Source: Sulfurifustis variabilis (GTDB lineage: Bacteria > Pseudomonadota > Gammaproteobacteria > Acidiferrobacterales > Sulfurifustaceae). From it: a stretch of 64,000 nt of DNA. The notes beneath the pieces are model-generated. The model was not told where the DNA came from. It saw nothing but the letters and a program-made list of their open reading frames with translations, and made no database searches. The DNA lies in the NCBI RefSeq assembly GCF_002355415.1, contig NZ_AP014936.1, positions 1,798,001-1,862,000 on the forward strand, given 5' to 3'. This document shows positions 1 through 64,000 of this stretch, piece after piece (position 1 is the first letter of the stretch; every line of letters begins with the position of its first letter). The position numbers and the translations under genes are program-made.

Positions 1-613
1 GGGCCTCGATCCAGTCCTGACGCGGCGCGCCATTCTCGTCCCGCCAGAAGACGGTGTACGGGCTCCCGCTCCAGTCGGCGGCGTCCTTGATCTCGCCGTT
101 CACCTTGTAGGCGTACACGTCGCCGGCGTGGTTGATGACGATGTCCAGAATGACGTACAGCCCGCGCGCATGCGCCTCGTCGATGAGGCGCATCAGCTCG
201 GCGTCGGCGCGCTCGGGTGTCGTGCCGAAACGCGGCTCGACCTCGAGGAAGTCGACGATGCCGTAGCCGTGGTGGCTCGGCTGCGACGGACGGTTGCGCA
301 GCACCGGCGTGAGCCACAGCGCCCCGGCGCCGAGCGCCTGGATGTAGTCGAGCTTCTGTCGCACGCCTTCGAACGTGCCGCCCTGGCGTTCGCCCGTCTC
401 CCGGTCCCAGGCGAAACGCGGCGGCGCCGAGGGGTTGTTGAATCGGTCGATCATCACGAAGTAGATCCAGTGGTCGCGCCAGTCGACGGGGGAGGGGAAG
501 GGTTTGGGGATGCGGTGCACCGCGGCGTCGGGAAGCGGGATCTCGACGGAGCGCAGCTGTCGGGCGCCGGCGAGCGTGGCGCGCACGGCGGGATCGGATA
601 GCGACGTAGGCAT
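1..613 (-). CDS. Alpha-amylase family (GH13) glycosidase, N-terminal part, cut by window edge
   Basis: The visible N-terminal 204 residues show the start of a GH13 TIM barrel. [14 protein letters not shown] near residue 43 is the first strand. The segment [10 protein letters not shown] with the following [10 protein letters not shown] is the usual substrate-side loop, and [11 protein letters not shown] is conserved region I (DxVxNH). The family hydrolyses or transfers alpha-glucans; the catalytic Asp and Glu lie beyond the window edge, so specificity cannot be judged. The ATG at 613 is preceded by AAGGAGG at six bases, a strong ribosome site. The next gene downstream of this end on the same strand is a nucleotide-sugar enzyme, consistent with carbohydrate metabolism. 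No signal peptide is visible at the N-terminus, so it is probably cytoplasmic. Confidence 0.9.
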
Positions 614-821
614 GTCCTGCCTCCTTGCCTGCGAGCGAGGGGTCCGCGACGGGAGCGGACGGTCCGAGGTGCGCCGCCGAATCTAGCACCCGGTCGCGCA
701 TGGCCTCCAGCGAGGGAAAGTACCACCGTACGGGCGGGCGGAAAGCGGGTCGGTCGCGATGAATCGGCGTCGTCGTCAGGGAGGAGAGGGATGCCCGCCC
801 GGATGCCGGCGGGCGAGGTGC

Positions 822-1817
822 TCAATTCGCCAGTCGGCCGACCGCGGCGAGGTTCGCGGGGATCCGCCTCGCCGGGGATCGTCCCGCCAGCAGCGCATCG
901 AAATACTCGATCGTCTGCGTCAGACCCTCGCGCAGTCCGGTTTTCGGCTCCCAGTCCAGGAGGGTGCGCGCGGCCGTGATATCGGGGCGCCGGCGGCGCG
1001 GGTCGTCGAAGGGGAGGGGGCGATGCACGACGGGAGAGCGGGAATTCGTGAGATCGAGAATCTGCTCGGCGAGCGCGCGCATGGAGCACTCCTCGGGATT
1101 GCCGAGGTTCACGGGCCCCGTCACCTCGTCCGGCGTGTCGACGAATCGCACCAAAGCCTCGATCAGGTCGCCGGCGTAGCAGAAGGAGCGCGTCTGGGTG
1201 CCGTCGCCGTAGAGCGTGATCGCTTCGTTGTTGAGCGCCTGGACGATGAAGTTGGAGACGACGCGGCCGTCCCCCTGCTGCATGTACGGGCCGTAGGTGT
1301 TGAATATCCGCGCGACCTTGATGCGCAGGCGGTGCTGCCGGTGGTAGTTGAAGAAAAGCGTCTCGGCGCAGCGCTTGCCCTCGTCGTAGCACGAGCGCGG
1401 GCCGATGGGATTCACGTGCCCCCAGTAGTCCTCCGTCTGCGGATGGATCTCGGGATCGCCGTAGACCTCGCTGGTCGAGGCCTGCAGTACGCGTGCCCTC
1501 AGGCGCTTGGCGAGCCCGAGGACGTTGATCGCGCCGTGCACGCTCGTTTTCACGGTCTGTACGGGGTCGTGCTGGTAATGGATCGGGCTCGCGGGGCAGG
1601 CGAGGTTGTAAATCGCGTCGACCTCGACGTACAGCGGAAAACAGATGTCGTGTCGCAGGACCTCGAAGTTCGGGTCGTTCAGGAATTCCGCGATGTTGCG
1701 CCGCGTGCCCGTGTAGAAGTTATCCACGCAGAGGACTTCATGGCCTTCGGCGAGCAGGCGCGCGCAAAGATGCCTCCCCAGGAATCCCGCCCCGCCCGTC
1801 ACCAGCACCCGGCTCAT
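822..1817 (-). CDS. NAD-dependent epimerase/decarboxylase, UDP-glucuronate decarboxylase (UXS) type
   Basis: About 331 residues with a Rossmann GGAGFLG motif at the N-terminus and the extended-SDR catalytic set: STSEVYGDP, then YDEGKRCAE supplying Tyr and Lys. The segments [10 protein letters not shown] and FNTYGPYM are typical of bacterial UXS, which converts UDP-glucuronate to UDP-xylose through a 4-keto intermediate. A longer reading to 1862 exists, but the ATG at 1817 starts directly at the Rossmann strand ([12 protein letters not shown]) and has GGGAAAG upstream, so I chose it. It lies 132 bases beyond the HAD-HerA fusion gene on the same strand. A close dTDP-glucose 4,6-dehydratase relative is the main alternative. 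Confidence 0.9.
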
Positions 1818-1950
1818 CGTTCTTTCCCTGCCGCGTCGCGTTCCTTCCGTCTCCGCCATCAAGCGGGCCGGCTCGCTTCTGTGTCAATGAGGGGCATTAC
1901 CCGCAAAGCCGCGAAGCGGGTACGGCGAAGCAAAAAGAACGGACAACGGG

Positions 1951-3657
1951 TTACGGAGGCGCGCTGTAACGCTTCTCGATCTGCTGCCGTACCAGTCGGC
2001 GCGTCTCGCGAGGCGGCGTATCGGGCATCCGCTCGATGCGCGAGATGTCGTCGGCGAGCGACGGGTCCTTGATCGCCTCCCTGAACCAGCGGGAATAGTC
2101 GCCGCGCCGCAGGTGGTGTATCCAGGTGTCGTCGTCCACGCCCTCGGCCGACTGCAGGAAAATCGCAAGGTTCTGCGCGCGCAGGTTCAGGCGCCCGTCC
2201 GGGCCGCGGAAGTAGAAGCTTCGGTCCGGCGGGAGCTCGCCTTCGGCGTACTTGCGGGTGTGCCGCCGGCGCTCCGTCCGCGGCGGGATGCTGACGAAGC
2301 GCAGCGGGGCGGCGCGCGAGTTCACCGGCCAGTCGAGGGCATCGCCGGTCGCCAGCGGGGCGGGATCCACGCGAGGCGGACGCACGCCGGCCGTTTCTCC
2401 GAACTGGCGCAGCGTCTCGGCCGGCGAATGGCCGATGACGAGGACACGATCGACGACGGCCAGCGCATCGTGCGCGACGTGGTCCGGGTGGACCGTGATG
2501 AAGACCAGCCCGTGCGCGGCCGGACCGAGTATCTCTCCGGCCCGCAAATTGTGCTCGGGCAGCATGTGATGGGCCTCGTCGATCACGATCCAGTGCGGGC
2601 GCCCGGTCTGCGCGCGCAGCGCCAGAAGCTTCGAAAAGACCGTCTCGAAGGTTCGGGGGCGGTCCTCGATCGAAACGCCGAGGAGGTTGATCACCACGCT
2701 CTGGTCCGGTTCCTCGAGCAGCTGCAGCGCCTGGTCCAAGGCCGGCGCCTGGCCGGCGTCGCCGAAGCTCACGATGCCGAGGTTCTGGTAGTCGCCCTCG
2801 GGATCGATGATGCAATACTGGTAGCCGCGCTCCGCGATGCGCTCGAGAATGCCGGTGGTGAACGTCGACTTGCCGCTTCCCGAGGTGCCGGCCACGAGGA
2901 CGTTGGGTGCGTAGGGATCGAGGGTGAGCAGCCGTTCGCCGGCGTGGCCGAGCGGGATCGCGTGACGCGAAAGCGCGGGCCCCAGCTCCTCGAGGTCGGA
3001 GGCGAGCAGCCGCTCGACGAGCTCGACGACGCCCGCGCCGTGGTCCGCGCGCGTCACCCAGTCCGCCTGCGCCCTGAGCGACGGGAGGGCGTTCGCCACC
3101 GCGACCGCGCATTCGCACAGCGAGAGAAACGCGTGGTCGTTTTCGGCATCGCCCACGCCGACGACGTTGTGCGCGGAGAGCCGGAGCTCGTCGAGCGCGG
3201 CCTGCAGCCCCGTCGCCTTGTTGACGCCGGAAGGGAGGGCCATGACGGCTCCCCTGTTGAAGATGACCTGCCATTCCAGCCCGAGCTCGCGGATCGCCTC
3301 CAGCACCGCGGTCTCGTGCGGCTGCCAGGTGGCGACGATCGCGCGGCCGACCGCCAGCGGGTCGACGCCATGGGCGCGCAGGCGCTCGACGAACCCGGGC
3401 GGCGGCGCCTGGCCGAGCGGAATCTCCTCCCGCGTCGCAGGCCGGTAGAGCAGGGCGCCGTTCTCCGCGACGACGCGGTCGAAGAGATCCAGGCGGGGAA
3501 AGGCGTGCTCGAGGTCCGGCAGCTGCCGGCCCGTCACCAGCAGGAGCCGGCGGCCCGAACGGCTCAGCTCTTCGAGCGACGCGACGACGCGGTCGTCGAC
3601 GTGGCCGTGGCGGGCGAGGGTGCCGTCGTAGTCGCAGGCGAGGGCGAGGTATCGCAT
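1951..3657 (-). CDS. HAD-family hydrolase fused to a HerA/DUF87-like P-loop ATPase
   Basis: A 568-residue two-domain protein. Residues 1-215 are a HAD class IIB hydrolase: DYDGT motif with Asp9 and Asp11, VTGR near 41-44, and GVGDAENDHAFL near 167-178 as the metal-binding motif. From about 235 a HerA/VirB4-like ATPase follows: Walker A GTSGSGKST with Lys263, IIDPEGDYQNL, and Walker B IVIDEAHH near 357-364. The C-terminal roughly 130 residues are charged and not assigned. It begins only 16 bases after the ligD stop on the same strand, so co-transcription with ligD is likely. HerA relatives translocate or resect DNA; the HAD half suggests phosphoester hydrolysis, possibly of a small molecule. 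The actual substrate is unknown. Both active sites look intact. Confidence 0.85.
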   Translation of the reverse strand: MRYLALACDYDGTLARHGHVDDRVVASLEELSRSGRRLLLVTGRQLPDLEHAFPRLDLFDRVVAENGALLYRPATREEIPLGQAPPPGFVERLRAHGVDPLAVGRAIVATWQPHETAVLEAIRELGLEWQVIFNRGAVMALPSGVNKATGLQAALDELRLSAHNVVGVGDAENDHAFLSLCECAVAVANALPSLRAQADWVTRADHGAGVVELVERLLASDLEELGPALSRHAIPLGHAGERLLTLDPYAPNVLVAGTSGSGKSTFTTGILERIAERGYQYCIIDPEGDYQNLGIVSFGDAGQAPALDQALQLLEEPDQSVVINLLGVSIEDRPRTFETVFSKLLALRAQTGRPHWIVIDEAHHMLPEHNLRAGEILGPAAHGLVFITVHPDHVAHDALAVVDRVLVIGHSPAETLRQFGETAGVRPPRVDPAPLATGDALDWPVNSRAAPLRFVSIPPRTERRRHTRKYAEGELPPDRSFYFRGPDGRLNLRAQNLAIFLQSAEGVDDDTWIHHLRRGDYSRWFREAIKDPSLADDISRIERMPDTPPRETRRLVRQQIEKRYSAPP

Positions 3658-3673
3658 TCTTCGGAATTGCCCC

Positions 3674-6121
3674 TTAAAGCATTCCCATCTCGCGCTTCAT
3701 CCGGGCGGTGATCGCGCGGCGGGCCGCGTCGAAGTCCTCCCACGGATCGCGCTTCAGCGCGCGCAGGCGCTCGTAGACGTTGCGCACGTTGTACCGGTCG
3801 GAACGCAGCTCGCTGTCGAGCTCCTCCCACGCGAGCGGGACCGCCACCGGCGCGTGCGGCTTTGCCCGGGTCGAGTAATTCGTCACGGCGGTCGCGCCGC
3901 GGGCGTTGCGCAGGTAATCGATGAATACCTTCTGCTTGCGCGCCGACAGCGCGAGGCGCGACGTGTAGCGCCCCGGATTCCGGCGCACGATGTCGTCGGC
4001 GAGCGCCTTCGAGAATGCCTTCGCTTCGTCCCAGTCGTGACGGCGCGCGATCGGCACGACGACGTGCAGGCCCTTTCCGCCGGTCGTGCGCACGAACCCG
4101 GCGAGACCGAGGTCCAGCACGCGCGCGTACACCAGGGCGACCGCCTCCAGCACGGCGTCCCACCCGAGCGAGGGATCCGGGTCGATATCGAAGATGAGGC
4201 GATCGGGTTGATCGGGCCGGTCGATGCGCGATCCCCATACGTGGATCTCCAGCACGCCCATCTGCACCAGCGCCAGAACGCCCTGCAGCGAATCGACGGC
4301 GAGATACGTCTCCACGTCCTTGCCGCCGTGCTCCGCGATCGGCACGCGCCGGAGCTCCTCGGGCATGCCCCGCGTCGCGTGCTTCTGCCAGAAACACTGC
4401 TTGTGCGGGCCTTCGGGGCAGCGCAAGAGCGTGAGCGGGCGACGCACGACGTGAGGCAGCATCCACTCGCCGACCGCCTCGTAATAAAGAGCGAGCTCCT
4501 CCTTGGTCACTCCCTGCTCCGGGTAGAGCACCTTGTCGGCGTTGGTGATCCGTACGCGCCTGCCGTTCGCCGGCGGGGGACCGGAGGGGGCGAGGGCCTG
4601 CGGGAGCTCGCGCACGACGTCCCGCGGCCGCTTGTCCTCCCGCACGCCCTGGTAGGACGCCTGGCGTACGTACCCTTCGTGCGTCCATCCCGCGAACTCG
4701 ACGTCGACGACCGTCTGCGGCCGCACCCAGTGCGCGCCCTTGCGCGCCTCGCGCGGCAGCGGCGACGCGAACGGCGGTTCCTTCGTTTCGAGCTCGCCGA
4801 ACCGCGCTCGCAGCTCGCGCAGCGTCCTGTCGTCGAAGCCCGTCCCGACCCGCCCGCAGTAACGCAGCCCGGCATCCGACTCGTAGAGCCCGAGCAGCAG
4901 GGCGCCGAGGCCGGCGCGCCCGCCGGCGGGATCGGTGTAGCCGCCGACCACGAACTCCTGGCGCAATCGGCACTTGGCCTTGAGCCAGTCGGTCGTGCGG
5001 CCGTTTCGGTAGGGCGCGTCGATCCGCTTGGATACCACGCCTTCGAGCCCGAAGGCGCACGCCTGCTGGTAGAACACGTCGCCCTTGCCGCGGACGTGGT
5101 CGCTCACGCGCAGCTGCGTGCCGCCCGAGTGCGCCGACAGCAGGGTCGCCAGCCGCTGCTTGCGCGCGGTCAGCGGCTCGCCGCGCAGGTCGCGGCCGTT
5201 CCACCACGGGAGATCGAAAAGGTAGTAGATGAGATCCTGGTCGCGCCCGTCGGAAAGGGCGGACTGCAGGGCGGGGAAGCTCGTGCGCCCGTCCGCGGAC
5301 AGCGCGACGACCTCGCCGTCGAGCCAGCCGTCGGCGAGCCCGGGCAGGCGCTCGATCGCCCGCGCGATCGCCGCCATGCGCTTCGTCAGGTCGTTCCCGT
5401 TGCGGCTGTAAAGCCGCGCGCGGCCGTCCTCGAGCCGGCAGAGTACGCGATAGCCGTCGTACTTGATCTCGTGCAGCCACTCCGGCCCGGACGGCGGTCG
5501 CTCCACGAGGGTCGCCAGCTCCGGCGCGAAGCGGCGCGGCGGCGCCGGACTGGCGCGCGGCCGGGCCCGCTGCTCCGCGACATCCTCCAGCGTGCGGCCC
5601 GTCTGGACGCTGTACGGCATCGCGTCCGTGATCTCGATGCTGCTCGCGAACTCGTCGTCGCGCTTGATGAGCAGCCAGTTCTCCTTGTCGCCGGGGCTGC
5701 CGGAACGCACCAGGCTGAAGCCGCCCCGGAGCTTCTCGCCTTCCAGCTCGAAGCGCAGGCGTCCGCGGCGGTAGCCTTCCTCGGGATCGCCTTCGGGCTT
5801 CCACACGCCGCGGTCCCACACCAGCACCGGTCCGGCGCCGTACTGCTTGCGGGGGATCACGCCCTCGAACTTGCCGTACTCGATCGGGTGATCCTCGACG
5901 TGCACCGCCAGTCGCTTCTCGCGCGGGTCGAGACTCGGGCCCCGCGGCACCGCCCAGCTCTTGAGCGTCCCGTTGAGCTCCAGCCGCAGATCGTAGTGAA
6001 GGCGGCGGGCACCGTGCTTCTGGATCACGTAGCGAAACCGCCGGCGGGACACGGCCCGCCCGCCGCTGGGCTCCGGCGTCCGTTCGAAGTTCCGCTTGCG
6101 ACGATAGACGTCGAGCTTCAT
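3674..6121 (-). CDS. ligD: ATP-dependent DNA ligase LigD (3'-phosphoesterase, ligase and polymerase domains)
   Basis: An 815-residue LigD in phosphoesterase-ligase-polymerase order. Residues 1-165 are the 3'-phosphoesterase (LHYDLRLE, HVEDHPIEYG). The ligase starts near 200, with KYDGYR giving the AMP-accepting Lys220, and motif V-like WLKAKC near 379-384. After a linker, residues 520-810 form the primase-type polymerase, with LIFDIDPDP near 642-650 and TGGKGLHVVVP near 680-690. With Ku it performs non-homologous end joining of DNA double-strand breaks. ku lies 103 bases upstream on the same strand; the HAD-HerA fusion follows almost without a gap. Length and all key residues match full-size LigD. 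Confidence 0.97.
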   Translation of the reverse strand: MKLDVYRRKRNFERTPEPSGGRAVSRRRFRYVIQKHGARRLHYDLRLELNGTLKSWAVPRGPSLDPREKRLAVHVEDHPIEYGKFEGVIPRKQYGAGPVLVWDRGVWKPEGDPEEGYRRGRLRFELEGEKLRGGFSLVRSGSPGDKENWLLIKRDDEFASSIEITDAMPYSVQTGRTLEDVAEQRARPRASPAPPRRFAPELATLVERPPSGPEWLHEIKYDGYRVLCRLEDGRARLYSRNGNDLTKRMAAIARAIERLPGLADGWLDGEVVALSADGRTSFPALQSALSDGRDQDLIYYLFDLPWWNGRDLRGEPLTARKQRLATLLSAHSGGTQLRVSDHVRGKGDVFYQQACAFGLEGVVSKRIDAPYRNGRTTDWLKAKCRLRQEFVVGGYTDPAGGRAGLGALLLGLYESDAGLRYCGRVGTGFDDRTLRELRARFGELETKEPPFASPLPREARKGAHWVRPQTVVDVEFAGWTHEGYVRQASYQGVREDKRPRDVVRELPQALAPSGPPPANGRRVRITNADKVLYPEQGVTKEELALYYEAVGEWMLPHVVRRPLTLLRCPEGPHKQCFWQKHATRGMPEELRRVPIAEHGGKDVETYLAVDSLQGVLALVQMGVLEIHVWGSRIDRPDQPDRLIFDIDPDPSLGWDAVLEAVALVYARVLDLGLAGFVRTTGGKGLHVVVPIARRHDWDEAKAFSKALADDIVRRNPGRYTSRLALSARKQKVFIDYLRNARGATAVTNYSTRAKPHAPVAVPLAWEELDSELRSDRYNVRNVYERLRALKRDPWEDFDAARRAITARMKREMGML

Positions 6122-6224
6122 GACCGCCGGGCCGTTCGGAAGAAGCGGTGCGGGGGACCGGACGGATTCGATGGGGCACGACGATTCATGGCGGACCCGT
6201 GCGTTTCCCGCCTGCGCGGGACCC

Positions 6225-7124
6225 CTACGCCCGCCTGCGCGTGCTTCGCTTGCGCGTCTGGGTGGAGCTCTTCTTGCGGGTCCGCGCGCGCGCCGCCGGA
6301 GGACGTTCTTTCTCCTTCTCCCTTTCCTTCTCCTCGATCGAGCGCTTCAGCAGGGTCATGAAGTCGATGACCTGCGCGCCGCGCGGCGCCTCCTCCTTGG
6401 TCGGCTCCAGGAGCTCGAGCGTCTTCCCGGCCTCGACCTTCTCCTGAACGATCCTGAGCAGATCGTCGCGGTACTCGTCGCGATACTTTTCCGGTTCCCA
6501 GCGGGCGGCCATGTCCTCGACCAGTCGCTCCGCCATCTCGATCTCCTTCTTCGTGATGCGCAGCGCCGCGAGGTCCTTGCCCGGGACCTTGAACTCCTTC
6601 AGGTCGCGCAGCTCGTACGGGTACCGGAGCAGGTTCAGCACCAGCATGTCGCCGAGGGGCGCGAGCAGGGCGAGGTGCTGGCGGTTGCGCAGCACCACCT
6701 GCGCCACACCCGCGCGGCCCGTGCGCGTGAGCGTCTCGCGCAGCAGGGCGTAGCCCTTCTCGCCCGTGCGCTGCACGGGCTCCAGGTAGTACGGTTGGTC
6801 GTAGTAGATGAAGGGGATTTCGTCCGCCTTCACGAAGTCGATGATCTCGACCGTCTGGGTCGCCTTGACGTTGGCGCGGCGAAACTCCTCCTCGCCGAGG
6901 ACGACATACTGGTCCTTGTCGTACTCGTAGCCCTTGACGATCTGGTCCCAGGGGACCTCTTCGCCCGTGGCCTTGTTGTAGCGCTTGTACCCGACCGGCG
7001 ACATGTTCCGCTGATCGAGCATGGTGAAGCTCAGCTCCTTCTCGCGCTGCTCGGCCGGATACAGGGCGACCGGAATGCTGACGAGGCCGAAGCTGATGGC
7101 GCCTTTCCAGATTGTGCGGGGCAT
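6225..7124 (-). CDS. ku: Ku protein, NHEJ DNA end-binding
   Basis: A 299-residue bacterial Ku that opens with the family signature MPRTIWKGAISFGLV. It carries the Ku core (YEYDKDQYVVLGEEE, YYLEPVQRTGEKGYALL) and ends in a Lys/Arg-rich tail of about 40 residues that in other Ku proteins binds DNA and recruits LigD. The reading frame extends upstream to 7220, but the ATG at 7124 has AAGGGAG eight bases before it and begins at the conserved N-terminus. It is followed on the same strand by ligD, forming a standard two-component NHEJ module. The upstream 214 bases are a divergent promoter region shared with the rhodopsin-transducer homologue. Confidence 0.97.
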   Translation of the reverse strand: MPRTIWKGAISFGLVSIPVALYPAEQREKELSFTMLDQRNMSPVGYKRYNKATGEEVPWDQIVKGYEYDKDQYVVLGEEEFRRANVKATQTVEIIDFVKADEIPFIYYDQPYYLEPVQRTGEKGYALLRETLTRTGRAGVAQVVLRNRQHLALLAPLGDMLVLNLLRYPYELRDLKEFKVPGKDLAALRITKKEIEMAERLVEDMAARWEPEKYRDEYRDDLLRIVQEKVEAGKTLELLEPTKEEAPRGAQVIDFMTLLKRSIEEKEREKEKERPPAARARTRKKSSTQTRKRSTRRRA

Positions 7125-7338
7125 TCGTGCATCTCCCTTGCGCGCAGGTGCAACGAATCGGACCCCCGGTAAGAGCGATAGTTTCAAAAACGGCTTCGTT
7201 CTCAGGGGATTCCCGAGCACCGCCGAGGCGAATGCGCCTGCGGGCGGGGAGTCAAACGATCAGCACCAGGGACGGTTCGCGCCGGGCGGGCGCACGACGG
7301 GACCGGCGACGACACGCCAACGAGGAGGGCGCACAGCC

Positions 7339-7716
7339 ATGGAGCAACCGATCGGCAAGACGCGCTGGGCCATCGCGGAAGGCTACATCCCGAGCTGGAG
7401 CAACGGGCCCGATCCGGAGATGACGAGCCACGAAACGGCGTGCCTCCTGAACGCGGGCGACCGCGACGCGCAGGTGCGGATAACGGTCTACTTCGCCGAT
7501 CGCGAACCGGCGGGGCCTTATCGGGTGACCGTCGCCGCGCGGCGCACGCTGCACGTGCGCTTCAACGAGCTCAAGGACCCCGAGCCGATCCCTCTCGATA
7601 CGGATTACGCGAGCGTGATCGAGTCAGACGTGCCGATCGTGGTGCAGCACACGCGGCTGGACTCGCGGCAGGCGGAGCTGGCGCTGCTCAGCACGATGGC
7701 GTTTCCGGCCGGTTGA
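7339..7716 (+). CDS. Sensory rhodopsin transducer (ASRT) family protein
   Basis: A 125-residue soluble protein closely resembling the Anabaena sensory rhodopsin transducer family. Diagnostic stretches are AIAEGYIPSWSNGP, ETACLLNAGD, YFADREPAGPYR, ARRTLHVRFNEL and VPIVVQHTRLDSRQAE near the C-terminus. In Anabaena the protein is a tetramer that binds sensory rhodopsin and has been proposed to contact DNA. No rhodopsin gene is visible in this window. Homologues in non-rhodopsin bacteria are also known, so light transduction is not established here. The ATG has a GAGG-type site upstream. Its last 93 bases overlap the 3' end of the opposing dehydrogenase gene. Confidence 0.9.
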   Translation: MEQPIGKTRWAIAEGYIPSWSNGPDPEMTSHETACLLNAGDRDAQVRITVYFADREPAGPYRVTVAARRTLHVRFNELKDPEPIPLDTDYASVIESDVPIVVQHTRLDSRQAELALLSTMAFPAG

Positions 7717-8703
7717 GTTTCGCCCGGCGAATCCCAGCGCGGCGGCGAGCAGGGCGAGGGCGCCCATCCCCAGTGCCGTCCGGTTCCGGCTCGCCAGCAC
7801 CTGCCAGCTGCGGTCGCGCGCCCGCGTGTCGAACCGGCCATGGGCGCCGTGGTCGCCGGGGACCGGCGCGTCGAGGTTATCGGGCCGGCCCGTCCGCTCG
7901 GGCTCGTCGGTGATCTGTCCTTCGTAGCCCATGCGTGCGAGCAGGCGATCGAGCAGGCCGGGAGCGATCTTCTGGGCGAGTATGGTCTTGACCGCCGGAA
8001 AGCCGACCCACACCTCCCGGCGCGGGTGCATGGCGGCCCGCACGATGGCTTCCGCCGCCACCTCGGGCTGGAAGATCGGCGGAACGGGCTGCGCGCGCCG
8101 GGGCATGTGCGTGCGCGCCCAGTCGAACTGGGGCGTGTTGAAGGCGGACAGCTGTACCATGGTGAGGCGCACGCGGCTCCTGTCGTGCAACAGCTCCGAT
8201 CGCAGCGAGTCGGTGAAGCCGCGCACCGCGAACTTCGCGCCGCAGTAGGCCGACTGGAGCGGGATCGCGCGGTAGGCGAGCGCCGAGCCGACCTGCACGA
8301 TCGTCCCCCGGTTGCGGCCACGCATGCGCTTGAGCGCCGCCAGCGTCCCGTGGACCGTGCCGAGGTAGGTCACCTCGGTGGCGCGCCTGTATTCCTCAGG
8401 CGCGATGTCCACGAACGGCGAAAAGATCGTCGCCATCGCGTTGTTGACCCAGACATCGATCGGCCCGAGCTCGCGCTCGACCGTCTCCGCGGCCGCCTCC
8501 ACCTGCCCGAAGTCCGCCACGTCGGCGGGAACGACGAGCGCGCGCCCGCCGTCCGCCTCGATCTCCCGTTTGGCCGCCTCGAGCCCGTCCCGACCCCGGG
8601 CGAGCAGGCCGACCCGCGCCCCCGCGCGTCCGAACGCGCGCGCCGTCGCCCGACCGATGCCGGCCGAGGCCCCTGTCACCAGCACTACTCGATCCCTGAG
8701 CAT
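7624..8703 (-). CDS. Short-chain dehydrogenase/reductase with C-terminal extension
   Basis: A classical SDR: TGASAGIG cofactor loop near residue 10, NNAM replacing the NNAG motif, Ser in QVGSALAYR, and YCGAK supplying catalytic Tyr and Lys. The core ends near residue 270. It is followed by a charged linker, a hydrophobic segment (LGMGALALLAAALGFAG) that could be a membrane anchor, and then a basic tail that is antisense to the end of the ASRT gene. Such SDRs with an extra C-terminal segment are common in proteobacteria, usually of unknown substrate. The final 30 or so residues, being encoded opposite a conserved gene, are probably not functionally constrained. Confidence 0.88.
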   Translation of the reverse strand: MLRDRVVLVTGASAGIGRATARAFGRAGARVGLLARGRDGLEAAKREIEADGGRALVVPADVADFGQVEAAAETVERELGPIDVWVNNAMATIFSPFVDIAPEEYRRATEVTYLGTVHGTLAALKRMRGRNRGTIVQVGSALAYRAIPLQSAYCGAKFAVRGFTDSLRSELLHDRSRVRLTMVQLSAFNTPQFDWARTHMPRRAQPVPPIFQPEVAAEAIVRAAMHPRREVWVGFPAVKTILAQKIAPGLLDRLLARMGYEGQITDEPERTGRPDNLDAPVPGDHGAHGRFDTRARDRSWQVLASRNRTALGMGALALLAAALGFAGRNSTGRKRHRAEQRQLRLPRVQPRVLHHDRHV

Positions 8704-8827
8704 GTTCGATCTCCTCGCGTCGTTAACGACTCCTGACCGCTCCGAAGCGGCCCTCCGACCCTCGAGCGGATAGGAACAACACGCGCCAAGTCACTATGGT
8801 TTCGGTGAAAAGTCGCTCCCGTCATGA

Positions 8828-10288
8828 CTAGACGATCAGCCGGTTCCATCCGGCATAGCGCCCCCGAACCGCTCCGCGAGGCAGGCTGAGCGCCACGAGA
8901 GCCAGGCCCGCGACCACGCTGCCGACCGTCCCGGCCGCGCTGGCGCCATCCAGCACCCAGGGTGCCGCGACCAGCCAGACACCGAACGCCGCATTGATGA
9001 ACCGCAGCGGCCGCGCCACCTCCGCGAAGGCGGAGAAAGCGACCACGATGACCAGCGACCCGACGAGGTGGTCGCTGTTCGCCATGGCGCCCACGGCATC
9101 GAGCGTGAGACGCGTGAACATGAGCCAGACGCCGATCAGGGCGCCGAGCACCAGCGTCCACGGGTAGTTCACCCCGCCGCTCACCATGTCGCGAAGCATG
9201 GCGGGGAGGGCGCCGTCGAGCTCCGAACGCTCCATTCGACGCCCGCCTTCCATGACGCCGCCGTGCAGGAAGTTGCTCCAGAACGACCCGCGCCGCCGCC
9301 GGACGTCGACGAGGAACTGCCCCATCGCGACGAGCTCGTCGAGCGAATAGGGGATCATCACGACCATCGCGAGCGCCTGGACGAGACAGAGCGTGCACCA
9401 GGTTCCGATCACAATCGGTTGAATGATGATGAAAATGATGCTGACCGCCCCGAGCGGGACGACCAGCAGTCCGAACATGGCCACCATCCACGGCATGGTG
9501 CGCCAGCGGCGCCGGCTCCCCATCGCTCCGGACAGCGCTTCCAGCATGTAGGCGGTCGCGCCGAGGCCCGCGTCGGCGACGGGCCACGCCCGGGAGACGT
9601 CCGAGGTGATGATGCGTACCGTACCGTCGCCGAAGAACGGGTCCCACACCCGGTCCGTGTGGCCGAGCTGGTACGCCGCGAGGTAGCGCGCGATGAAGAA
9701 GCCGACGAGCGCCATCGCGATGATGGGAATGCGCTGGAGCCAGTCCGAGGGGGAGTAGTCCCAGCCCGGCGGGATATCGGGGCCGAGCGCCATCGCCTTC
9801 ATGCTCATGCCGGGCATCATGGGGACGAGCACGGAGAACGTGATCGCCAGCGTGCCGACCAGCGTGTCGTTCGCGTACGCGCCGGGGCTCGGCGTCCAGA
9901 AGAGGAGCGGGGCGAAGAGCAGCCAGATGCCGACGAACGCCGCCGCCCATTGGGCGAACCACGCCCAGCGCCGCGTGAGGGAAAGCGCGCCGAAAACCAC
10001 GAGGGCGACGCCGCTGAGGACGTCGCTCCACGCCATGGCGAGATTGCGGACCTCGGGCAAAGGGAGGCCGCGCTCGGCCGTCACCGCCAGCACCGGGCTG
10101 TCCGCCGGGAAGGTCATCGACAGATAGCCGAACGTGACGGGGCTCGCGACGAGCCAGAACCCGAGCGCGATGTTGGCAAAGTGCGCCCACAGGGTCATCA
10201 GCCGGTGCGCGTGCATTTCCTGCTCGTGCTCGGCGATCACCCGGGCGCCGGGTACGGCGGGCTGGCGGGGAGCGGACCGGCCTTCCAT
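8828..10288 (-). CDS. Membrane protein with SPW repeats flanking a VKOR-like domain
   Basis: About 486 residues and some ten hydrophobic segments. The N-terminal part has an SPW-type repeat ([20 protein letters not shown]), and a second occurs near the C-terminus ([19 protein letters not shown]). Between them is a vitamin K epoxide reductase-like region with a CTLC dithiol inside [20 protein letters not shown] homologues reoxidise DsbA-like proteins using quinone, so a role in envelope disulfide formation is plausible. The reading frame extends to 10336, but the ATG at 10288 has AAGGAGG seven bases upstream. It is divergent from the phosphoketolase gene across a 173-base promoter region. No DsbA-like partner is visible nearby. 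Confidence 0.82.
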
Positions 10289-10461
10289 GGCGAGACCTCC
10301 TTGAGCACCGATTAGAACACAGCAGCCGATTCCCAAAAGTACGCTTCGAGCGCGGGCATGCGCCGAACTTTTCTGAGCAAATCCGGGGGCGTCTGGTCAA
10401 AAGCTCATCCCCGAGCGACGAACGCGGCCGCCCCCCTCGCGGCCGCGACAAGGAGGTTACG

Positions 10462-12849
10462 ATGCAGCAGGCTGCCCGCCAGGCACAACCGGAGCACACG
10501 CTGTCCCCCGAGGAGCTGCGCAAGATGAACGCCTACTGGCGCGCCGCGAATTACCTCTCGGTGGGGCAGATCTACCTCCTCGACAATCCACTTCTGCGGG
10601 AGCCGCTGCGCCCCGAGCACGTCAAGCCGCGGTTGCTCGGGCACTGGGGGACCGCGCCCGGCCTGAGCTTCATCTACGTGCATCTCAACCGCATCATCAA
10701 GGCGCGCGACGTGGACATGTTCTTCGTGACCGGTCCCGGCCACGGCGCCCCCGCGCTCTTCGCCAACACCTGGCTCGAGGGGAGCTACAGCGAGTTCTAT
10801 ACCGACGTGCCGCTGAACGGCGAGGGCATGCGCCGGCTCTTCAGGCAATTCTCCTTTCCGGGCGGCGTGCCGAGCCACACGGCGGCGGAACTACCCGGCT
10901 CGATCAACGAAGGCGGGGAGCTCGGCTACTCGCTGGTGCACGCCTACGGCGCCGCGTTCGACAACCCGGATCTCGTGGTCGCGTGCGTCATCGGCGACGG
11001 CGAGGCCGAGACCGGCCCGCTCGCCGCCTCGTGGCACTCGAACAAGTTCCTGAATCCTGCGCGCGACGGCGCCGTCCTGCCGATCCTGCATCTCAACGGC
11101 TACAAGATCGCGAGCCCGACCGTGCTCGCGCGCATTCCGCACGAGGAGCTGGAGAGCCTGCTCGTCGGCTACGGATACACGCCGTACTTCGTGGAAGGCG
11201 ACGCCCCCGAACGCATGCACCAGCAGATGGCGGCCACGCTCGATCGCATCTTCGACGACATCGCCGCGATCCAGCGGCGCGCGCGCCGCGAGGGCGCGAA
11301 GGAGCGGCCGCGCTGGCCGATGCTGGTCCTGCGCTCGCCCAAGGGCTGGACCGGGCCGAAAGAGGTCGAGGGCCAGAAGGTCGAGGGATTCTGGCGCTCG
11401 CACCAGGTCCCGTTCGGCGAGGTGCGCACGCGCCCCGAGCACCTGCAGCTCCTCGAGCAATGGCTCAAGAGCTACCGGCCCGAGGAGCTGTTCGACGAGA
11501 ACGGCGCCCCGCGCGCGGAGCTCCTCGATCTCGCGCCCGCGGGTCCGCGCCGCATGGGCGCGAACCCGCACGCGAACGGCGGGCTGCTGCTTCGCGAGCT
11601 CGATCTGCCCGACTTTCGCGATTACGAGGTGGAGGTGCCGCGACCCGGCGGTGCGCTCAACGAGGCGACGCGCACCATGGGCGTGCTGCTGCGCGACGTG
11701 ATGAAGCGCAACGCGGCCGCGTGCAACTTCCGCGTGATGGGGCCGGACGAAACCGGCTCCAACCGGCTGAGCGCGCTCTTCGAGACGACCGGTCGCGCCT
11801 GGATGGCGGAGCGGTTGCCGGAGGACCTGGGCCTGTCGCCCGACGGGCGCGTGATGGAGGTGCTGTCGGAGCACCTCTGCCAGGGCTGGCTCGAGGGTTA
11901 CCTGATCACCGGCCGCCACGGCGTGTTCTCCTGCTACGAGGCGTTCATCCACATCGTCGACTCGATGTTCAACCAGCACGCGAAGTGGCTGCACGCGATG
12001 AAGGAGACGCCGTGGCGTCGCCCCATCGCCTCGCTCAATTACCTGCTCACGTCGCACGTCTGGCGCCAGGACCACAACGGCTTCTCGCACCAGGACCCGG
12101 GGTTCATCGACGTCGTGCTCAACAAGAAGGCCGACATCGTCCGCATCTACTTCCCGCCCGACGCGAACACGCTGCTCTGCGTCACGGACAGGTGCCTGCG
12201 CTCACGGAATCTCGTGAACGTCATCGTCGAGGGCAAGCAGATGGCTCCGCAATGGCTCGACATGGATTCGGCCATCAAGCACAGCACGGCGGGCATCGGC
12301 ATCTGGGAGTGGGCGAGCAACGACCACGACGGCGCGCCGGACGTCGTCATGGCGTGCGCCGGCGACGTGCCGACGCTCGAGACGCTCGCCGCCGTCGACG
12401 TGCTGCGCCAGCTCGTGCCGAGCCTGAAGATCCGGGTGATCAACGTCGTCGACCTCATGACCCTGCAGCCGAAGGAGGAGCATCCGCACGGCCTCGGCGA
12501 CCGGGAGTTCGATTCGCTGTTCACGACCGACAAGCCGGTCATCTTCGCGTATCACGGCTATCCCTGGCTCATACACCGGCTGACGTACCGTCGGACCAAT
12601 CACAAGAACCTGCACGTGCGCGGCTACAAGGAGGAGGGGACCACCACCACGCCGTTCGACATGACGGTGCGGAACGACATCGACCGCTTCCATCTCGCGG
12701 GCGACGTGATCGATCGCGTGCCCGGCCTCGGTTACCGCGCCGCCCATATCAAGCAGCACCTGCGCGACAAGCTGATCGAGCACGAGATGTACATCGTCGA
12801 GCACGGCCAGGATCTGCCCGAGGTTCGCGAGTGGAAGTGGCCGTACTAG
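10462..12849 (+). CDS. xfp: Phosphoketolase (xylulose-5-phosphate/fructose-6-phosphate)
   Basis: A 795-residue thiamine-diphosphate enzyme of the usual family length. It shows [37 protein letters not shown], the ThDP-binding GDGEAETG with a downstream Asn in SNKFLN, and the pyrimidine-domain signature [11 protein letters not shown]. It splits xylulose 5-phosphate or fructose 6-phosphate with phosphate into acetyl phosphate and a shorter sugar phosphate, and is cytosolic. The start has AAGGAGG followed by TTACG. It stands alone with no acetate kinase or phosphotransacetylase beside it; the 306-base gap after it separates it from the MerR operon. Confidence 0.97.
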
Positions 12850-13070
12850 GCAGGCACGCGACGCAGAACGCGTGATTTTATTCCGCGTGCGCGAGCCGCG
12901 CCGGCATTGCGTACCGTGGTCCTGAATTGTCAGTTCGGACCCGCGCGCAAACCCTCGCGCCCGTTCGCGTAACAGCAATTGATTAAATTCGAATTAGGCC
13001 CGCGCGCACGATTCGCGATGCGACGCCTCGATCATCAATGGGCCGATAAGAAGTTTTCATAGAAATTGGC
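12850..13070. other. Gene-free stretch between phosphoketolase and MerR promoter
   Basis: No supported gene here. The stretch is locally AT-rich compared with its surroundings, especially 12975-13000 where a perfect ten-base palindrome AATTCGAATT sits at 12986-12995. I see no convincing terminator hairpin with a T tract after the phosphoketolase stop. The right end runs into the mer-type promoter. Confidence 0.5.
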
Positions 13071-13101
13071 TTGATCCCGTACCCCGGTCCGGGAGTAACG
13101 T
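13071..13101 (+). promoter_or_regulatory. mer-type MerR operator/promoter with 19-base spacer
   Basis: The -35 element TTGATC (13071-13076) and -10-like TAACGT (13096-13101) are 19 bases apart, the over-long spacer typical of MerR-activated promoters. Inside lies the dyad CCGTAC-CCCG-GTCCGG (13077-13092), which matches the mercury operator layout CCGTAC-N4-GTACGG with one mismatch. It points towards the merR-like gene 55 bases downstream, implying autoregulation and control of the gene coupled to it, rather than the usual divergent arrangement. Confidence 0.75.
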
Positions 13102-13155
13102 TGCTCGCGAAGTTTCGGAGCGGAATCGATCGTCACGCCGCAACCGAAACGAACA

Positions 13156-13611
13156 ATGAGCGCACACAACAAACCAAAGCGCGCCTCGGGTATCACCATC
13201 GGGAGAATGGCTCGCGCCGCCGGCGTGGGCGTCGAAACGGTGCGTTACTACCAGCGCCGCGGCCTGCTGCCGCGGCCCGAGAGGCCGCAACACGCCTATC
13301 GTCGATACGACGAAGACGTGCTCAGCCGCCTCCGATTCATACGTCGCGCTCAGGAACTGGGGTTCACGCTGCGTGAAATCGCCGAGCTCCTTTCGCTCGA
13401 CGTTCATGACTGCGCGCGCTCGCACGAAATCGCCGAACGGCGCCTCGAGGACATACGCGCGAAGGTTCGCGACCTCCGCGCCGTCGCGAACCGGCTGAGC
13501 CGGATGCTCACCGAGTGCCGCGCCGGACACCACGAGGCGTGCCCGATCATCACCGCGATCGGCCAGGTCGATCCCCCCTTTGACACCAAACCCGGAGCCT
13601 CACGCCGATGA
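13156..13611 (+). CDS. MerR-family transcriptional regulator with mercury-type cysteine triad
   Basis: A 151-residue regulator: winged helix-turn-helix near 13-80 (GRMARAAGVGVETVRYYQRR, YRRYDEDVLSRLRFI), then a dimerisation helix and a metal loop. Cys86, Cys121 and Cys129 correspond in order and near-identical spacing to Cys82, Cys117 and Cys126 of Tn501 MerR (the loop is one residue shorter). In the loop, ECRAGHHEACPII also brings two His. The mer-like promoter upstream supports a thiol-metal inducer such as Hg(II), but no merT, merP or merA is present. ZntR/PbrR-like specificity is the alternative. Its stop overlaps the next start as ATGA. Confidence 0.88.
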   Translation: MSAHNKPKRASGITIGRMARAAGVGVETVRYYQRRGLLPRPERPQHAYRRYDEDVLSRLRFIRRAQELGFTLREIAELLSLDVHDCARSHEIAERRLEDIRAKVRDLRAVANRLSRMLTECRAGHHEACPIITAIGQVDPPFDTKPGASRR

Positions 13612-14012
13612 GCAGCCCCTCGGTCACGCGCCGCATCCATGGCCCGGGCGTTCCCGGCCGTCCGCGCGTCGTCCGGACGCCCGACCGGAGTCGTGCCGGC
13701 GCATCGCTCGCGGAACCACCTGCACGGAAAGCGCGCCGCGCGCAGCCGAGGACCGCTGCATCGCGGTTCGTGATCGTGCTGATGAGGCGGAACGCCGTCA
13801 CGGGAAGGCCACGCGAGAAGCGGTACCTGGCCCGTCGGGCAGGCCGAACCTACTTCGTCACCGACGCCGCCGAGGCGATGATCTACCCGAGCTACAAGAC
13901 CGCCTACATGATCGGCATCAAGGCCGCGATCCACTACGGTGGTGTGGCCTGCATCGAGGAGTTCCAGGTCTCCTCGACCCACGTTTTCGGCCGCGCTGGC
14001 GCGCAGAGCTGA
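13608..14012 (+). CDS. Uncharacterised protein translationally coupled to the MerR regulator
   Basis: 134 residues, not recognised. The first roughly 50 residues are Arg/Pro-rich and probably disordered. The remainder (RFVIVLMRRN, RYLARRAGRTYFVTDAAEAM, YPSYKTAYMIGIKAAIHYGG) looks like a small folded domain with one Cys (GGVACIEEF). It has no signal peptide or clear metal motif. The ATG overlaps the regulator's TGA by the ATGA arrangement, so it should be co-translated from the MerR promoter and is the only apparent target of that regulator here. The first half has the compositional look of noncoding GC-rich sequence, so a later start is possible. Confidence 0.5.
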   Translation: MSSPSVTRRIHGPGVPGRPRVVRTPDRSRAGASLAEPPARKARRAQPRTAASRFVIVLMRRNAVTGRPREKRYLARRAGRTYFVTDAAEAMIYPSYKTAYMIGIKAAIHYGGVACIEEFQVSSTHVFGRAGAQS

Positions 14013-14274
14013 CACCGCCAGCCGCTTCCCGGTTTCTCCTCCGTTTCGAGTGCGTTCGCGTTCCGTCCCGGGTGGCCGCGCCTCACGGGCGAGGCGTGAC
14101 TGCTGATCGATCCTGCGTCGGTCCCGTGGGCTTTCTCGCCGCGATTGTGCCGCTGTCCGCCCGAACCGACGTGGCGGTATCCCGAATATCGATGTTCGCA
14201 ACCGCGGTCTATCATTGATTTTCGCGTCGCCCGGCTGTGCGCGGGACGCGAGCCTACCGAGACGAGGCGCGGCA
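14013..14274. other. Gene-free stretch upstream of the hsp20 pair
   Basis: No convincing gene. The open frames crossing this part are long only because of high G+C and show no family features. The right end carries the FNR-type palindrome described separately. Confidence 0.45.
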
Positions 14275-14288
14275 TTGACAGCCGTCAA
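14275..14288. promoter_or_regulatory. FNR/Dnr-type palindrome upstream of hsp20 pair
   Basis: TTGAC-AGCC-GTCAA, a perfect two-fold repeat fitting TTGAY-N4-RTCAA, 63 bases before the first hsp20 start codon. The same motif recurs before sqr, the DUF2249 gene and others in this window, which argues for a shared CRP/FNR-family regulator. Confidence 0.65.
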
Positions 14289-14351
14289 TGACCGCGGTTT
14301 CTGCTCTTGTACCATCGATTCGAGTTCGACGGTCCATATGGAGGTACGTCC

Positions 14352-14837
14352 ATGGCGGAGAAGCAGGAATTGATCACCCGCGAATCGCAACGACCGATGG
14401 CGGCTCGTTCACCGTTCGACGAAATGGAACGCATGATGGACCAGATGTTCGAGGGTTTCTTTCCTCGCGGCTGGCGCGGGCCGGCGGGTTTCATCCGGCC
14501 GGAAACGGCGGCGGGGGAGGTGCGTCTTCCCAGCGTCGACGTCATCGAGCGCGACGACGAGGTGCTCGTCCGCGCCGAGCTTCCCGGCGTCGAGAAGAAA
14601 GACATCGACGTCTCGGTGACCGATTCGAGCCTGACGATCGGCGCGATCCCGCGCGGCGCCGAGGAGGAGGGCGAGTATTACTGCTGCGAGATCGGCGCCG
14701 CGCCGTTTGCGCGGACCGTGCAGCTGCCCGTAGAGGTGGACGGCGAACGGGCGAAGGCGTCTTTTCGGGACGGTCTGCTCGAGCTGCGCCTGCCGAAGAC
14801 GGAGCACGCGCGCCGTCGCGCGATCTCGATCGAGTGA
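14352..14837 (+). CDS. Hsp20/alpha-crystallin small heat-shock protein, first of tandem pair
   Basis: 161 residues with an alpha-crystallin domain from about 55: PSVDVIERDDEVLVRAELPG, VEKKDIDVSV, and the closing DGLLELRLPK. This ATP-independent holdase keeps unfolding proteins soluble in the cytoplasm. The loop after beta 5 has diverged from the usual charged ERKxEEE consensus to TIGAIPRGAEEEGEYYCCEI, including an uncommon adjacent Cys pair. The start at 14352 has GGAGG upstream; a longer reading to 14307 lacks one. The second hsp20 follows after 35 bases, and the FNR-type palindrome upstream suggests oxygen-linked control of both. Confidence 0.93.
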   Translation: MAEKQELITRESQRPMAARSPFDEMERMMDQMFEGFFPRGWRGPAGFIRPETAAGEVRLPSVDVIERDDEVLVRAELPGVEKKDIDVSVTDSSLTIGAIPRGAEEEGEYYCCEIGAAPFARTVQLPVEVDGERAKASFRDGLLELRLPKTEHARRRAISIE

Positions 14838-14872
14838 GGACCGGATTTCTCGTGCAGAAGCAGGAGGCGATC

Positions 14873-15355
14873 ATGGCTGAGGCGAAGAAGGAGACAGGAA
14901 AGAAAGAGATGCAGCGGGCGACCCCCGCGCGGGCGCTCAGCCCGTTCGAAGAGATGGAACGGATGTTCGAGAGCGCCTGGATGCGTCCGTGGGCCTGGAA
15001 GTGGCCGGGGCGGCTGGCGGCGCCGTTCGAGGGGCGCATGCCGAGCGTCGACGTCGTCGACCGTGACGACGAGGTGCTGGTGCGCGCCGAGCTTCCGGGC
15101 GTGGACAAGAAGGATCTCGACGTCGCGATGAGCGACAACGCGATCACGATCAAGGGCACGAGCAGCCGCGAGGAGAAGGAAGAGAAGGGCGAGTACTACC
15201 GCCACGAGATCTCCCGCGGCAGTTTCTCGCGGACCGTGACGCTGCCCGCGCAGATCGACGGCGAGAAGGCGAAGGCGGAGTTCAAGGACGGCATACTCGA
15301 GATCCATCTGCCGAAGCTGGAACGCTCGAAGCGGCATCACCTCGACATCGAGTAG
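14873..15355 (+). CDS. Hsp20/alpha-crystallin small heat-shock protein, second of tandem pair
   Basis: 160 residues, the canonical member of the pair: N-terminal SPFEEMERMFES, then PSVDVVDRDDEVLVRAELPG, VDKKDLDVAM, AITIKGTSSREEKEEKGEYY and DGILEIHLPK. It shares long identical stretches with the preceding gene, so the two arose by tandem duplication. Small heat-shock proteins often form mixed oligomers, so the partners may co-assemble. AGGAGG lies just upstream of the ATG. The next gene is convergent, starting on the opposite strand 43 bases away. Confidence 0.95.
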   Translation: MAEAKKETGKKEMQRATPARALSPFEEMERMFESAWMRPWAWKWPGRLAAPFEGRMPSVDVVDRDDEVLVRAELPGVDKKDLDVAMSDNAITIKGTSSREEKEEKGEYYRHEISRGSFSRTVTLPAQIDGEKAKAEFKDGILEIHLPKLERSKRHHLDIE

Positions 15356-15398
15356 CCGTTTCCGGGCGAGGAGCGAATCGACCCGGGCGGCTCGTCGA

Positions 15399-16064
15399 TC
15401 AGTCGATCTCTCCGACCCGACGCGCCGGCGACTGCCCGGTCGCCCGCGCGCCGATCGCGCCGTCGCGCGCCAGGCGGTTCGCCGTCTGGTTGTGCAGGCG
15501 CGGAACGACGCGGAGCTCGAGTCGCTCGAGCCGATGCGCCGCCGCGCGCAGCGGAGCGAGGCGAGGGTCGCTACGCCGACGGCTCCAGAGCTCCGACAGC
15601 GCGCGGCAATCGGTGTGGAGACGCAGGCGCGTGATGCCGGCTCGCGGCGCCGCGGCAGTCAGCGCGGCGGCAGCGGCGATCTCGGCGTTGAACGGCGGAA
15701 GCGTACCGGCGCTTCGACGAAGTCGAAGCCGAACGCGGCCCGCCCCGTCGGTAACGATGCCGCCGATCCCCGCCGCCTGCCTCTCGACAACCGAAGCATC
15801 CGTCCAGGCGGCATGCCATCCGGGCCGCAGCGCGGCGGCGTACAGCGCGCGCACGAGGCGCTCGCGGGCGGCGAGCGGCCGCAGCCCGCCCTGTCGCGCC
15901 TTCGCCGCGGCGCGGCGTCGTACGCGTTCGATCAGCGCCTCCGTGGGGGAGGCGGCGGCGAGCACCGCCTTGATCCGGTCGGGCGCGGGTCGGGCGAGCG
16001 CGCGATCGACCAGTGCGTTCATTTTCGCGGCGGCCTTCCGGCGGCCTTCGGACTCGCGGCGCAT
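15399..16064 (-). CDS. RNase H-like (RVT_3-type) protein with altered fourth catalytic position
   Basis: 221 residues. After a basic helical N-terminus (about 80 residues) comes an RNase H fold: AWTDAS with Asp89, FNAEIAAAAAL with Glu128, and LHTDCRAL with Asp152. The fourth position, normally Asp in a HNxxAD-LA motif, is Asn196 here (HNQTANRLAR). The fold cleaves RNA in RNA/DNA hybrids; the substitution could weaken or abolish this. An ATG at 16022 is an alternative start. The gene is divergent from the CapA-like gene with only 51 bases between the starts. It is not the housekeeping rnhA, which is shorter and lacks the N-terminal extension. Confidence 0.7.
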   Translation of the reverse strand: MRRESEGRRKAAAKMNALVDRALARPAPDRIKAVLAAASPTEALIERVRRRAAAKARQGGLRPLAARERLVRALYAAALRPGWHAAWTDASVVERQAAGIGGIVTDGAGRVRLRLRRSAGTLPPFNAEIAAAAALTAAAPRAGITRLRLHTDCRALSELWSRRRSDPRLAPLRAAAHRLERLELRVVPRLHNQTANRLARDGAIGARATGQSPARRVGEID

Positions 16065-16115
16065 CGCCGGAGTGTCGACCGTCAGGCGGCGCGACTCAAC
16101 GTCCCGGGCGACGCC

Positions 16116-17234
16116 GTGGAACGCGATCCGGAAAGCAGCATCACGCTATTTCTTTGCGGCGACGTCATGACCGGTCGGGGCATCGACCAGATTCTCCCGC
16201 ACCCCTCTGATCCGACGCTGCACGAATCCTGGGTCCTCGATGCCCGCGACTACGTGACGCTCGCGGAACGAACCGGCGGGCCGATCCCGAGACCCGTGGA
16301 GCCGCGATACCTCTGGGGCGACGCGCTGGCCGAGCTCGAGCGGGCCGCGCCGGACGTTCGCGTCCTCCCGCTCGAGACGGCCTTGACGACCAGTGAAGAT
16401 CGGGAGGAGAAAGGCATCCATTACCGCATGCATCCCGCCAACGTTGCGAGCCTGACTGCGATCCGGCCGGACGTGTGCGTGCTGGCCAACAATCACGTAC
16501 TCGATTGGGGCCGCCGCGGGCTGAACGAGACGCTCGACGTCCTGCACGCAGCGGGAATCCGGACGGCGGGCGCCGGACGGGACGCGACCGAGGCGCAGGC
16601 GCCCGCAATCGTCGAGCGGCCGCGCGGGCGCGTGCTGGTATTCGGTTTCGCGCACCTCAGCAGCGGCATTCCGCCGTCCTGGGCGGCGACCGCGGAGCGC
16701 GGCGGCGTGAACCTGCTGCACCGGCTTTCGGAGGACGACGCCGTTTCCCTTGCGCGGCGCGTGCGCTCGCTCAAAGGGCCCGGCGACATCGTGCTCGCGT
16801 CCATTCATTGGGGCGGGAACTGGGGCTACGACGTGCCGAACGAACAGCGCCGCTTCGCGCACGCGCTCATCGACCGGGCCGCCGTCGATCTCGTGCACGG
16901 CCATTCCTCGCATCACGCGAAGGGCGTCGAAATCTATCGGGATCGCCTCGTGCTGTACGGGTGCGGCGACTTTTTGAACGATTACGAGGGAATCAGTGGC
17001 TACGAGGATTACCGCTCCGAGCTCGGCTTCATGTACCTGCCGCGCCTCGACGGCACGAGCGGGCGGCTGCGCGAGCTGCGCCTGGTGCCCACTCGCATCC
17101 GCAACCTCCGCGTGAACCGCGCGGACGAGGAGGACACGCGCTGGCTGTCGGCGATGCTGAACCGGGAGGGCCGCGCCTTCGGCACCGGCGTGGAACGGCT
17201 TGCCGACGGAACGCTGAGGCTCGCGTGGCGCTAG
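16116..17234 (+). CDS. CapA-like metallophosphatase-fold (poly-gamma-glutamate capsule) protein
   Basis: 372 residues of the PGA_cap/CapA family: ITLFLCGDVMTGRGID at the N-terminus, LPLETAL, CVLANNHVLDWG, ASIHWGGNWGY, VHGHSSHHAKGVE and LYGCGDFLNDYEG. These are the Asp, Asn and His ligands of the metallophosphoesterase fold. CapA proteins take part in poly-gamma-glutamate capsule synthesis in bacilli, but many proteobacterial relatives stand alone with unknown roles. No capB/capC is nearby. There is no ATG before the first conserved strand, so I chose the in-frame GTG at 16116. No signal peptide is visible. Confidence 0.85.
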   Translation: MERDPESSITLFLCGDVMTGRGIDQILPHPSDPTLHESWVLDARDYVTLAERTGGPIPRPVEPRYLWGDALAELERAAPDVRVLPLETALTTSEDREEKGIHYRMHPANVASLTAIRPDVCVLANNHVLDWGRRGLNETLDVLHAAGIRTAGAGRDATEAQAPAIVERPRGRVLVFGFAHLSSGIPPSWAATAERGGVNLLHRLSEDDAVSLARRVRSLKGPGDIVLASIHWGGNWGYDVPNEQRRFAHALIDRAAVDLVHGHSSHHAKGVEIYRDRLVLYGCGDFLNDYEGISGYEDYRSELGFMYLPRLDGTSGRLRELRLVPTRIRNLRVNRADEEDTRWLSAMLNREGRAFGTGVERLADGTLRLAWR

Positions 17235-17452
17235 CGGCTCCAGGAAACGCGAAGAAGGTCGCCCTCGTCCGTGTAGCGCGACTCGAGGCCGACCCCGTTC
17301 ACCTGGAGTGGTCGGTTCGATTCTGCCCGTCGCCTATGCGTGCCAGACACCGGCGGCGAGTGTGCGCAATCAGCCGGGGATTCGATCGGAGCGAGCCGCT
17401 CACCGGCGAGCTTCGGATCTACTGGCCGCCTTTGTGCCTAGGAGGTGTACCG

Positions 17453-17692
17453 ATGCCGAACGAACTCACCCCTGCGCCCGGTTCCTGGTACGAACTCGAT
17501 ACCGGCGAAGTCTTCACAGTTACGGGTATCGATTTCGCCCACGGCCTGATCGAGGTCGAATACGTTGACGGACGGGTGGACCAACTGGATCTCGCGGCCT
17601 GGCCGGGTCTCGCGCTCACCGAGGTCGAACTGCCCGAGAACTGGCACGGCACGATCGAGGGGTTCCTGAGCGGTCGCCGTGGCAGGCGCTGA
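17453..17692 (+). CDS. Small DUF6763-like protein
   Basis: 79 residues: MPNELTPAPGSWYELDTGEV followed by VTGIDFAHGLIEVEYVDGRV and LDLAAWPGL, ending in a basic tail. The pattern (residue or tag surface with WY, an EVxYxDG strand and a D-x-W element) resembles DUF6763 proteins common in Gammaproteobacteria, whose role is unknown. GGAGG sits seven bases before the ATG. It is monocistronic between the CapA-like gene (218-base gap) and a long noncoding stretch. Confidence 0.75.
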   Translation: MPNELTPAPGSWYELDTGEVFTVTGIDFAHGLIEVEYVDGRVDQLDLAAWPGLALTEVELPENWHGTIEGFLSGRRGRR

Positions 17693-18072
17693 CTAACGAA
17701 AGCTCGCCGGTGGCTGCCCGCCGGGCGTCCCATCGATTTCCGGCGGGTAAACCTGAGCCCGATCGGTCCGCCGCGCGTGCGGCCCAATATTAGAGAACGC
17801 GACGTGATCGTACCGACTCGCGAAGCGGTGTGTCCGAACTTTTTGCCTTCGCATCAAATCGATCGTGCACGGTGATGCGGATGTTTCGAGCGCACGAACC
17901 GCTGCTGGAGCCTGGCCGCGGAACATCGAGATGACGAAATCGGGGAGCTAAAAGTAGGGCGGGTGTCTCGAAACGGACGGTGCTCATATCCGGTCACCTA
18001 CGGATTGTATTTAACATAATATACATTATGCGCAATGGACAGGGCTCGCTTTCAGCAGCTAATCGCCTGGCC
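17693..18072. other. 380-base gene-free stretch with AT-rich palindrome
   Basis: No supported gene. The right half is markedly AT-rich for this chromosome (18001-18035) and contains the palindrome CATAAT-ATAC-ATTATG listed separately. It lies beyond the 3' end of the sqr gene, so any promoter here would read leftward into the gap or serve an unseen RNA. Confidence 0.4.
18015..18030. promoter_or_regulatory. AT-rich operator-like palindrome
   Basis: CATAAT-ATAC-ATTATG, six-base perfect arms with a four-base centre, in an AT-rich island at the 3' side of sqr. It looks like a binding site of a dimeric regulator rather than an RNA hairpin, since the arms are short and weakly pairing. No gene with a start close to it was identified. 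Confidence 0.3.
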
Positions 18073-19353
18073 CTAGGCGGCTTCCTTCTTCAGTCGCTCC
18101 AGACCCATGAGTTTCAGCAGCAACCTTTCGTAGGCCGGCTCGCCGATGCCTTTGCGGACCTTGCGCATGAAGTACGTCTCGAAGCCGACCTTCGCCCAGT
18201 GCACCCACTTTCCCTTCTTCATCCAGTTCTTGTTGCGCGGCGGGATCTCGGGAATGGCGACGAAGGCCGTTCCGGTGTCGCCCATGTCGGCCAGGCAGAT
18301 GGCGTTCCAGGTGGCCTTGGCGTGCGGCGCTCGGCCGTCGATCGAAGCCCGGATGTTCTCGCAGGCCGCGGTGGCCATCGATTCGATCATGTAGCCGGTC
18401 TTCGGAACGCCTGTCGGGACCGGCGTCTGTTCGATCGGCGGGATCGCCACGCAGACACCCACGCCGTAGACGTTCGGGTACCGGGGGTTGCGCTGGTATT
18501 CGTCGATCAGAATGAAGCCGCGCGGGTTCGTGAGCCCCTCGATTCCGGCGACCGCCTCGATGCCGGCAAACGCGGGAAGCATCATGCCGTACTTGAACGG
18601 CAGCTCGTGGGTCCGCTTTTCCTTCCCGTCCTCGTCGAGCTCCGAGACATGCATCTTCCCGGCCTCGACCTTCGCGACTTTTGCATTGCAGATCCAGCGG
18701 ATATGGCGCTCTCGCATCTCGCTTTCGAGCATCCCCTTGGAGTCGCCCACGCCGCCGAGGCCCAGATGGCCGATGTAAGGCTCCGAGGTGACGAACGTCA
18801 TAGGCACCCGGTCGCGAATCCGGCGACGCCGGAGATCCGTGTCCATGATGTACGCGAACTCGTACGCCGGACCGAAGCACGAGGCGCCCTGGACCGCGCC
18901 GACGACGATCGGTCCGGGATCGGCCGCGAAGCGTTCCCACGCCTGCGCCGACTGCGCGGCGTGCTCGACCGTGCAGACCGAATGGGTGTGATTCGTCGGT
19001 CCGAGGCCCGGGATGTCGTCGAACGCGAGGCGCGGCCCGGTCGCGATGATCAGGTAGTCGTAACCGAGGCGCTGCCCGTCGCCGAGCTCGATCTCGTTCG
19101 CGGCCGGATGCACGCGCCTGGCGCCCTTGCCGACGAACTCGATACCCTGCTGCGCGAGCACCGGCCCGAGCGGAATCTTGACGGACTCCGGCTTGCGCCA
19201 CCCGGCCGCCACCCACGGGTTCGAGGGCGTGAACTGGAAGTAATCGAGGTTCGAAAGGATGGTGACGCGATCGTCGCCCCGGCGCAGCCGCTTCATTTCA
19301 TAGGCCGCCGAGATGCCGCCGATCCCTGCGCCGAGAATCACCACGTGTGCCAT
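18073..19353 (-). CDS. sqr: Sulfide:quinone oxidoreductase
   Basis: 426 residues, strongly like the Acidithiobacillus enzyme. FAD-binding GAGIGGISAAYEM is near residue 8. The catalytic cysteines Cys127 (HSVCTVEHA), Cys159 (QGASCFGPAYEF) and Cys353 (TWNAICLADMGD) correspond to Cys128, Cys160 and Cys356 there. Further matches are CVAIPPIEQTPVPTG and KTGYMIESM. It oxidises sulfide to polysulfur at the membrane face and reduces quinone; the C-terminus carries amphipathic helices for membrane attachment. The start has AAGGAG upstream. A perfect FNR-type palindrome lies 77 bases before the ATG, suggesting oxygen-linked control. Confidence 0.95.
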   Translation of the reverse strand: MAHVVILGAGIGGISAAYEMKRLRRGDDRVTILSNLDYFQFTPSNPWVAAGWRKPESVKIPLGPVLAQQGIEFVGKGARRVHPAANEIELGDGQRLGYDYLIIATGPRLAFDDIPGLGPTNHTHSVCTVEHAAQSAQAWERFAADPGPIVVGAVQGASCFGPAYEFAYIMDTDLRRRRIRDRVPMTFVTSEPYIGHLGLGGVGDSKGMLESEMRERHIRWICNAKVAKVEAGKMHVSELDEDGKEKRTHELPFKYGMMLPAFAGIEAVAGIEGLTNPRGFILIDEYQRNPRYPNVYGVGVCVAIPPIEQTPVPTGVPKTGYMIESMATAACENIRASIDGRAPHAKATWNAICLADMGDTGTAFVAIPEIPPRNKNWMKKGKWVHWAKVGFETYFMRKVRKGIGEPAYERLLLKLMGLERLKKEAA

Positions 19354-19430
19354 TGCCTGTCTCCTTGTGCGACCGGATCAGCGGGTACACGGACCCACCG
19401 ATATTTTTCGCAGCGCATTCAGTGAATTCC

Positions 19431-19444
19431 TTGACTCTCGTCAA
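19431..19444. promoter_or_regulatory. FNR/Dnr-type palindrome upstream of sqr
   Basis: TTGAC-TCTC-GTCAA, a perfect palindrome of the TTGAY-N4-RTCAA form, 77 bases before the sqr start codon. It lies between sqr and the end of the FmdE-like gene, both on the minus strand, so sqr is the likely target. Confidence 0.68.
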
Positions 19445-19495
19445 AATGGCCTCAAGACCCGGATCGATCACCGCACAGAGTCTGCACCCTTTCCT

Positions 19496-20104
19496 TCAGC
19501 GCTCCGAGAGCGTCACGAGAAGCGGATCGTCGCCGTGCTCGATCAGGATGCGGCGTACCCGATCCTGCCACAGCGTGCCGAATCGCTGCCGCTCGGTCGC
19601 GGTTGCCTCCCCGGTCTGGAGGCGCGGCAGCAGCCGTCTCATCTCGGGGTCGGGCGGTACGCGCTCGGCCCGGTACGCCGCTTCCACGCTCGCCCCGGTA
19701 TCGACACGGGTGAAACGGATCTCGCCGGCGATCGGGGCGTTGAAGGCGAGCAGGTGGCGGCGGTCGAACCGCCCGCCGATCCCCTTGAAGCCGTTCTCCC
19801 CCGCCGCGCCAGTGACGAGCGCGACGACGTTCGCGATCACGCCCGCGACGCCGGCCGCGGCGTCGTCGCGCAGCTCGACGCGGATGCCCCCACGTGCCGG
19901 TCGTTCCCCGCCGTAGAGCCGCTCGAGCGCCCGGCGCGTCATGAGCCAGGCGCCGGCGACCGTCGGGCACGAGTGGCCGGCGAGCTTCACGGCATCGAGG
20001 TAGCGGTACTCGACGACGCCCTCCTCGGCAGCGGCCAGGAACGCGGCGAGCGGGTCCTGCATGGCGATCGAGGGAACCTGATCGAAGAATTCCGGATAAC
20101 GCAT
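19496..20104 (-). CDS. FmdE-domain protein
   Basis: 202 residues. LAGHSCPTVAGAWLMTRRAL near residue 40 is the FmdE signature (GHxCPxxxxG), named after formylmethanofuran dehydrogenase subunit E, although bacterial members usually occur outside methanogenesis and may bind metal through the Cys/His pair. The middle holds GAAGENGFKGIGGRFDRRHL. There is no zinc ribbon at the C-terminus. The ATG at 20104 has AGGAGAAGG upstream; a longer reading to 20149 would overlap the preceding gene. It is the last gene of the long operon starting with the TetR regulator; its link to ABC export is unclear. Confidence 0.75.
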   Translation of the reverse strand: MRYPEFFDQVPSIAMQDPLAAFLAAAEEGVVEYRYLDAVKLAGHSCPTVAGAWLMTRRALERLYGGERPARGGIRVELRDDAAAGVAGVIANVVALVTGAAGENGFKGIGGRFDRRHLLAFNAPIAGEIRFTRVDTGASVEAAYRAERVPPDPEMRRLLPRLQTGEATATERQRFGTLWQDRVRRILIEHGDDPLLVTLSER

Positions 20105-20138
20105 AGCCTTCTCCTGCTGCAATCCGCCGTGGCGGGTT

Positions 20139-20546
20139 TCAGGCGGCATGCCGCGGCAGAAACCGATGGGCCAGTACGGTGATGACGAGCCAGAAGCCTC
20201 CGCGCAGCGTCATGGCGATGACGGTACGCGTCTCGTAAACGCCTCCGCTCGCGACGTGCACGCCGAAGGCGACGAAGACCGCGAGGGTCCCGGCGGCGAT
20301 GGCCAGGGCCAGGTGGGCCGCCCAGCGGCTGCGGGCCAGGAGCCCGACGCCGGCGAGGACGTAGGCGAAGCCGGCCAGGAAATTGAACCAGACGACGAAG
20401 GGCACGTACGCACCCGCCGCCTGGCGCGCGGCCTCGCTGCCGAACAGCACCCCGCCGCCCTCGCGGAGGGTCAGCAGCCCGAAGCCGACGGCCACGGCCC
20501 CGAGAATCCGGATCAGCCGGCGTGAAGCCGTGATGCCTGTGCGCAT
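20139..20546 (-). CDS. Small four-helix membrane protein
   Basis: 135 residues with four predicted membrane helices (starting near GAVAVGFGLLTL, VVWFNFLAGFAYVLAGV, LALAIAAGTLAVFVAFGV and FWLVITVLAHRFL). No motif is recognised. It begins 18 bases after the second permease gene and ends 34 bases before the FmdE-like gene, all on the minus strand, so it belongs to the exporter operon. It may be an accessory subunit or simply co-transcribed. I cannot assign a function. Confidence 0.7.
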   Translation of the reverse strand: MRTGITASRRLIRILGAVAVGFGLLTLREGGGVLFGSEAARQAAGAYVPFVVWFNFLAGFAYVLAGVGLLARSRWAAHLALAIAAGTLAVFVAFGVHVASGGVYETRTVIAMTLRGGFWLVITVLAHRFLPRHAA

Positions 20547-20564
20547 GGGTTCCCTCTCGGGGTG

Positions 20565-21668
20565 TCATTGGAGCGTGGTGTGAAAGCGCTTGAAGCTGAC
20601 GTAGACCGAGACCACGGCCATCAGCAGCAGCACGCCGATGCGTTCCGCGACGAAAACCAGCTCGCCTCCCTTCAGCAGGATGTTGCGCAACAGCGCCAGG
20701 AAGTGGGTCACGGGGTTCACGTACGACATCCACTTCATGGCCTCCGGCATGTTCTCGACCGGGAACATGAGGCCGGAGAGCAGGATCGCCGGAAACAGGA
20801 ACAGGAACGCGCCGAGCATGGACTGCTGCTGGTTCTGCGCGAACGTCGAGATCAACGTCCCGATCGCGACCGCCGTGCAGACGAACACCAGCGCGGCGAA
20901 ACCCAGCACCGGCAGCGAACCGCGCACGGGTACGCCGAACCCGAACACCGCGACGCCCAGGATGAGCGGGAACGTCGCCATGCCGAGGACCACGTACGGC
21001 ACCGTCTTGCCGAGGATCACCTCGGAGGCCGTGACCGGGGCGGAGATCAGCATCTCGAACGTGCCGAGCTCCTTCTCGCGGGTGATCGACATGCTGGTCA
21101 GGACGAGCGAGGTGACGATCATCAGCATGGCCATCACGCCCGGCACCATGAAATACGCCGTTTCGAGCGTCGGGTTGTACAACACCCGCGTGTCGAACCG
21201 TATCGGCGATTCGGGCGGCTCGACCTCGAGGTCCTCGTGCACGACGCGCGCGACGATGTTGCGCACGTAGCCTTCGATCGACTGCGCCTCGAGCACGTTC
21301 GTGGCGTCGAGCAGCAGCTGCAGGTTTGCGGTGCCGCGCCCGAGCTCGCGCGTCAGGCCGCCCGGCGGCGGAACGAGCGCGGCGTCGATCCTGCCGGCGC
21401 GCAGCAGCTCGATCGGGTCGGCATTCCGGTCGGCTTCGGCCGGCAGGAACCAGCCGCTCGCGACGGCGCGGTCGTACACGTGGCGCAGGACGGTGTCGTT
21501 CGCCTCGATCGGCGCCCAGAGGCGCACGTTCTTGACCTCGTTCGAGAGCGCCACGCCGAACAGCGTGAGCTGCACGACCGGCATGAGGAACAGGAGCAGA
21601 CGCATCCGTGGCTCGCGCAGCGCCTGCTTGAGCTCCTTCCGGATGAACCCCCCCAGCGTCGACGTCAT
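20565..21668 (-). CDS. ABC-2 type permease (YbhR/YbhS-like), second
   Basis: 367 residues: one N-terminal membrane helix (LLLFLMPVVQLTLFGVAL), a large periplasmic domain of about 140 residues, and five C-terminal helices, the ABC2_membrane_3 layout. Conserved features include REKELGTFEMLISAPVTA and LLSGLMFPVENMPEAM. It forms the membrane channel with the paralogous permease encoded upstream; the E. coli counterparts YbhR and YbhS export drugs or cations. Start and previous stop overlap as ATGA at 21665-21668. I chose the ATG at this overlap although the frame stays open further upstream. Confidence 0.92.
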   Translation of the reverse strand: MTSTLGGFIRKELKQALREPRMRLLLFLMPVVQLTLFGVALSNEVKNVRLWAPIEANDTVLRHVYDRAVASGWFLPAEADRNADPIELLRAGRIDAALVPPPGGLTRELGRGTANLQLLLDATNVLEAQSIEGYVRNIVARVVHEDLEVEPPESPIRFDTRVLYNPTLETAYFMVPGVMAMLMIVTSLVLTSMSITREKELGTFEMLISAPVTASEVILGKTVPYVVLGMATFPLILGVAVFGFGVPVRGSLPVLGFAALVFVCTAVAIGTLISTFAQNQQQSMLGAFLFLFPAILLSGLMFPVENMPEAMKWMSYVNPVTHFLALLRNILLKGGELVFVAERIGVLLLMAVVSVYVSFKRFHTTLQ

Positions 21669-22780
21669 GGCTCGACGTTCCGCTTGAACCGGGTGACGGC
21701 GAGCGCGACGGTGACCGCGGCCAGCACGGCCAGGGCCGCGAACGCTTCCCACATGTCGAGCAGCGACGCTCCCTTGAGGTGGGACTCGCGCGCGATGTCG
21801 GTGAGCCAGCGCGCGGGCATGATCATGGTGAGGTACTGGAAGAACAGGGGCATGCTCTCGATCGGAAAGATGAAGCCGGAGAGCAGGTTCGCCGGGATCA
21901 GGCCGGACATGATCGCGACCTGCATCGCGACGAGCTGGTTGCGCGTGAGGACCGAGATCAGCATGCCCTGCGCGAGGTAGGCCGCCAGGAACAGCAGCGT
22001 GCCGGCGCCGTAGACGAGGAGGCTGCCGCGGAACGGGACGGCGAACACGGTGAGCGAGATCACGAAGATGAAGGCCATGGCCGCGACGCCCAGCACCGCG
22101 TACGGCGCGATCTTGCCGGCGATGATCTCGAGCGGCTCGACCGGGGTCGAGAGCAGGAGCTCCATCGATCCGTTCTCCCACTCGCGCGCGACGGCAAGAG
22201 CGGTCAGCAGCACGGAGAGAATCGCCATGACGACCACGCCGAGACCCGGAATGACGAACCAGCGGCTGTTGAGCTCGGAGTTGAAGAGGAAGCGCGCCTG
22301 CACGTCGACGCGCTCGGGCGGATCGAAATCGCCGATCCGCTCCGCCGCAATGGATTCGATCGCGCCGACGTAGCCGAGGATCGGGCCCACGGTCGAGTTG
22401 TCCGTCCCGTCCAGCAGGATCTGCGCGTGCGCCCCCCTCCCGGCGTACAGATCCTTCTCGAAATCGCCCGGAATGAGGAGCGCCGCGCGCGCGCGATCGC
22501 CGGTCAGCGCGCGGAACGCCCCGTCCGGGGACGGCGCCGGCTCGACGATGAAGTAGCCCGAGCTGCCGAACGTGTCGATCAGCTGTCGCGAGCTGCGCGT
22601 CCGATCGGCGTCGACCACCGCGAGCCGGAGGTCCTCCACGTTGAACTCGATCGCGAAGCCGAACACGAACACCAGAAACACCGGAAGGCCGAGCGACAGC
22701 ATGAGGGTGAACGGGTCGCGCAGGACGTGGTACACCTCCTTGCGGGCGACCGCGGCGGCCCGGCTCCAGCGGAAGCTCAT
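21665..22780 (-). CDS. ABC-2 type permease (YbhR/YbhS-like), first
   Basis: 371 residues with the same layout as its downstream paralogue: N-terminal helix LGLPVFLVFVFGFAIEF, periplasmic domain, then helices with VAREWENGSMELLLSTPVEP and LLSGFIFPIESMPLFFQYL. Both copies are needed for a heterodimeric channel. ATGA overlaps join it to the ATPase gene before it and the permease after it, so expression should be stoichiometrically coupled. The two permeases share domain order but are clearly diverged. Confidence 0.92.
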   Translation of the reverse strand: MSFRWSRAAAVARKEVYHVLRDPFTLMLSLGLPVFLVFVFGFAIEFNVEDLRLAVVDADRTRSSRQLIDTFGSSGYFIVEPAPSPDGAFRALTGDRARAALLIPGDFEKDLYAGRGAHAQILLDGTDNSTVGPILGYVGAIESIAAERIGDFDPPERVDVQARFLFNSELNSRWFVIPGLGVVVMAILSVLLTALAVAREWENGSMELLLSTPVEPLEIIAGKIAPYAVLGVAAMAFIFVISLTVFAVPFRGSLLVYGAGTLLFLAAYLAQGMLISVLTRNQLVAMQVAIMSGLIPANLLSGFIFPIESMPLFFQYLTMIMPARWLTDIARESHLKGASLLDMWEAFAALAVLAAVTVALAVTRFKRNVEP

Positions 22781-23703
22781 GCCTCCCTCCCCTCCACCCT
22801 TCGGATGAAGACGTCCTCGACCGTCGGCGCGATCTCCGTCAACCGGAAATCGCGCTTCAGCTCCCGCATGAGACCCGCGCCCTCGGGCGAATCCTCGAAC
22901 GCCGCGTGGAAGCGCAATCCGTAGGGCTCGAGGTATTCCAGCCCGGGACGCCCGCGCAAGGCCTGCATCCTGCCGTACGCGCCCTCTTCCTCCGGCTCGA
23001 GCTCGTAGAGCGGCCGCGGGAACGTCGAGCCCTTGAGCCCCGCGGGCGTGTCGAGCGCGACGATGCGTCCGGACCGCATCAACGCGATGCGCTCGCACTG
23101 CTCGGCCTCGTCCATGTTGTGCGTCGTCACGAACATCGTCTTGCCCTGTGACGCGAGATCGCGGATCAACGCCCAGAACCGCGCGCGCGCCGCCGGCGTC
23201 ACGCCCGCCGTCGGCTCGTCCAGGAAGACGATCTCCGGGTCGTGGAGCATGGACGCGGCGAGCGCGACCTGCTGCTTCACGCCGCCCGGCATGTCGCGGA
23301 CGAACGCATCGAGGCCGCGATCGAAGGCGATGAACCCGAGGATCGCGTCGCGGCGCCGACGGTACGTGGCGTCGTCGAGCTTGCGCAGGGCGGCGATGAA
23401 CGACAGGTTCTCCTCGACGGTGAGATCGTCGTACAGGGTGAACTTCTGCGACATGTAACCCACCCGGCGCTTGATCCCCATTTCCCCTGTCTCGAACCCG
23501 ACGCCCGCGACCGTGACGCTGCCGGACGTCGGCGGGAGGAGCCCGCACAGCACGCGGATGGTCGTCGTCTTGCCGGCCCCGTTCGCGCCGAGGAAGCCGA
23601 AGATCTCCCCGCGACCGACGGTGAAGCTGATGTCGTCCACGGCCGTAAAGTCGCCGAACTTCACGGTGAGATTGGCGACCTCTACCGCGGGCGCGCCGTT
23701 CAT
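22777..23703 (-). CDS. ABC transporter ATP-binding protein (YbhF C-half-like)
   Basis: 308 residues. Walker A GANGAGKTT near residue 38, Q-loop MSQKFTLYDDLTVEENL, signature MPGGVKQQVALAASML (a PGG variant of LSGG), Walker B IVFLDEPTAGV and the switch His in VTTHNMDEAEQ. The C-terminal 80 residues resemble the regulatory tail seen in drug/polysaccharide exporters. In E. coli YbhF the two ATPase domains are fused in one chain; here they are two adjacent genes joined by ATGA overlaps. It energises the two permeases. Confidence 0.94.
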   Translation of the reverse strand: MNGAPAVEVANLTVKFGDFTAVDDISFTVGRGEIFGFLGANGAGKTTTIRVLCGLLPPTSGSVTVAGVGFETGEMGIKRRVGYMSQKFTLYDDLTVEENLSFIAALRKLDDATYRRRRDAILGFIAFDRGLDAFVRDMPGGVKQQVALAASMLHDPEIVFLDEPTAGVTPAARARFWALIRDLASQGKTMFVTTHNMDEAEQCERIALMRSGRIVALDTPAGLKGSTFPRPLYELEPEEEGAYGRMQALRGRPGLEYLEPYGLRFHAAFEDSPEGAGLMRELKRDFRLTEIAPTVEDVFIRRVEGREA

Positions 23704-24434
23704 GCCGGAAGGCCCGCGTGCCTGAGGAACAGCTCGTCGAACGTGCGCACGCCCTCGCGGGCGAGGAGCGCGCGCGGCTCGCCTTCGGCCACGACCCGTC
23801 CGGACTCGAGCAGGTGCACGAGCGAGCAGCGCTCGGCCTCGTCCATGTAGGCGGTCGTGACGAGGATCAGGATCCGGCGCTCGGCCAGGTCATACAGCAG
23901 CTCCCAGAACTCCCGGCGGCTGATGGGATCGACGCCGTTCGTGGGTTCGTCCAGCAGGATCACTTCCGGCGAGCGTAACAGCGCGCACATGAGGCCGAGC
24001 TTCTTGTACATGCCGCCCGACAGCTTGCCGGCCGCGCGCTGCGCGAAGGGCCCGAGCCGGGTGATCTCGAGCAGCTCCTCGCGCCGGCGCCGGTACTCCT
24101 CGCGCGAGATGCGGTAGAGGGCCCGGAAGAACTCGAGATGCTCGTCGATCGACAGGTCGGGATAAAGGCTGGGCTGCTGCGGCATGTAGGCGATCCGCGG
24201 GCGGATCGCATCGAAGGCGACGGCGTTTCCGTTCATCCGATACTCGATGGTGCCCGCGTCGGGCGCGAGCAGGCCGAGCAGCGTTCGCATGAGCGTCGTC
24301 TTCCCGGCCCCTTCGGGCCCGATCACGCCGTGCATCCTGCCGGCGACGAAGTCGAGCGAGACGCCCGCGAGGGCCTGGTTCGCGCCGAGGCGCTTGTCGA
24401 CGCCGCTCACGCGTATGGACACGAGCTCCGTCAT
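23700..24434 (-). CDS. ABC transporter ATP-binding protein (YbhF N-half-like)
   Basis: 244 residues: Walker A GPEGAGKTT, Q-loop MPQQPSLYPDLSIDEHL, signature KLSGGMYKKLGLMCALL, Walker B VILLDEPTNGVDP. The switch position reads VTTAYMDEA, with Ala-Tyr where His is expected, so this site may be catalytically degenerate, as commonly seen in one half of asymmetric ABC exporters. The ATG at 24434 overlaps the fusion-protein stop (ATGA). It should pair with the ATPase encoded next to form the heterodimeric motor. Confidence 0.92.
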   Translation of the reverse strand: MTELVSIRVSGVDKRLGANQALAGVSLDFVAGRMHGVIGPEGAGKTTLMRTLLGLLAPDAGTIEYRMNGNAVAFDAIRPRIAYMPQQPSLYPDLSIDEHLEFFRALYRISREEYRRRREELLEITRLGPFAQRAAGKLSGGMYKKLGLMCALLRSPEVILLDEPTNGVDPISRREFWELLYDLAERRILILVTTAYMDEAERCSLVHLLESGRVVAEGEPRALLAREGVRTFDELFLRHAGLPA

Positions 24435-25183
24435 GGCGCGGCGTCCGGCAGCGCCACCTCGATCGTCATCCCCGGCTTCAGGATCTCGTCGGCATTCGCG
24501 TCGCGGAAGCTCACTTTGACGCCGAAAACGAGGCGCTCGCGTTCCGTCCGCGTCTGGACGTTCTTGGGCGTGAACTCCGCCTCGTCGTTGATCTTGACGA
24601 TCGTGCCCTCGAAGGCGCGATCGCCCAGCTCGGGGAGATAACCCGTGAGCGTCATGCCGGGAGACAGTCTCGCGATCAGCGGCTGGGGCACGTAGATGTA
24701 CGCCCAGATGTCGCGCACGTTCGCGAGGGTCAGGATCTTGGTCCCGGGACTCACCCACTCCCCCGGCTCGTGGTAGCGGCTCAGCACCTTGCCCTCGATC
24801 GGCGACTCGATCGTGCACCAGGCGAGCCGGACGTCCGCCGTCTCCTTCTGGTTGCGCACCTGGTCCATGGCCTCCGCGCTGACGGAGCCGATCTTCGAGA
24901 GCCGCAGGTTGCGTTCGTAATTCTCGCGCGCGAGCTTGGCCGCGAGCTTGTAGTCCTCGCACGCCAGGGCGACGAGCGTCTCTCCCTCCTTGACCCGCTC
25001 TCCTTCCTGCACCCGGACCTCCTCGATCGCCGCGGCGAGGCGCGCGGAGAGGTCCACCTTGGTGGCCTCCAGCGTGCCGGCGTACCGGAACGGCTCCTTG
25101 AGAAAGACGTATAGCGCCATCGCCCCCGCGATGACGGCGACCGCGACCACCACGACGACCACTCTCTTCGGCGCTGCTTTCAT
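24431..25183 (-). CDS. HlyD-family membrane fusion protein (YbhG-like)
   Basis: 250 residues: N-terminal anchor helix (VVVVVVAVAVIAGAMALYVF), then a biotinyl-lipoyl half (GTLEATKVDLSARLAAAI), a short coiled-coil stretch (ENYERNLRLSKIGSVSAEAM), and the returning lipoyl half (IESPIEGKVLSRYHEPGEWV) and beta-barrel domain. It bridges the inner-membrane ABC unit to the outer-membrane factor encoded just upstream. The alpha-hairpin is unusually short for this family, giving a compact adaptor. ATGA overlaps lie at both ends. Confidence 0.92.
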   Translation of the reverse strand: MKAAPKRVVVVVVAVAVIAGAMALYVFLKEPFRYAGTLEATKVDLSARLAAAIEEVRVQEGERVKEGETLVALACEDYKLAAKLARENYERNLRLSKIGSVSAEAMDQVRNQKETADVRLAWCTIESPIEGKVLSRYHEPGEWVSPGTKILTLANVRDIWAYIYVPQPLIARLSPGMTLTGYLPELGDRAFEGTIVKINDEAEFTPKNVQTRTERERLVFGVKVSFRDANADEILKPGMTIEVALPDAAP

Positions 25184-26757
25184 TCCTGGGTTTTCCTTTC
25201 TTGTGCGGGAACGGCCTCGAGCGGCGCCGGTCGGTTCCACCAGCCGCCGCCGAGCGCCTGGAAGAGCGCGGCGGTGTCCGCGTAGCGCGCGGCACGGGCC
25301 TGCACGAGGCCCACGCGCGCCTGCTGATACTGGCGTTCCGCGTTGAGCAGCGCGAGGAACGTGGTGCCGCCGAGGGTATAGCTCCTGCGCGTCAGCTCCA
25401 GCGCGTCGCGCGCGGCCGTCTCGGCCCTGACCTGCGCCTGGAGGAGCCGTGCATCGAGCTCGAGCGCCCGCAACGTGTCGGCGACGTTCTGGAACGCCCG
25501 CAGCACCGTGTCGCGGTACTGCGCCGCGGCCTGATCGTACGCGGCGAGCGCGGCGCGCCGGCGCGCGCTCAGCTCTCCGCCGCGAAACAGCGGCTGCACC
25601 AGCGAGGCGCCGAGGCTCCAGATGTTCGTCCCGTCGCCGATGAGATCGCCCGCCGAGTTGGCGAGCGGTCCGTAGCTCCCGGTCAGCGTGATGCGCGGAT
25701 AGAGGTTGGCGGTGGCCACGCCGACCTGCGCCGCGGCCTGATGAAGCAAGGCCTCGGCCGCGCGTATGTCGGGACGCTGGCGGACGAGCGAGGACGGCAC
25801 GCTCACCGGCAGGTCCGACGGCAGCGTCATCTCCTCGAGCCGGAACGCGGGCATCCCGGCCTCCCCCGGAAACCGGCCGACCAGAACCGACAGCTGATGG
25901 CGGGTGACGGCCAGGTCCTTTTCGAGCGGCAGCAGGCCCGCCTCGATCTGCGCGAGCTCGGCCCGCTGCGTCAGAACGTCCGCGCGCGCCGCGCCGCCGA
26001 GCTTGTACTGGCGCTCGACGATCGCGAGCTCCCGGCGGCGCGCGGCCAGGATCTCCCCGGTCGCCTGGATCTGCGCGCGCAGCGCCGCCTCCCGCACGGC
26101 CGCCGTGACGATGTTGGCGGTCAGCGCGACGTACGCGCCCTCCAGCTGAAAGGCCTGGTAGTCCACCTGCGCGCCGACGGCCTCGAGCTGCCGGCGCCAC
26201 CCCCCGGTCAGGTCGAAGGTGTAGGACACTCCGACCGACGCGTTATACAGGTTGAACACCGTCGACGGCAGGTTCGGCTGTCCGATCGCCTCCGGCGAAA
26301 AGCGCTGGCGCGTCGCCGAAAGCCGGGCGTCGACGCTCGGGGACACCACGCCGACCTCGGCACGCAGGTCCTCTTCGGCGCGCCGCAGCGTCGCCTGGGC
26401 CGCCGCCAGCGTCGGGCTGTGGGCGAGTCCCTGGCGCACGAGCCGATCGAGCGCGTCCGACCGGAACAGCGTCCACCACTCGGCGGGGATGTCCTCGCCC
26501 GCGAGAAAGCGTTGCGCCCCCCCGGCGGCATCGGGGGCCGAATCGGTTTGCGCGGGCAACGGCGTCGGGGTGTACGCGGAAACGGCCGGCGCCTCGGGCG
26601 GCCGAAAATCGGGCGTCGTCGCGCATCCGCCGAGGAGCATCGCGCCGATCGCGCCGGCGATTCCGATGCGACGCCACGGCGAGAGGACGCGCGTCCGCGC
26701 CGTCGGCGTCGCGCGAAACGGCCTTCCCCCGGAAGCGGCGCCGCGTGCGTCGTTCAT
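25180..26757 (-). CDS. TolC/NodT-type outer-membrane efflux lipoprotein
   Basis: 525 residues. The N-terminus has an Arg-rich region, a hydrophobic stretch and the lipobox LLGGC, giving a lipoprotein after cleavage. It is followed by ATTPDFRPPEAP and two outer-membrane efflux protein repeats with the usual helical pattern (AEALLHQAAAQVGVATANLYP, LNAERQYQQARVGLVQARAARYADTAALFQALGG). It forms the trimeric outer-membrane channel for the ABC exporter encoded downstream. A second NodT-type protein belongs to the RND operon near 43 kb. The start ATG overlaps the regulator's stop. Confidence 0.93.
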   Translation of the reverse strand: MNDARGAASGGRPFRATPTARTRVLSPWRRIGIAGAIGAMLLGGCATTPDFRPPEAPAVSAYTPTPLPAQTDSAPDAAGGAQRFLAGEDIPAEWWTLFRSDALDRLVRQGLAHSPTLAAAQATLRRAEEDLRAEVGVVSPSVDARLSATRQRFSPEAIGQPNLPSTVFNLYNASVGVSYTFDLTGGWRRQLEAVGAQVDYQAFQLEGAYVALTANIVTAAVREAALRAQIQATGEILAARRRELAIVERQYKLGGAARADVLTQRAELAQIEAGLLPLEKDLAVTRHQLSVLVGRFPGEAGMPAFRLEEMTLPSDLPVSVPSSLVRQRPDIRAAEALLHQAAAQVGVATANLYPRITLTGSYGPLANSAGDLIGDGTNIWSLGASLVQPLFRGGELSARRRAALAAYDQAAAQYRDTVLRAFQNVADTLRALELDARLLQAQVRAETAARDALELTRRSYTLGGTTFLALLNAERQYQQARVGLVQARAARYADTAALFQALGGGWWNRPAPLEAVPAQERKTQE

Positions 26758-27455
26758 TTCCGTTTTCCTCCGCGCGGGCGCGGGCCCGCCCCTTCGAACA
26801 GCAGGCGGACCGTGTGCTCCGCCAGACGCCGCGCGAACGCGTCGTCGATGCGAAGGCCGAATACCTGCTCGACCACCGGCTGAGCGACGAACGGGAACAG
26901 GGTCATGCTCATGATGGAGAGCGCCGTCAAGGTGAGATCGAGATCCTGTCGCACGACGCCGCGCTCCCGTTCCCGGGCGAGAATCGCCGGCAGGCGCCCG
27001 CCCCCTTTGGCCGCGAACTCGCGCGCGAAGATGTCGCGGAAGGCGCCCTCCTCCGCGAGCACCTCCCGGACGATCAGCCTGGGCACCCACGGTTCCTGCG
27101 CCAGCACCCGCATGATGTTGCCGACCAGCTCGCGCAGATCGGGTTCCGATCCGCTCTCCGAGAACGCCTGCGCCCGCTGGAGCACCGGCCCGAGAGTCTG
27201 CTGGAGCATCGCGCGATACAGGCCGCGCTTGTCCCCGAAGTGGTAGTGGACCAGGGCCGGATTCACTTTCGCGCGCGCGGCGATGCCGCGCACGGAGACC
27301 GCGCGGAAGTCGCGCTGCGCGAAGAGCTCGCGGGCGGCGCGCAGCAAGGCCTCGCGCACCGCCTCGGTGTGGCCGGCGCCGCCGGGCCTCCCGGGCCGTC
27401 GCCGCGCGCGCGCGGTCTGATTCGCCCGCTTCTTGCCGATGCCTCGCATGGCCAT
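26754..27455 (-). CDS. TetR-family regulator (CecR-like), first gene of exporter operon
   Basis: 233 residues. A basic N-terminus (KKRANQTARARRRPGRPGG) precedes the TetR helix-turn-helix (ALLRAARELFAQRDFRAVSV, RGIAARAKVNPALVHYHFGD) and a C-terminal ligand domain. It heads the operon TetR, outer-membrane factor, fusion protein, two ATPases and two permeases, which parallels E. coli cecR-ybhGFSR; repression relieved by a drug ligand is the expected mode. Overlapping perfect palindromes lie immediately upstream of the ATG. No Shine-Dalgarno is visible within them, so translation from ATG 27455 or 27449 may be leaderless. Confidence 0.88.
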   Translation of the reverse strand: MAMRGIGKKRANQTARARRRPGRPGGAGHTEAVREALLRAARELFAQRDFRAVSVRGIAARAKVNPALVHYHFGDKRGLYRAMLQQTLGPVLQRAQAFSESGSEPDLRELVGNIMRVLAQEPWVPRLIVREVLAEEGAFRDIFAREFAAKGGGRLPAILARERERGVVRQDLDLTLTALSIMSMTLFPFVAQPVVEQVFGLRIDDAFARRLAEHTVRLLFEGAGPRPRGGKRK

Positions 27456-27481
27456 AATTAAACGTCCGTTTAATTTAAACG
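27456..27481. promoter_or_regulatory. Overlapping TetR-type operators abutting the regulator start
   Basis: Three CGTTTAA half-sites form two overlapping perfect palindromes: AATTAAACG-TC-CGTTTAATT (27456-27475) and CGTTTAA-T-TTAAACG (27467-27481). They touch the TetR start codon, so a bound repressor would block transcription start or elongation of the whole operon. Strongly AT-rich against the surroundings. Confidence 0.7.
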
Positions 27482-27694
27482 TCAAGCGCTCCGCGCGGCG
27501 GCCTGCCGCTTGCCTTCCAGGGCGAAGGCGCACCGACGGGGCGGCGGCGGGAGGTGCCGCTTCCTGCGGCGTTCTGACGCATTGATGGTGTGCCGGGCGC
27601 CGTTTACCGTGCGCCCCGTCCGTCATCCAACCGCCGGCCGACAAGGCATCCTTGCGCCGGCTTCATTGCATTTCACACCGAGAGGCAGACCGAA

Positions 27695-28009
27695 ATGACT
27701 TCACCGTTCGCAAGATGGCTCGGGGCCGGCGCGCTCGCTTCCGTACTGATCGCGGCCGCGGCACCGTCCCTCGCCTGCCCGATGGCCCAGGGCAAGCAGC
27801 ACATGCATCAGGGAGGCATGGCGATGCATCAGGGTGGGCATGCGCAGCACGGCCGGCACGGCGGCGGCATGGCGTGCGATCACGGTCAAGGCGGCGGGCG
27901 CGTGTGCATGCACCGTGGCGGCGCAGCCGCGGCGGATCCCTTGCAGGCCGAACGGTCCGAAGCCGGCGCCGCGGAGCCCGCCCCGGCGCAGCCTTCCGAC
28001 AATCGCTGA
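27695..28009 (+). CDS. Exported His/Met-rich probable metal-binding protein
   Basis: 104 residues: a signal peptide (WLGAGALASVLIAAAAPSLA, then C), followed by a region rich in His, Met and Gly with near-repeats MHQGGMAMHQGG and HAQHGRHGGG, and an Ala/Pro-rich tail. Such composition suggests periplasmic binding of copper, nickel or zinc, but no homologous family is recognised. Three Cys remain in the mature part (one directly after the signal cleavage, which could alternatively be a lipobox). GAGG lies upstream of the ATG. It is divergent from the TetR operon. Confidence 0.65.
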   Translation: MTSPFARWLGAGALASVLIAAAAPSLACPMAQGKQHMHQGGMAMHQGGHAQHGRHGGGMACDHGQGGGRVCMHRGGAAAADPLQAERSEAGAAEPAPAQPSDNR

Positions 28010-28121
28010 CCGGCCACGCACCGCTGGAACCGCCGCGGCCGGCGGAGCCCGGACGCCCTGCCCGTACGCGGAAAATGGCGCCACCTTCCCGGGTCGTCTG
28101 CGGTTCGGCCGACCCGTGTAT

Positions 28122-28135
28122 TTGACCGAGATCAC
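28122..28135. promoter_or_regulatory. Near-match FNR-type site upstream of universal stress gene
   Basis: TTGAC-CGAG-ATCAC, one base off the TTGAY-N4-RTCAA pattern, 68 bases before the universal stress protein ATG. The distance matches the perfect sites elsewhere in the window. Confidence 0.45.
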
Positions 28136-28203
28136 GACAGTCCGCGGGGCGAACCGTCATACTATAAGCAAAATAACGACGGCTCCGCCGAGGAGGTACG
28201 GTC

Positions 28204-28683
28204 ATGTACAAGCGCATTCTGGTCCCGGTCGACGGCAGCTCCGCCTCGCTCAACGGGCTCGATGAGGCCGTCCGGCTGGCCAAGACCGGCGGCGCCGCTC
28301 TGCGGGTCCTGCACGTCGTGGACGGCATCGCCTTCGTCGGCGAGCACAGCGCGTTCACCGCGGACGCCGAGTCCTTCCGGCGGTCGGGCAAGAAGATGAT
28401 GGACGACGTCATGTCGCGGGTGCGCAAGCAGCCGGTGCGGGCCGACTCCCTGATCGTCGAGAACCTGACGGGCCGGGCGGCCGATTCCATCGTCAAGGAG
28501 GCCCGGAAATGGCGCGCGGACCTGATCGTGATGGGCACGCACGGACGGCGCGGGTTCAACCGCTTCGTCTTCGGCAGCGACGCGGAGCTCGTGGTCCGCA
28601 CTGCACAGGTGCCGGTCCTGCTCGTTCGCGGGCGCGCCCGGTCGACGAAGGCAGGGGCGCGGAGAAAGAAAAAGTCGCGATGA
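28204..28683 (+). CDS. Universal stress protein, ATP-binding type
   Basis: 159 residues of a single UspA domain: KRILVPVDGSSAS at the N-terminus and the nucleotide motif G-x2-G-x9-G-S in MGTHGRRGFNRFVFGS, then VRTAQVPVLLVR. The full motif implies ATP or AMP binding, unlike UspA itself. Such proteins dimerise in the cytoplasm and help survival under oxygen limitation or energy stress. AGGAGG precedes the ATG. A near-consensus FNR-type site upstream fits the Anr/FNR control known for universal stress proteins in pseudomonads. Confidence 0.94.
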   Translation: MYKRILVPVDGSSASLNGLDEAVRLAKTGGAALRVLHVVDGIAFVGEHSAFTADAESFRRSGKKMMDDVMSRVRKQPVRADSLIVENLTGRAADSIVKEARKWRADLIVMGTHGRRGFNRFVFGSDAELVVRTAQVPVLLVRGRARSTKAGARRKKKSR

Positions 28684-28741
28684 GCTCCGGAAACGGAACC
28701 GGGAAGCGGCCTGGCCCTGCCTCGTGCAACCTCGCGCGTCC

Positions 28742-28755
28742 TTGACCTGGGTCAA
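28742..28755. promoter_or_regulatory. FNR/Dnr-type palindrome between universal stress and DsrC-like genes
   Basis: TTGAC-CTGG-GTCAA, a perfect palindrome, 179 bases before the DsrC-like start and 58 bases after the universal stress stop. The larger distance implies a longer 5' leader than at the other sites, or a start site upstream of the palindrome at 28796. Confidence 0.6.
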
Positions 28756-28795
28756 ATGCGTCCGGGTCCTCGCTGTCCGGGAGAGCCCGCCCACG

Positions 28796-28822
28796 ATGCG
28801 TTATCCCGTTCGGGATACGCAT
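28796..28822. promoter_or_regulatory. Twelve-base-arm inverted repeat in the DsrC-like gene leader
   Basis: ATGCG-T-TATCCCG-TT-CGGGATA-CGCAT: arms match over 12 positions with one unpaired T and a two-base centre. The centre is too small for a normal RNA loop, so a protein-binding operator is more likely than a terminator, and no T tract follows. It lies between the FNR-type palindrome and the DsrC-like gene. Confidence 0.5.
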
Positions 28823-28934
28823 GCAGGCCAATCGGGCAATAGTGCGCGGCGCGCGCGACGCTTATTTATGTGGGGGAGGCCGGGGCCGCACCGAAGCCGC
28901 GGCCTCCATACCCACACAGCGAGGGCCGTCGAGC

Positions 28935-29267
28935 ATGACCGCACAGGCACAGACCGCGAAGTACCAGACCGACTCCGAAGGCTACCTGATGGATCCGAGT
29001 GACTGGAACGAAACGGTCGCGCAGGAGCTGGCCGACAAGTACGGGATACGGCTCGGCCCCGATCACTGGGAAGTGCTCTACTTCATGCGGGACTACTTCG
29101 AGCAGCACCACATCGCCGTCGACGCCCGCTTCGTCATCAAGTTCCTCTCCGAGAAGCACGGCGGCTCCGGCCGCGAACGCCTGTACAAGCTCTTCCCCTA
29201 CGGCTACATGCAGCAGGCCTGCAAGATCGCCGGCATGCGCCGCCCGCGGGCCTGGAGCACGGGCTAG
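28935..29267 (+). CDS. DsrC/TusE-family protein lacking the penultimate cysteine
   Basis: 110 residues with the family hallmarks DSEGYLMDPSDWNE, HWEVLYFMRDYFEQHHIAV, FLSEKHGG, LYKLFPYGYMQQACKIAG. DsrC proteins carry sulfur on two C-terminal cysteines. Here the inner one is kept (Cys96, the only Cys) but the usual ending with a penultimate Cys is replaced by RPRAWSTG. It therefore cannot form the DsrC disulfide or trisulfide and probably is not the dsrAB partner; a regulatory or TusE-like role is possible. No dsr genes are visible. The start is at the conserved N-terminus; no strong ribosome site is seen. Confidence 0.9.
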   Translation: MTAQAQTAKYQTDSEGYLMDPSDWNETVAQELADKYGIRLGPDHWEVLYFMRDYFEQHHIAVDARFVIKFLSEKHGGSGRERLYKLFPYGYMQQACKIAGMRRPRAWSTG

Positions 29268-29446
29268 CTTCCTCGCTCCGTCTCGGCGTTCGCGCGGGCG
29301 CGGGTTCACCGGCGCCTTTCCGCCCGCGCGCGATCGATTCCCCGGGCGCCCTGAAAGACACCGATCCGGGAACCTTTCCGGACGTTGGCGCATTTATCGG
29401 TCAGATGGGGCGCACATCGTGCCCCTGGATACCCAGGAGACCCGTC

Positions 29447-30022
29447 ATGACCGATCGCACGCCGACTGCACCCGCCTCCCCTGCCCGCCGCCTGTTCCTG
29501 TTCGAGAGCACGGCGCTCTCCTTGTCGGGCGTCGCGGTCGCACTGCTCGCCGGAACGCCCCGCCTCGCGGCCGGCTCGAACGCAGAAGCCGCGAACGACA
29601 TCCGCATTCTCAACGCCGCGCTGGCCGCCGAACGGGAAGCGGTCGCCGCGTACCAGGTCGGCGCCGAAAGCGGGTTGCTGAAGAAACCCGCGCTGCAGAC
29701 GGCCACGCAGTTCCAGGGACACCACAAGGCACACGCCGACGTGCTGGCGGCCACGATCCGGAAGCTCGGCGGCAGCGCTGCGGAGCCACCGGCCCGCTAC
29801 GACTTCCCGGTCGATCGCCTGCGCAGCCAGTCGGACGTGCTTCAGTTCGCGGCGAAGCTCGAACGCGGCGCGGTCACGGCGTACGCGAATGCCATCCCGA
29901 AGTTCGCCGACCGCGATCTTTCCCACGCGGCCGCGAGCATCCTGAGCGACGAGGCCATGCACTGGGCGGTGCTGCGGCAGGTGCTCGGTCTCGATCCCGT
30001 CCCCGGGGCGTTCTTCGCCTGA
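29447..30022 (+). CDS. Ferritin-like domain protein with twin-arginine-like leader
   Basis: 191 residues. The N-terminus SPARRLFLFESTALSLSGVA is followed by a hydrophobic stretch ending near AGTPRLAAG, a possible Tat or Sec leader. The mature part is a four-helix ferritin-like domain: ILNAALAAEREAVAAYQVGA, QFQGHHKAHADVL, LERGAVTAYANAI and SDEAMHWAVLR supply the Glu and His expected for a di-iron or catalase-like site. The function is likely redox or metal related in the envelope; the exact activity is unknown. AGGAGA precedes the ATG at 29447. Confidence 0.82.
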   Translation: MTDRTPTAPASPARRLFLFESTALSLSGVAVALLAGTPRLAAGSNAEAANDIRILNAALAAEREAVAAYQVGAESGLLKKPALQTATQFQGHHKAHADVLAATIRKLGGSAAEPPARYDFPVDRLRSQSDVLQFAAKLERGAVTAYANAIPKFADRDLSHAAASILSDEAMHWAVLRQVLGLDPVPGAFFA

Positions 30023-30084
30023 GCTGACGCCGCGCGCTGCTCGGCATCTCATTCCGCGCATCTGATTGAGAGAGGGTGAAAACA

Positions 30085-30201
30085 ATGGCTGCCATGATTC
30101 TTGCGTTTCTGTTCGTAATCGCGGTCGGGCTGCACGACCACGCTGGTAACGCCGAGTCGGCCGTTCAGGGTTCGCCGACCGAGGCGACAGCGCATCGGTA
30201 G
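30085..30201 (+). CDS. Very small membrane or exported peptide
   Basis: 38 codons: MAAMILAFLFVIAVGLHDHA then a polar tail ending in HR. One hydrophobic helix or signal peptide. GAGAGGGTG lies seven bases upstream of the ATG, the main reason to list it. No family is recognised. It lies between the ferritin-like gene and the sigma factor gene on the same strand. Confidence 0.4.
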   Translation: MAAMILAFLFVIAVGLHDHAGNAESAVQGSPTEATAHR

Positions 30202-30364
30202 ACGTTCGGGTCGACGGTCGCGATTGGACTTGGCGACGACACGTCCGCGCGGATGAGCAGAAGGCCTTCTTGCGTCGCTGCGGCTTGCCGCCGCCTCGCC
30301 GATGGGTGGAGACCGGTTCGCGCGGCCGCTATCATCGGCGGAGGCCGTGCGCGCGAGCATTGAC

Positions 30365-31072
30365 ATGGTTTTGGCACCGGATGACACGGCGGCCGGCATC
30401 GGCCGCACGAGCGACGAGCCCGACGAGGCGCTGGTCGCGCGCGTGCGGGCGGGCGACGTGCGCGCCTACGCGCTCGTGGTGCGCCGCTACAATCGCCGCC
30501 TGTTTCGCATCGCCCGCAGCATCCTGCGCGACGACGACGCGGCGCAGGACGCGATGCAGGAGGCGTATATCCGCGCCTACCTGCACCTCGATACCTTCCG
30601 CGCCCCGGGAAACTTTGCGGCATGGCTCGCGCGCATCACCGTCAACGAGGCCCTGATGAGAAAGCGCAAAGACCAGCGATACACGCCGCTCGATGCGGCC
30701 GGCACGGACGACGAGCGCGCGTCCGGCGGCAGCCTCGCCCCCGCCAGCGAATCGCCCGAGGCGTCCGCCGGCGCCGGCGAGCTGCGCCGCCTCGTCGAGG
30801 CGGCGGTCGATCGCCTGCCCGAGGGTTTTCGCACCGTGTTCGTCCTGCGCGCGATCGAGCAGCTGAGCGTGGAGGAGACCGCGGCCTGTCTCGGTGTCCC
30901 CGAGACCACGGTCAAGACGCGCTTCCACCGGGCCCGCCTGCTCATGCAGCAGGCCCTGCACGCCCACGTCGAAGCGGCCGGCCGGGAGGCTTTCGACTTC
31001 GCCGGTCCGCGATGCGACCGCATGGTCGCCGTCGTTCTCGCCCGCCTGGCGAATCTGCCGGGCCGGCGCTGA
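30365..31072 (+). CDS. ECF-family RNA polymerase sigma factor
   Basis: 235 residues. Region 2 spans RRYNRRLFRIARSILRDDDA, QDAMQEAYIRAYLHLDTFR and FAAWLARITVNEALMRKR. Region 4 spans LPEGFRTVFVLRAIEQLSVE, ETAACLGVPETTVKTRFHRA. A longer-than-usual linker lies between them. The C-terminal 30 residues after region 4 (FDFAGPRCDRMVAVVLARL) hold a Cys in the position seen in several ECF factors of this type. No anti-sigma gene is adjacent. The ATG at 30365 is used because the frame upstream shows no conserved residues. Its targets are unknown. Confidence 0.93.
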   Translation: MVLAPDDTAAGIGRTSDEPDEALVARVRAGDVRAYALVVRRYNRRLFRIARSILRDDDAAQDAMQEAYIRAYLHLDTFRAPGNFAAWLARITVNEALMRKRKDQRYTPLDAAGTDDERASGGSLAPASESPEASAGAGELRRLVEAAVDRLPEGFRTVFVLRAIEQLSVEETAACLGVPETTVKTRFHRARLLMQQALHAHVEAAGREAFDFAGPRCDRMVAVVLARLANLPGRR

Positions 31073-31100
31073 GCGTCGCCGGACGGCGATCGACAGGCGT

Positions 31101-32459
<1,359 letters not shown>

Positions 32460-32609
32460 CTACGGGACGCTTCCAGTCTATCGGATTCCCCGTGCGGCCG
32501 ACTCCCGCTGCGCCGACCCCTCGATCCTCACGCAATCACGCCCGCGCGCAAAGCCATTGCCCGTCCGTGGAGAATCGTGCTGCCGGCGGAAATCCGGCGC
32601 GCGATCGGC

Positions 32610-33245
32610 TCAGCCCATGTTCTGCAGAGCGAACTCCCAGTTGATCAGTCTGTCGAGCACGGCGTTGACGTAGTCGGCGCGGCGGTTCTGATAGTCCAGG
32701 TAGTACGCGTGCTCCCAGACGTCGATCGCGAGCAGCGGTTTCATTCCGGCCGTCCACGGCACGTTTGCATTGGCCGTCGTCACGACGCTCAACCTGCCGA
32801 GATCGAGCACGAGCCACGCCCAGCCGCTTCCGAACTGCGAGGTCGCGGCCGCGGCAAGCGCCTTCTTGCAGGCCTCGACGCTGCCGAAGGATGCCTCCAT
32901 CTTCTCCCGCAACGCGGCCGGCGGTTCTCCCCCGCCCTTCGGCCTCATGCTGTTCCAGTAGAACGTGTGGTTCCACACCTGCGCCGCGTTGTTGAAGATC
33001 GCCGCGCTGCCTGCCTGCCCCGCCGTCGCGCTGACGATCTCGTCGAGCGACAGATCCGCGAATCGCGTTCCGGCGATGAGCCGGTTGAGATTGTGCACAT
33101 AGCCCGCGTGATGTTTCCCGTAATGAAAGCCGAGGGTATGGGCCGTGATGACCGGATCCAGCGCATTGTCGGCGTACGGGAGCGGCGCCAATGTCAGCGA
33201 GGTGGCTCCGGCGCTCGGGTGGCTCTTTGCGTCTGCGGTATTCAT
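32610..33245 (-). CDS. sodB: Superoxide dismutase, iron type
   Basis: 211 residues, with an N-terminal extension of about 17 residues before [17 protein letters not shown]. Metal ligands and fingerprints: [29 protein letters not shown], and [19 protein letters not shown]. The Gln in AAQVWNH and GSGWAWLV point to the Fe rather than Mn subtype. It disproportionates superoxide in the cytoplasm. The ATG at 33245 has AAGGGG upstream. It shares its strand with gdhA (162-base gap) and the DUF2249 gene. Confidence 0.95.
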
Positions 33246-33387
33246 GTCGGTCCCCTTGTCGTTCGGTGTTGCGCTGGGTGCGGAAACGGCGACGGCGAAG
33301 CGCAGCCGTTGCACGCACCATGGTGTGCATCGACGGAAATGGGAGGATCGGACGCCTCGCCCGATCCTCCCGTGCGAACGGGCCCGC

Positions 33388-33645
33388 CTACTTCCGGGTG
33401 AAGTCGATCACGATCAGCCCGGGCTCGCGCTGGCGGTACTCGATCGCCACACTGTCGCCGTAGCGCTGGACGAGCTGATTGAGCAGCGGTATGGGGTCGT
33501 GGTCGTTGCCGAAGCGCATCGTTTCGCCGGGTTGGAGCGCGTCCAGCGCGCCGAAGATTGCCGCGTGGCGAAAGCGCTTGGCGATCCCGCGCGCATCGAA
33601 CGGGTAAATCCGGTCTGGAAGGACGTGCAGGTGCGGTTCGGACAT
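33388..33645 (-). CDS. DUF2249-domain protein
   Basis: 85 residues covering one DUF2249 domain: [40 protein letters not shown], and a C-terminal strand [10 protein letters not shown]. The fold resembles TusA-like proteins but lacks the TusA Cys. DUF2249 genes frequently occur near denitrification or hemerythrin-like genes. A perfect FNR-type palindrome 73 bases upstream of the ATG supports oxygen or nitric-oxide control here. The molecular role is unknown. Confidence 0.92.
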
Positions 33646-33718
33646 GACGGCTCCTCGTCGAAGGGTCGGGCTCGACCCAAAGCCCGACCATTCTACTCAG
33701 GTTAACGCCGCTGGCGGC

Positions 33719-33732
33719 TTGATCTAGATCAA
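33719..33732. promoter_or_regulatory. Consensus FNR box upstream of DUF2249 gene
   Basis: TTGATCTAGATCAA, identical to the classical FNR/Anr/Dnr consensus TTGAT-N4-ATCAA and a perfect 14-base palindrome. It lies 73 bases before the DUF2249 start. This is the strongest of the sites in the window. Confidence 0.8.
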
Positions 33733-33868
33733 GTCCATCTCGTGACTGACCCGTGCGTCAGCGCAGCGCTACAGAATCGCGGCACGGTCGAGGCCACGGT
33801 CTCCACCGCTGGGTGGAGACGGATAATGGCGGCCTCATGGATCGACCATCGAAGATCGACGGTCGTCA

Positions 33869-34408
33869 TCATCTCCGGGGTTTGAGAGGTTTCGTGCGGC
33901 GGCGCTGCATGGCTTGGCGCACGGCGCGCTCCACCCGCCCGAGCGCACGATCCATCGCGGCCTGCAGGGAATGACGGCGCTCTTCGACCACGACGTTCGG
34001 CAGCCCGCTCAACACGACCTTGATCATGCAGCGCTTGTCGATCCCGCCGCGCGGACCGTTCACGTCCTCGACGCGCACGCTGGTGCGCTCGATCGAAGGC
34101 GCGAACTTCCCGAGCTTGCGGCCGAGCTTGCGCCGCAGGTAGTCCTTGTCGGCGGCGTCGAGCAACGATCCCATGGAGCGGACGTGCGCCGGGGTCAGCG
34201 CGGCAGCGGTCCGACCGGCCGTGCGCCTCGCCGGACGCGCCACGCGCGCGGGCAGCGGGACACGTTTGCCGCTGTCCGGTTTGCGCAGGCGCTCGTGTCC
34301 GCGCGCCGGCGGCGTGCGACCCGTGATTCCGGTCGATCCGACGCGGCCCCGGTCTGGTCCCCGCCCTCGACGAGCTCCCTTGCGGCCCTTTCGCCCTTTG
34401 GCGTTCAC
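33869..34408 (-). CDS. Ribosome hibernation factor (HPF/RaiA)-like protein with basic N-terminal extension
   Basis: 179 residues from a GTG at 34408. The first 75 or so are extremely Arg/Gly/Pro-rich and likely disordered. The rest (DKDYLRRKLGRKLGKFAPSI, RTSVRVEDVNGPRGGIDKRC, IKVVLSGLPNVVVEERRHSL, ALGRVERAVRQ) is an HPF/YfiA-type domain that in other bacteria binds the ribosome decoding region and stalls translation in stress. The GTG overlaps the TGA of the preceding CBS gene as GTGA, so it is translated by coupling. A later ATG (MGSLLDAAD, near 34174) is a possible alternative giving only the domain. Confidence 0.75.
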   Translation of the reverse strand: MNAKGRKGRKGARRGRGPDRGRVGSTGITGRTPPARGHERLRKPDSGKRVPLPARVARPARRTAGRTAAALTPAHVRSMGSLLDAADKDYLRRKLGRKLGKFAPSIERTSVRVEDVNGPRGGIDKRCMIKVVLSGLPNVVVEERRHSLQAAMDRALGRVERAVRQAMQRRRTKPLKPRR

Positions 34409-34890
34409 CGGGTCGCCCGCGGGCTGCGCTTTGCGGAGCGTGCGCGGCTCGCTGCCGCCCGTCGTGCGCTCGCCGGCGGGAGGCGAATCGACTGGCGCGT
34501 AGCCCGCACGGTCGGGCGGCTCGATCCCCGCCCGAGCTCTTCGAGCACGTCGGTCGCGGTGACGATCCCGACGACGCGGCCGTCTTCCAGCACCGGCAGC
34601 GCGCCGATGAGACGCCCGCGCATCAGGTTGGCCGCCTGACGAAGCGTGGTGGCCGGTCTCGCGCTCGTCACCTGCGGCGACATCAGATCGCGCACGGTGC
34701 GTCCTTTGCGGACCGCACCGCCTTGACGGCCGCCGAGATCGCGTTCGGAAAGCACGCCCAGCAGCCGCGTGCCGTCGGTCACGACCAGATGGCGAATGCC
34801 TGCGCGCGCCATCCGCGACCAGGCGACACTGGCCGTCTCGTCGGGGCCGATGGTGATGACCTCGGTGCTCATGATTTCCTGCAAACGCAT
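34405..34890 (-). CDS. CBS-domain pair protein
   Basis: 161 residues: two CBS motifs, MSTEVITIGPDETASVAWSR to about residue 55 and VRDLMSPQVTSARPATTLRQ to about 120, followed by a basic tail. Tandem CBS domains bind adenosine nucleotides and sense energy charge. The coupled HPF-like gene downstream suggests a link between energy sensing and ribosome hibernation, which is inference. The frame's ATG at 34890 begins right at the first domain. A near-match FNR-type site lies about 100 bases upstream. Confidence 0.9.
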   Translation of the reverse strand: MRLQEIMSTEVITIGPDETASVAWSRMARAGIRHLVVTDGTRLLGVLSERDLGGRQGGAVRKGRTVRDLMSPQVTSARPATTLRQAANLMRGRLIGALPVLEDGRVVGIVTATDVLEELGRGSSRPTVRATRQSIRLPPASARRAAASRARSAKRSPRATR

Positions 34891-34990
34891 GGCAGTACAC
34901 CCGACGATTTCCGGTTGGCGCTCCGTCCCATCGGCGGTCCGGTCGCGCGTGCAACGTCAACGCATTCTATCGGCTCCAGACGAGCTGACG

Positions 34991-35004
34991 TTGATTTTAG
35001 TCAG
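34991..35004. promoter_or_regulatory. Near-match FNR-type site upstream of CBS/HPF-like operon
   Basis: TTGAT-TTTA-GTCAG, one base off at the last position of the TTGAY-N4-RTCAA pattern, 100 bases before the CBS gene start. Weaker than the perfect sites. Confidence 0.35.
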
Positions 35005-35045
35005 GCGATGGGCGCGCGCCTCGCGTGTTGTTGTCGTCAACGTGT

Positions 35046-36194
35046 TCATCTGCCGGTCTCCTCCTTCGTGTGAGTGGCCTCGCTCTTCCTCAGCAGCTCG
35101 ACGAGCAGCTCGTTCGTGCGTCTTGCGCGGTCCTGAAGCGCGGGCACTCTGCTTTTGATCTTCGCCCGGATCTCCTCGTGCGTGTCCCACGAACGATCGA
35201 TGCGCGCAATCAATTGCCCGGTTCCCACGGATCCCAGCGGCGGCATCTCCACGTCCAGGTCCTCGAGCAGGCCGGTCACCTTGGAGGCATAGGGTAAGGC
35301 CGTGAACGGCGTTGCGCGCAGGGCGGCGAAAATGAGGAAGTGCAGCCGCATGCCGACGGCGAACTCGAACCGCCCGACGAGGTCCAGGATCTGCCGCGGC
35401 GAGTAGCGCCGGCGCAGGATCTCCGCCCGCTCGGCATTGCGCATGGCGGCCACCACCGCGTGGCTGTGCTGCACGTCCGCCCGTTCCATCGGCACGAAGA
35501 CCACGTCCGCGTCGAGGCGCTCGACGACGAAGTCGGCGGCGTGTGCGAGCATCGCGTGATACTCGACGGGATCGATGTCCGGCGCGGCGGGACCCGGCTC
35601 GCGCACCGAGAAGCCGACGAGGTGGCGATCGAACTCGACCCCTTCCGCTCTCAACGTCTCGGTGGGCAGCGACTCCGGCTCGAGCAGCAGGGCCGGATCG
35701 GCGGTGAGCAGGATCTCGCGGGTCGCGCCCACGTCCTCGAGCAGACGCAGGCCCTGCCGGTCGCGCACGGTGACGACCGCGCAGGCGTTGAGGGCTTCGC
35801 GCACCGCGCGGCGCGCGGCCGTCGTGGTCAACGGGCCCGCGCTGATCCCGTAGACGATGACCGGGACGCCTTTCTCGTGCGCCAGGAACACTTCGCGCAG
35901 GTAGGCTTCCGCGTCGTGGTCGTAGAGAATGCCCCCGCCGCCGAGAACGAGCAGGTCGAGATCTTCGATCTCCGGCGCCATCTCCCGGCGGGTGAGCGTG
36001 CGCGGATCAACGGCCCGTTCGACGCGGTGTCCGGCGAGCGTATCCGGCGGATTGCGCGAAAAGACGGTGACGTGCGCCGGGACGGCGGCGCGCAGCCCGC
36101 TCAAAATCCCCTCGAGAATCGCCTCGTCGCCGAGATTCATCCCGCCATACGAGCCGGAGATGCCGATTCGATAAGGTGCGGACGCCGCTCGCAT
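35046..36194 (-). CDS. Polysaccharide pyruvyl transferase family protein (CsaB-like)
   Basis: 382 residues: IGISGSYGGMNLGDEAILEG at the N-terminus, LDLLVLGGGGILYD, IVYGISAGPL, VTVRDRQGLRLLEDVGA, and FEFAVGMRLHFLIFAALRAT near the C-terminus. This is the typical two-domain GT-B-like layout of pyruvyl transferases that add ketal-linked pyruvate to cell-wall or exopolysaccharide sugars. A CsaB role in S-layer attachment is not expected in a Gram-negative, so the acceptor is unknown. No glycan cluster surrounds it. The start at 36194 follows a GGGACAG site. Confidence 0.88.
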   Translation of the reverse strand: MRAASAPYRIGISGSYGGMNLGDEAILEGILSGLRAAVPAHVTVFSRNPPDTLAGHRVERAVDPRTLTRREMAPEIEDLDLLVLGGGGILYDHDAEAYLREVFLAHEKGVPVIVYGISAGPLTTTAARRAVREALNACAVVTVRDRQGLRLLEDVGATREILLTADPALLLEPESLPTETLRAEGVEFDRHLVGFSVREPGPAAPDIDPVEYHAMLAHAADFVVERLDADVVFVPMERADVQHSHAVVAAMRNAERAEILRRRYSPRQILDLVGRFEFAVGMRLHFLIFAALRATPFTALPYASKVTGLLEDLDVEMPPLGSVGTGQLIARIDRSWDTHEEIRAKIKSRVPALQDRARRTNELLVELLRKSEATHTKEETGR

Positions 36195-36466
36195 GCTGAT
36201 GCGCTGTCCCTCGGCCGTCGGTGAAGATTCGAGGCAATCCGGTCTTGCGCGTGATTCCGAGCGAGCGACCCACCGGGCGTCACCGGCGGTGCTCGACGAA
36301 CCGAAGCCCGGCACCTTACCGCGAACCCGTGCGATCAAGAATAGGGGAAGACGAGCACGGGCCGACGATCGGGGGCCGCGTTCGCGGAACCGAAACGGTG
36401 CGGCCAGGTCGCACGCCCGACCGCGCAAGGAGGCCCCAGGGACCGGAGGTGTTGGCCTCTCGGGCG

Positions 36467-36697
36467 TCAATCGCCGGCGCGGTCGCGGACCAGCCGCCAC
36501 ACGTCGACGATCGACTGCGGGACGCCGATCTGCACGAAGCCGCAGGCGTCGCACACCATCACGGCGCGCCCGCCGGTGCGCGCGGGGCGCAGCAGTCCGT
36601 GGCCGACGTCGCGTCGGCAGCGAAACCCGACCACGCGACGTGCGGCCGCCTCGCCTTGCCAGTAGCGCGCCGCAAGCAGTTTCTCGTGCTCTTTCAT
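36467..36697 (-). CDS. Hypothetical small protein
   Basis: 76 residues, not recognised. One Cys pair (MVCDACGFVQIG) could be half of a zinc-binding site, and a further Cys (GFRCRRD) lies before it. No ribosome site is evident before the ATG at 36697, and it stands between two clear genes with 270 and 160 bases on the sides. If it is not a gene, the interval 36195-36859 is noncoding. Confidence 0.35.
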   Translation of the reverse strand: MKEHEKLLAARYWQGEAAARRVVGFRCRRDVGHGLLRPARTGGRAVMVCDACGFVQIGVPQSIVDVWRLVRDRAGD

Positions 36698-36859
36698 ATT
36701 GAGTCGATTTCAACAGTGTGGGCCGCCGAGAGGCACGAAAACAGCCAAGTTGCCCGTGCGCTCAGCCGCCTTGAATCGGGCAAACGAACGCCATTCGCCA
36801 TCCACCCCTCCATTGTCTTCCGTGGCGTCCCTGGCGTGCGTGGCGGAAATCGTGGATGC

Positions 36860-38485
36860 CTACGCGGCGGCGCGGGCGACGATGCTCAACGCCACGGCTT
36901 CCGCCACCTCGATGCCGTCGACGGCGGCCGACAGGATGCCGCCGGCGTAGCCGGCACCCTCGCCGGCCGGGTACAGGCCGCGCGTGTTCAGGCTCCGATA
37001 GAGCTCGTCGCGCCGGATGCGGATCGGCGACGACGTCCGCGTCTCGACGCCGGTCAGCACGGCATCGCGCATGGCGAAGCCGCGAATCTGCCGGTCGAAC
37101 GCCGGCAAGGCCTCGCGGATCGCTTCGGTCACGTAATCGGGCACGCAGCCGCCGAGATCCGTCAGGCGCACGCCGGGGGTGTACGACGGCGCCACCGAGC
37201 CCAGCGCGGTCGACGGCCGTCCGGCGAGGAAATCGCCGACGAGCTGGGCCGGCGCGGCGTACGTGCCGCCGCCCGCCTCGAAGGCGCGCTCTTCCCAATG
37301 CCGCTGAAAGGCGATGCCCGCGAGCGGATGTCCGGGATAGTCCGCCGGCGTCACGCCGACGACGATGCCGGCGTTCGCGTTGCGCTCGTTGCGCGAGTAC
37401 TGGCTCATGCCGTTGGTCACGACCCGCCCCGGCTCCGAGGCGGCGGCGACGACGGTGCCGCCCGGGCACATGCAGAAGCTGTAGACCGAGCGGCCGTTGC
37501 GGCAATGGTGCACGAGCTTGTAGTCCGCCGCCCCGAGCAGCGGATGGCCGGCATGCCGGCCGTAGCGCGCCCGGTCGACGAGCGACTGAGGATGCTCGAT
37601 GCGGAATCCGATCGAAAACGGCTTGGCCTCGACGTACACGCCGCGCGCGTGGAGCATTTCGAAGGTGTCGCGCGCGCTGTGGCCGACGGCGAGCACGACA
37701 TGGTCGGTCCGTATGCGCTCGCCGCTCGCGAGGACCACGCCGCGCACGCGCCGCACGCCGCTTCCGTCCGTGTCGATGTCGATATCCGCCACCCGGCTCC
37801 CGAACCGCACCTCGGCGCCGAGCGCGTGCAGCTTCCGTCTCAAACGCTCGACCATGGCAACCAGCCGGAAGGTGCCGATGTGCGGCTTGCTGACGTAGAG
37901 GATCTCGGACGGGGCGCCCGCCGCGACGAACTCGGTGAGCACCTTGCGGCCGAGGTGGCGCGGGTCCTTGATCTGGCTGTGCAGCTTGCCGTCGGAGAAC
38001 GTGCCCGCCCCGCCCTCGCCGAACTGGACGTTGGATTCCGGGTCGAGCGTCGAACGGCGCCAGAGGCCCCACGTGTCCTTCGTGCGCTGGCGCACGGACT
38101 TCCCGCGCTCGAGGAGGATCGGGCGAAAGCCCATCTCGGCGAGGAGCAGCCCGGCAAACAGGCCGCACGGGCCGGTGCCGATCACGACCGGTCGTGCCGT
38201 CAACGCCGCCGGCGCGCTGGCGACGAAGCGGTACGTGGTGTCGGGCGTGTGCGAGACGCGCCGGTCGTCCCGCCAGCGCTCGAGGACGGCGGACTCGTCC
38301 TCGATCTCGACGTCGAGCGTGTAGACCAGCTCGATCGCCGAGGGACGACGCGCGTCGTGGCCGCGGCGGGCGATCGTGTACCGCACCAGCCCGTCCGCCC
38401 GAATGCCGAGGCGCTTGAGGATAGCCGCCTCGATCTCGCCCTCGGCGTGGTCGAGCGGGAGCCGGATTTCAGTCAGTCGCAGCAT
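36860..38485 (-). CDS. COG2509-type FAD-dependent dehydrogenase
   Basis: 541 residues. An N-terminal domain of about 95 residues (RLPLDHAEGEIEAAILKRLG) precedes the FAD fold: PVVIGTGPCGLFAGLLLAEM, FGEGGAGTFSDGKLHSQIKD, VVLAVGHSARDTFEML, CMCPGGTVVAAASEPG, and the C-terminal LYPAGEGAGYAGGILSAAVD. These match the uncharacterised flavoprotein group COG2509, whose substrate is unknown. It is soluble and full length. It is monocistronic: the helicase gene starts far upstream on the same strand and ends 92 bases away. Confidence 0.92.
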   Translation of the reverse strand: MLRLTEIRLPLDHAEGEIEAAILKRLGIRADGLVRYTIARRGHDARRPSAIELVYTLDVEIEDESAVLERWRDDRRVSHTPDTTYRFVASAPAALTARPVVIGTGPCGLFAGLLLAEMGFRPILLERGKSVRQRTKDTWGLWRRSTLDPESNVQFGEGGAGTFSDGKLHSQIKDPRHLGRKVLTEFVAAGAPSEILYVSKPHIGTFRLVAMVERLRRKLHALGAEVRFGSRVADIDIDTDGSGVRRVRGVVLASGERIRTDHVVLAVGHSARDTFEMLHARGVYVEAKPFSIGFRIEHPQSLVDRARYGRHAGHPLLGAADYKLVHHCRNGRSVYSFCMCPGGTVVAAASEPGRVVTNGMSQYSRNERNANAGIVVGVTPADYPGHPLAGIAFQRHWEERAFEAGGGTYAAPAQLVGDFLAGRPSTALGSVAPSYTPGVRLTDLGGCVPDYVTEAIREALPAFDRQIRGFAMRDAVLTGVETRTSSPIRIRRDELYRSLNTRGLYPAGEGAGYAGGILSAAVDGIEVAEAVALSIVARAAA

Positions 38486-38577
38486 CCGTCCGCGGAGACC
38501 TGAGAGCGATACGCCGCATGTTGCGCGGTCGACCGAGCTATCGGGTTCTCACCCTCTTCGGCGGTTCGAACCGATGG

Positions 38578-40263
38578 CTATTCCTCGTCCTTGCCGCCGC
38601 CGAACACCGCGGGGACCTGGCGCTCGAAGCGCCGGCGCTTGTGCGAGATCACCGGTCGCGACTTGGCGGCGGCAGACGGCGCCGGGTCGCGCAACCGCAC
38701 CGGTTCCTCGGGCTGCCGGTAGCCGCGACCCTGGCCGCGTCCGTCCTGCGGGCGCCGGCGCCGCTCGTTGTTCGCCTTGGGTTTGTAATCCACACGGTTG
38801 CCGTCCACGTCGCCGGGCACGTTGCCGATGTCGTCGAGCGAGACGATGACCTCGCGGTAGGCCGGCTGCCGCGAACCGCGACCCCGGTTGGGACCCTGAC
38901 TCCGGTTGGGACCCTGCCGTTGCGGGCGTTGTCCGCCCTGACGTTCGGGCCGGGGCTGCTGCTGCTTGGGCCGCTGACCGCCGGTGCGGTGGTCCGCCTG
39001 TCGCTGCGCAGGGCGTTGGCCGCCCTCGCCGCGGTTGCGGCGGGCCTCGGGCCGCGGCGCCTGCGGCCGGCCGCCGCCGCGCGGGTTGCGCTGACCGCGT
39101 CCCATCACGATCGGCTCCGCCTTGATGCTCGGATCCGGGGCGAAACCGTCGATCGTCACTTTCGGGATCTCGCGCTTGAGCAGGCGCTCGATGCTCGCCA
39201 GGAACTCGTGCTCGTCGACGCACACGAGCGAGAGCGCCTCGCCTTCGTTCCCCGCGCGCCCCGTGCGGCCGATGCGGTGGACGTAGTCCTCCGGCACGTT
39301 CGGCAGTTCGTAGTTCACGACGTGGGGGAGCTGGTCGATGTCGAGCCCGCGGGCCGCGATGTCCGTCGCGACCAGGACCCGCACGGCGCCGTTCTTGAAA
39401 TCCGAGAGCGCGCGCGTGCGCGCGCCCTGGCTCTTGTTGCCGTGGATGGCGGCCGCGCGGATGCCGTCCCTCTCGAGCTGTTCCGCGAGGCGGTTCGCGC
39501 CGTGCTTCGTGCGGGTGAAGACGAGCACCTGCCGCCAGTCCTGTGACTTGATCAGATGGGAGAGCAGCTCGCGCTTGCGCGCGCGGTCCACGGGGTGAAC
39601 GACCTGCGAGACCAGCTCGGCGGGCGTGTTGCGGCGCGCCACCTCGATCAGCGCGGGCGAATTGAGCAGCCCGTCGGCGAGCTCCCTGATCTCGTCCGGG
39701 AACGTCGCGGAGAACAGCAGGTTCTGACGACGTCCGGGGAGGAGCGCGAGTATCCTGCGGATGTCGCGAATGAAGCCCATGTCGAGCATGCGATCGGCCT
39801 CGTCCAGCACGAGGATCTCGACGCGGGAGAGGTCCACGGTCCCCTGCTCCACGTGATCGAGCAACCGGCCGGGCGTCGCCACGAGGATGTCGATGCCGCG
39901 GCGCAGCGCCTCCGCCTGGGGCGTGAAGCCGACGCCGCCGAAGATCACGGTCGAGCGCAGCGGCAGGTGCCTGCCGTAGCTGCGGACGCTCTCCTCCACC
40001 TGCGCCGCGAGCTCGCGCGTGGGCGTGAGGATGAGCGCGCGTATCGCCCGTGCGCCGCCGCCGGGAGTCTGGCTCAGCCGCTGCAGCAGCGGGAGCGTGA
40101 AGCCGGCGGTCTTGCCGGTTCCGGTCTGGGCGCCGGCGAGGATGTCGCGCCCCGCGAGGATGACGGGGATCGCCTGGGCCTGGATGGGGGTGGGGACGTC
40201 GTAGCCCTTGTCGGCCACGGCACGGACCAATTCGGCCGACAGGCCGAGCGAGGAAAATGCCAT
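38578..40263 (-). CDS. rhlE: DEAD-box RNA helicase, RhlE-like, with long RGQ-rich tail
   Basis: 561 residues. The helicase core runs to about 375: Q motif [51 protein letters not shown] low-complexity tail of nearly 190 residues follows, built of near-repeats with GGQRP and GPNR motifs that are rich in Arg, Gly, Gln and Pro; it likely gives RNA affinity and phase-separation behaviour. RhlE acts in ribosome assembly and RNA decay, often for growth in the cold. A 553-base gene-free stretch lies upstream, so a long autoregulatory 5' leader, as known for other DEAD-box genes, is possible. Confidence 0.95.
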
Positions 40264-40816
40264 CAGAAAGGGTTGCTCCTGGAGGCCTACCCGAAACACG
40301 GGGCTTGGGGCCGGTCTAGGCGCTACCTATTTAAGTTGAACTGTTCGAGGTGAACCGGGAAGGCTTTACCACGAGCCTCGGCGCAGACCGGAGTACGGCG
40401 AGGCCGGGCTAGTGTACCAGAAGTTCCCGTGAAAGCGACCCGGCCGATCCGTCCCTGAAAGGCTCCCGTCCGATGAGTGGTTCATCCGCGACCGGGCCGG
40501 TGGCCCGGCCCTTCGGGTCGCGGTCGCGAAGCGGGGCCATCGTTCCTTGCCCGCCCCACGTCCGCGAGTCGATGCACGTCGCGGGTGTCGCATGAGCCTC
40601 CGCGCGACTCATCGCGGCTCGGGACGCAGTCTCCTTCAGCGTCGCCGGACGGAGACAGTGCGCCGGCCACCCGGCCATCGGCATTCGGCTTCGATGTACT
40701 GCGATGAAAGACAGGGAATATTTCGTTATCTATTCCGTCGGCCGTTTATTGGGTCTCCCAACGGAAGGCGCACCGTCGGAGAATAGGCGGGCGCCCGATT
40801 CGTGGGGAAGGTGAAC
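40264..40816. other. 553-base gene-free stretch between divergent helicase and DJ-1 genes
   Basis: No supported gene. The left part is presumably the leader of the helicase mRNA; an AT-rich run CTATTTAAGTT lies at 40324-40336. The right part carries an AT-rich run (40706-40752) just before the DJ-1/PfpI gene, a likely promoter region. Short open frames across it show no features. Confidence 0.45.
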
Positions 40817-41497
40817 ATGCCTGCCGAGAGGTCCGTCCTGATGGTCGTCACCAGCCACGGCGCGATCGACGCCGCCCACCCGACCGGCGTGTGGTTCGAG
40901 GAGTTCGCCATTCCCTACGCGCTCTTCCGCGAGCACGGCTGTCGCGTGACCGTCGCGAGCCCTAAGGGCGGCGATACACCGATCGATCCCGGCAGCCTCG
41001 AAGGCTACGAGGCGACGCCCCGCAACGAAGCGGCGCGCGCCGCACTGAGGAACACGCGCGTGCTGGACGCGAGCCTCCGGGCCGAACACTTCGACGCGAT
41101 TTTCTTCCCCGGCGGCCACGGCACGATGTTCGATCTCCCCGACAACGAGGAGGTTCAGCGGCTCGTGTCCGAGTTCGCGCAGGCGGACAAGGTGCTCGCG
41201 TCGGTCTGCCACGGACCCGCGTGCCTGGTTGGCGCACGGCTGCGGGACGGCACGGCGCTCGTCAAAGGACGCCGGCTCACGTCCTTCACCGACGACGAGG
41301 AGCGCGCGGTCGAGCTGGATCGGAGCATGCCGTTTCTGCTCGAGACCCGGTTGCGCGAGCTGGGCGCGCGGTTCGTGCCCGAGGAGAACTGGAAGGACCA
41401 CGTCGTCGTGGACGGGCGGCTCGTGACGGGCCAGAACCCGCAGTCGAGCGCGAGCGCCGCTCGCGCCGTGATGCGGCTGCTCGAGGACGGTTCGTGA
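40817..41497 (+). CDS. DJ-1/PfpI superfamily protein (class I glutamine amidotransferase-like)
   Basis: 226 residues: LMVVTSHGAIDAAHPTGVWF, FPGGHGTMFDLPD, and the nucleophile elbow ASVCHGPACLVGA with the reactive Cys. EEFAIPY supplies the paired Glu that lowers the thiol pKa. The layout fits the HchA/glyoxalase III-like branch, which handles methylglyoxal-type electrophiles or protein glycation. GGGGAAGG lies upstream of the ATG at 40817; an in-frame GTG at 40802 is less likely. The next gene on the strand is the B12-binding sensor. Confidence 0.9.
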   Translation: MPAERSVLMVVTSHGAIDAAHPTGVWFEEFAIPYALFREHGCRVTVASPKGGDTPIDPGSLEGYEATPRNEAARAALRNTRVLDASLRAEHFDAIFFPGGHGTMFDLPDNEEVQRLVSEFAQADKVLASVCHGPACLVGARLRDGTALVKGRRLTSFTDDEERAVELDRSMPFLLETRLRELGARFVPEENWKDHVVVDGRLVTGQNPQSSASAARAVMRLLEDGS

Positions 41498-41613
41498 TGG
41501 ACGAAACCGGCGGTTTGATGCGGGTCAACGTCCGCATGCCGGCGCCGGATCAGGATCCGGCAATGGACCCGACACCTTCATCCGCGCGCCGCTGACCCGG
41601 CGAGGTACAGGTC

Positions 41614-42675
41614 ATGCAACTGGGGGACGGCACGAATCTGCGCGACCGCCGGCGAGATCTCGCCGCGGCTGCCACGGATCGCCTGCTTTCCCTGCACCCC
41701 GACTTCCGGACGCTCATCCGTCCGGACGAGAAGCAGGAGTGCGTCGACGATCTGGCGCTGCACGTCCTGTTTCTCGCGGACGCCGCCGCGCTCGACTCGC
41801 CCGAGATCTTCGAGGAGTACGTCGCCTGGACGAAAACGCTCCTCGACGCCCGCGGCGTGCCGGCGTCGCGGCTCCACGCCCACCTCGCGGCGCTCGCGGA
41901 TATCCTGCCCCGACGGGTGGCATCCCCGCTCAGCGACACCGCCGCCGCCTGCCTGCGCGGCGTGCTCGAGCATTTCGACGACCTTCCGGCGGGGCCGGAT
42001 TCCTTCCTCGACGAGCGCCGCCCGCTCGGCCCGCTCGCCCGGCGGTTCACGCACGCCCTGCTCGCCCTGCGTCGGGACGAGGGGAGCCGCCTGATCTCGG
42101 AGGCCCTGGACGCCGGGACGTCCGTCGAGGACATCTATCTCGACGTCTTCCAGCCGACGCTGCACGAGGTCGGCCGCCTCTGGCAGCTCAACGGCATATC
42201 GGTCGCGCACGAGCACTACTGCACCGCCGCGATCCAGCTCCTGATGGGGGAGCTCCATCCCCGGCTCATCGGGCCGCCGCGTCCGCCGCGGCGCGCGGTC
42301 GCGACCTGCGTGACCGGCGAACTGCACGAGCTCGGACTCCGGATGGTCACGGACTTCCTCGATCACGCGGGATGGGAGACCCATTTCGTGGGCGCCAGTC
42401 TTCCCGCGAAAAGCGTGGTCGACCTGCTGATCGAAACGGGCTCGCCGGTCCTGTGCATCTCGGTGACTTTCGCGACCCACCTCATGCGCGCCGCGGAACT
42501 GATCGGCGAGGCGCGCGCCGAGCCGGCCTGCGCCGACGTGGGCATCGTGGTGGGCGGCCGCGCGTTCAGCCGCTCTCCGTTCCTCTGGCGCCGCATGGGC
42601 GCGAACGCCTGGGCGCGCGACGCCCGGGAAGCGGTCGCGGCGTGCGAGGCGCTGATCGCGCAGATCCAGGAATGA
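41614..42675 (+). CDS. Stand-alone B12-binding photoreceptor-like protein (CarH/LitR-type sensor half)
   Basis: 353 residues. An N-terminal helical region (1-135) without a helix-turn-helix precedes a four-helix cobalamin-cap domain and a Rossmann B12-binding domain. The cap has Trp190, nine residues, then Glu200-His201, the W-x9-EH signature of AdoCbl photoreceptors. The lower axial ligand is His238 in GELHELG, 37 residues further (35 in CarH). Such proteins hold adenosylcobalamin and change on blue-green light. CarH/LitR normally carries a MerR DNA-binding domain, which is absent here, so signalling must pass to a partner. None is evident nearby. GAGG precedes the ATG. Confidence 0.85.
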   Translation: MQLGDGTNLRDRRRDLAAAATDRLLSLHPDFRTLIRPDEKQECVDDLALHVLFLADAAALDSPEIFEEYVAWTKTLLDARGVPASRLHAHLAALADILPRRVASPLSDTAAACLRGVLEHFDDLPAGPDSFLDERRPLGPLARRFTHALLALRRDEGSRLISEALDAGTSVEDIYLDVFQPTLHEVGRLWQLNGISVAHEHYCTAAIQLLMGELHPRLIGPPRPPRRAVATCVTGELHELGLRMVTDFLDHAGWETHFVGASLPAKSVVDLLIETGSPVLCISVTFATHLMRAAELIGEARAEPACADVGIVVGGRAFSRSPFLWRRMGANAWARDAREAVAACEALIAQIQE

Positions 42676-42747
42676 TTTCGCCGGCGCGCGCGACCGCGGC
42701 GTGCCGGACCCTGCCCGGGCGAAGCGCGTACCGCGCGAAGCCCGACG

Positions 42748-44199
42748 CTACTCCGGCGATGCCGCGCTGGTCGCGGGCGGCGGCGCTGCGATGCCCGGCC
42801 AGCCGCCCCCCAGCGCGCGAATGAGGTCGACGACCGCCGAGCGTCGGTCGCGCAGCGCGGCGATGCGATTGAGCTCCGCCTGCAGCAGGCTGCGCTCGGC
42901 GTCGAGGACTTCGAGCTGGCTGGCGAGGCCGTTGTCGTAGCGAATGCGCGCGAGCCGCAACGTGTCCGCCAGGGCCGTCATCCGTTCGCCCTCCGCTTCG
43001 TAGATCTCGCGGGCGCGGTCCTGCGTGATCACCGCCTGCCGGACCTCGACGAAGGCGGACTGCACGGCCCGCCGGTATTGCGCGAGCGCCTGCCGCTCGC
43101 GCGCGCTCGCCGCGTCCCGCTCGCCGCTCAGGCGCCCGCCCTGGAAGATCGGCTGGACCACCGCCGCGCCCACTTCCCAGATGCGCGCCGGACCCGTGAA
43201 GAGATCGGAGAGCGACGCGCTTTCGCCGCCGATGAAGCCGGTCAAGGGAATGCGCGGGAAGAACGCCGCGCGCGCCGCGGCGAGCTGCGCGTTCGCGGCC
43301 ACCAGCTGCTGCTCGGCCTGGACCAGGTCCGGGCGCCGCAGCAGCAGCTCCGAGGGCAGGCCTTCGGGCACCACGTCGGGCGGCATGGCCTCGTTCTCGG
43401 CCGCGCGCGCGACGCCGTCCTCCCGCAGGGCGCGCGGGGCGCGACCGAGCAGCACGGCCAGCGCGAGCTCCTGCGCGGCGCGATCCCGCTCGAGCGCCGG
43501 GAGCTGGGCACGCGCCGCCGCCACCTCGGCCTCGCGCTGGCGGAGCTGAAAATCCCCGATCAGCCCCGCCTTGTAGCGGATGCGCTGGAGCTCGAGATCG
43601 CGCGCGCGGAGCTCGAGCGACCGTCGCGTCGCCGCCACCTGGCTGTCGAGCGCGATGAGGCCGTAGTAGCCCCGCGCGACATCGGCCGCGATTCCGATGC
43701 GCACCGTCTCCTGCGCGGCGCGCGACGCGAGCAGCTGGGCCCGGGCGGCGGCCGTGGCGCTGCGCAGCCGACCGAACAGGTCGACCTCGTACGACACGTT
43801 GAGTACGGCGCGGTTGTTCGTGCTCGTCAGCGGCGTGCCGGGCGGGAGCGGCGTGTCGGTGCGCTCGGAAAGCCGCCCGCGGCTGCGCTGTGCCGTGGCG
43901 TCGACGGCGGGCCAGAGTTCCGCTTCGCCGATGTCGAGCAACGCCCGCGCCTCGTCGACCCGCGCCGCCGCCAGGGCGAGGTCGGTGTTGTGCGCCAGCG
44001 CCTCGTCCACCAGCCGATCGAGCGTGGCGTCGCGGAACAACGTCCACCAGCGATACGGAATCTCGGTCGCCGCGCGCCCCGCCCCGTCCGCCGCCCACTC
44101 CCCCGGGAGCGAAAGCCGGGGCGGTTCGTAGTCGGCCGTCGAGGCGCAGCCCGCGAGCGCGCAGGCGCCGAGGGCGAGCGCGATCGCGCGGTCACGCAT
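42748..44199 (-). CDS. Outer-membrane efflux lipoprotein of the RND system (NodT-type)
   Basis: 483 residues. Signal peptide and lipobox (LGACALAGC) at the N-terminus, then STADYEPPRLSLPGEWA and paired helical outer-membrane efflux repeats (AQLLASRAAQETVRIGIAADVARGYYGLIA, LRLARIRYDNGLASQLEVLD, RRSAVVDLIRALGGGWPG). It forms the outer-membrane channel for the RND pump encoded just before it. The reading frames overlap by eight bases with the pump gene, so translation is coupled. It is paralogous to the NodT protein at 25-26.7 kb. Confidence 0.94.
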   Translation of the reverse strand: MRDRAIALALGACALAGCASTADYEPPRLSLPGEWAADGAGRAATEIPYRWWTLFRDATLDRLVDEALAHNTDLALAAARVDEARALLDIGEAELWPAVDATAQRSRGRLSERTDTPLPPGTPLTSTNNRAVLNVSYEVDLFGRLRSATAAARAQLLASRAAQETVRIGIAADVARGYYGLIALDSQVAATRRSLELRARDLELQRIRYKAGLIGDFQLRQREAEVAAARAQLPALERDRAAQELALAVLLGRAPRALREDGVARAAENEAMPPDVVPEGLPSELLLRRPDLVQAEQQLVAANAQLAAARAAFFPRIPLTGFIGGESASLSDLFTGPARIWEVGAAVVQPIFQGGRLSGERDAASARERQALAQYRRAVQSAFVEVRQAVITQDRAREIYEAEGERMTALADTLRLARIRYDNGLASQLEVLDAERSLLQAELNRIAALRDRRSAVVDLIRALGGGWPGIAAPPPATSAASPE

Positions 44200-47100
44200 C
44201 GCCCGCGCCCTCGGGGGCCCGCTCCCGGCGGGACTTGGGCCAGCGCCAATCGGTCACGAGGCGGAAGAAGAGCGGGACGAAGAATATCGCCAGGAAGGTC
44301 GCCGCCAGCATCCCGCCCATCACGCCGGTCCCGATCGCGTGGCGGCTCGCGGCGCCGGCGCCGGTGCTTATCGCGAGCGGGAGCACGCCGAGGATGAACG
44401 CCATCGACGTCATGAGGATCGGCCGGAAGCGCAGCCGCGCCGCCTCGATCGCCGCGTCCTCGGTGGGCACGCCCTGGCCGCGGCGCGCGGCGGCGAACTG
44501 CACGATCAGGATCGCGTTCTTCGCCGCGAGCCCGATCAGGGTCACGAGGCCGATCTGGAAATAGACGTCGTTCTCGAGGCCGCGCAGCCACACGGCGAGC
44601 AGCGCCCCGAACATTCCGAACGGCACCGCGAGCATCACCGCCGCCGGCAGCGACAGGCGGTTGTACTGGGCCGCGAGGATCAGGAACACCATGACCGCGG
44701 CGAGCAGGAGCGCGGTGCGCGACTCGCCGCCCGTGCGGCGTTCCTGGTAGGCGGCGCCCGTCCAGTCGAGCGTGAAGTCCCCCGACAACGCCTCGCGCGC
44801 GACCTCCTCCAGCACCGCGATCGCCTGCCCGGAGCTGTAGCCGGGCGCAGCCGAGCCGATCACCTTCGCCGCGGGGAAGTTATTGAAGCGTTCGAGGATC
44901 TCCGGGCCCGTGACGTAGCGCACGGCGACGAGCGCGCTCAGCGGGATCATCTGGCCGTTGCCCCCGCGTACGTAGATGCCGCCGACGTCCCGGGGCTGGC
45001 TGCGGTACGCGGCCTCCGCCTGCATCTGCACGGTGTAGGTCCGGCCGTAGAGATTGAAGTCGTTCACGTAGAACGCGCCCATCGTGGCGGCGAGCGTGTC
45101 GTAGACCTCGTTGATGGGCACGCCCAGCGCGCGGGCCTTTTCGCGGTCGAGCTCCACGCGCAGCTGCGGGACGTTCGGCCGGAACAGGGTATTCAGGCCG
45201 ACGAGCTCGGGGCGTTCCGCGGCCTTCGCCAGGAACTGCTGCGTGGCCTGCGCCAGCTGCTGCGCGCCGGTGCCCGCACGGTTCTGGATGTAGAACTCGA
45301 ACCCGCCGGTCTCGCCCAGGCCCATGATCGCCGGCGGGTTGAACGCGATCACCATCGCCTCCTTGATCGCCGCGGTGCGGCCGAAGAGCTCGCCGATGGC
45401 GTCGTCGACGTGGATATCGCGATCCGACCAGTCCTTGAGCGACACGAACATCGTGCCCGCGGCGTTGCGGTAGCTGTTCGTGAGCAGGTCGAAGCCGGCG
45501 AAGCTCGCCGAATCCTGGGCGGCGGGATTGGTGTGGGCGATCTCCTCCACCCGATCCATGACGCGCTCCGTCCGCGAGAGCGTCGCGGCATCGGGCAGAA
45601 TGACGGCCGTGATGTAATAGCCCTGGTCCTCGGGCGGCACGAAGCTCCCCGGCACGATGCGCAGCAGACCGAACGCCGCGAGGATCATCAGCGCGAAGAG
45701 CGCAAGCCCGACGCCGGCGTGCTTCAGCATCCAGCGCACGCCGTTCGTGTAGCCGAGCGTCACGCGGCCGAACCAGTCGTTGAACCAGTCGAAGAACCCG
45801 TGCGTGTGCTTGTGCTCGTGGCGCAGGATGGAGGCACACAGCGCCGGCGAGAGCGTGAGGGCGACGATACCGGAGATCACCACGGCGATGGCGATGGTGA
45901 CGGCGAACTGCCGGTAGAGCTCGCCCGCGAGACCCCCGAGGAACGCGACCGGCACGAACACCGCGCACAGCACGAGCACGATCGCGACCACCGGGCCGGT
46001 CACCTCGCTCATCGCCCGGATCGCCGCCTCGCGCGGGGCCGTGCCCTCCTCGCTCATGTGCCGCTCCACGTTCTCGAGCACCACGATCGCGTCGTCCACC
46101 ACGATGCCGATCGAGAGCACCATGCCGAACAGCGTGAGCGTGTTGATGGAGTAACCGAGGACGAACAGCCCGGCGAAGGTTCCGATCAGCGAGACCGGGA
46201 CGGCCACCATGGGGATCACGGTGGCGCGCCAGTTCTGGAGGAACAGATACACGACCAGGAACACCAAGAACATTGCTTCGGCCAGCGTCTTCACCACTTC
46301 GCGGATCGAGACCTCGACGAAGCGCGTCGTGTCGTACGGGACCGAGTAGGTCATGCCCTCCGGAAAGCGCGCGGCGAGCGCGTCCATCGTCGCCTTCACC
46401 TCCTGCGCGGTGTCGAGGGCGTTCGCGCCGGACTGAAGGAAGACGCCGATCAGCGCCGCCGACCTGCCGTTCACCTTGCCGGTGAAGCTGTAGTCCTTGG
46501 AGCCCAGCTCCACGCGCGCGACGTCCTTGAGCCGCAGGATCGAGCCGTCGGGGTTGGCGCGCAGCACGATGTTCCCGAACTCGGCGGGGTCGGACAGCCG
46601 CCCCTGGGTGCTGATGACGTAGTTGAGCTCGAGCGAGCCGGGCGCCGGCTGCTGGCCGATCTGGCCGGCCGCGTACTGCGAGTTCTGCTCCTGGACGGCG
46701 CGGATGATGTCGCTCGTCGTGACGTTGAGGCTCGCCATGCGGTCGGGCCGCAGCCAGATGCGCATGGCGTAGTCCTTCGCGCCGAAGATCTGCACGTTCG
46801 CGGCGCCCGGGATGCGCTTCAGCCGGTCGAGGATGTTGAGGGTCGCGTAGTTGCTCAGGTAGACCGCGTCGAACCGGTCCGTCGGCGACTGCAGGGCGAG
46901 CACCTGCAGGAACGAGGACGAGCTTTTCTGGACGACGACGCCCTGCCGGCGCGCCTCGGCCGGGAGCCGCGGCTCCGCGAGGCGCACGCGGTTGTTCACG
47001 TTCACCGCCGCGTCGTCGATGTCGGTGCCGACGTCGAAGGTGACGTTGATCGTGACGGTGCCGTTCGCGGCGCTCGAGGAGTTCATGTAGATCATGTTCT

Positions 47101-47320
47101 CGACGCCGTTGATCTGTTCCTCGAGGGGCGCGGCCACGGTCTGCTCCAGCACCTCGGCGTTCGCGCCCGGGTAGGTGGCGGTGACGGTCACGACCGGCGG
47201 CGCGATCTCCGGATACTGGGCGATGGGAAGGCTGATCATGGCGGCGAGGCCGATGATCACGATGAAGATCGAGATGACGGCCGCGAACATCGGCCGGTCG
47301 ATGAAGAAGCGGGAGAACAT
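44192..47320 (-). CDS. RND-family multidrug efflux pump (HAE1/AcrB-type)
   Basis: 1042 residues, full length. It starts MFSRFFIDRPMFAAVISIFI as HAE1 pumps do and has twelve membrane helices in two halves with large periplasmic loops. The proton-relay pair appears in GIVVDDAIVVLENVERHM, and the second repeat has FGLLRIVPGSFVPPEDQGYY. It exports hydrophobic drugs using the proton gradient. The trimer is coupled to the adaptor and outer-membrane genes on either side: the adaptor ends 13 bases upstream, the outer-membrane gene overlaps. No local repressor gene is seen upstream. Confidence 0.97.
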   Translation of the reverse strand: MFSRFFIDRPMFAAVISIFIVIIGLAAMISLPIAQYPEIAPPVVTVTATYPGANAEVLEQTVAAPLEEQINGVENMIYMNSSSAANGTVTINVTFDVGTDIDDAAVNVNNRVRLAEPRLPAEARRQGVVVQKSSSSFLQVLALQSPTDRFDAVYLSNYATLNILDRLKRIPGAANVQIFGAKDYAMRIWLRPDRMASLNVTTSDIIRAVQEQNSQYAAGQIGQQPAPGSLELNYVISTQGRLSDPAEFGNIVLRANPDGSILRLKDVARVELGSKDYSFTGKVNGRSAALIGVFLQSGANALDTAQEVKATMDALAARFPEGMTYSVPYDTTRFVEVSIREVVKTLAEAMFLVFLVVYLFLQNWRATVIPMVAVPVSLIGTFAGLFVLGYSINTLTLFGMVLSIGIVVDDAIVVLENVERHMSEEGTAPREAAIRAMSEVTGPVVAIVLVLCAVFVPVAFLGGLAGELYRQFAVTIAIAVVISGIVALTLSPALCASILRHEHKHTHGFFDWFNDWFGRVTLGYTNGVRWMLKHAGVGLALFALMILAAFGLLRIVPGSFVPPEDQGYYITAVILPDAATLSRTERVMDRVEEIAHTNPAAQDSASFAGFDLLTNSYRNAAGTMFVSLKDWSDRDIHVDDAIGELFGRTAAIKEAMVIAFNPPAIMGLGETGGFEFYIQNRAGTGAQQLAQATQQFLAKAAERPELVGLNTLFRPNVPQLRVELDREKARALGVPINEVYDTLAATMGAFYVNDFNLYGRTYTVQMQAEAAYRSQPRDVGGIYVRGGNGQMIPLSALVAVRYVTGPEILERFNNFPAAKVIGSAAPGYSSGQAIAVLEEVAREALSGDFTLDWTGAAYQERRTGGESRTALLLAAVMVFLILAAQYNRLSLPAAVMLAVPFGMFGALLAVWLRGLENDVYFQIGLVTLIGLAAKNAILIVQFAAARRGQGVPTEDAAIEAARLRFRPILMTSMAFILGVLPLAISTGAGAASRHAIGTGVMGGMLAATFLAIFFVPLFFRLVTDWRWPKSRRERAPEGAGDA

Positions 47321-47333
47321 ATATAAGGATCGT

Positions 47334-48530
47334 CTAGCCGCCGGTCGGCTTTGAGGGAGCCGCTTCGGGCGGCGCGCCCTCCTTTTGCCCCTCCTCCACG
47401 ACCCGTACCGGAGCGCCGGGGCGCACCTTGAGGACGCCGTCGACGATGACGCGCTCGCCGGCGTTCAGGCCGGAGGTGATGATCCACTCGTCCCCCGACC
47501 ACGGGCCCACCCGCACGGGACGCGCCTCCGCCTTGCCCTCGACCGCGACGTAGACGAACTTCCCCTGCGGCCCCTCGAGCACCGCGCGCTGGGGTACGCG
47601 CATCGCGTCCGGCCGATGCGCGCCGCGGAGAATGACCCGCACGAACTCGCCGGGCCGGAGCGCGCCGTCGGGATTGGGAAGGACCGCGCGCGCCTCGCTC
47701 GTTCCGGTCTGCGGGTTCACGCGGACGTCGGTGAAGTTGAGCAGCCCGGTCTTCGCGTAGACCGTCCCGTCCGAGCGGCGGACCTCGACGCGAAACTGGC
47801 CGTTCTTCGGCAGGACGAGGCGCCCCGCCTCGACGTCCTGCTGGATCTCGAGGCGCTCGCGGTCCGGAATGCCGAAGATCGCGTACATCGGGTCCGTCTG
47901 CGTCACGGTGGTCAGCAGGATCTCGGGTCCCGAGACGAGCGAGCCGACCGAGCGCAGTGCGCGGCTCGCGACGCCCGTGATCGGCGACTCGACGCGCGTG
48001 TATTCGAGGTTCAGCCGCGCCTCGTCGAGCCGCGCCCGGGCGCCCTTCGCTTCGGCCGCGGCGATCTGCTCGGCCGACAGCGAGTCGTCGTACTCCTTGC
48101 GGCTCACGGCGTTCGCCTCGAGGACGGGCTTCAGGCGCTCCATGTCGCGCCGCGCCTGCGCGAGTTTCGCCTCGGCCGTCGCGAGATCCGCCTCGGCCCG
48201 CTTGAGCGCGGCCTGGTAGAGCGCCGGGTCTATCGTGAAGAGGGACTGTCCCTGCCTCACGCGCGCGCCTTCGTGGTAGTTCTCGCGCGTCAGGATCCCG
48301 GTGACGCGCGCACGCACCTCGACCTCGCGGTACCCCGCCGTCTGGCCGACGTACTCGTAGGTGACTTCGATGTCTTCGGGCTGCACGAGGCGCGCCGTCA
48401 CCTCCGGCGGAGGCGGCGGCCCGGGCTGCGCCGCCGGCTCGCAGCCGGCCGCGACCAGCACCGCGGCGACGAGAATCCAATACCGGGCGGCGACGCCGGT
48501 CGACTTCCACTGACGCGTCAAGGCAGCCAT
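47334..48530 (-). CDS. RND periplasmic adaptor (membrane fusion) lipoprotein
   Basis: 398 residues. A lipobox (VLVAAGC) near residue 26 follows a hydrophobic leader, giving an inner-membrane lipoprotein. The body has HlyD-like halves: VTGILTRENYHEGARVRQGQ, a coiled coil (KRAEADLATAEAKLAQARRD, EAKGARARLDEARLNLEYTR), and VESPITGVASRALRSVGSLV. The C-terminal tail is Glu/Pro-rich. It is first of the RND operon. The ATG at 48530 is preferred; a further ATG at 48578 would add 16 residues ahead of the signal peptide. Confidence 0.94.
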   Translation of the reverse strand: MAALTRQWKSTGVAARYWILVAAVLVAAGCEPAAQPGPPPPPEVTARLVQPEDIEVTYEYVGQTAGYREVEVRARVTGILTRENYHEGARVRQGQSLFTIDPALYQAALKRAEADLATAEAKLAQARRDMERLKPVLEANAVSRKEYDDSLSAEQIAAAEAKGARARLDEARLNLEYTRVESPITGVASRALRSVGSLVSGPEILLTTVTQTDPMYAIFGIPDRERLEIQQDVEAGRLVLPKNGQFRVEVRRSDGTVYAKTGLLNFTDVRVNPQTGTSEARAVLPNPDGALRPGEFVRVILRGAHRPDAMRVPQRAVLEGPQGKFVYVAVEGKAEARPVRVGPWSGDEWIITSGLNAGERVIVDGVLKVRPGAPVRVVEEGQKEGAPPEAAPSKPTGG

Positions 48531-48960
48531 GGGGTGGCGAATAATCGGCAGGTAATTTTGGGCCAAGTCTACCGGCAAAGGAGCGGCCGCGAAAACAAAC
48601 GCGGCGCGACGGCACGCCGCGGGGCGGGCACGCTCGGGGCCGGCATCGTCGTCATTTCCTATATATCGGTCTGTCAGGAGCCTTCGCCTCGAACCGTCTT
48701 CCGGCAGCGCCCTTTCACCCTGACGACGAACGAGGCGAACCGGAATCGACAGGAGGAGGAACTCCCAAAACGATGCCGCGACGGAAACCCGCCCGGGTCA
48801 GTACTGTGACCGAGACCCGGCTCTCGGCCGGTGCAGCGCGTCGCGAGCGCGAGGATCAGCGGTTACGCCAACCACGGGGCCCAGGGATCCGTTGCGCACG
48901 CGTCGCTCAGACCTCTTCGGCCATGGCGCCAACGGTAGAGTGATGGCCGTCGGCAGCGTT
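48531..48960. other. 430-base stretch upstream of RND operon
   Basis: It contains the promoter region of the RND operon. A 56-codon frame at 48773-48943 (plus strand; basic peptide beginning MPRRKPARVSTVTETRLSAG) has AGGAGGAGG 13 bases before its ATG, a rather long distance. I do not call it a gene. A short AT-rich run lies at 48658-48666. Confidence 0.4.
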
Positions 48961-49413
48961 TCAGCGCTCCACGCTCGCGTTCAGGAAGCGGTCGAGCTGG
49001 TTGGCGAAGGCCTGGCGGTCGCTCAGGCTCAATACGCGCGGGCCGCCGGTCGCGACGCCGGTCTTGCGCAGCTCGTCCATGAGGTTGCGCATCGCCAGAC
49101 GTTCCTTGACGTTCTCCCGGGTATAGAGCTCGCCCCGGGGGCTCAGTGCCTGTGCGCCCTTCGCGACCGCGTCGGCGGCGAGCGGGACGTCCGCCGTGAC
49201 CACGAGATCGCCCGCCTGCGCGAGCTCGGCGATCCTGCGATCGGCCTCGTCGAACCCGCCCGGTACCTGCAGGGTCCTGATGTAGCGCGACGGCGGGACA
49301 CGCAGCGGCGCGTTCGCGACGAGCGTGAGCATCACCTGACGCCGATCGGCGGCGCGGAACAGGATCTCCTTGATGACGTTCGGGCAGGCGTCGGCGTCGA
49401 CCCAGATAGGCAT
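48961..49413 (-). CDS. YaiI/YqxD family (DUF188) protein
   Basis: 150 residues. It begins [20 protein letters not shown], the family fingerprint, with [19 protein letters not shown] and [20 protein letters not shown]. The fold is PIN-like with conserved Asp residues, suggesting nuclease activity, but function is unproven. I use the ATG at 49413 because the family starts there; another at 49449 would add 12 residues. Length is typical. Confidence 0.94.
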
Positions 49414-49475
49414 GCTGTCATCCGGCTGCGCGGCAAGTGTCTCGATCATACCCGCCGGGACGGAGAACGACACAG

Positions 49476-50267
49476 CTAGGCGATCCCGAGAATCCAGCCC
49501 TCGAGCGCGGCGGTACGCCGCTCGGGCGACGTCAGCGGCGGGTCGAGGTAACGGTCGAGCATCCCGTTTCGGTCGGTCTCCTCGAGCCATCGGGCGACGG
49601 CATACGCATCGTGCTCGTCGGGCGTGCGGCCGTCTCTCGGGTAACGGTGACGGAATATGGACGGATAGACTTCGGCAAGGACGGACTTCGCCTCGGGCGG
49701 CCGCCAGCCGTCGAAGGGCCAGAAAAAGATCCGGTCGCCGCCCTCTTCCCGCAGGTAACGCAGCCAGGGAATGCCGGCGTGCGTGGATTTCGCGACCGAG
49801 CCCTGAAAGTCGAACCGGAACACGCTCTTCGTCGACGATGTCCAGCGCTCGCACAACCGCAGCGCCGTGGTCGCGCCGGTTCTCTCGCCCGGCGGCCGCG
49901 GCGTGCTGCTCCACCAGGTTCCCCTGCGCACGTGCTCGACGGCGCACCCCGGCTGGTCCGTCGGCCAGTAGCGGCAGAAGTCGGCCAGGAACGCCGGCCA
50001 GGAATCGAGCCGGTAGCGGCGGAAGTACTCTTCCGGGAACGAAAAGCCGTGATCGATGCCGACGAGCAGGCGCGGTCCGCCGTGCGTCGTCGCGAGCAGC
50101 CACTGCGCCACCTCGCGCCGCGACCACCTCCCCTGCGGTCGCGGGCGCACGGGCTCCGGCCGACCGCCCGGTCGCGCCGCGTAGACCTGCAGCCCCCCGA
50201 GCCGGCTTTCCGGAGTCTCGGCGCCCGAGTAGTCGATGCCGACGTAGAGATCGAAATGCCCGTTCAC
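49476..50267 (-). CDS. Uncharacterised protein, possible RNase H-fold (DUF429-like)
   Basis: 263 residues from a GTG at 50267. Features: [20 protein letters not shown] at the N-terminus, [59 protein letters not shown] and [14 protein letters not shown]. The spaced Asp/Glu positions (GIDYSG, GIDHGF, AEVYP, DEHDAY) resemble DUF429/RNase H-like proteins, but I am not sure of the family. GGTGAG precedes the GTG. It ends 62 bases before the YaiI gene start, perhaps in one operon. No function is assigned. Confidence 0.75.
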
Positions 50268-50448
50268 GGCAGGCTCACCGGGGCCGGCACCGCCGGCCGC
50301 CGCCGGGCCCCGACGCCGTGCGCGGGGCTCCGCGGGGAAGCCGCGAGAAAGAGCAATGCGAGCGCGGTCATGCGTCCTCCTTTGCGTCTCTCCCGGTTCG
50401 AGGAGTAATTTTGGAAAGTCGATCCGACGGGCACGCGAGGAAGGCGAC

Positions 50449-51390
50449 ATGACACGATGGACCGCGTTTCGTCCGCCCCTGGCTCGCGCGCTCGTCGCGC
50501 TGCTCGGCGTGACGTTCCTGCATGTCGCGCTGAGCGGCGCCGCGATGGCGCAAGCCTATACCTACCAGCCATTCGACTACCCGGGCGCCGTCTCGACCTC
50601 GCCGTTCGCCATCAACAATGCGGGCCACATCGCAGGCACGTACGCCCTGCAGCGCGGCGGCGGGAACGCCTTTCTCTACGATGGCGCGAACTTCGTTTCG
50701 ATCGATATACAGGATGCCGTCTACAGCTCGGCGGAGGGAATCAACGATGCCGGCACCGTCGTCGGCTGGTACCGCGACAAGGCGGGCGACACCCACGGGT
50801 TCACGTACGAGAACGGCGTCGCGACCCGGTACGACGTGTCGATCCCGGGCGCCGTCAGGACCGTGCTGACCGACATCAGCTCCGGCGGCACTCTCGCGGG
50901 CTGGTTCGATCCGGGTTCCGGCGATCCGATCGGCTTCGTGGACAAGGGCGGCACCGTCACGCAGATCGGCCAGAGCTACACCGGCGTGAACGGCATCAAC
51001 AACGCAGGCCGCGTGGTGGGCGTCCACCGCCCGGGCACCGCCACCAACCGGGGCTTTCTCTACCACAACGGCAGCTTCAGGCGGCTTCCGCCGGCAAGGG
51101 TGGAAAGCCAGGCCTGGGACATCAACAACGCCGGACATGTCGTCGGCGACTACCGGCCTTCGGGGCGATTGGGCTTCCTCTACGACGGACGGCGCGTGAT
51201 CTCCTTCGATTTTCCCGGGGATGGGGACGAAGGCACCGCACTGTACGGCATCAACGACCGCGGGGTCGTCGTCGGATCCTACTTCACGACGGCGCCGCCG
51301 GGGTTCGGCACGTCGCGCGGCTTCATCGCGTTCCCCGCTCGTGCCGGGCACCGGTCCGGCAGACACCCGCGGCGCATGACGAACCCGTGA
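50449..51390 (+). CDS. Exported HAF-repeat (predicted extracellular beta-propeller) protein
   Basis: 313 residues. Signal peptide (ARALVALLGVTFLHVALSGA, cleavage near AMAQA). The mature part has at least five repeats of the HAF type: INNAGHIAGTY, INDAGTVVGWY, INNAGRVVGVH, INNAGHVVGDY, INDRGVVVGSY, each followed by GFLY/AFLYDG. The repeat probably folds into a propeller on the outside of the cell. The role is unknown. GAGGAAGG precedes the ATG at 50449. It is divergent from the DUF429-like gene and converges with the hybrid kinase gene. Confidence 0.9.
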   Translation: MTRWTAFRPPLARALVALLGVTFLHVALSGAAMAQAYTYQPFDYPGAVSTSPFAINNAGHIAGTYALQRGGGNAFLYDGANFVSIDIQDAVYSSAEGINDAGTVVGWYRDKAGDTHGFTYENGVATRYDVSIPGAVRTVLTDISSGGTLAGWFDPGSGDPIGFVDKGGTVTQIGQSYTGVNGINNAGRVVGVHRPGTATNRGFLYHNGSFRRLPPARVESQAWDINNAGHVVGDYRPSGRLGFLYDGRRVISFDFPGDGDEGTALYGINDRGVVVGSYFTTAPPGFGTSRGFIAFPARAGHRSGRHPRRMTNP

Positions 51391-51391
51391 A

Positions 51392-53626
51392 TCAGGCCCG
51401 GGTGACGGGCGGCGAGCCGGTTTGTTCCGGCGCGGCGGCGAACACCTCGTCGAGCGCAGCGACGTCGACGGGCTTGACGAAGTGGCGGTCGAAGCCCGCC
51501 ATCGCCGCCCGTTCGCGGTCGCGCGCCTGCCCGTAACCGGTCACGGCAACGAGGTACGGCGCGGGGGCGCCTCGCCGGCGCAGGCGCCGGGCAAGCTCGT
51601 AGCCGTCCATTCCGGGCAGCCCGATGTCGATGAACGCGATCTCCGGCGAGAACGATCTCGCGGCGTCGAGCGCCGTCGCCCCGTCGTTCGCCACGGTCAC
51701 CTGGTGTCCCATCGTCTCGAGCAGCACCGCGAACGTCATCGCCACGTCGGCGTTGTCCTCGACCACCAGCACGCGCCGCGATCCGCGGGAGCCCTTCGAG
51801 GGCGGCGCATCGGGTTCGGCGGCGGCGGGAAGCGACGATACGGGGAGACGCACGGTGAATTGACTGCCGGCGCCCTCGCCCGCGCTCCGCGCCTCGATCC
51901 GTCCGCCGTGCATCTCGATCAGCCGCCGCGCGAGCCCCAGCCCGATGCCCAGACCGCCCCCGGTCGCGTGCCGGTTCCGGTCCGGCGCCGCGTTGAAGAG
52001 ATCGAAGACGTGCGGCAGGAGCTCCGGCGGGATGCCGATCCCGCTGTCGCGCACCGCGACCGTCGCCTCGCCGCCCTCGCTCGTGACGTCGATATCGATG
52101 CGACCGCCCTCGGGCGTGTATTTCGCGGCGTTGTCGATCAGGTTGCCGACGACCTGGATGAGCCGCGCCCGGTCGCCGCGCACCGGCACCGGGTCCGGAG
52201 GCAGCCGCTCGCGCAGCGCGTGCCGCCTGGCGTCGATCAGGGGTCGCTGGGTCTCGACCGCCCGCTGCACGATCTCCCTCAGATCGACGTGCTCGTCGCG
52301 CAGCGCGATGTCGCCGCGCGTAATGCGCGCGACGTCGAGCAGGTCGTCGACGAGGCGCGCGAGCTGGGCCACCTGCCGCTCGATCACGCCCTCCGCCCAT
52401 TCGACGGTTGCCGGCGTCGGCGTGCGCCGGGCGCGCAGGACCTGGACCGCGTTGCCGATCGGCGCGATCGGATTGCGCAGCTCGTGACCCAGCACCGCGA
52501 GGAACTCGTTCTTGCGCATGTCCTGCTCGGAGAGCCGACGAGCAAGCTCCGCGATGCGCTCCGTGTTGCGCCGCGCGCGATCGAGGTACACGGCCAGAAG
52601 TCCGGTGAAGAGCAGGCCCGCGACGATGATTCCCAACGACGGCCAGCCCGACCGCACGCCGTACGCGCCGGGATCGGGCGCGAACCGCAGGACGAGCGCG
52701 TGGTCGGCGGCCACCAGCTGGGTTTCGATCGGCGCGATCGCGGGTGTGAGCAGGAATGCCGACACCCATGCGGGCGCCTCGGTGGACTCGGAAGGACGGG
52801 CGTAGATGCGCTGCCGGTTCCCGTCCGGCAACACCTCCAGCACCTCGAGACCGAGCGGCGGATTTCCGGCGTGCTGGAGCGCCTCGTCCACGATGCTGCT
52901 CAAACGGGAGATCCCGACCACGAGCCCGACCGGTTCGCCGCCGCCCGTCCCCGAGGACGTTCGGCCTCGCGGGTAGACCGGATAGAGCAGTGCCTCCAGC
53001 GTGGGGCTGCGCGCATCGTGCGCCGGCTCGTGCAGGACGAAGGACATTCGCCCCGTGCGCCGGACGTGCTCGATCGTTTCACGTTCTCTCGGACGCGACG
53101 CCAGATCGAACCCCATGGCGTAACCGGGGACCTGCGAGGGCTCGGCGTAGAGGATCGGAAAGTGCACCTCCCGCTCGCCTGCGCGCACGAGCTGTCCCGC
53201 GCCGTCGTATTCGACGATGGCGTAATCCGGCCGCTCGCGCGCGACGCGTGCCTCGAACGCGGCCCGCTCGCGCCCTGTCACGGCGGGCGCCCAGTCGATC
53301 GCCACCAGCGCTTCGCAGCGCGTCACGAGCGGCTCGACGAAATTCCGAAACTCGTTCTCGCCGATCCGGTCGGGGAACGCGTCGTACAGCGAGGCGACGG
53401 CGCGCACGTTGTCGATCTGGTGGACGAAGCAGTCCTCGACCGACTCGGTGATGACGGTGGTCGCGCGGCTGAACGCCGCCTCGACCCGTTCCTGTTCCCA
53501 CGAGTAGGCCGCCCACGATCCGAGCACCGACAGCAGGATGCCGAGAATCAGCGCCGTCAGCACGGCGGGATGCGGGCCGCGGTTGATCGGGCGAGCGGGT
53601 GGACCTGTGCGAGAGAACGAAGGCAT
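51392..53626 (-). CDS. CHASE-domain hybrid sensor histidine kinase with C-terminal receiver
   Basis: 744 residues. An N-terminal helix near 20-40, an extracytoplasmic CHASE domain to about 325 (ALVAIDWAPAVTGRERAAFE), a second helix (SLGIIVAGLLFTGLLAVYL), HisKA with His381 in LGHELRNPIAP, an HATPase (LIDNAAKYTPEGG, VRDSGIGIPPELL) and a receiver domain (VLVVEDNADVAMTF, FIDIGLPGMDG). CHASE domains bind small signals outside the cell. The frame opens earlier only with TTG, so the ATG at 53626 is used. A perfect FNR-type palindrome lies 75 bases upstream, shared with the divergent outer-membrane gene. Confidence 0.93.
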   Translation of the reverse strand: MPSFSRTGPPARPINRGPHPAVLTALILGILLSVLGSWAAYSWEQERVEAAFSRATTVITESVEDCFVHQIDNVRAVASLYDAFPDRIGENEFRNFVEPLVTRCEALVAIDWAPAVTGRERAAFEARVARERPDYAIVEYDGAGQLVRAGEREVHFPILYAEPSQVPGYAMGFDLASRPRERETIEHVRRTGRMSFVLHEPAHDARSPTLEALLYPVYPRGRTSSGTGGGEPVGLVVGISRLSSIVDEALQHAGNPPLGLEVLEVLPDGNRQRIYARPSESTEAPAWVSAFLLTPAIAPIETQLVAADHALVLRFAPDPGAYGVRSGWPSLGIIVAGLLFTGLLAVYLDRARRNTERIAELARRLSEQDMRKNEFLAVLGHELRNPIAPIGNAVQVLRARRTPTPATVEWAEGVIERQVAQLARLVDDLLDVARITRGDIALRDEHVDLREIVQRAVETQRPLIDARRHALRERLPPDPVPVRGDRARLIQVVGNLIDNAAKYTPEGGRIDIDVTSEGGEATVAVRDSGIGIPPELLPHVFDLFNAAPDRNRHATGGGLGIGLGLARRLIEMHGGRIEARSAGEGAGSQFTVRLPVSSLPAAAEPDAPPSKGSRGSRRVLVVEDNADVAMTFAVLLETMGHQVTVANDGATALDAARSFSPEIAFIDIGLPGMDGYELARRLRRRGAPAPYLVAVTGYGQARDRERAAMAGFDRHFVKPVDVAALDEVFAAAPEQTGSPPVTRA

Positions 53627-53701
53627 GACGCGAGCCGCCCGGAACACGGACCGGGATGCGTTGAGGCGGATGCATCTTAGGCGCGGCAATCCGCGACGCG
53701 G

Positions 53702-53715
53702 TTGACCGGAGTCAA
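53702..53715. promoter_or_regulatory. FNR/Dnr-type palindrome between kinase and outer-membrane genes
   Basis: TTGAC-CGGA-GTCAA, a perfect palindrome in the divergent intergenic region, 75 bases from the kinase start and 135 from the outer-membrane protein start. It could control either or both. Confidence 0.6.
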
Positions 53716-53850
53716 AAAATTCCGGGATGCACGTACGGAAAGGCCCCTCTGACGTGAACGGGCACGCCGCAGCGTCGAATATCGAGCCAACCGCGATATG
53801 CCGGAGAGGGGCGCCCGGTTACAGTTGTGCGCGAGACAGGGAGCAGTTCG

Positions 53851-54477
53851 ATGGGATGGAAGAGAACGTTCGCACTCGCGCCGGCGGTGCTCGGGTGGGG
53901 GTTGCCTGCGGCGGACGAAGGCGTACCTGCCGGCGGGTACCTGGGCGCGGGCATGGGCCGCGCCGAGTACGGTATCGAGGGGAACGTTGCGGATTTCGAG
54001 CAGGTCGACGCGCAGGACCGGTCGGACGACAGCCGCACGGTCGGCCGGATGTTCGCCGGCTACCGTTTCGCGCCCCATCTCGCCGTCGAGGCGACCTACC
54101 AGTCCCTCGGAACGTACGAGGTGCACGTCGAGGGACAAGGCGCGGGCGATCCGCTCGCTCTCGATCGCACGGCCGAGGCGGATGCCTATTCGATCGCGGC
54201 GCTCGGGCACTATCCCTTGAGCAGCGGATCCCTCTTCGCACGCCTCGGCGCCGCGCGCTGGCGCGTGGAGGCCACGACGGTCACGATTGCCGCGGGAGTC
54301 CCGCGGCGGCAAGAGGACGACGACAGCGGAACGGATCTGATCTGGGGTATCGGCTGGGAACACCGCCTCGGCAGCGGCGCGCTGCGGGTGGGCTACGAGG
54401 AGATCGGCAACGTGGGGATAGATGCGGAAGAAGACGATCTGCGCCTGATCGCGCTCGATGTCCTCCTGCGTTTTTGA
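53851..54477 (+). CDS. Outer-membrane beta-barrel protein (OmpA/OmpW-like)
   Basis: 208 residues with a hydrophobic leader (TFALAPAVLGWGLPAADEG) and alternating beta-strands: YLGAGMGRAEYGI, TVGRMFAGYRFAPHLAVEAT, SLFARLGAARWRVEAT, GTDLIWGIGWEHRLG, LIALDVLLRF. It ends in Phe, the usual outer-membrane assembly signal. An eight-strand barrel is likely. The longer frame starts with GTG at 53827; the ATG at 53851 has GGGAG upstream and is chosen. Ligand or function is unknown. Confidence 0.85.
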   Translation: MGWKRTFALAPAVLGWGLPAADEGVPAGGYLGAGMGRAEYGIEGNVADFEQVDAQDRSDDSRTVGRMFAGYRFAPHLAVEATYQSLGTYEVHVEGQGAGDPLALDRTAEADAYSIAALGHYPLSSGSLFARLGAARWRVEATTVTIAAGVPRRQEDDDSGTDLIWGIGWEHRLGSGALRVGYEEIGNVGIDAEEDDLRLIALDVLLRF

Positions 54478-54513
54478 ATCGGCGGCCCGATCAGGAGCGG
54501 ACGCCGGCCTGAC

Positions 54514-54675
54514 TCACCACCAGAGGAGCCGATAGCGCGGGCGCGGCGCCTCTTCCCTCTCCGCTTCGGGCGCACCCCGTCGACGGCTCGTGACCGATCC
54601 GGTCTTTCGCGCCTGCCGTTTCTCGCGCACCCGTCGCCGTCCCGTCGATCCGCCTTTCTTGCCGCTGGCTGTCAT
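54514..54675 (-). CDS. Small basic protein
   Basis: 53 residues: MTASGKKGGSTGRRRVREKR then a region rich in Arg, Glu and Pro ending in RYRLLWW. AAGGAGA lies six bases before the ATG, an ideal ribosome site, which is the main support. Highly basic, so nucleic-acid binding is possible. No family is recognised. It is convergent with the outer-membrane gene. Confidence 0.55.
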   Translation of the reverse strand: MTASGKKGGSTGRRRVREKRQARKTGSVTSRRRGAPEAEREEAPRPRYRLLWW

Positions 54676-55002
54676 CGGTTCTCCTTCGTGCCCGAAACAT
54701 CGCGCACCCTGTCGTCCGGAGCAATACCCGTGCCGGCCGCTCCTGCCCGTCCAGAGGCCCCGCGCCCACCTGCGCGTCGTCCCCGGGCGACGCCCGACCC
54801 GGAAACCCGCCGGCCGTGGCTCCGGTCGGCGTCTCTTCCGGGAGACAAGTGCTCGCCGTAGCCGCCGGACGACTTCGCGATCACGTGACAATACCACCCT
54901 AAGTGGTTAACCGGGCGGCGAAAAGTACGTCCTATTGGTATACAGGCGACTCAACCGCCGTGCGGCGCAGAGAACCCGCAGGGCCTGACCGGAGGGAACC
55001 GC
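54676..55002. other. Gene-free stretch of 327 bases
   Basis: No supported gene and no repeat seen. The part around 54891-54957 is less G+C-rich (ACAATACCACCCTAAGTGG, TACGTCCTATTGGTATACAG) and probably holds promoters for the small basic gene on the left and the tiny membrane gene on the right. Confidence 0.4.
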
Positions 55003-55077
55003 ATGAACTCGATCATTTATCTCGTCGGACTGGTGGTGATCGTCCTCGTCATCCTCGGATTCCTGGGCCTCGCCTGA
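55003..55077 (+). CDS. Tiny single-helix membrane protein
   Basis: 24 residues: MNSIIYLVGLVVIVLVILGF plus LGLA. One membrane helix, no loop. GGAGGG precedes the ATG at the right distance. Near-identical tiny hydrophobic peptides (MNxIIYLVGLVVVVL type) occur in many proteobacteria, often unannotated because of their length. Location: inner membrane; role unknown, perhaps a regulator of a larger membrane protein. Confidence 0.7.
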   Translation: MNSIIYLVGLVVIVLVILGFLGLA

Positions 55078-55136
55078 TCCGGCGCCCGAGGCGCCTCCGG
55101 GAATCGCCCGCCTCCCGGCTACGCCTCCGCAAAAGC

Positions 55137-55168
55137 GGCGGCACGGTCCAAAAAAAAGCCGTGCTGCC
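55137..55168. terminator. Hairpin between convergent small genes
   Basis: GGCGGCACGG pairs with CCGTGCTGCC (one G-U) around a 12-base loop containing eight A. It sits between the plus-strand tiny membrane gene and the minus-strand small basic gene, so it could terminate either. No T tract follows on either strand, so it is only a candidate. Confidence 0.4.
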
Positions 55169-55246
55169 CTCCCGGCGGCATTGCGGCGCCGGCGCCACGA
55201 ACCTGCCTCGCCGATCTCGACCGCCCCGATCCGGGGACCGCGGTCG

Positions 55247-55408
55247 CTACCGCGTCGCGCTCTCCTCGACCTTCGACTTGCGACGCAGATCAGCGGAATG
55301 GGCGCGCTTGTACGTCTGGATGTCCGTGAAGCGGCCCTTGCTGTCGCGCATTGCGTAGAGCTTCGTGCCCTTGCTGCTGCGGTGGGTGGTGCGTCTTGCC
55401 TTGGCCAT
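55247..55408 (-). CDS. Small basic conserved protein
   Basis: 53 residues: MAKARRTTHRSSKGTKLYAM, RDSKGRFTDIQTYKRAHSAD, then KSKVEES. This TKLYAxRDxxGxFxDIQxYKRAH pattern is a small protein family seen in many bacteria and not functionally described. GGAGGG precedes the ATG. A near-match FNR-type site lies 75 bases upstream, the same distance as other sites in the window. Confidence 0.75.
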   Translation of the reverse strand: MAKARRTTHRSSKGTKLYAMRDSKGRFTDIQTYKRAHSADLRRKSKVEESATR

Positions 55409-55483
55409 GACTTCCCTCCGTGGTCGCCACGCGGCGGTGCTGCCGCTCGCCACACACCGTAAGCGCAACGGCCCGCCGCCGCC

Positions 55484-55497
55484 ATGACCCACGTCAA
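55484..55497. promoter_or_regulatory. Near-match FNR-type site upstream of small basic protein gene
   Basis: ATGAC-CCAC-GTCAA, one base off TTGAY-N4-RTCAA, 75 bases before the start of the 53-residue basic protein. Confidence 0.4.
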
Positions 55498-55563
55498 AAA
55501 GCGCGTACGCGACGATGTATGCCGCACCCGTCATTCGCCGGCTCGAAAGGCAGCGGTGTCTAC

Positions 55564-55851
55564 CTAAACCGACTCGACGGCGATCATCCGGGTCTCCGCG
55601 GACTCCGCCCGCATGCGCTTGGGCAGGCGGTACTCCTCCGAGGCCCACCACGCCTTCGCGCGCTCGAGCGTCGGAAACTCGAGCACGACGATGCGCTGCG
55701 GGTCCCAGTCGCCTTCGAGCCGCTCGATCCTTCCGCCGCGCGCGAGGAACTTGCCGCCGTAAGGCGCGAGGGTCGCCGGCACGCGCTTCCTGTACTCCTC
55801 GAACTTCGCGGCATCGGTGATGCGGACATCGACAATGACCAGGGCGCTCAT
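55564..55851 (-). CDS. DUF1330 protein (dimeric alpha-beta barrel)
   Basis: 95 residues of a single DUF1330 domain: ALVIVDVRITDAAKFEEYRK, APYGGKFLARGG, LEGDWDPQRIVVLEFPTLER, AKAWWASEEYRLPKRMR. This ferredoxin-like fold is related to monooxygenase-like and antibiotic-biosynthesis-monooxygenase dimers; cytosolic, function unknown. I start at the ATG at 55851, which precedes the first strand and has AGGAACGGGA upstream. Confidence 0.93.
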   Translation of the reverse strand: MSALVIVDVRITDAAKFEEYRKRVPATLAPYGGKFLARGGRIERLEGDWDPQRIVVLEFPTLERAKAWWASEEYRLPKRMRAESAETRMIAVESV

Positions 55852-56082
55852 GATTCCCGTTCCTCGTTGAACGACACGACTCTCTCCCGGTCCTTCACTC
55901 CGAGTCAAACGCGCGTGCGGCCGCGCCCGTCAAAGAGCTCCTTGCCCGGCGGCATCCGCGGGAAACGACACTCGTCGGCGCTCGACACTTTTCGAAGCGT
56001 ATTCAACGTGCCCCGCCCCATTCCTCATTTATCGCGCAACTTCCCGGCCCCATGGACCTCCAACCCACTGGATGCCGTCCTC

Positions 56083-57120
56083 ATGCACAACCTGATCCAC
56101 GCCCGGCTCATCGCTGCCCTCTTCGCGGCGACACTGTTCCTGCCCGCCGCCGTCCCGGCCGCCGAGGCGCCGGTCGACCTCGAGCCGCAGCGCCTGATCG
56201 CGCCCGAAGTGATCGCGCAGCGCGACTTCGCGCTGCACCTCGCGAGCGCGCTCGGTGTCCGGATCCCCGATCGCGACGATCCGGCGGCCGCCGTCCGTGC
56301 GCTCGAGGAACGCGGGATCGCGCCGCGGACCGGATGGGAGCCTGACGAGGCCGTCACGCCGCAGACGATCGCGGAGCTCCGTGACGCCGTCGCAGCGGCG
56401 GCGTCCGCCGGTCGCATCAAGCCCGACCGGGAGGAGGCCGTGCAGGCCTTCGAGCAGATCGTCGCGCAGCTCGGGCTTCCGCTGCCTATCGAGCCACCGC
56501 GCTATGCCGAGGACGAGACGGGGGTGAGGCGGTACGAGGGTGCCTGCGATCCCGGGGCTTACGACGACTACTACGGCAGCACCGGCATACCGCCTTACAC
56601 GTACTGCCCTCCGCCGCCCGCCTACTTCTCCATGTATGCGTGGGTAGGAAGCCCGTTCTACTGGGACGGCTACTACTTCCCGGGCTTCTATACGCTCCGC
56701 TACCCGTACGTGATCGTCTTTCCGCGCGAGCCGGTCCCGCCCCCGCGTTTCTCGGAAGGCGTGATCGGCGGCGCGCGACCGCCCGCCGCCACGCCGGTCC
56801 CGCCCGGCGGGGGCGGCCCCGGTTTCCGGGACACGCCCATCGTCCCGCCGTCCTCGTCCGTGCCGCGCGCGATCCCGCTCCCCGACCGCGGGCCACGGTT
56901 CTCCGAAGGCGCCCTCGGAGGCCAGGGCCAGTCGGTGCCCCGGACCGCACCCGCCGTGCCGCCTGCCAGCTCGCCGCGCGTCATTCCTTCACCCCGGCCG
57001 CCGATCGGCGCCACGCCCCGATCCTCGCCGCCGCCGGCCGCGCGGCCGTCGCCGGCTCCGTCGCCCGCCCCGCCGGCCGGCGGCGGCAATCGCGGCTGGC
57101 GGGATGTGATCGGCAAGTGA
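56083..57120 (+). CDS. Exported protein with Tyr-rich centre and Pro-rich C-terminus
   Basis: 345 residues. Signal peptide LIAALFAATLFLPAAVPAAE. A helical N-terminal region to about 155 (DFALHLASALGVRIPD, EEAVQAFEQIVAQLG), then a Tyr/Pro-rich region (GAYDDYYGSTGIPPYTYCPP, FYWDGYYFPGFYTLRYPY), and a low-complexity C-terminal 120 residues of Pro, Ser, Gly and Arg with repeated PRFSEG. Not recognised; likely periplasmic or attached to the envelope. The ATG at 56083 opens directly onto the signal peptide. Confidence 0.75.
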   Translation: MHNLIHARLIAALFAATLFLPAAVPAAEAPVDLEPQRLIAPEVIAQRDFALHLASALGVRIPDRDDPAAAVRALEERGIAPRTGWEPDEAVTPQTIAELRDAVAAAASAGRIKPDREEAVQAFEQIVAQLGLPLPIEPPRYAEDETGVRRYEGACDPGAYDDYYGSTGIPPYTYCPPPPAYFSMYAWVGSPFYWDGYYFPGFYTLRYPYVIVFPREPVPPPRFSEGVIGGARPPAATPVPPGGGGPGFRDTPIVPPSSSVPRAIPLPDRGPRFSEGALGGQGQSVPRTAPAVPPASSPRVIPSPRPPIGATPRSSPPPAARPSPAPSPAPPAGGGNRGWRDVIGK

Positions 57121-57522
57121 ACCGCGGCGCCTGAAGCCTCTGCGCGCGCGTTCCGCGTTCGCACCGGATAGTCCTCGGGCAGTAACAGGCGCCTTCTCGC
57201 GCCCTGGTCCGGCGTCTCCCGTCGGCCCACGGCGGGAATGGGCACGGAAACGCGGCGTAGGTCGCTTTCGAACGCTCCCCGCTCCTTCTTATTAATAAGG
57301 GAATGCCAAGCCCGCCGCTCGACGCTCGAAAGAAGGGAGCCGCGCCTGCCGCGCGCGCCGACCCGGCCCGTCTCGCGCATCGAATGCCTTTCCGCTCGAA
57401 GCCGCTCCACGGCACCGTCCGCGCCAGCCGGCGGCGTGCACTGACACCCCGGACTGTGGGCATCCCGGGCGTTCGGGGAAATCCGCCGTCCGGTCCGGCC
57501 GCCGCATCGGTACGATGGCCGC
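57121..57522. other. 402-base stretch upstream of diguanylate cyclase, with AT-rich palindrome
   Basis: No supported gene. CTTATTAATAAG at 57288-57299 is a perfect 12-base palindrome in an otherwise G+C-rich setting, an operator candidate about 220 bases before the cyclase start. Confidence 0.4.
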
Positions 57523-59001
57523 ATGAACGCGGCAGGTGCGGCGTGGGAGCACGCGCTGGACCAGCCCGGCAGCGCCGGGCGGGCGACCCTGCGACATGCC
57601 GTGGCGTTCGCCGCGGTCATCGTCCTCATGACCGCGGTGGTGTTGTTCTTCGGGCCGGTGCAGCTGCCGGCCTTCCCGCAGTTCACGATCTTCCACACCG
57701 GTTTCGTCTTTCTGGTCGACGCCATCACGGCGTTCCTGCTGTTCGGGCAGTTCGTCTACCGCCGCCTGCCGTGCTACCTGCTTCTGGCCGCCGCGTTCCT
57801 GTTCAACGCGCTGGTCATGATTCCGTTCCTGCTCTCCTTTCCCGAAGCGCTCGCCGGGCAAGGGGAGGTCCTCGGCGGGTCGCAAAGCTCGATCTGGGTG
57901 TGGCACTTCTGGCATGCGCTCTTCCCGGCGATCGTGGCGCTGGCGCTGGTCGTCGACGAGCGCGGCGCCGGGCGGACCGTTCCGCCTCGCGAGGTCGTCC
58001 CGGTGATCGCGGCAGTGACGGCGGCGGTGCTGCTGCTCGTGGTCCTGGTCTCGCTCGCGGTGACGGTCTTCCATCACCGGCTGCCCGTGCTCATCGACGA
58101 GCATCGGGTTCCGCTCCGGCAGAACTTCTACTGGGTGGGGGCGGTCGCCGCGGCCGTCACGGCGCTGGCGTTCGCCCTGGCGGCGCGGCTCGCGCGGCGT
58201 CGCGCCGTGCTGCACGTCTGGCTCACGCTGGTGCTGCTCGCCTTCCTCGCCGACGAGGCCGCGAGCCTCGGGGCCTATCCCCGCTACGCGCTCGGCTGGT
58301 ATTTCGGGCGCGTCGAGTCGATGCTCGCGACCGGCACGCTGCTGGCCGTCTTCCTCACGGACATCAATCATCTCTACTATCGCCTCGCGCGCGCGATGCG
58401 CGATCTCTCCGGCACCAACCGGAAACTTTCGGCGACCATCGACGAAAAGGACGCGCTGCTCGCCGAGCTCCGCGAGAGCGAGGAGCGCGTGCGGCGGATG
58501 GCGTATTACGACGCGATCACCGAGCTGCCCAACCGGCGCTGGCTCATGGAGGCGCTGGCCCGCACCCTTGCCGTGGCGGAGCGGCACGGCCACGCCACGG
58601 CGGTGCTCTTCGTCGATCTCGACCGCTTCAAGGAGGTCAACGACAGCCTGGGCCACGAGGTGGGCGACGGCCTGCTTCGGGAAGTGGCGGGGCGCCTCGA
58701 ACGCTGCGTACGCGCCGCCGACACGGTCTCGCGCCTCGGCGGGGACGAGTTCGTGATCGTCCTGCCCGAGATCGCGGGGCCGCGCGACGCGACGGCGGTG
58801 GCCGACAAGATCCTGCGCGCGATGGCCGAGCCGATGACCATCGCCGGCCACGTCATCCGGATCACCGCGAGCATCGGCATCGCGATCGGCACGCGGGAGC
58901 ATCGGCTCGATGCCGCGGACCTCGTGCGCCGCGCCGACGAAGCGATGTACGCGGCCAAGAAGTCGGGGCGGAATCGGAAAGCGCTGAGCGCGTTCGCCTG
59001 A
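57523..59001 (+). CDS. Membrane diguanylate cyclase, MASE4-like sensor plus GGDEF
   Basis: 492 residues. Eight or so membrane helices to about 300 with a MASE4-like pattern (FTIFHTGFVFLVDAITAFLL, FGQFVYRRLPCYLLLAAAFL), a short helical linker, then a GGDEF domain from about 325: AYYDAITELPNRRWL, DLDRFKEVNDSLGHEVGD, and the intact active site RLGGDEF. An RxxD inhibitory site (RAAD) lies five residues before GGDEF, so product feedback is expected. It makes c-di-GMP. It precedes the response regulator and stressosome genes on the same strand, a combination also seen around stressosomes in other Gram-negatives. Confidence 0.93.
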   Translation: MNAAGAAWEHALDQPGSAGRATLRHAVAFAAVIVLMTAVVLFFGPVQLPAFPQFTIFHTGFVFLVDAITAFLLFGQFVYRRLPCYLLLAAAFLFNALVMIPFLLSFPEALAGQGEVLGGSQSSIWVWHFWHALFPAIVALALVVDERGAGRTVPPREVVPVIAAVTAAVLLLVVLVSLAVTVFHHRLPVLIDEHRVPLRQNFYWVGAVAAAVTALAFALAARLARRRAVLHVWLTLVLLAFLADEAASLGAYPRYALGWYFGRVESMLATGTLLAVFLTDINHLYYRLARAMRDLSGTNRKLSATIDEKDALLAELRESEERVRRMAYYDAITELPNRRWLMEALARTLAVAERHGHATAVLFVDLDRFKEVNDSLGHEVGDGLLREVAGRLERCVRAADTVSRLGGDEFVIVLPEIAGPRDATAVADKILRAMAEPMTIAGHVIRITASIGIAIGTREHRLDAADLVRRADEAMYAAKKSGRNRKALSAFA

Positions 59002-59228
59002 AACAAACGTTTGCCTCCGCGCGCTCCGCGCACGAGAACCCCAATACCGCGAGCGGGGGCTCTCACGTCGTGAAAGCAGAATGTGTATTACATCCGCGAA
59101 GCGCATCGCTAGAATCGCGTGACCCGAGAGAGGACGCATGCCGAACATAAGAAACGGCAGAAACGGCGCGGACTCTCTCGCTGTTATCCCGTAACGGTTC
59201 AGCGCCGCAGGCTCCGCAGGGAGGCCGG

Positions 59229-59633
59229 TTGGTACGCAATCGCATTCTGATCGTCGAGGACGACACGCACGTCCTCGAAACCTACAAGCTGTTCCTGGAG
59301 ATCGAGGGTTACCACGTCCTGACGGCGCACGACGGGCGCGAGGCGCTCGACCTCTTGCGTTTCGAAAAGGAACTGCCCGCCCTCATTCTTCTCGACCTGA
59401 TGATGCCCGTGATGAACGGGTGGCGGTTCCTCGAGGAACGCCGCGCCGATGCCCGGCTGGCGTCCGTTCCGGTCATCGCCATCACGAGCGCTCGTTTTCC
59501 CGAGGCCCCGCCGGGTGCCGTGCGCACGCTGCTCAAGCCCGTCGACATCCCGGAGCTCTTGCGCCTCGTCGCGGAGCACGCGCGCGACTCGCGCGCTCCG
59601 GCGCCGCAGCCACAGCCACCGTTCAAGCCATAG
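59229..59633 (+). CDS. Single-domain response regulator (receiver only)
   Basis: 134 residues: [20 protein letters not shown] with the acidic pair, phospho-acceptor Asp in [13 protein letters not shown], Thr/Ser in AITSA and Lys in LLKPVD. No output domain; a basic Pro-rich tail ends it. The start is TTG at 59229 with GGGAGG upstream; no ATG or GTG fits. It ends 23 bases before rsbR, so it is probably phosphorylated by the hybrid kinase at the end of the cluster and feeds the stressosome or the cyclase, which is inference. Confidence 0.9.
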
Positions 59634-59656
59634 TCCGTCGCGAAAGGAGCGTTTCC

Positions 59657-60586
59657 ATGCAGGCAAAAACAACCTCCGTCCTACCGGCCGTGCTCAAGAA
59701 GCACGAGAAAGACCTCCTCGACGACTGGATGAGGGAGCAGCTGTCGGCGCCGACGATGCGCAAGGACCTGGTCGACGAAGCCGAGCTGCGCAAGCAGTCG
59801 CGGGAGTTTCTCGATCTGCTCGGACGGACCGTGCAGAACGGATACCAGACCGACGTGCACGCGGCCGGCGAGTGGGCGCCCGTGCGCGAGTTCCTGTCGG
59901 ACATCTCACGCAAGCGCAGCACGCAGGGCTTCTCGCCCTCGGAGACGGCCACGTTCATCTTCTCGTTCAAGCAGCCGCTGTACACCCGGATGCGCAAGGA
60001 GCTCGAAAGCGCCGCCTTCGCCGACGCGTCGTGGGACGCGAATGTCCTCCTGGACAAGCTCGGCCTGTACACCATGGAGATGTTCATCAAGGCTCGCGAG
60101 GAGGTCATCAAGCGCCAGCAGGACGAGATGCTCGAGCTGTCGACGCCGGTGGTCACACTCTGGGAAGGCATCCTCGCCCTGCCCATGATCGGGACGCTCG
60201 ACAGCGCGCGCACCCAGGTCGTGATGGAGACGCTGCTCCAGCGCATCGTCGAGACCGGCTCGGAGATCGCCATCATCGACATCACCGGCGTCCCGATGGT
60301 CGACACCCTCGTCGCGCAGCATCTGCTGAAGACCGTCGCGGCCGCGCGGCTCATGGGCGCCGACTGCATCATCAGCGGCATCCGGCCTCAGATCGCGCAG
60401 ACCATGGTGCACCTCGCGATCGACCTGACGAGCGTCGTCACCAAGGCATCGCTCGCCGACGCCTTCGTGTACGCGCTGCGCCGGCTCGACCGGACCATGG
60501 ATCAGCGGGAGGCGCCGGGGCCCACGCCGGGGCTCGGGTTGGCCAAGCCTCCCGGGTCCGTCCAACGGCCGGGCACCCGGCGCTGA
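59657..60586 (+). CDS. rsbR: Stressosome core protein RsbR (RsbRD N-terminus, STAS C-terminus)
   Basis: 309 residues. Residues 1-150 are an all-helical RsbRD-type sensor domain. The STAS domain at about 160-275 has [20 protein letters not shown] and [20 protein letters not shown], with Thr217 and Thr249 at the positions phosphorylated by RsbT in Bacillus RsbR. A Pro-rich tail follows. With RsbS it builds the 1.8 MDa stressosome that sequesters the kinase RsbT. AAAGGAG precedes the ATG at 59657. The RsbRD domain is not a globin, so the signal sensed is unknown. Confidence 0.94.
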
Positions 60587-60600
60587 ACCGGGCGCACCCC

Positions 60601-61020
60601 ATGGAGCGAATTCCGATCCTCCGGATGGGCCCCTTCCTGCTCGTCACCATCCAGGTCGACATGCACGACCGCCTGGCCATGCGGCTGCAGGAGGACCTGA
60701 CCAGCAAGATCACCGAGACCGGGGCCAAGGGCGTGCTGATCGACATTTCCTCGCTCGAGATCGTCGACTCGTTCATCGGCCGCATGCTCGCGAACATCTC
60801 CGCGATGGCGAGCGTGCTCGACGCCGAAACGGTGGTCGTCGGCATGCAGCCCGCCGTCGCGATCACGCTGGTGGAGCTCGGACTCTCCCTCACCGGCGTG
60901 CGCACGGCCCTCAACGTGGAGCGCGGGATGGCGCTCCTGTCGCGTTCGATCGGCACTCAGGTACCAGGCGGCCTGGCACCTTCCGAGGGAGAGAGGGTGG
61001 ATGGTGGTGCTGAAAAGTGA
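60601..61020 (+). CDS. rsbS: Stressosome scaffold RsbS (STAS)
   Basis: 139 residues, a single STAS domain with an extra C-terminal tail. [20 protein letters not shown] includes Ser57 equivalent to the RsbS Ser phosphorylated by Rsb[21 protein letters not shown] matches RsbS closely. It forms the scaffold with RsbR. The gene overlaps rsbT by 20 bases, so its last residues ([10 protein letters not shown]) are encoded across the rsbT start. Confidence 0.94.
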
Positions 61021-61405
61021 GGTCCTGCCGGTGCGCGGCGAGGCGGACATCGTTGCCGCCAGGCAGGCGGTGCGCCGGATGGCGAACGAGCAGCGCTTCA
61101 GCCTGGTCGACCAGACCAAGATCGTCACCGCCGCGAGCGAGGTGGCGCGCAACACCGTCATCCACGGCGGCGGCGGCAGCGCGCGCATCGAGTCGCTCGA
61201 GGACGCCGGGCGCCGGGGTATCCGGCTGATCTTCGAGGACGAGGGTCCCGGCATCGACGACGTCGAGCTGGCGCTCAAGGACGGCTACACGACGGGCAGC
61301 GGGCTCGGCCTCGGGCTGGGCGGCGCGAAGCGGCTGTGCAACGAATTCGCCATCGAACCGCGTCCGGGAAAGGGCACGCGCATCGTCCTCGTCCGCTGGA
61401 CATGA
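61001..61405 (+). CDS. rsbT: RsbT-type serine/threonine kinase
   Basis: 134 residues of a GHKL kinase: N box [16 protein letters not shown]1 box [13 protein letters not shown]2 box [18 protein letters not shown]. It phosphorylates RsbR and RsbS, is released on stress, and then activates a downstream partner. Overlap with rsbS (20 bases) and with the next gene (ATGA) gives tight coupling. GAGAGGG precedes the ATG. Confidence 0.94.
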
Positions 61406-62424
61406 CACGCGTCTCCCTCGCCATACCGATCGAGGAAGAGAGCCGCGTGGGCGAGGCGCGCCGCGCCGCGCAGCGACTCGCCGCGGCGGCCGGGTTCGAC
61501 GAAAACGCCGCCGGCAAGGCGGCGCTCGCCGCGACCGAGATGGCGACGAACATCGTGAAGCACGCGGGCGCCGGCGAGCTGGTGCTGCGCCGCATCGACG
61601 AGCTCGGCGCGCGCGGTATCGAGATGCTGGCCCTCGACCGGGGCCGCGGCATCCGCAACGTCGCCGAGTCCATGCGCGACGGTCACTCGACCGCCGGCAG
61701 TCCGGGTACGGGGCTCGGCGCGCTCGAACGCCTCGCGGACGCCTTCGAGGTGTGGTCGGTCCCCGACGGCGGGACCGCGGTGCTCGTGCGCCTGTGGCTC
61801 GCTCCGCCCCGCGGCGGCGCACGCGCCGGGCATGCGGTCGGCGCCGTCAACGTCCCCTGTCCCGGCGAAGCGGTCTGCGGCGACAGCTGGATCGTCGAGC
61901 AGTCGGGCGACAGCCTGTTCGCGCTCGTCGCGGACGGCCTCGGTCACGGCGAGCGGGCCGCGGAGGCGGCCGACGAAGCGGCGCGCGTGTTCGCCGCGCG
62001 CCGCGCGGGCGGCGGCCTCCCGGATCTCATGGGCCGGATCGACGACGCCTTGCGCAAGACCCGCGGCGCCGCGATCGGGCTCGCCGAGATCGACCGGGCC
62101 CGCCGTCTGATCCGATACGTCGGCGTGGGGAACATCGCCGGGTCGATCGTGACCGCGAACGCCCACGCACGCAGCCGCAGCGTCGTGTCGCTCAACGGGA
62201 CGGTCGGCGGCGGCGTCCGCAAGGTACAGGAGTTCACCTATCCGTGCGAGAACGGCGCTCTCCTGGTCCTGCATTCGGACGGCCTGCGCGGCCTCTGGTC
62301 GCTGGACCGCTACCCGGGGCTGCTGCGCCGCGATCCGGCCCTGATCGCAGGCGTGCTCTACCGCGACTACCGCCGCAGCCGCGACGACGTGACCGTCGTC
62401 GTGCTGCGGACGGACGGAGGCTGA
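61402..62424 (+). CDS. GHKL-ATPase/PP2C fusion (RsbX-like phosphatase with anti-sigma-type kinase domain)
   Basis: 340 residues in two halves. The N-terminal 140 are an RsbW/RsbT-like ATPase: ATEMATNIVKHAG (N box), LDRGRGIRNV (G1), GTGLGALERLADAFEVW (G2). The rest is a SpoIIE-type PP2C phosphatase: VCGDSWIVEQSGD, VADGLGHGERAAE, VLHSDGLRGLWS, RSRDDVTVVVLR with all metal Asp present. RsbX dephosphorylates RsbS/RsbR and resets the stressosome; here it carries its own kinase-like domain, so opposing activities may sit in one chain. It overlaps rsbT by ATGA. Confidence 0.93.
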   Translation: MTRVSLAIPIEEESRVGEARRAAQRLAAAAGFDENAAGKAALAATEMATNIVKHAGAGELVLRRIDELGARGIEMLALDRGRGIRNVAESMRDGHSTAGSPGTGLGALERLADAFEVWSVPDGGTAVLVRLWLAPPRGGARAGHAVGAVNVPCPGEAVCGDSWIVEQSGDSLFALVADGLGHGERAAEAADEAARVFAARRAGGGLPDLMGRIDDALRKTRGAAIGLAEIDRARRLIRYVGVGNIAGSIVTANAHARSRSVVSLNGTVGGGVRKVQEFTYPCENGALLVLHSDGLRGLWSLDRYPGLLRRDPALIAGVLYRDYRRSRDDVTVVVLRTDGG

Positions 62425-62430
62425 ACCGCC

Positions 62431-64000
62431 ATGGCGAGCGTCGATCTCTCCAGCCGTCCCATCCTCGCGCAGGACATCCGCTTCGAGCGCGACGTCGTGG
62501 CGACCCGCCAGCGCGCGCGCCAGATCGCGGCCCTCCTCGGCTTCGATGCCCAGGACCAGACGCGCATCGCGACCGCCGTGTCGGAAATCGCGCGCAACGC
62601 GTTCGGCTACGCCGGCGGCGGGCGCGCGGAGTTCACGCTCGAGGACGCCGGGACCACGTTCGCCGTTCGGATCCGCGACCGCGGACCGGGCATCGACGGT
62701 CTTGACGACATCCTCGACGGGCGCTATCGCTCCGAAACCGGCATGGGCAAGGGCATCATCGGGGCGAAGCGGCTGATGGATGATTTTCGGGTGGACACGA
62801 GCCCGTCGCGCGGCACGACCGTCACGCTCGGCAAGCGGCTGCCCGCCGCGGTGGCGCCCGGCCGGCTCGGCGACATCGCCGCGCGGCTCGCCGCGCAGGC
62901 GCTCGAGGACCCGATCGACGAGCTGCGGCAGCAGAACCGGGAGCTGATGCAGGCGCTCGAGGCGCTGAACCAGCGCCAGCGCGAGCTGGCGGAGCTCAAC
63001 CGCGAGCTCGAGGACACGAACCGCGGCGTCGTCGCGCTCTACGCGGAGCTGGACGAAAAGGCCTACACGCTCCAGCGCGCCAACGAGGTCAAGAGCCGTT
63101 TCCTGTCGAACATGACGCACGAGTTCCGCACGCCGCTGAACTCGATCCTGAGTCTCGCGCGCCTGCTGCTCGACCGCGTGGACGGCGAGCTGAACCCGGA
63201 GCAGGAGAAGCAGATCGGCTTCATCCGCAAGGCCGCCGAGAACCTGTCCGAGCTGGTCAATGACCTGCTGGATCTGGCGAAGGTCGAGGCCGGCAAGATT
63301 CCGGTGCACCCGGTCGAGTTCCGGGTGAGCGACCTGTTCGGCACCATCCGCGGCATGCTCAAGCCGCTGCTCGCCGCGAACCTGTCGGTAAACCTCGTCT
63401 TCGAGTCGACCGACCACCTGCCCCCGCTCTACACCGACGAGGGCAAGGTGGCGCAGATCCTCCGCAACCTTATCTCGAACGCGCTCAAGTACACCGAGCG
63501 CGGCGAGGTGCGCGTGGGCGCGGAGCTCGCGAGCGGAGGCATGATGCTGTTCCACGTGACGGACACCGGGATCGGCATCGCGGCGGCCGACCAGGAGCGC
63601 ATCTTCGAGGAGTACACGCAGGTGGATTCCGAGATCCAGCGGCGCGTGCGCGGGACCGGACTCGGGCTGCCGCTCTCGCGCCGCCTGGCCCAGCTGCTCG
63701 GCGGCAACATCTCGGTCAAGAGCGACGTCGGCGTGGGATCGACCTTCTACGCCACCGTCGCCGTCCATTATGCCGGGCCGGCGGAGGTGTCCTACGTGCC
63801 CGAGCTGACCCGCCATCTCGATCCCACGCGCCTGCCGGTGCTGGTCGTCGAGGACAACCGCGAGGTGCTGTTCCTCTACGAGAAGTACGTGAAGAACTCG
63901 GGCTTCCAGATCATCCCGGCGCGCTCCACGAGAGAGGCGCGCGCGGTGCTGCAGGAGATCCGGCCGGTCGCGATCGTCCTCGACGTTCTGCTCGAAGGCG
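62431..64000 (+). CDS. Hybrid histidine kinase with RsbT-like N-terminal ATPase, C-terminus beyond window
   Basis: The visible 523 residues show: an RsbT-like GHKL domain (1-130; SEIARNAFGYAGGG, RDRGPGIDGLDD, GMGKGIIGAKRLMDDF); a coiled coil (about 145-215; LRQQNRELMQALEALNQRQR); HisKA with SNMTHEFRTPLNS; a second HATPase (LRNLISNALKYTERG, DTGIGIAAAD, GTGLGLPLSRRL); and a receiver domain (VLVVEDNREVLF) whose phospho-Asp region LDVLLEG is the last thing seen. It begins six bases after the phosphatase stop, with CGGAGG upstream. It probably relays stressosome state into phosphotransfer. Confidence 0.94.
   Translation, partial: MASVDLSSRPILAQDIRFERDVVATRQRARQIAALLGFDAQDQTRIATAVSEIARNAFGYAGGGRAEFTLEDAGTTFAVRIRDRGPGIDGLDDILDGRYRSETGMGKGIIGAKRLMDDFRVDTSPSRGTTVTLGKRLPAAVAPGRLGDIAARLAAQALEDPIDELRQQNRELMQALEALNQRQRELAELNRELEDTNRGVVALYAELDEKAYTLQRANEVKSRFLSNMTHEFRTPLNSILSLARLLLDRVDGELNPEQEKQIGFIRKAAENLSELVNDLLDLAKVEAGKIPVHPVEFRVSDLFGTIRGMLKPLLAANLSVNLVFESTDHLPPLYTDEGKVAQILRNLISNALKYTERGEVRVGAELASGGMMLFHVTDTGIGIAAADQERIFEEYTQVDSEIQRRVRGTGLGLPLSRRLAQLLGGNISVKSDVGVGSTFYATVAVHYAGPAEVSYVPELTRHLDPTRLPVLVVEDNREVLFLYEKYVKNSGFQIIPARSTREARAVLQEIRPVAIVLDVLLEG

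Follow-up and report, generated by a model that had tools for sequence, protein, structure and literature searches.

ATPases of the HerA type are known to pump DNA and also to serve as scaffolds in anti-phage complexes. The HerA translocase possesses a HAS barrel and pairs with NurA. Among small-molecule phosphatases of the HAD superfamily, the solved relatives of the PH1421/TA0175 type (TIGR01487) and of the Cof/sugar-phosphatase type are stand-alone proteins. The T. tenax (Thermoproteus tenax) protein OrfY (4cso), which its PDB entry labels a transcription factor, is a DUF5752 protein of two repeats. In the same organism, a co-expressed glycosyltransferase activates the TPS/TPP fusion in a complex, showing that complexes of glycosyltransferases and trehalose enzymes exist; the paper on this complex does not name OrfY (PMC3634074).

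We analyzed a stretch of 64,000 nucleotides from Sulfurifustis variabilis, hereafter the window, in which a single gene joins domains related to all three of these protein types.

The three-domain protein and its relatives

The gene runs from 3657 to 1951 on the minus strand, starts with ATG, encodes 568 amino acids and is present as a single copy in the source genome. The preliminary description had given the same coordinates and length and had read the product as an HAD phosphatase joined to a HerA-like ATPase. Both domains were indeed found, together with all of the residues that it had named (Asp9, Asp11 and GDAEND at 169-174; Lys263 and the Walker B motif DEAH at 360-363), but a third domain at residues ~439-568 had been overlooked. 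Its gene order of ku, ligD and then the fusion was also correct, since Pfam and NCBIfam verify LigD and Ku, and the gap between the end of ligD (3674) and the ATG of the fusion is 16 bp. The features are as follows, all on the minus strand.

822..1862, minus: UXS-like protein (UDP-glucuronate decarboxylase-like NAD-dependent epimerase), downstream of the fusion; adjoins the fusion in locus L028 too
1951..3657, minus: HAD-HerA-OrfY/DUF5752-like three-domain protein (ORF, Pfam, GTDB relatives, alignment, AlphaFold model)
1954..2343, minus: OrfY/DUF5752-like domain, residues 439-568 (DUF5752 profile, hhalign, Foldseek)
2344..2976, minus: HerA/DUF87-type P-loop ATPase core without HAS barrel, residues 228-438 (Pfam DUF87, 4d2i)
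2569..2580, minus: Walker B DEAH, residues 360-363 (D360, E361 and H363 each in 70/70 sequences)
2866..2889, minus: Walker A GTSGSGKS, residues 257-264 (G257, G262 and K263 each 70/70)
2992..3657, minus: HAD-IIB phosphatase domain, residues 1-222 (Pfam Hydrolase_3, 2.8e-23; TIGR01484; 1wr8)
3136..3153, minus: HAD motif IV GDAEND, residues 169-174 (G169, D170, N173 and D174 each 70/70)
3619..3633, minus: HAD motif I DYDGT, residues 9-13 (D9, D11 and T13 each 70/70)
3674..6121, minus: LigD in PE-Lig-Pol order, upstream neighbor, outside the conserved unit (Pfam and NCBIfam)
6225..7220, minus: Ku, preceding ligD, outside the conserved unit (Pfam and NCBIfam)
7624..8703, minus: SDR oxidoreductase; its counterpart precedes the fusion in L028, there without ku and ligD

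Further along the window, 8828-10336 (minus) encodes VKOR and two SPW stretches in one protein (Pfam), an unusual membrane fusion, and 10462-12849 (plus) holds a phosphoketolase-like ORF recognized by eye. Near other fusions, L028 has a stand-alone SPW-like protein, and an annotated phosphoketolase lies close to an Agrobacterium fusion (L022, 13944-16340).

A genome scan detected relatives of the fusion in at least 556 stretches of GTDB genomes, the best 80 of these being 49-62% identical over essentially the full length, and their phyla include Cyanobacteriota, Planctomycetota, Acidobacteriota, Nitrospirota, Chloroflexota, Myxococcota, Actinomycetota and Pseudomonadota. An alignment of 70 sequences drawn from many phyla shows the three domains in the same order throughout, and the motif residues do not vary. 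The fusion is thus a real protein, neither a chance ORF nor a misassembly, and the invariance suggests that both the HAD and ATPase sites are under selection for catalysis. The architecture, built from known domains, is apparently undescribed: a search of papers available without subscription turned up an account of neither the fusion nor DUF5752, so a prior mention is possible.

The HAD domain belongs to subclass IIB, as indicated by its TIGR01484 score (81.9 bits, cut-off 41.8), motifs and fold, and Lys147 is likewise invariant (70/70). In a structural comparison, residues 1-224 best matched 1wr8 (PH1421; Z 26.7), deposited as a phosphoglycolate phosphatase, while the phosphoglycolate phosphatase equivalog TIGR01487 was the best NCBIfam hit at 85.4 bits, below its cut-off of 122.75. 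Profiles and structures thus place the domain nearest to the archaeal phosphoglycolate-phosphatase and sugar-phosphatase families. It shares with the PH1421/TA0175 and Cof types the full HAD core, the C2B-type cap, DxD, Lys147 and GDxxND, but, unlike their solved stand-alone members, it shares a chain with two further domains, an ATPase and one resembling OrfY. OtsB (Trehalose_PPase, PF02358) also falls within the HAD-IIB superfamily but represents a different HAD family, and neither the window protein nor the HAD-only copies described below had PF02358 in their Pfam results.

The central domain is a member of the HerA/DUF87 ATPases (PF01935, 31.6 bits against 23.2; 2.3e-7) with invariant catalytic residues, and residues ~230-465 of the AlphaFold model of the fusion (pLDDT 91) matched the HerA cores 8xav (Z 20.7), 4d2i (Z 20.6) and 9x1m, with Z values of 20.4-20.7. 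With the HerA translocases (4d2i, HerA-NurA, SIR2-HerA), it has in common the RecA-like core and the motifs GxxGxGKS, DPEGDY and DEAH, at Z ~20 over ~220 residues. Since the alignment of model residues 232-465 with 4d2i (119-469) begins only at HerA residue 119, and the spacing between the HAD domain and the core is ~10 residues, the fusion lacks a HAS barrel and carries the HAD domain in that position. It also differs at the strand after Walker B, reading TVHP where HerA carries TQRP, and, whereas the HerA translocase works with NurA, the window protein's own genome has none; NurA was not found in G000, G008 or G012 and was missing from 21 of the 30 genomes searched. Since the model aligns with HerA, we put profile matches of the P-loop with ABC transporters and APS kinases down to a general likeness of Walker A motifs.

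As for the C-terminal domain, 24 of 32 family members matched the DUF5752 profile at a permissive E-value limit (best 8e-5), and hhalign gave an E-value of 2.3e-5. When the domain was folded alone, Foldseek returned OrfY (4cso) as the sole credible match (probability 0.98; next 0.06). The sequence profile of the domain matched 4cso at 0.0011, and that of DUF5752 proper at 1.5e-25. Formal membership in DUF5752 (PF19027) was not reached, the domain scoring 16.3 bits against a gathering threshold of 23 with a single repeat. These comparisons support homology, with the domain as a divergent half (one repeat) of DUF5752/OrfY, fused here, in contrast to the two repeats of the T. tenax protein.

In a quick tree, the HAD domain of the window clustered with those of a cyanobacterium and a Nitrosomonas and not with its own family (L028 and G008), with moderate support, which suggests horizontal transfer. 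Additional copies occur on plasmid records; a phage or plasmid element was nevertheless rejected, as no full-length phage homologue was found and the plasmid copies lie on replicons typed as non-mobilizable. On a plasmid of Sinorhizobium meliloti Ak57, a gene annotated as ftsZ lies shortly downstream of the fusion (L018, 10171-11211).

At most loci the fusion is solitary with varied neighbors. According to a simple ORF caller, a same-strand gene lies within 50 bp upstream at 12 of 75 loci and downstream at 9 of 75, and a conserved operon partner was rejected on account of these few close neighbors and the varied gene content. A Pfam tally of the 175 nearest genes gave histidine kinase, PAS and response-regulator domains as the only repeated ones. 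A stress island (Dps, hemerythrin, rubredoxin, CBS, PRC) was also considered and set aside as too weak, since such genes turned up at a handful of loci in 987 kb, and the control DNA of the carrier genomes (573 kb) had none.

Links to sugar and trehalose metabolism

Two genomes, G281 and G279, carry HAD-only copies upstream of genes for GT4, amylo-alpha-1,6-glucosidase (GDE) and OtsA on one strand, in the following rows.

L172, 6949-12973: HAD-only, GT4, amylo-1,6-glucosidase, OtsA, in a genome without recognizable OtsB
L173, 7310-13319: the same gene row, in a genome without recognizable OtsB

Each of these genomes has one OtsA, and no Trehalose_PPase match was found anywhere in either, whereas OtsA and OtsB are adjacent in G180 of the same genus. 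The HAD-only gene of such rows is thus a candidate non-orthologous trehalose-6-phosphate phosphatase. The full fusion adjoins the GT4-GDE-OtsA set as well, in divergent orientation in two Aminobacter plasmids and also in G816; by our own rough count of ~13 lineages, the chance of two such lineages is roughly 0.0008. In the quick tree, HAD-only forms are nested within the fusions twice, in rhizobia (with the Aminobacter fusions) and in cyanobacteria, and no ATPase remnant was found beside the HAD-only copies, indicating that the HAD domain is the part retained alone. The second, independent HAD-only form, on a plasmid of Nostoc sp. C052 (L023, 8001-8666), lies near zwf and a cardiolipin-synthase-like gene.

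The C-terminal domain points to the same metabolism, since DUF5752 proper adjoins a gene for a TreT-like glycosyltransferase in all seven loci, with OtsB and OtsA matches at 4 of the 7. However, the trehalose gene set lies near only a few alphaproteobacterial fusions, and Glyco_transf_20 gave no match above the family cut-off in 24 of the 53 genomes examined, which rules out trehalose-6-phosphate as the general substrate. The genome of the window already carries OtsA and OtsB elsewhere.

The ku-ligD neighborhood and other explanations

The position behind ku and ligD had led to the proposal that the fusion could supply a motor and a phosphoester-processing activity to NHEJ. Spelled out further, the HerA-like motor would translocate along DNA ends, from which the HAD domain would strip end phosphates or 3'-phosphoglycolate for Ku-LigD. 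Beyond the 16-bp gap in the window, this could draw on the ku gene ~2.7 kb from the fusion on the other strand in L083, on a ku remnant adjoining the fusion in G008, and on the Pseudomonadota sample, in which Ku occurs in all 11 match-bearing genomes (10 with full fusions and one HAD-only) versus 102 of 397 overall, or by genus in 4/4 versus 51/228 (p 0.003, kinship ignored). In the survey of ku and ligD adjacency that the proposal called for, covering 88 loci and flanking DNA that reached 10 kb where the contigs were long enough, ku was near the fusion only in the window and L083, and ligD only in the window. A Ku match was present in 30 of the 53 carrier genomes and absent from 23, among them all ten cyanobacterial carriers, so that across these loci and carriers there is no conserved linkage of the kind expected for an NHEJ operon component. 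Nine of the 11 Pseudomonadota genomes come from one family, and none of the Ku hits listed for the 11, the window aside, lies near the fusion; this co-occurrence probably reflects shared lifestyle or ancestry and does not prove a link. Within the window's own family, no LigD was found in G008, and its sole Ku match is a dead stub (L104, 11561-11770) with a stop at the sixth codon, ending ~50 bp before a fusion that is intact. In L028 (G012), SDR, SPW, the fusion and the UXS-type epimerase are arranged as in the window with neither ku nor ligD, both of which sit on contigs other than that of the fusion. The decay in G008 and the gene order in L028 thus indicate that ku-ligD came or went here while the fusion stayed, and the order ku-ligD-fusion seen in the window is specific to its lineage, a local accident. 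Together with the missing NurA in G000, G008 and G012, these results make a role in NHEJ highly improbable. The alternative offered in the preliminary description, an HAD domain acting on a sugar phosphate in an accidental neighborhood, held as regards the accident, and its sugar-phosphate part is the one that we favor by inference.

Two further explanations were weighed against the same material. HerA assemblies act as sensors that trigger SIR2 or DUF4297 effectors, and the fusion might be a single-gene defense or signaling system in which the HerA-type ATPase triggers the phosphatase as an effector to deplete a phosphometabolite. The resemblance of the core to HerA of anti-phage complexes (8xav), its matches to the PADLOC mad8 and HerA models, and the solitary, horizontally spread gene would suit such a system, yet ~50-60% identity between phyla is more than a defense gene would usually keep, defense genes are not conspicuous among the neighbors, phages have no full-length homologue, and HAD-only copies are kept beside metabolic genes; we consider this explanation unlikely. 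A somewhat stronger contender, although still a doubtful one, is a metabolite-repair phosphatase of the phosphoglycolate type that is switched by ATP; trehalose would have no part in it, and the HAD-only clusters would be a later reuse. It agrees with PH1421 as the best structural match, with TIGR01487 at the top of the NCBIfam hits, even if below the cut-off, and with the frequency of the fusion in cyanobacteria without OtsA, but it leaves both the OrfY/DUF5752-like domain and the repeated GT4-GDE-OtsA neighborhood unexplained.

A proposed role for the fusion

The best-supported reading, to which we give about an even chance, is a sugar-phosphate phosphatase under the control of an ATPase/OrfY regulatory module. 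The fusion would be an enzyme complete in itself that moves horizontally between environmental bacteria. Its HAD-IIB domain would hydrolyze a phosphorylated small metabolite, a sugar phosphate or glycosyl phosphate being the likeliest, and its HAD-only derivatives plausibly occupy the OtsB slot beside OtsA. The HerA-type core and the OrfY/DUF5752-like domain would be an added module for regulation or assembly. By binding and hydrolyzing ATP, probably as a ring or other oligomer, this module may govern the phosphatase or link it with a partner glycosyltransferase complex. As judged from the sequences, such a role of the ATPase appears to fit better than DNA translocation, because its motifs are intact, it was repeatedly lost where the HAD domain was not, and the HAS barrel is absent.

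More tentatively, and with some leaning toward doubt, the HerA/FtsK-type core may have left DNA translocation to serve a sugar-phosphate phosphatase as its ATP-driven regulator or as a ring for its assembly. The OrfY-type domain would then be the adaptor that joins it to a complex of trehalose enzymes or glycosyltransferases, in a stress-metabolism module spread over many bacterial phyla. The analysis does away with a DNA-repair annotation that was inviting but misleading, and the HAD-only clusters offer a ready test system in two otsA-bearing genomes without a recognizable otsB. If the proposal is true, the fusion would extend the HerA superfamily to metabolic control.
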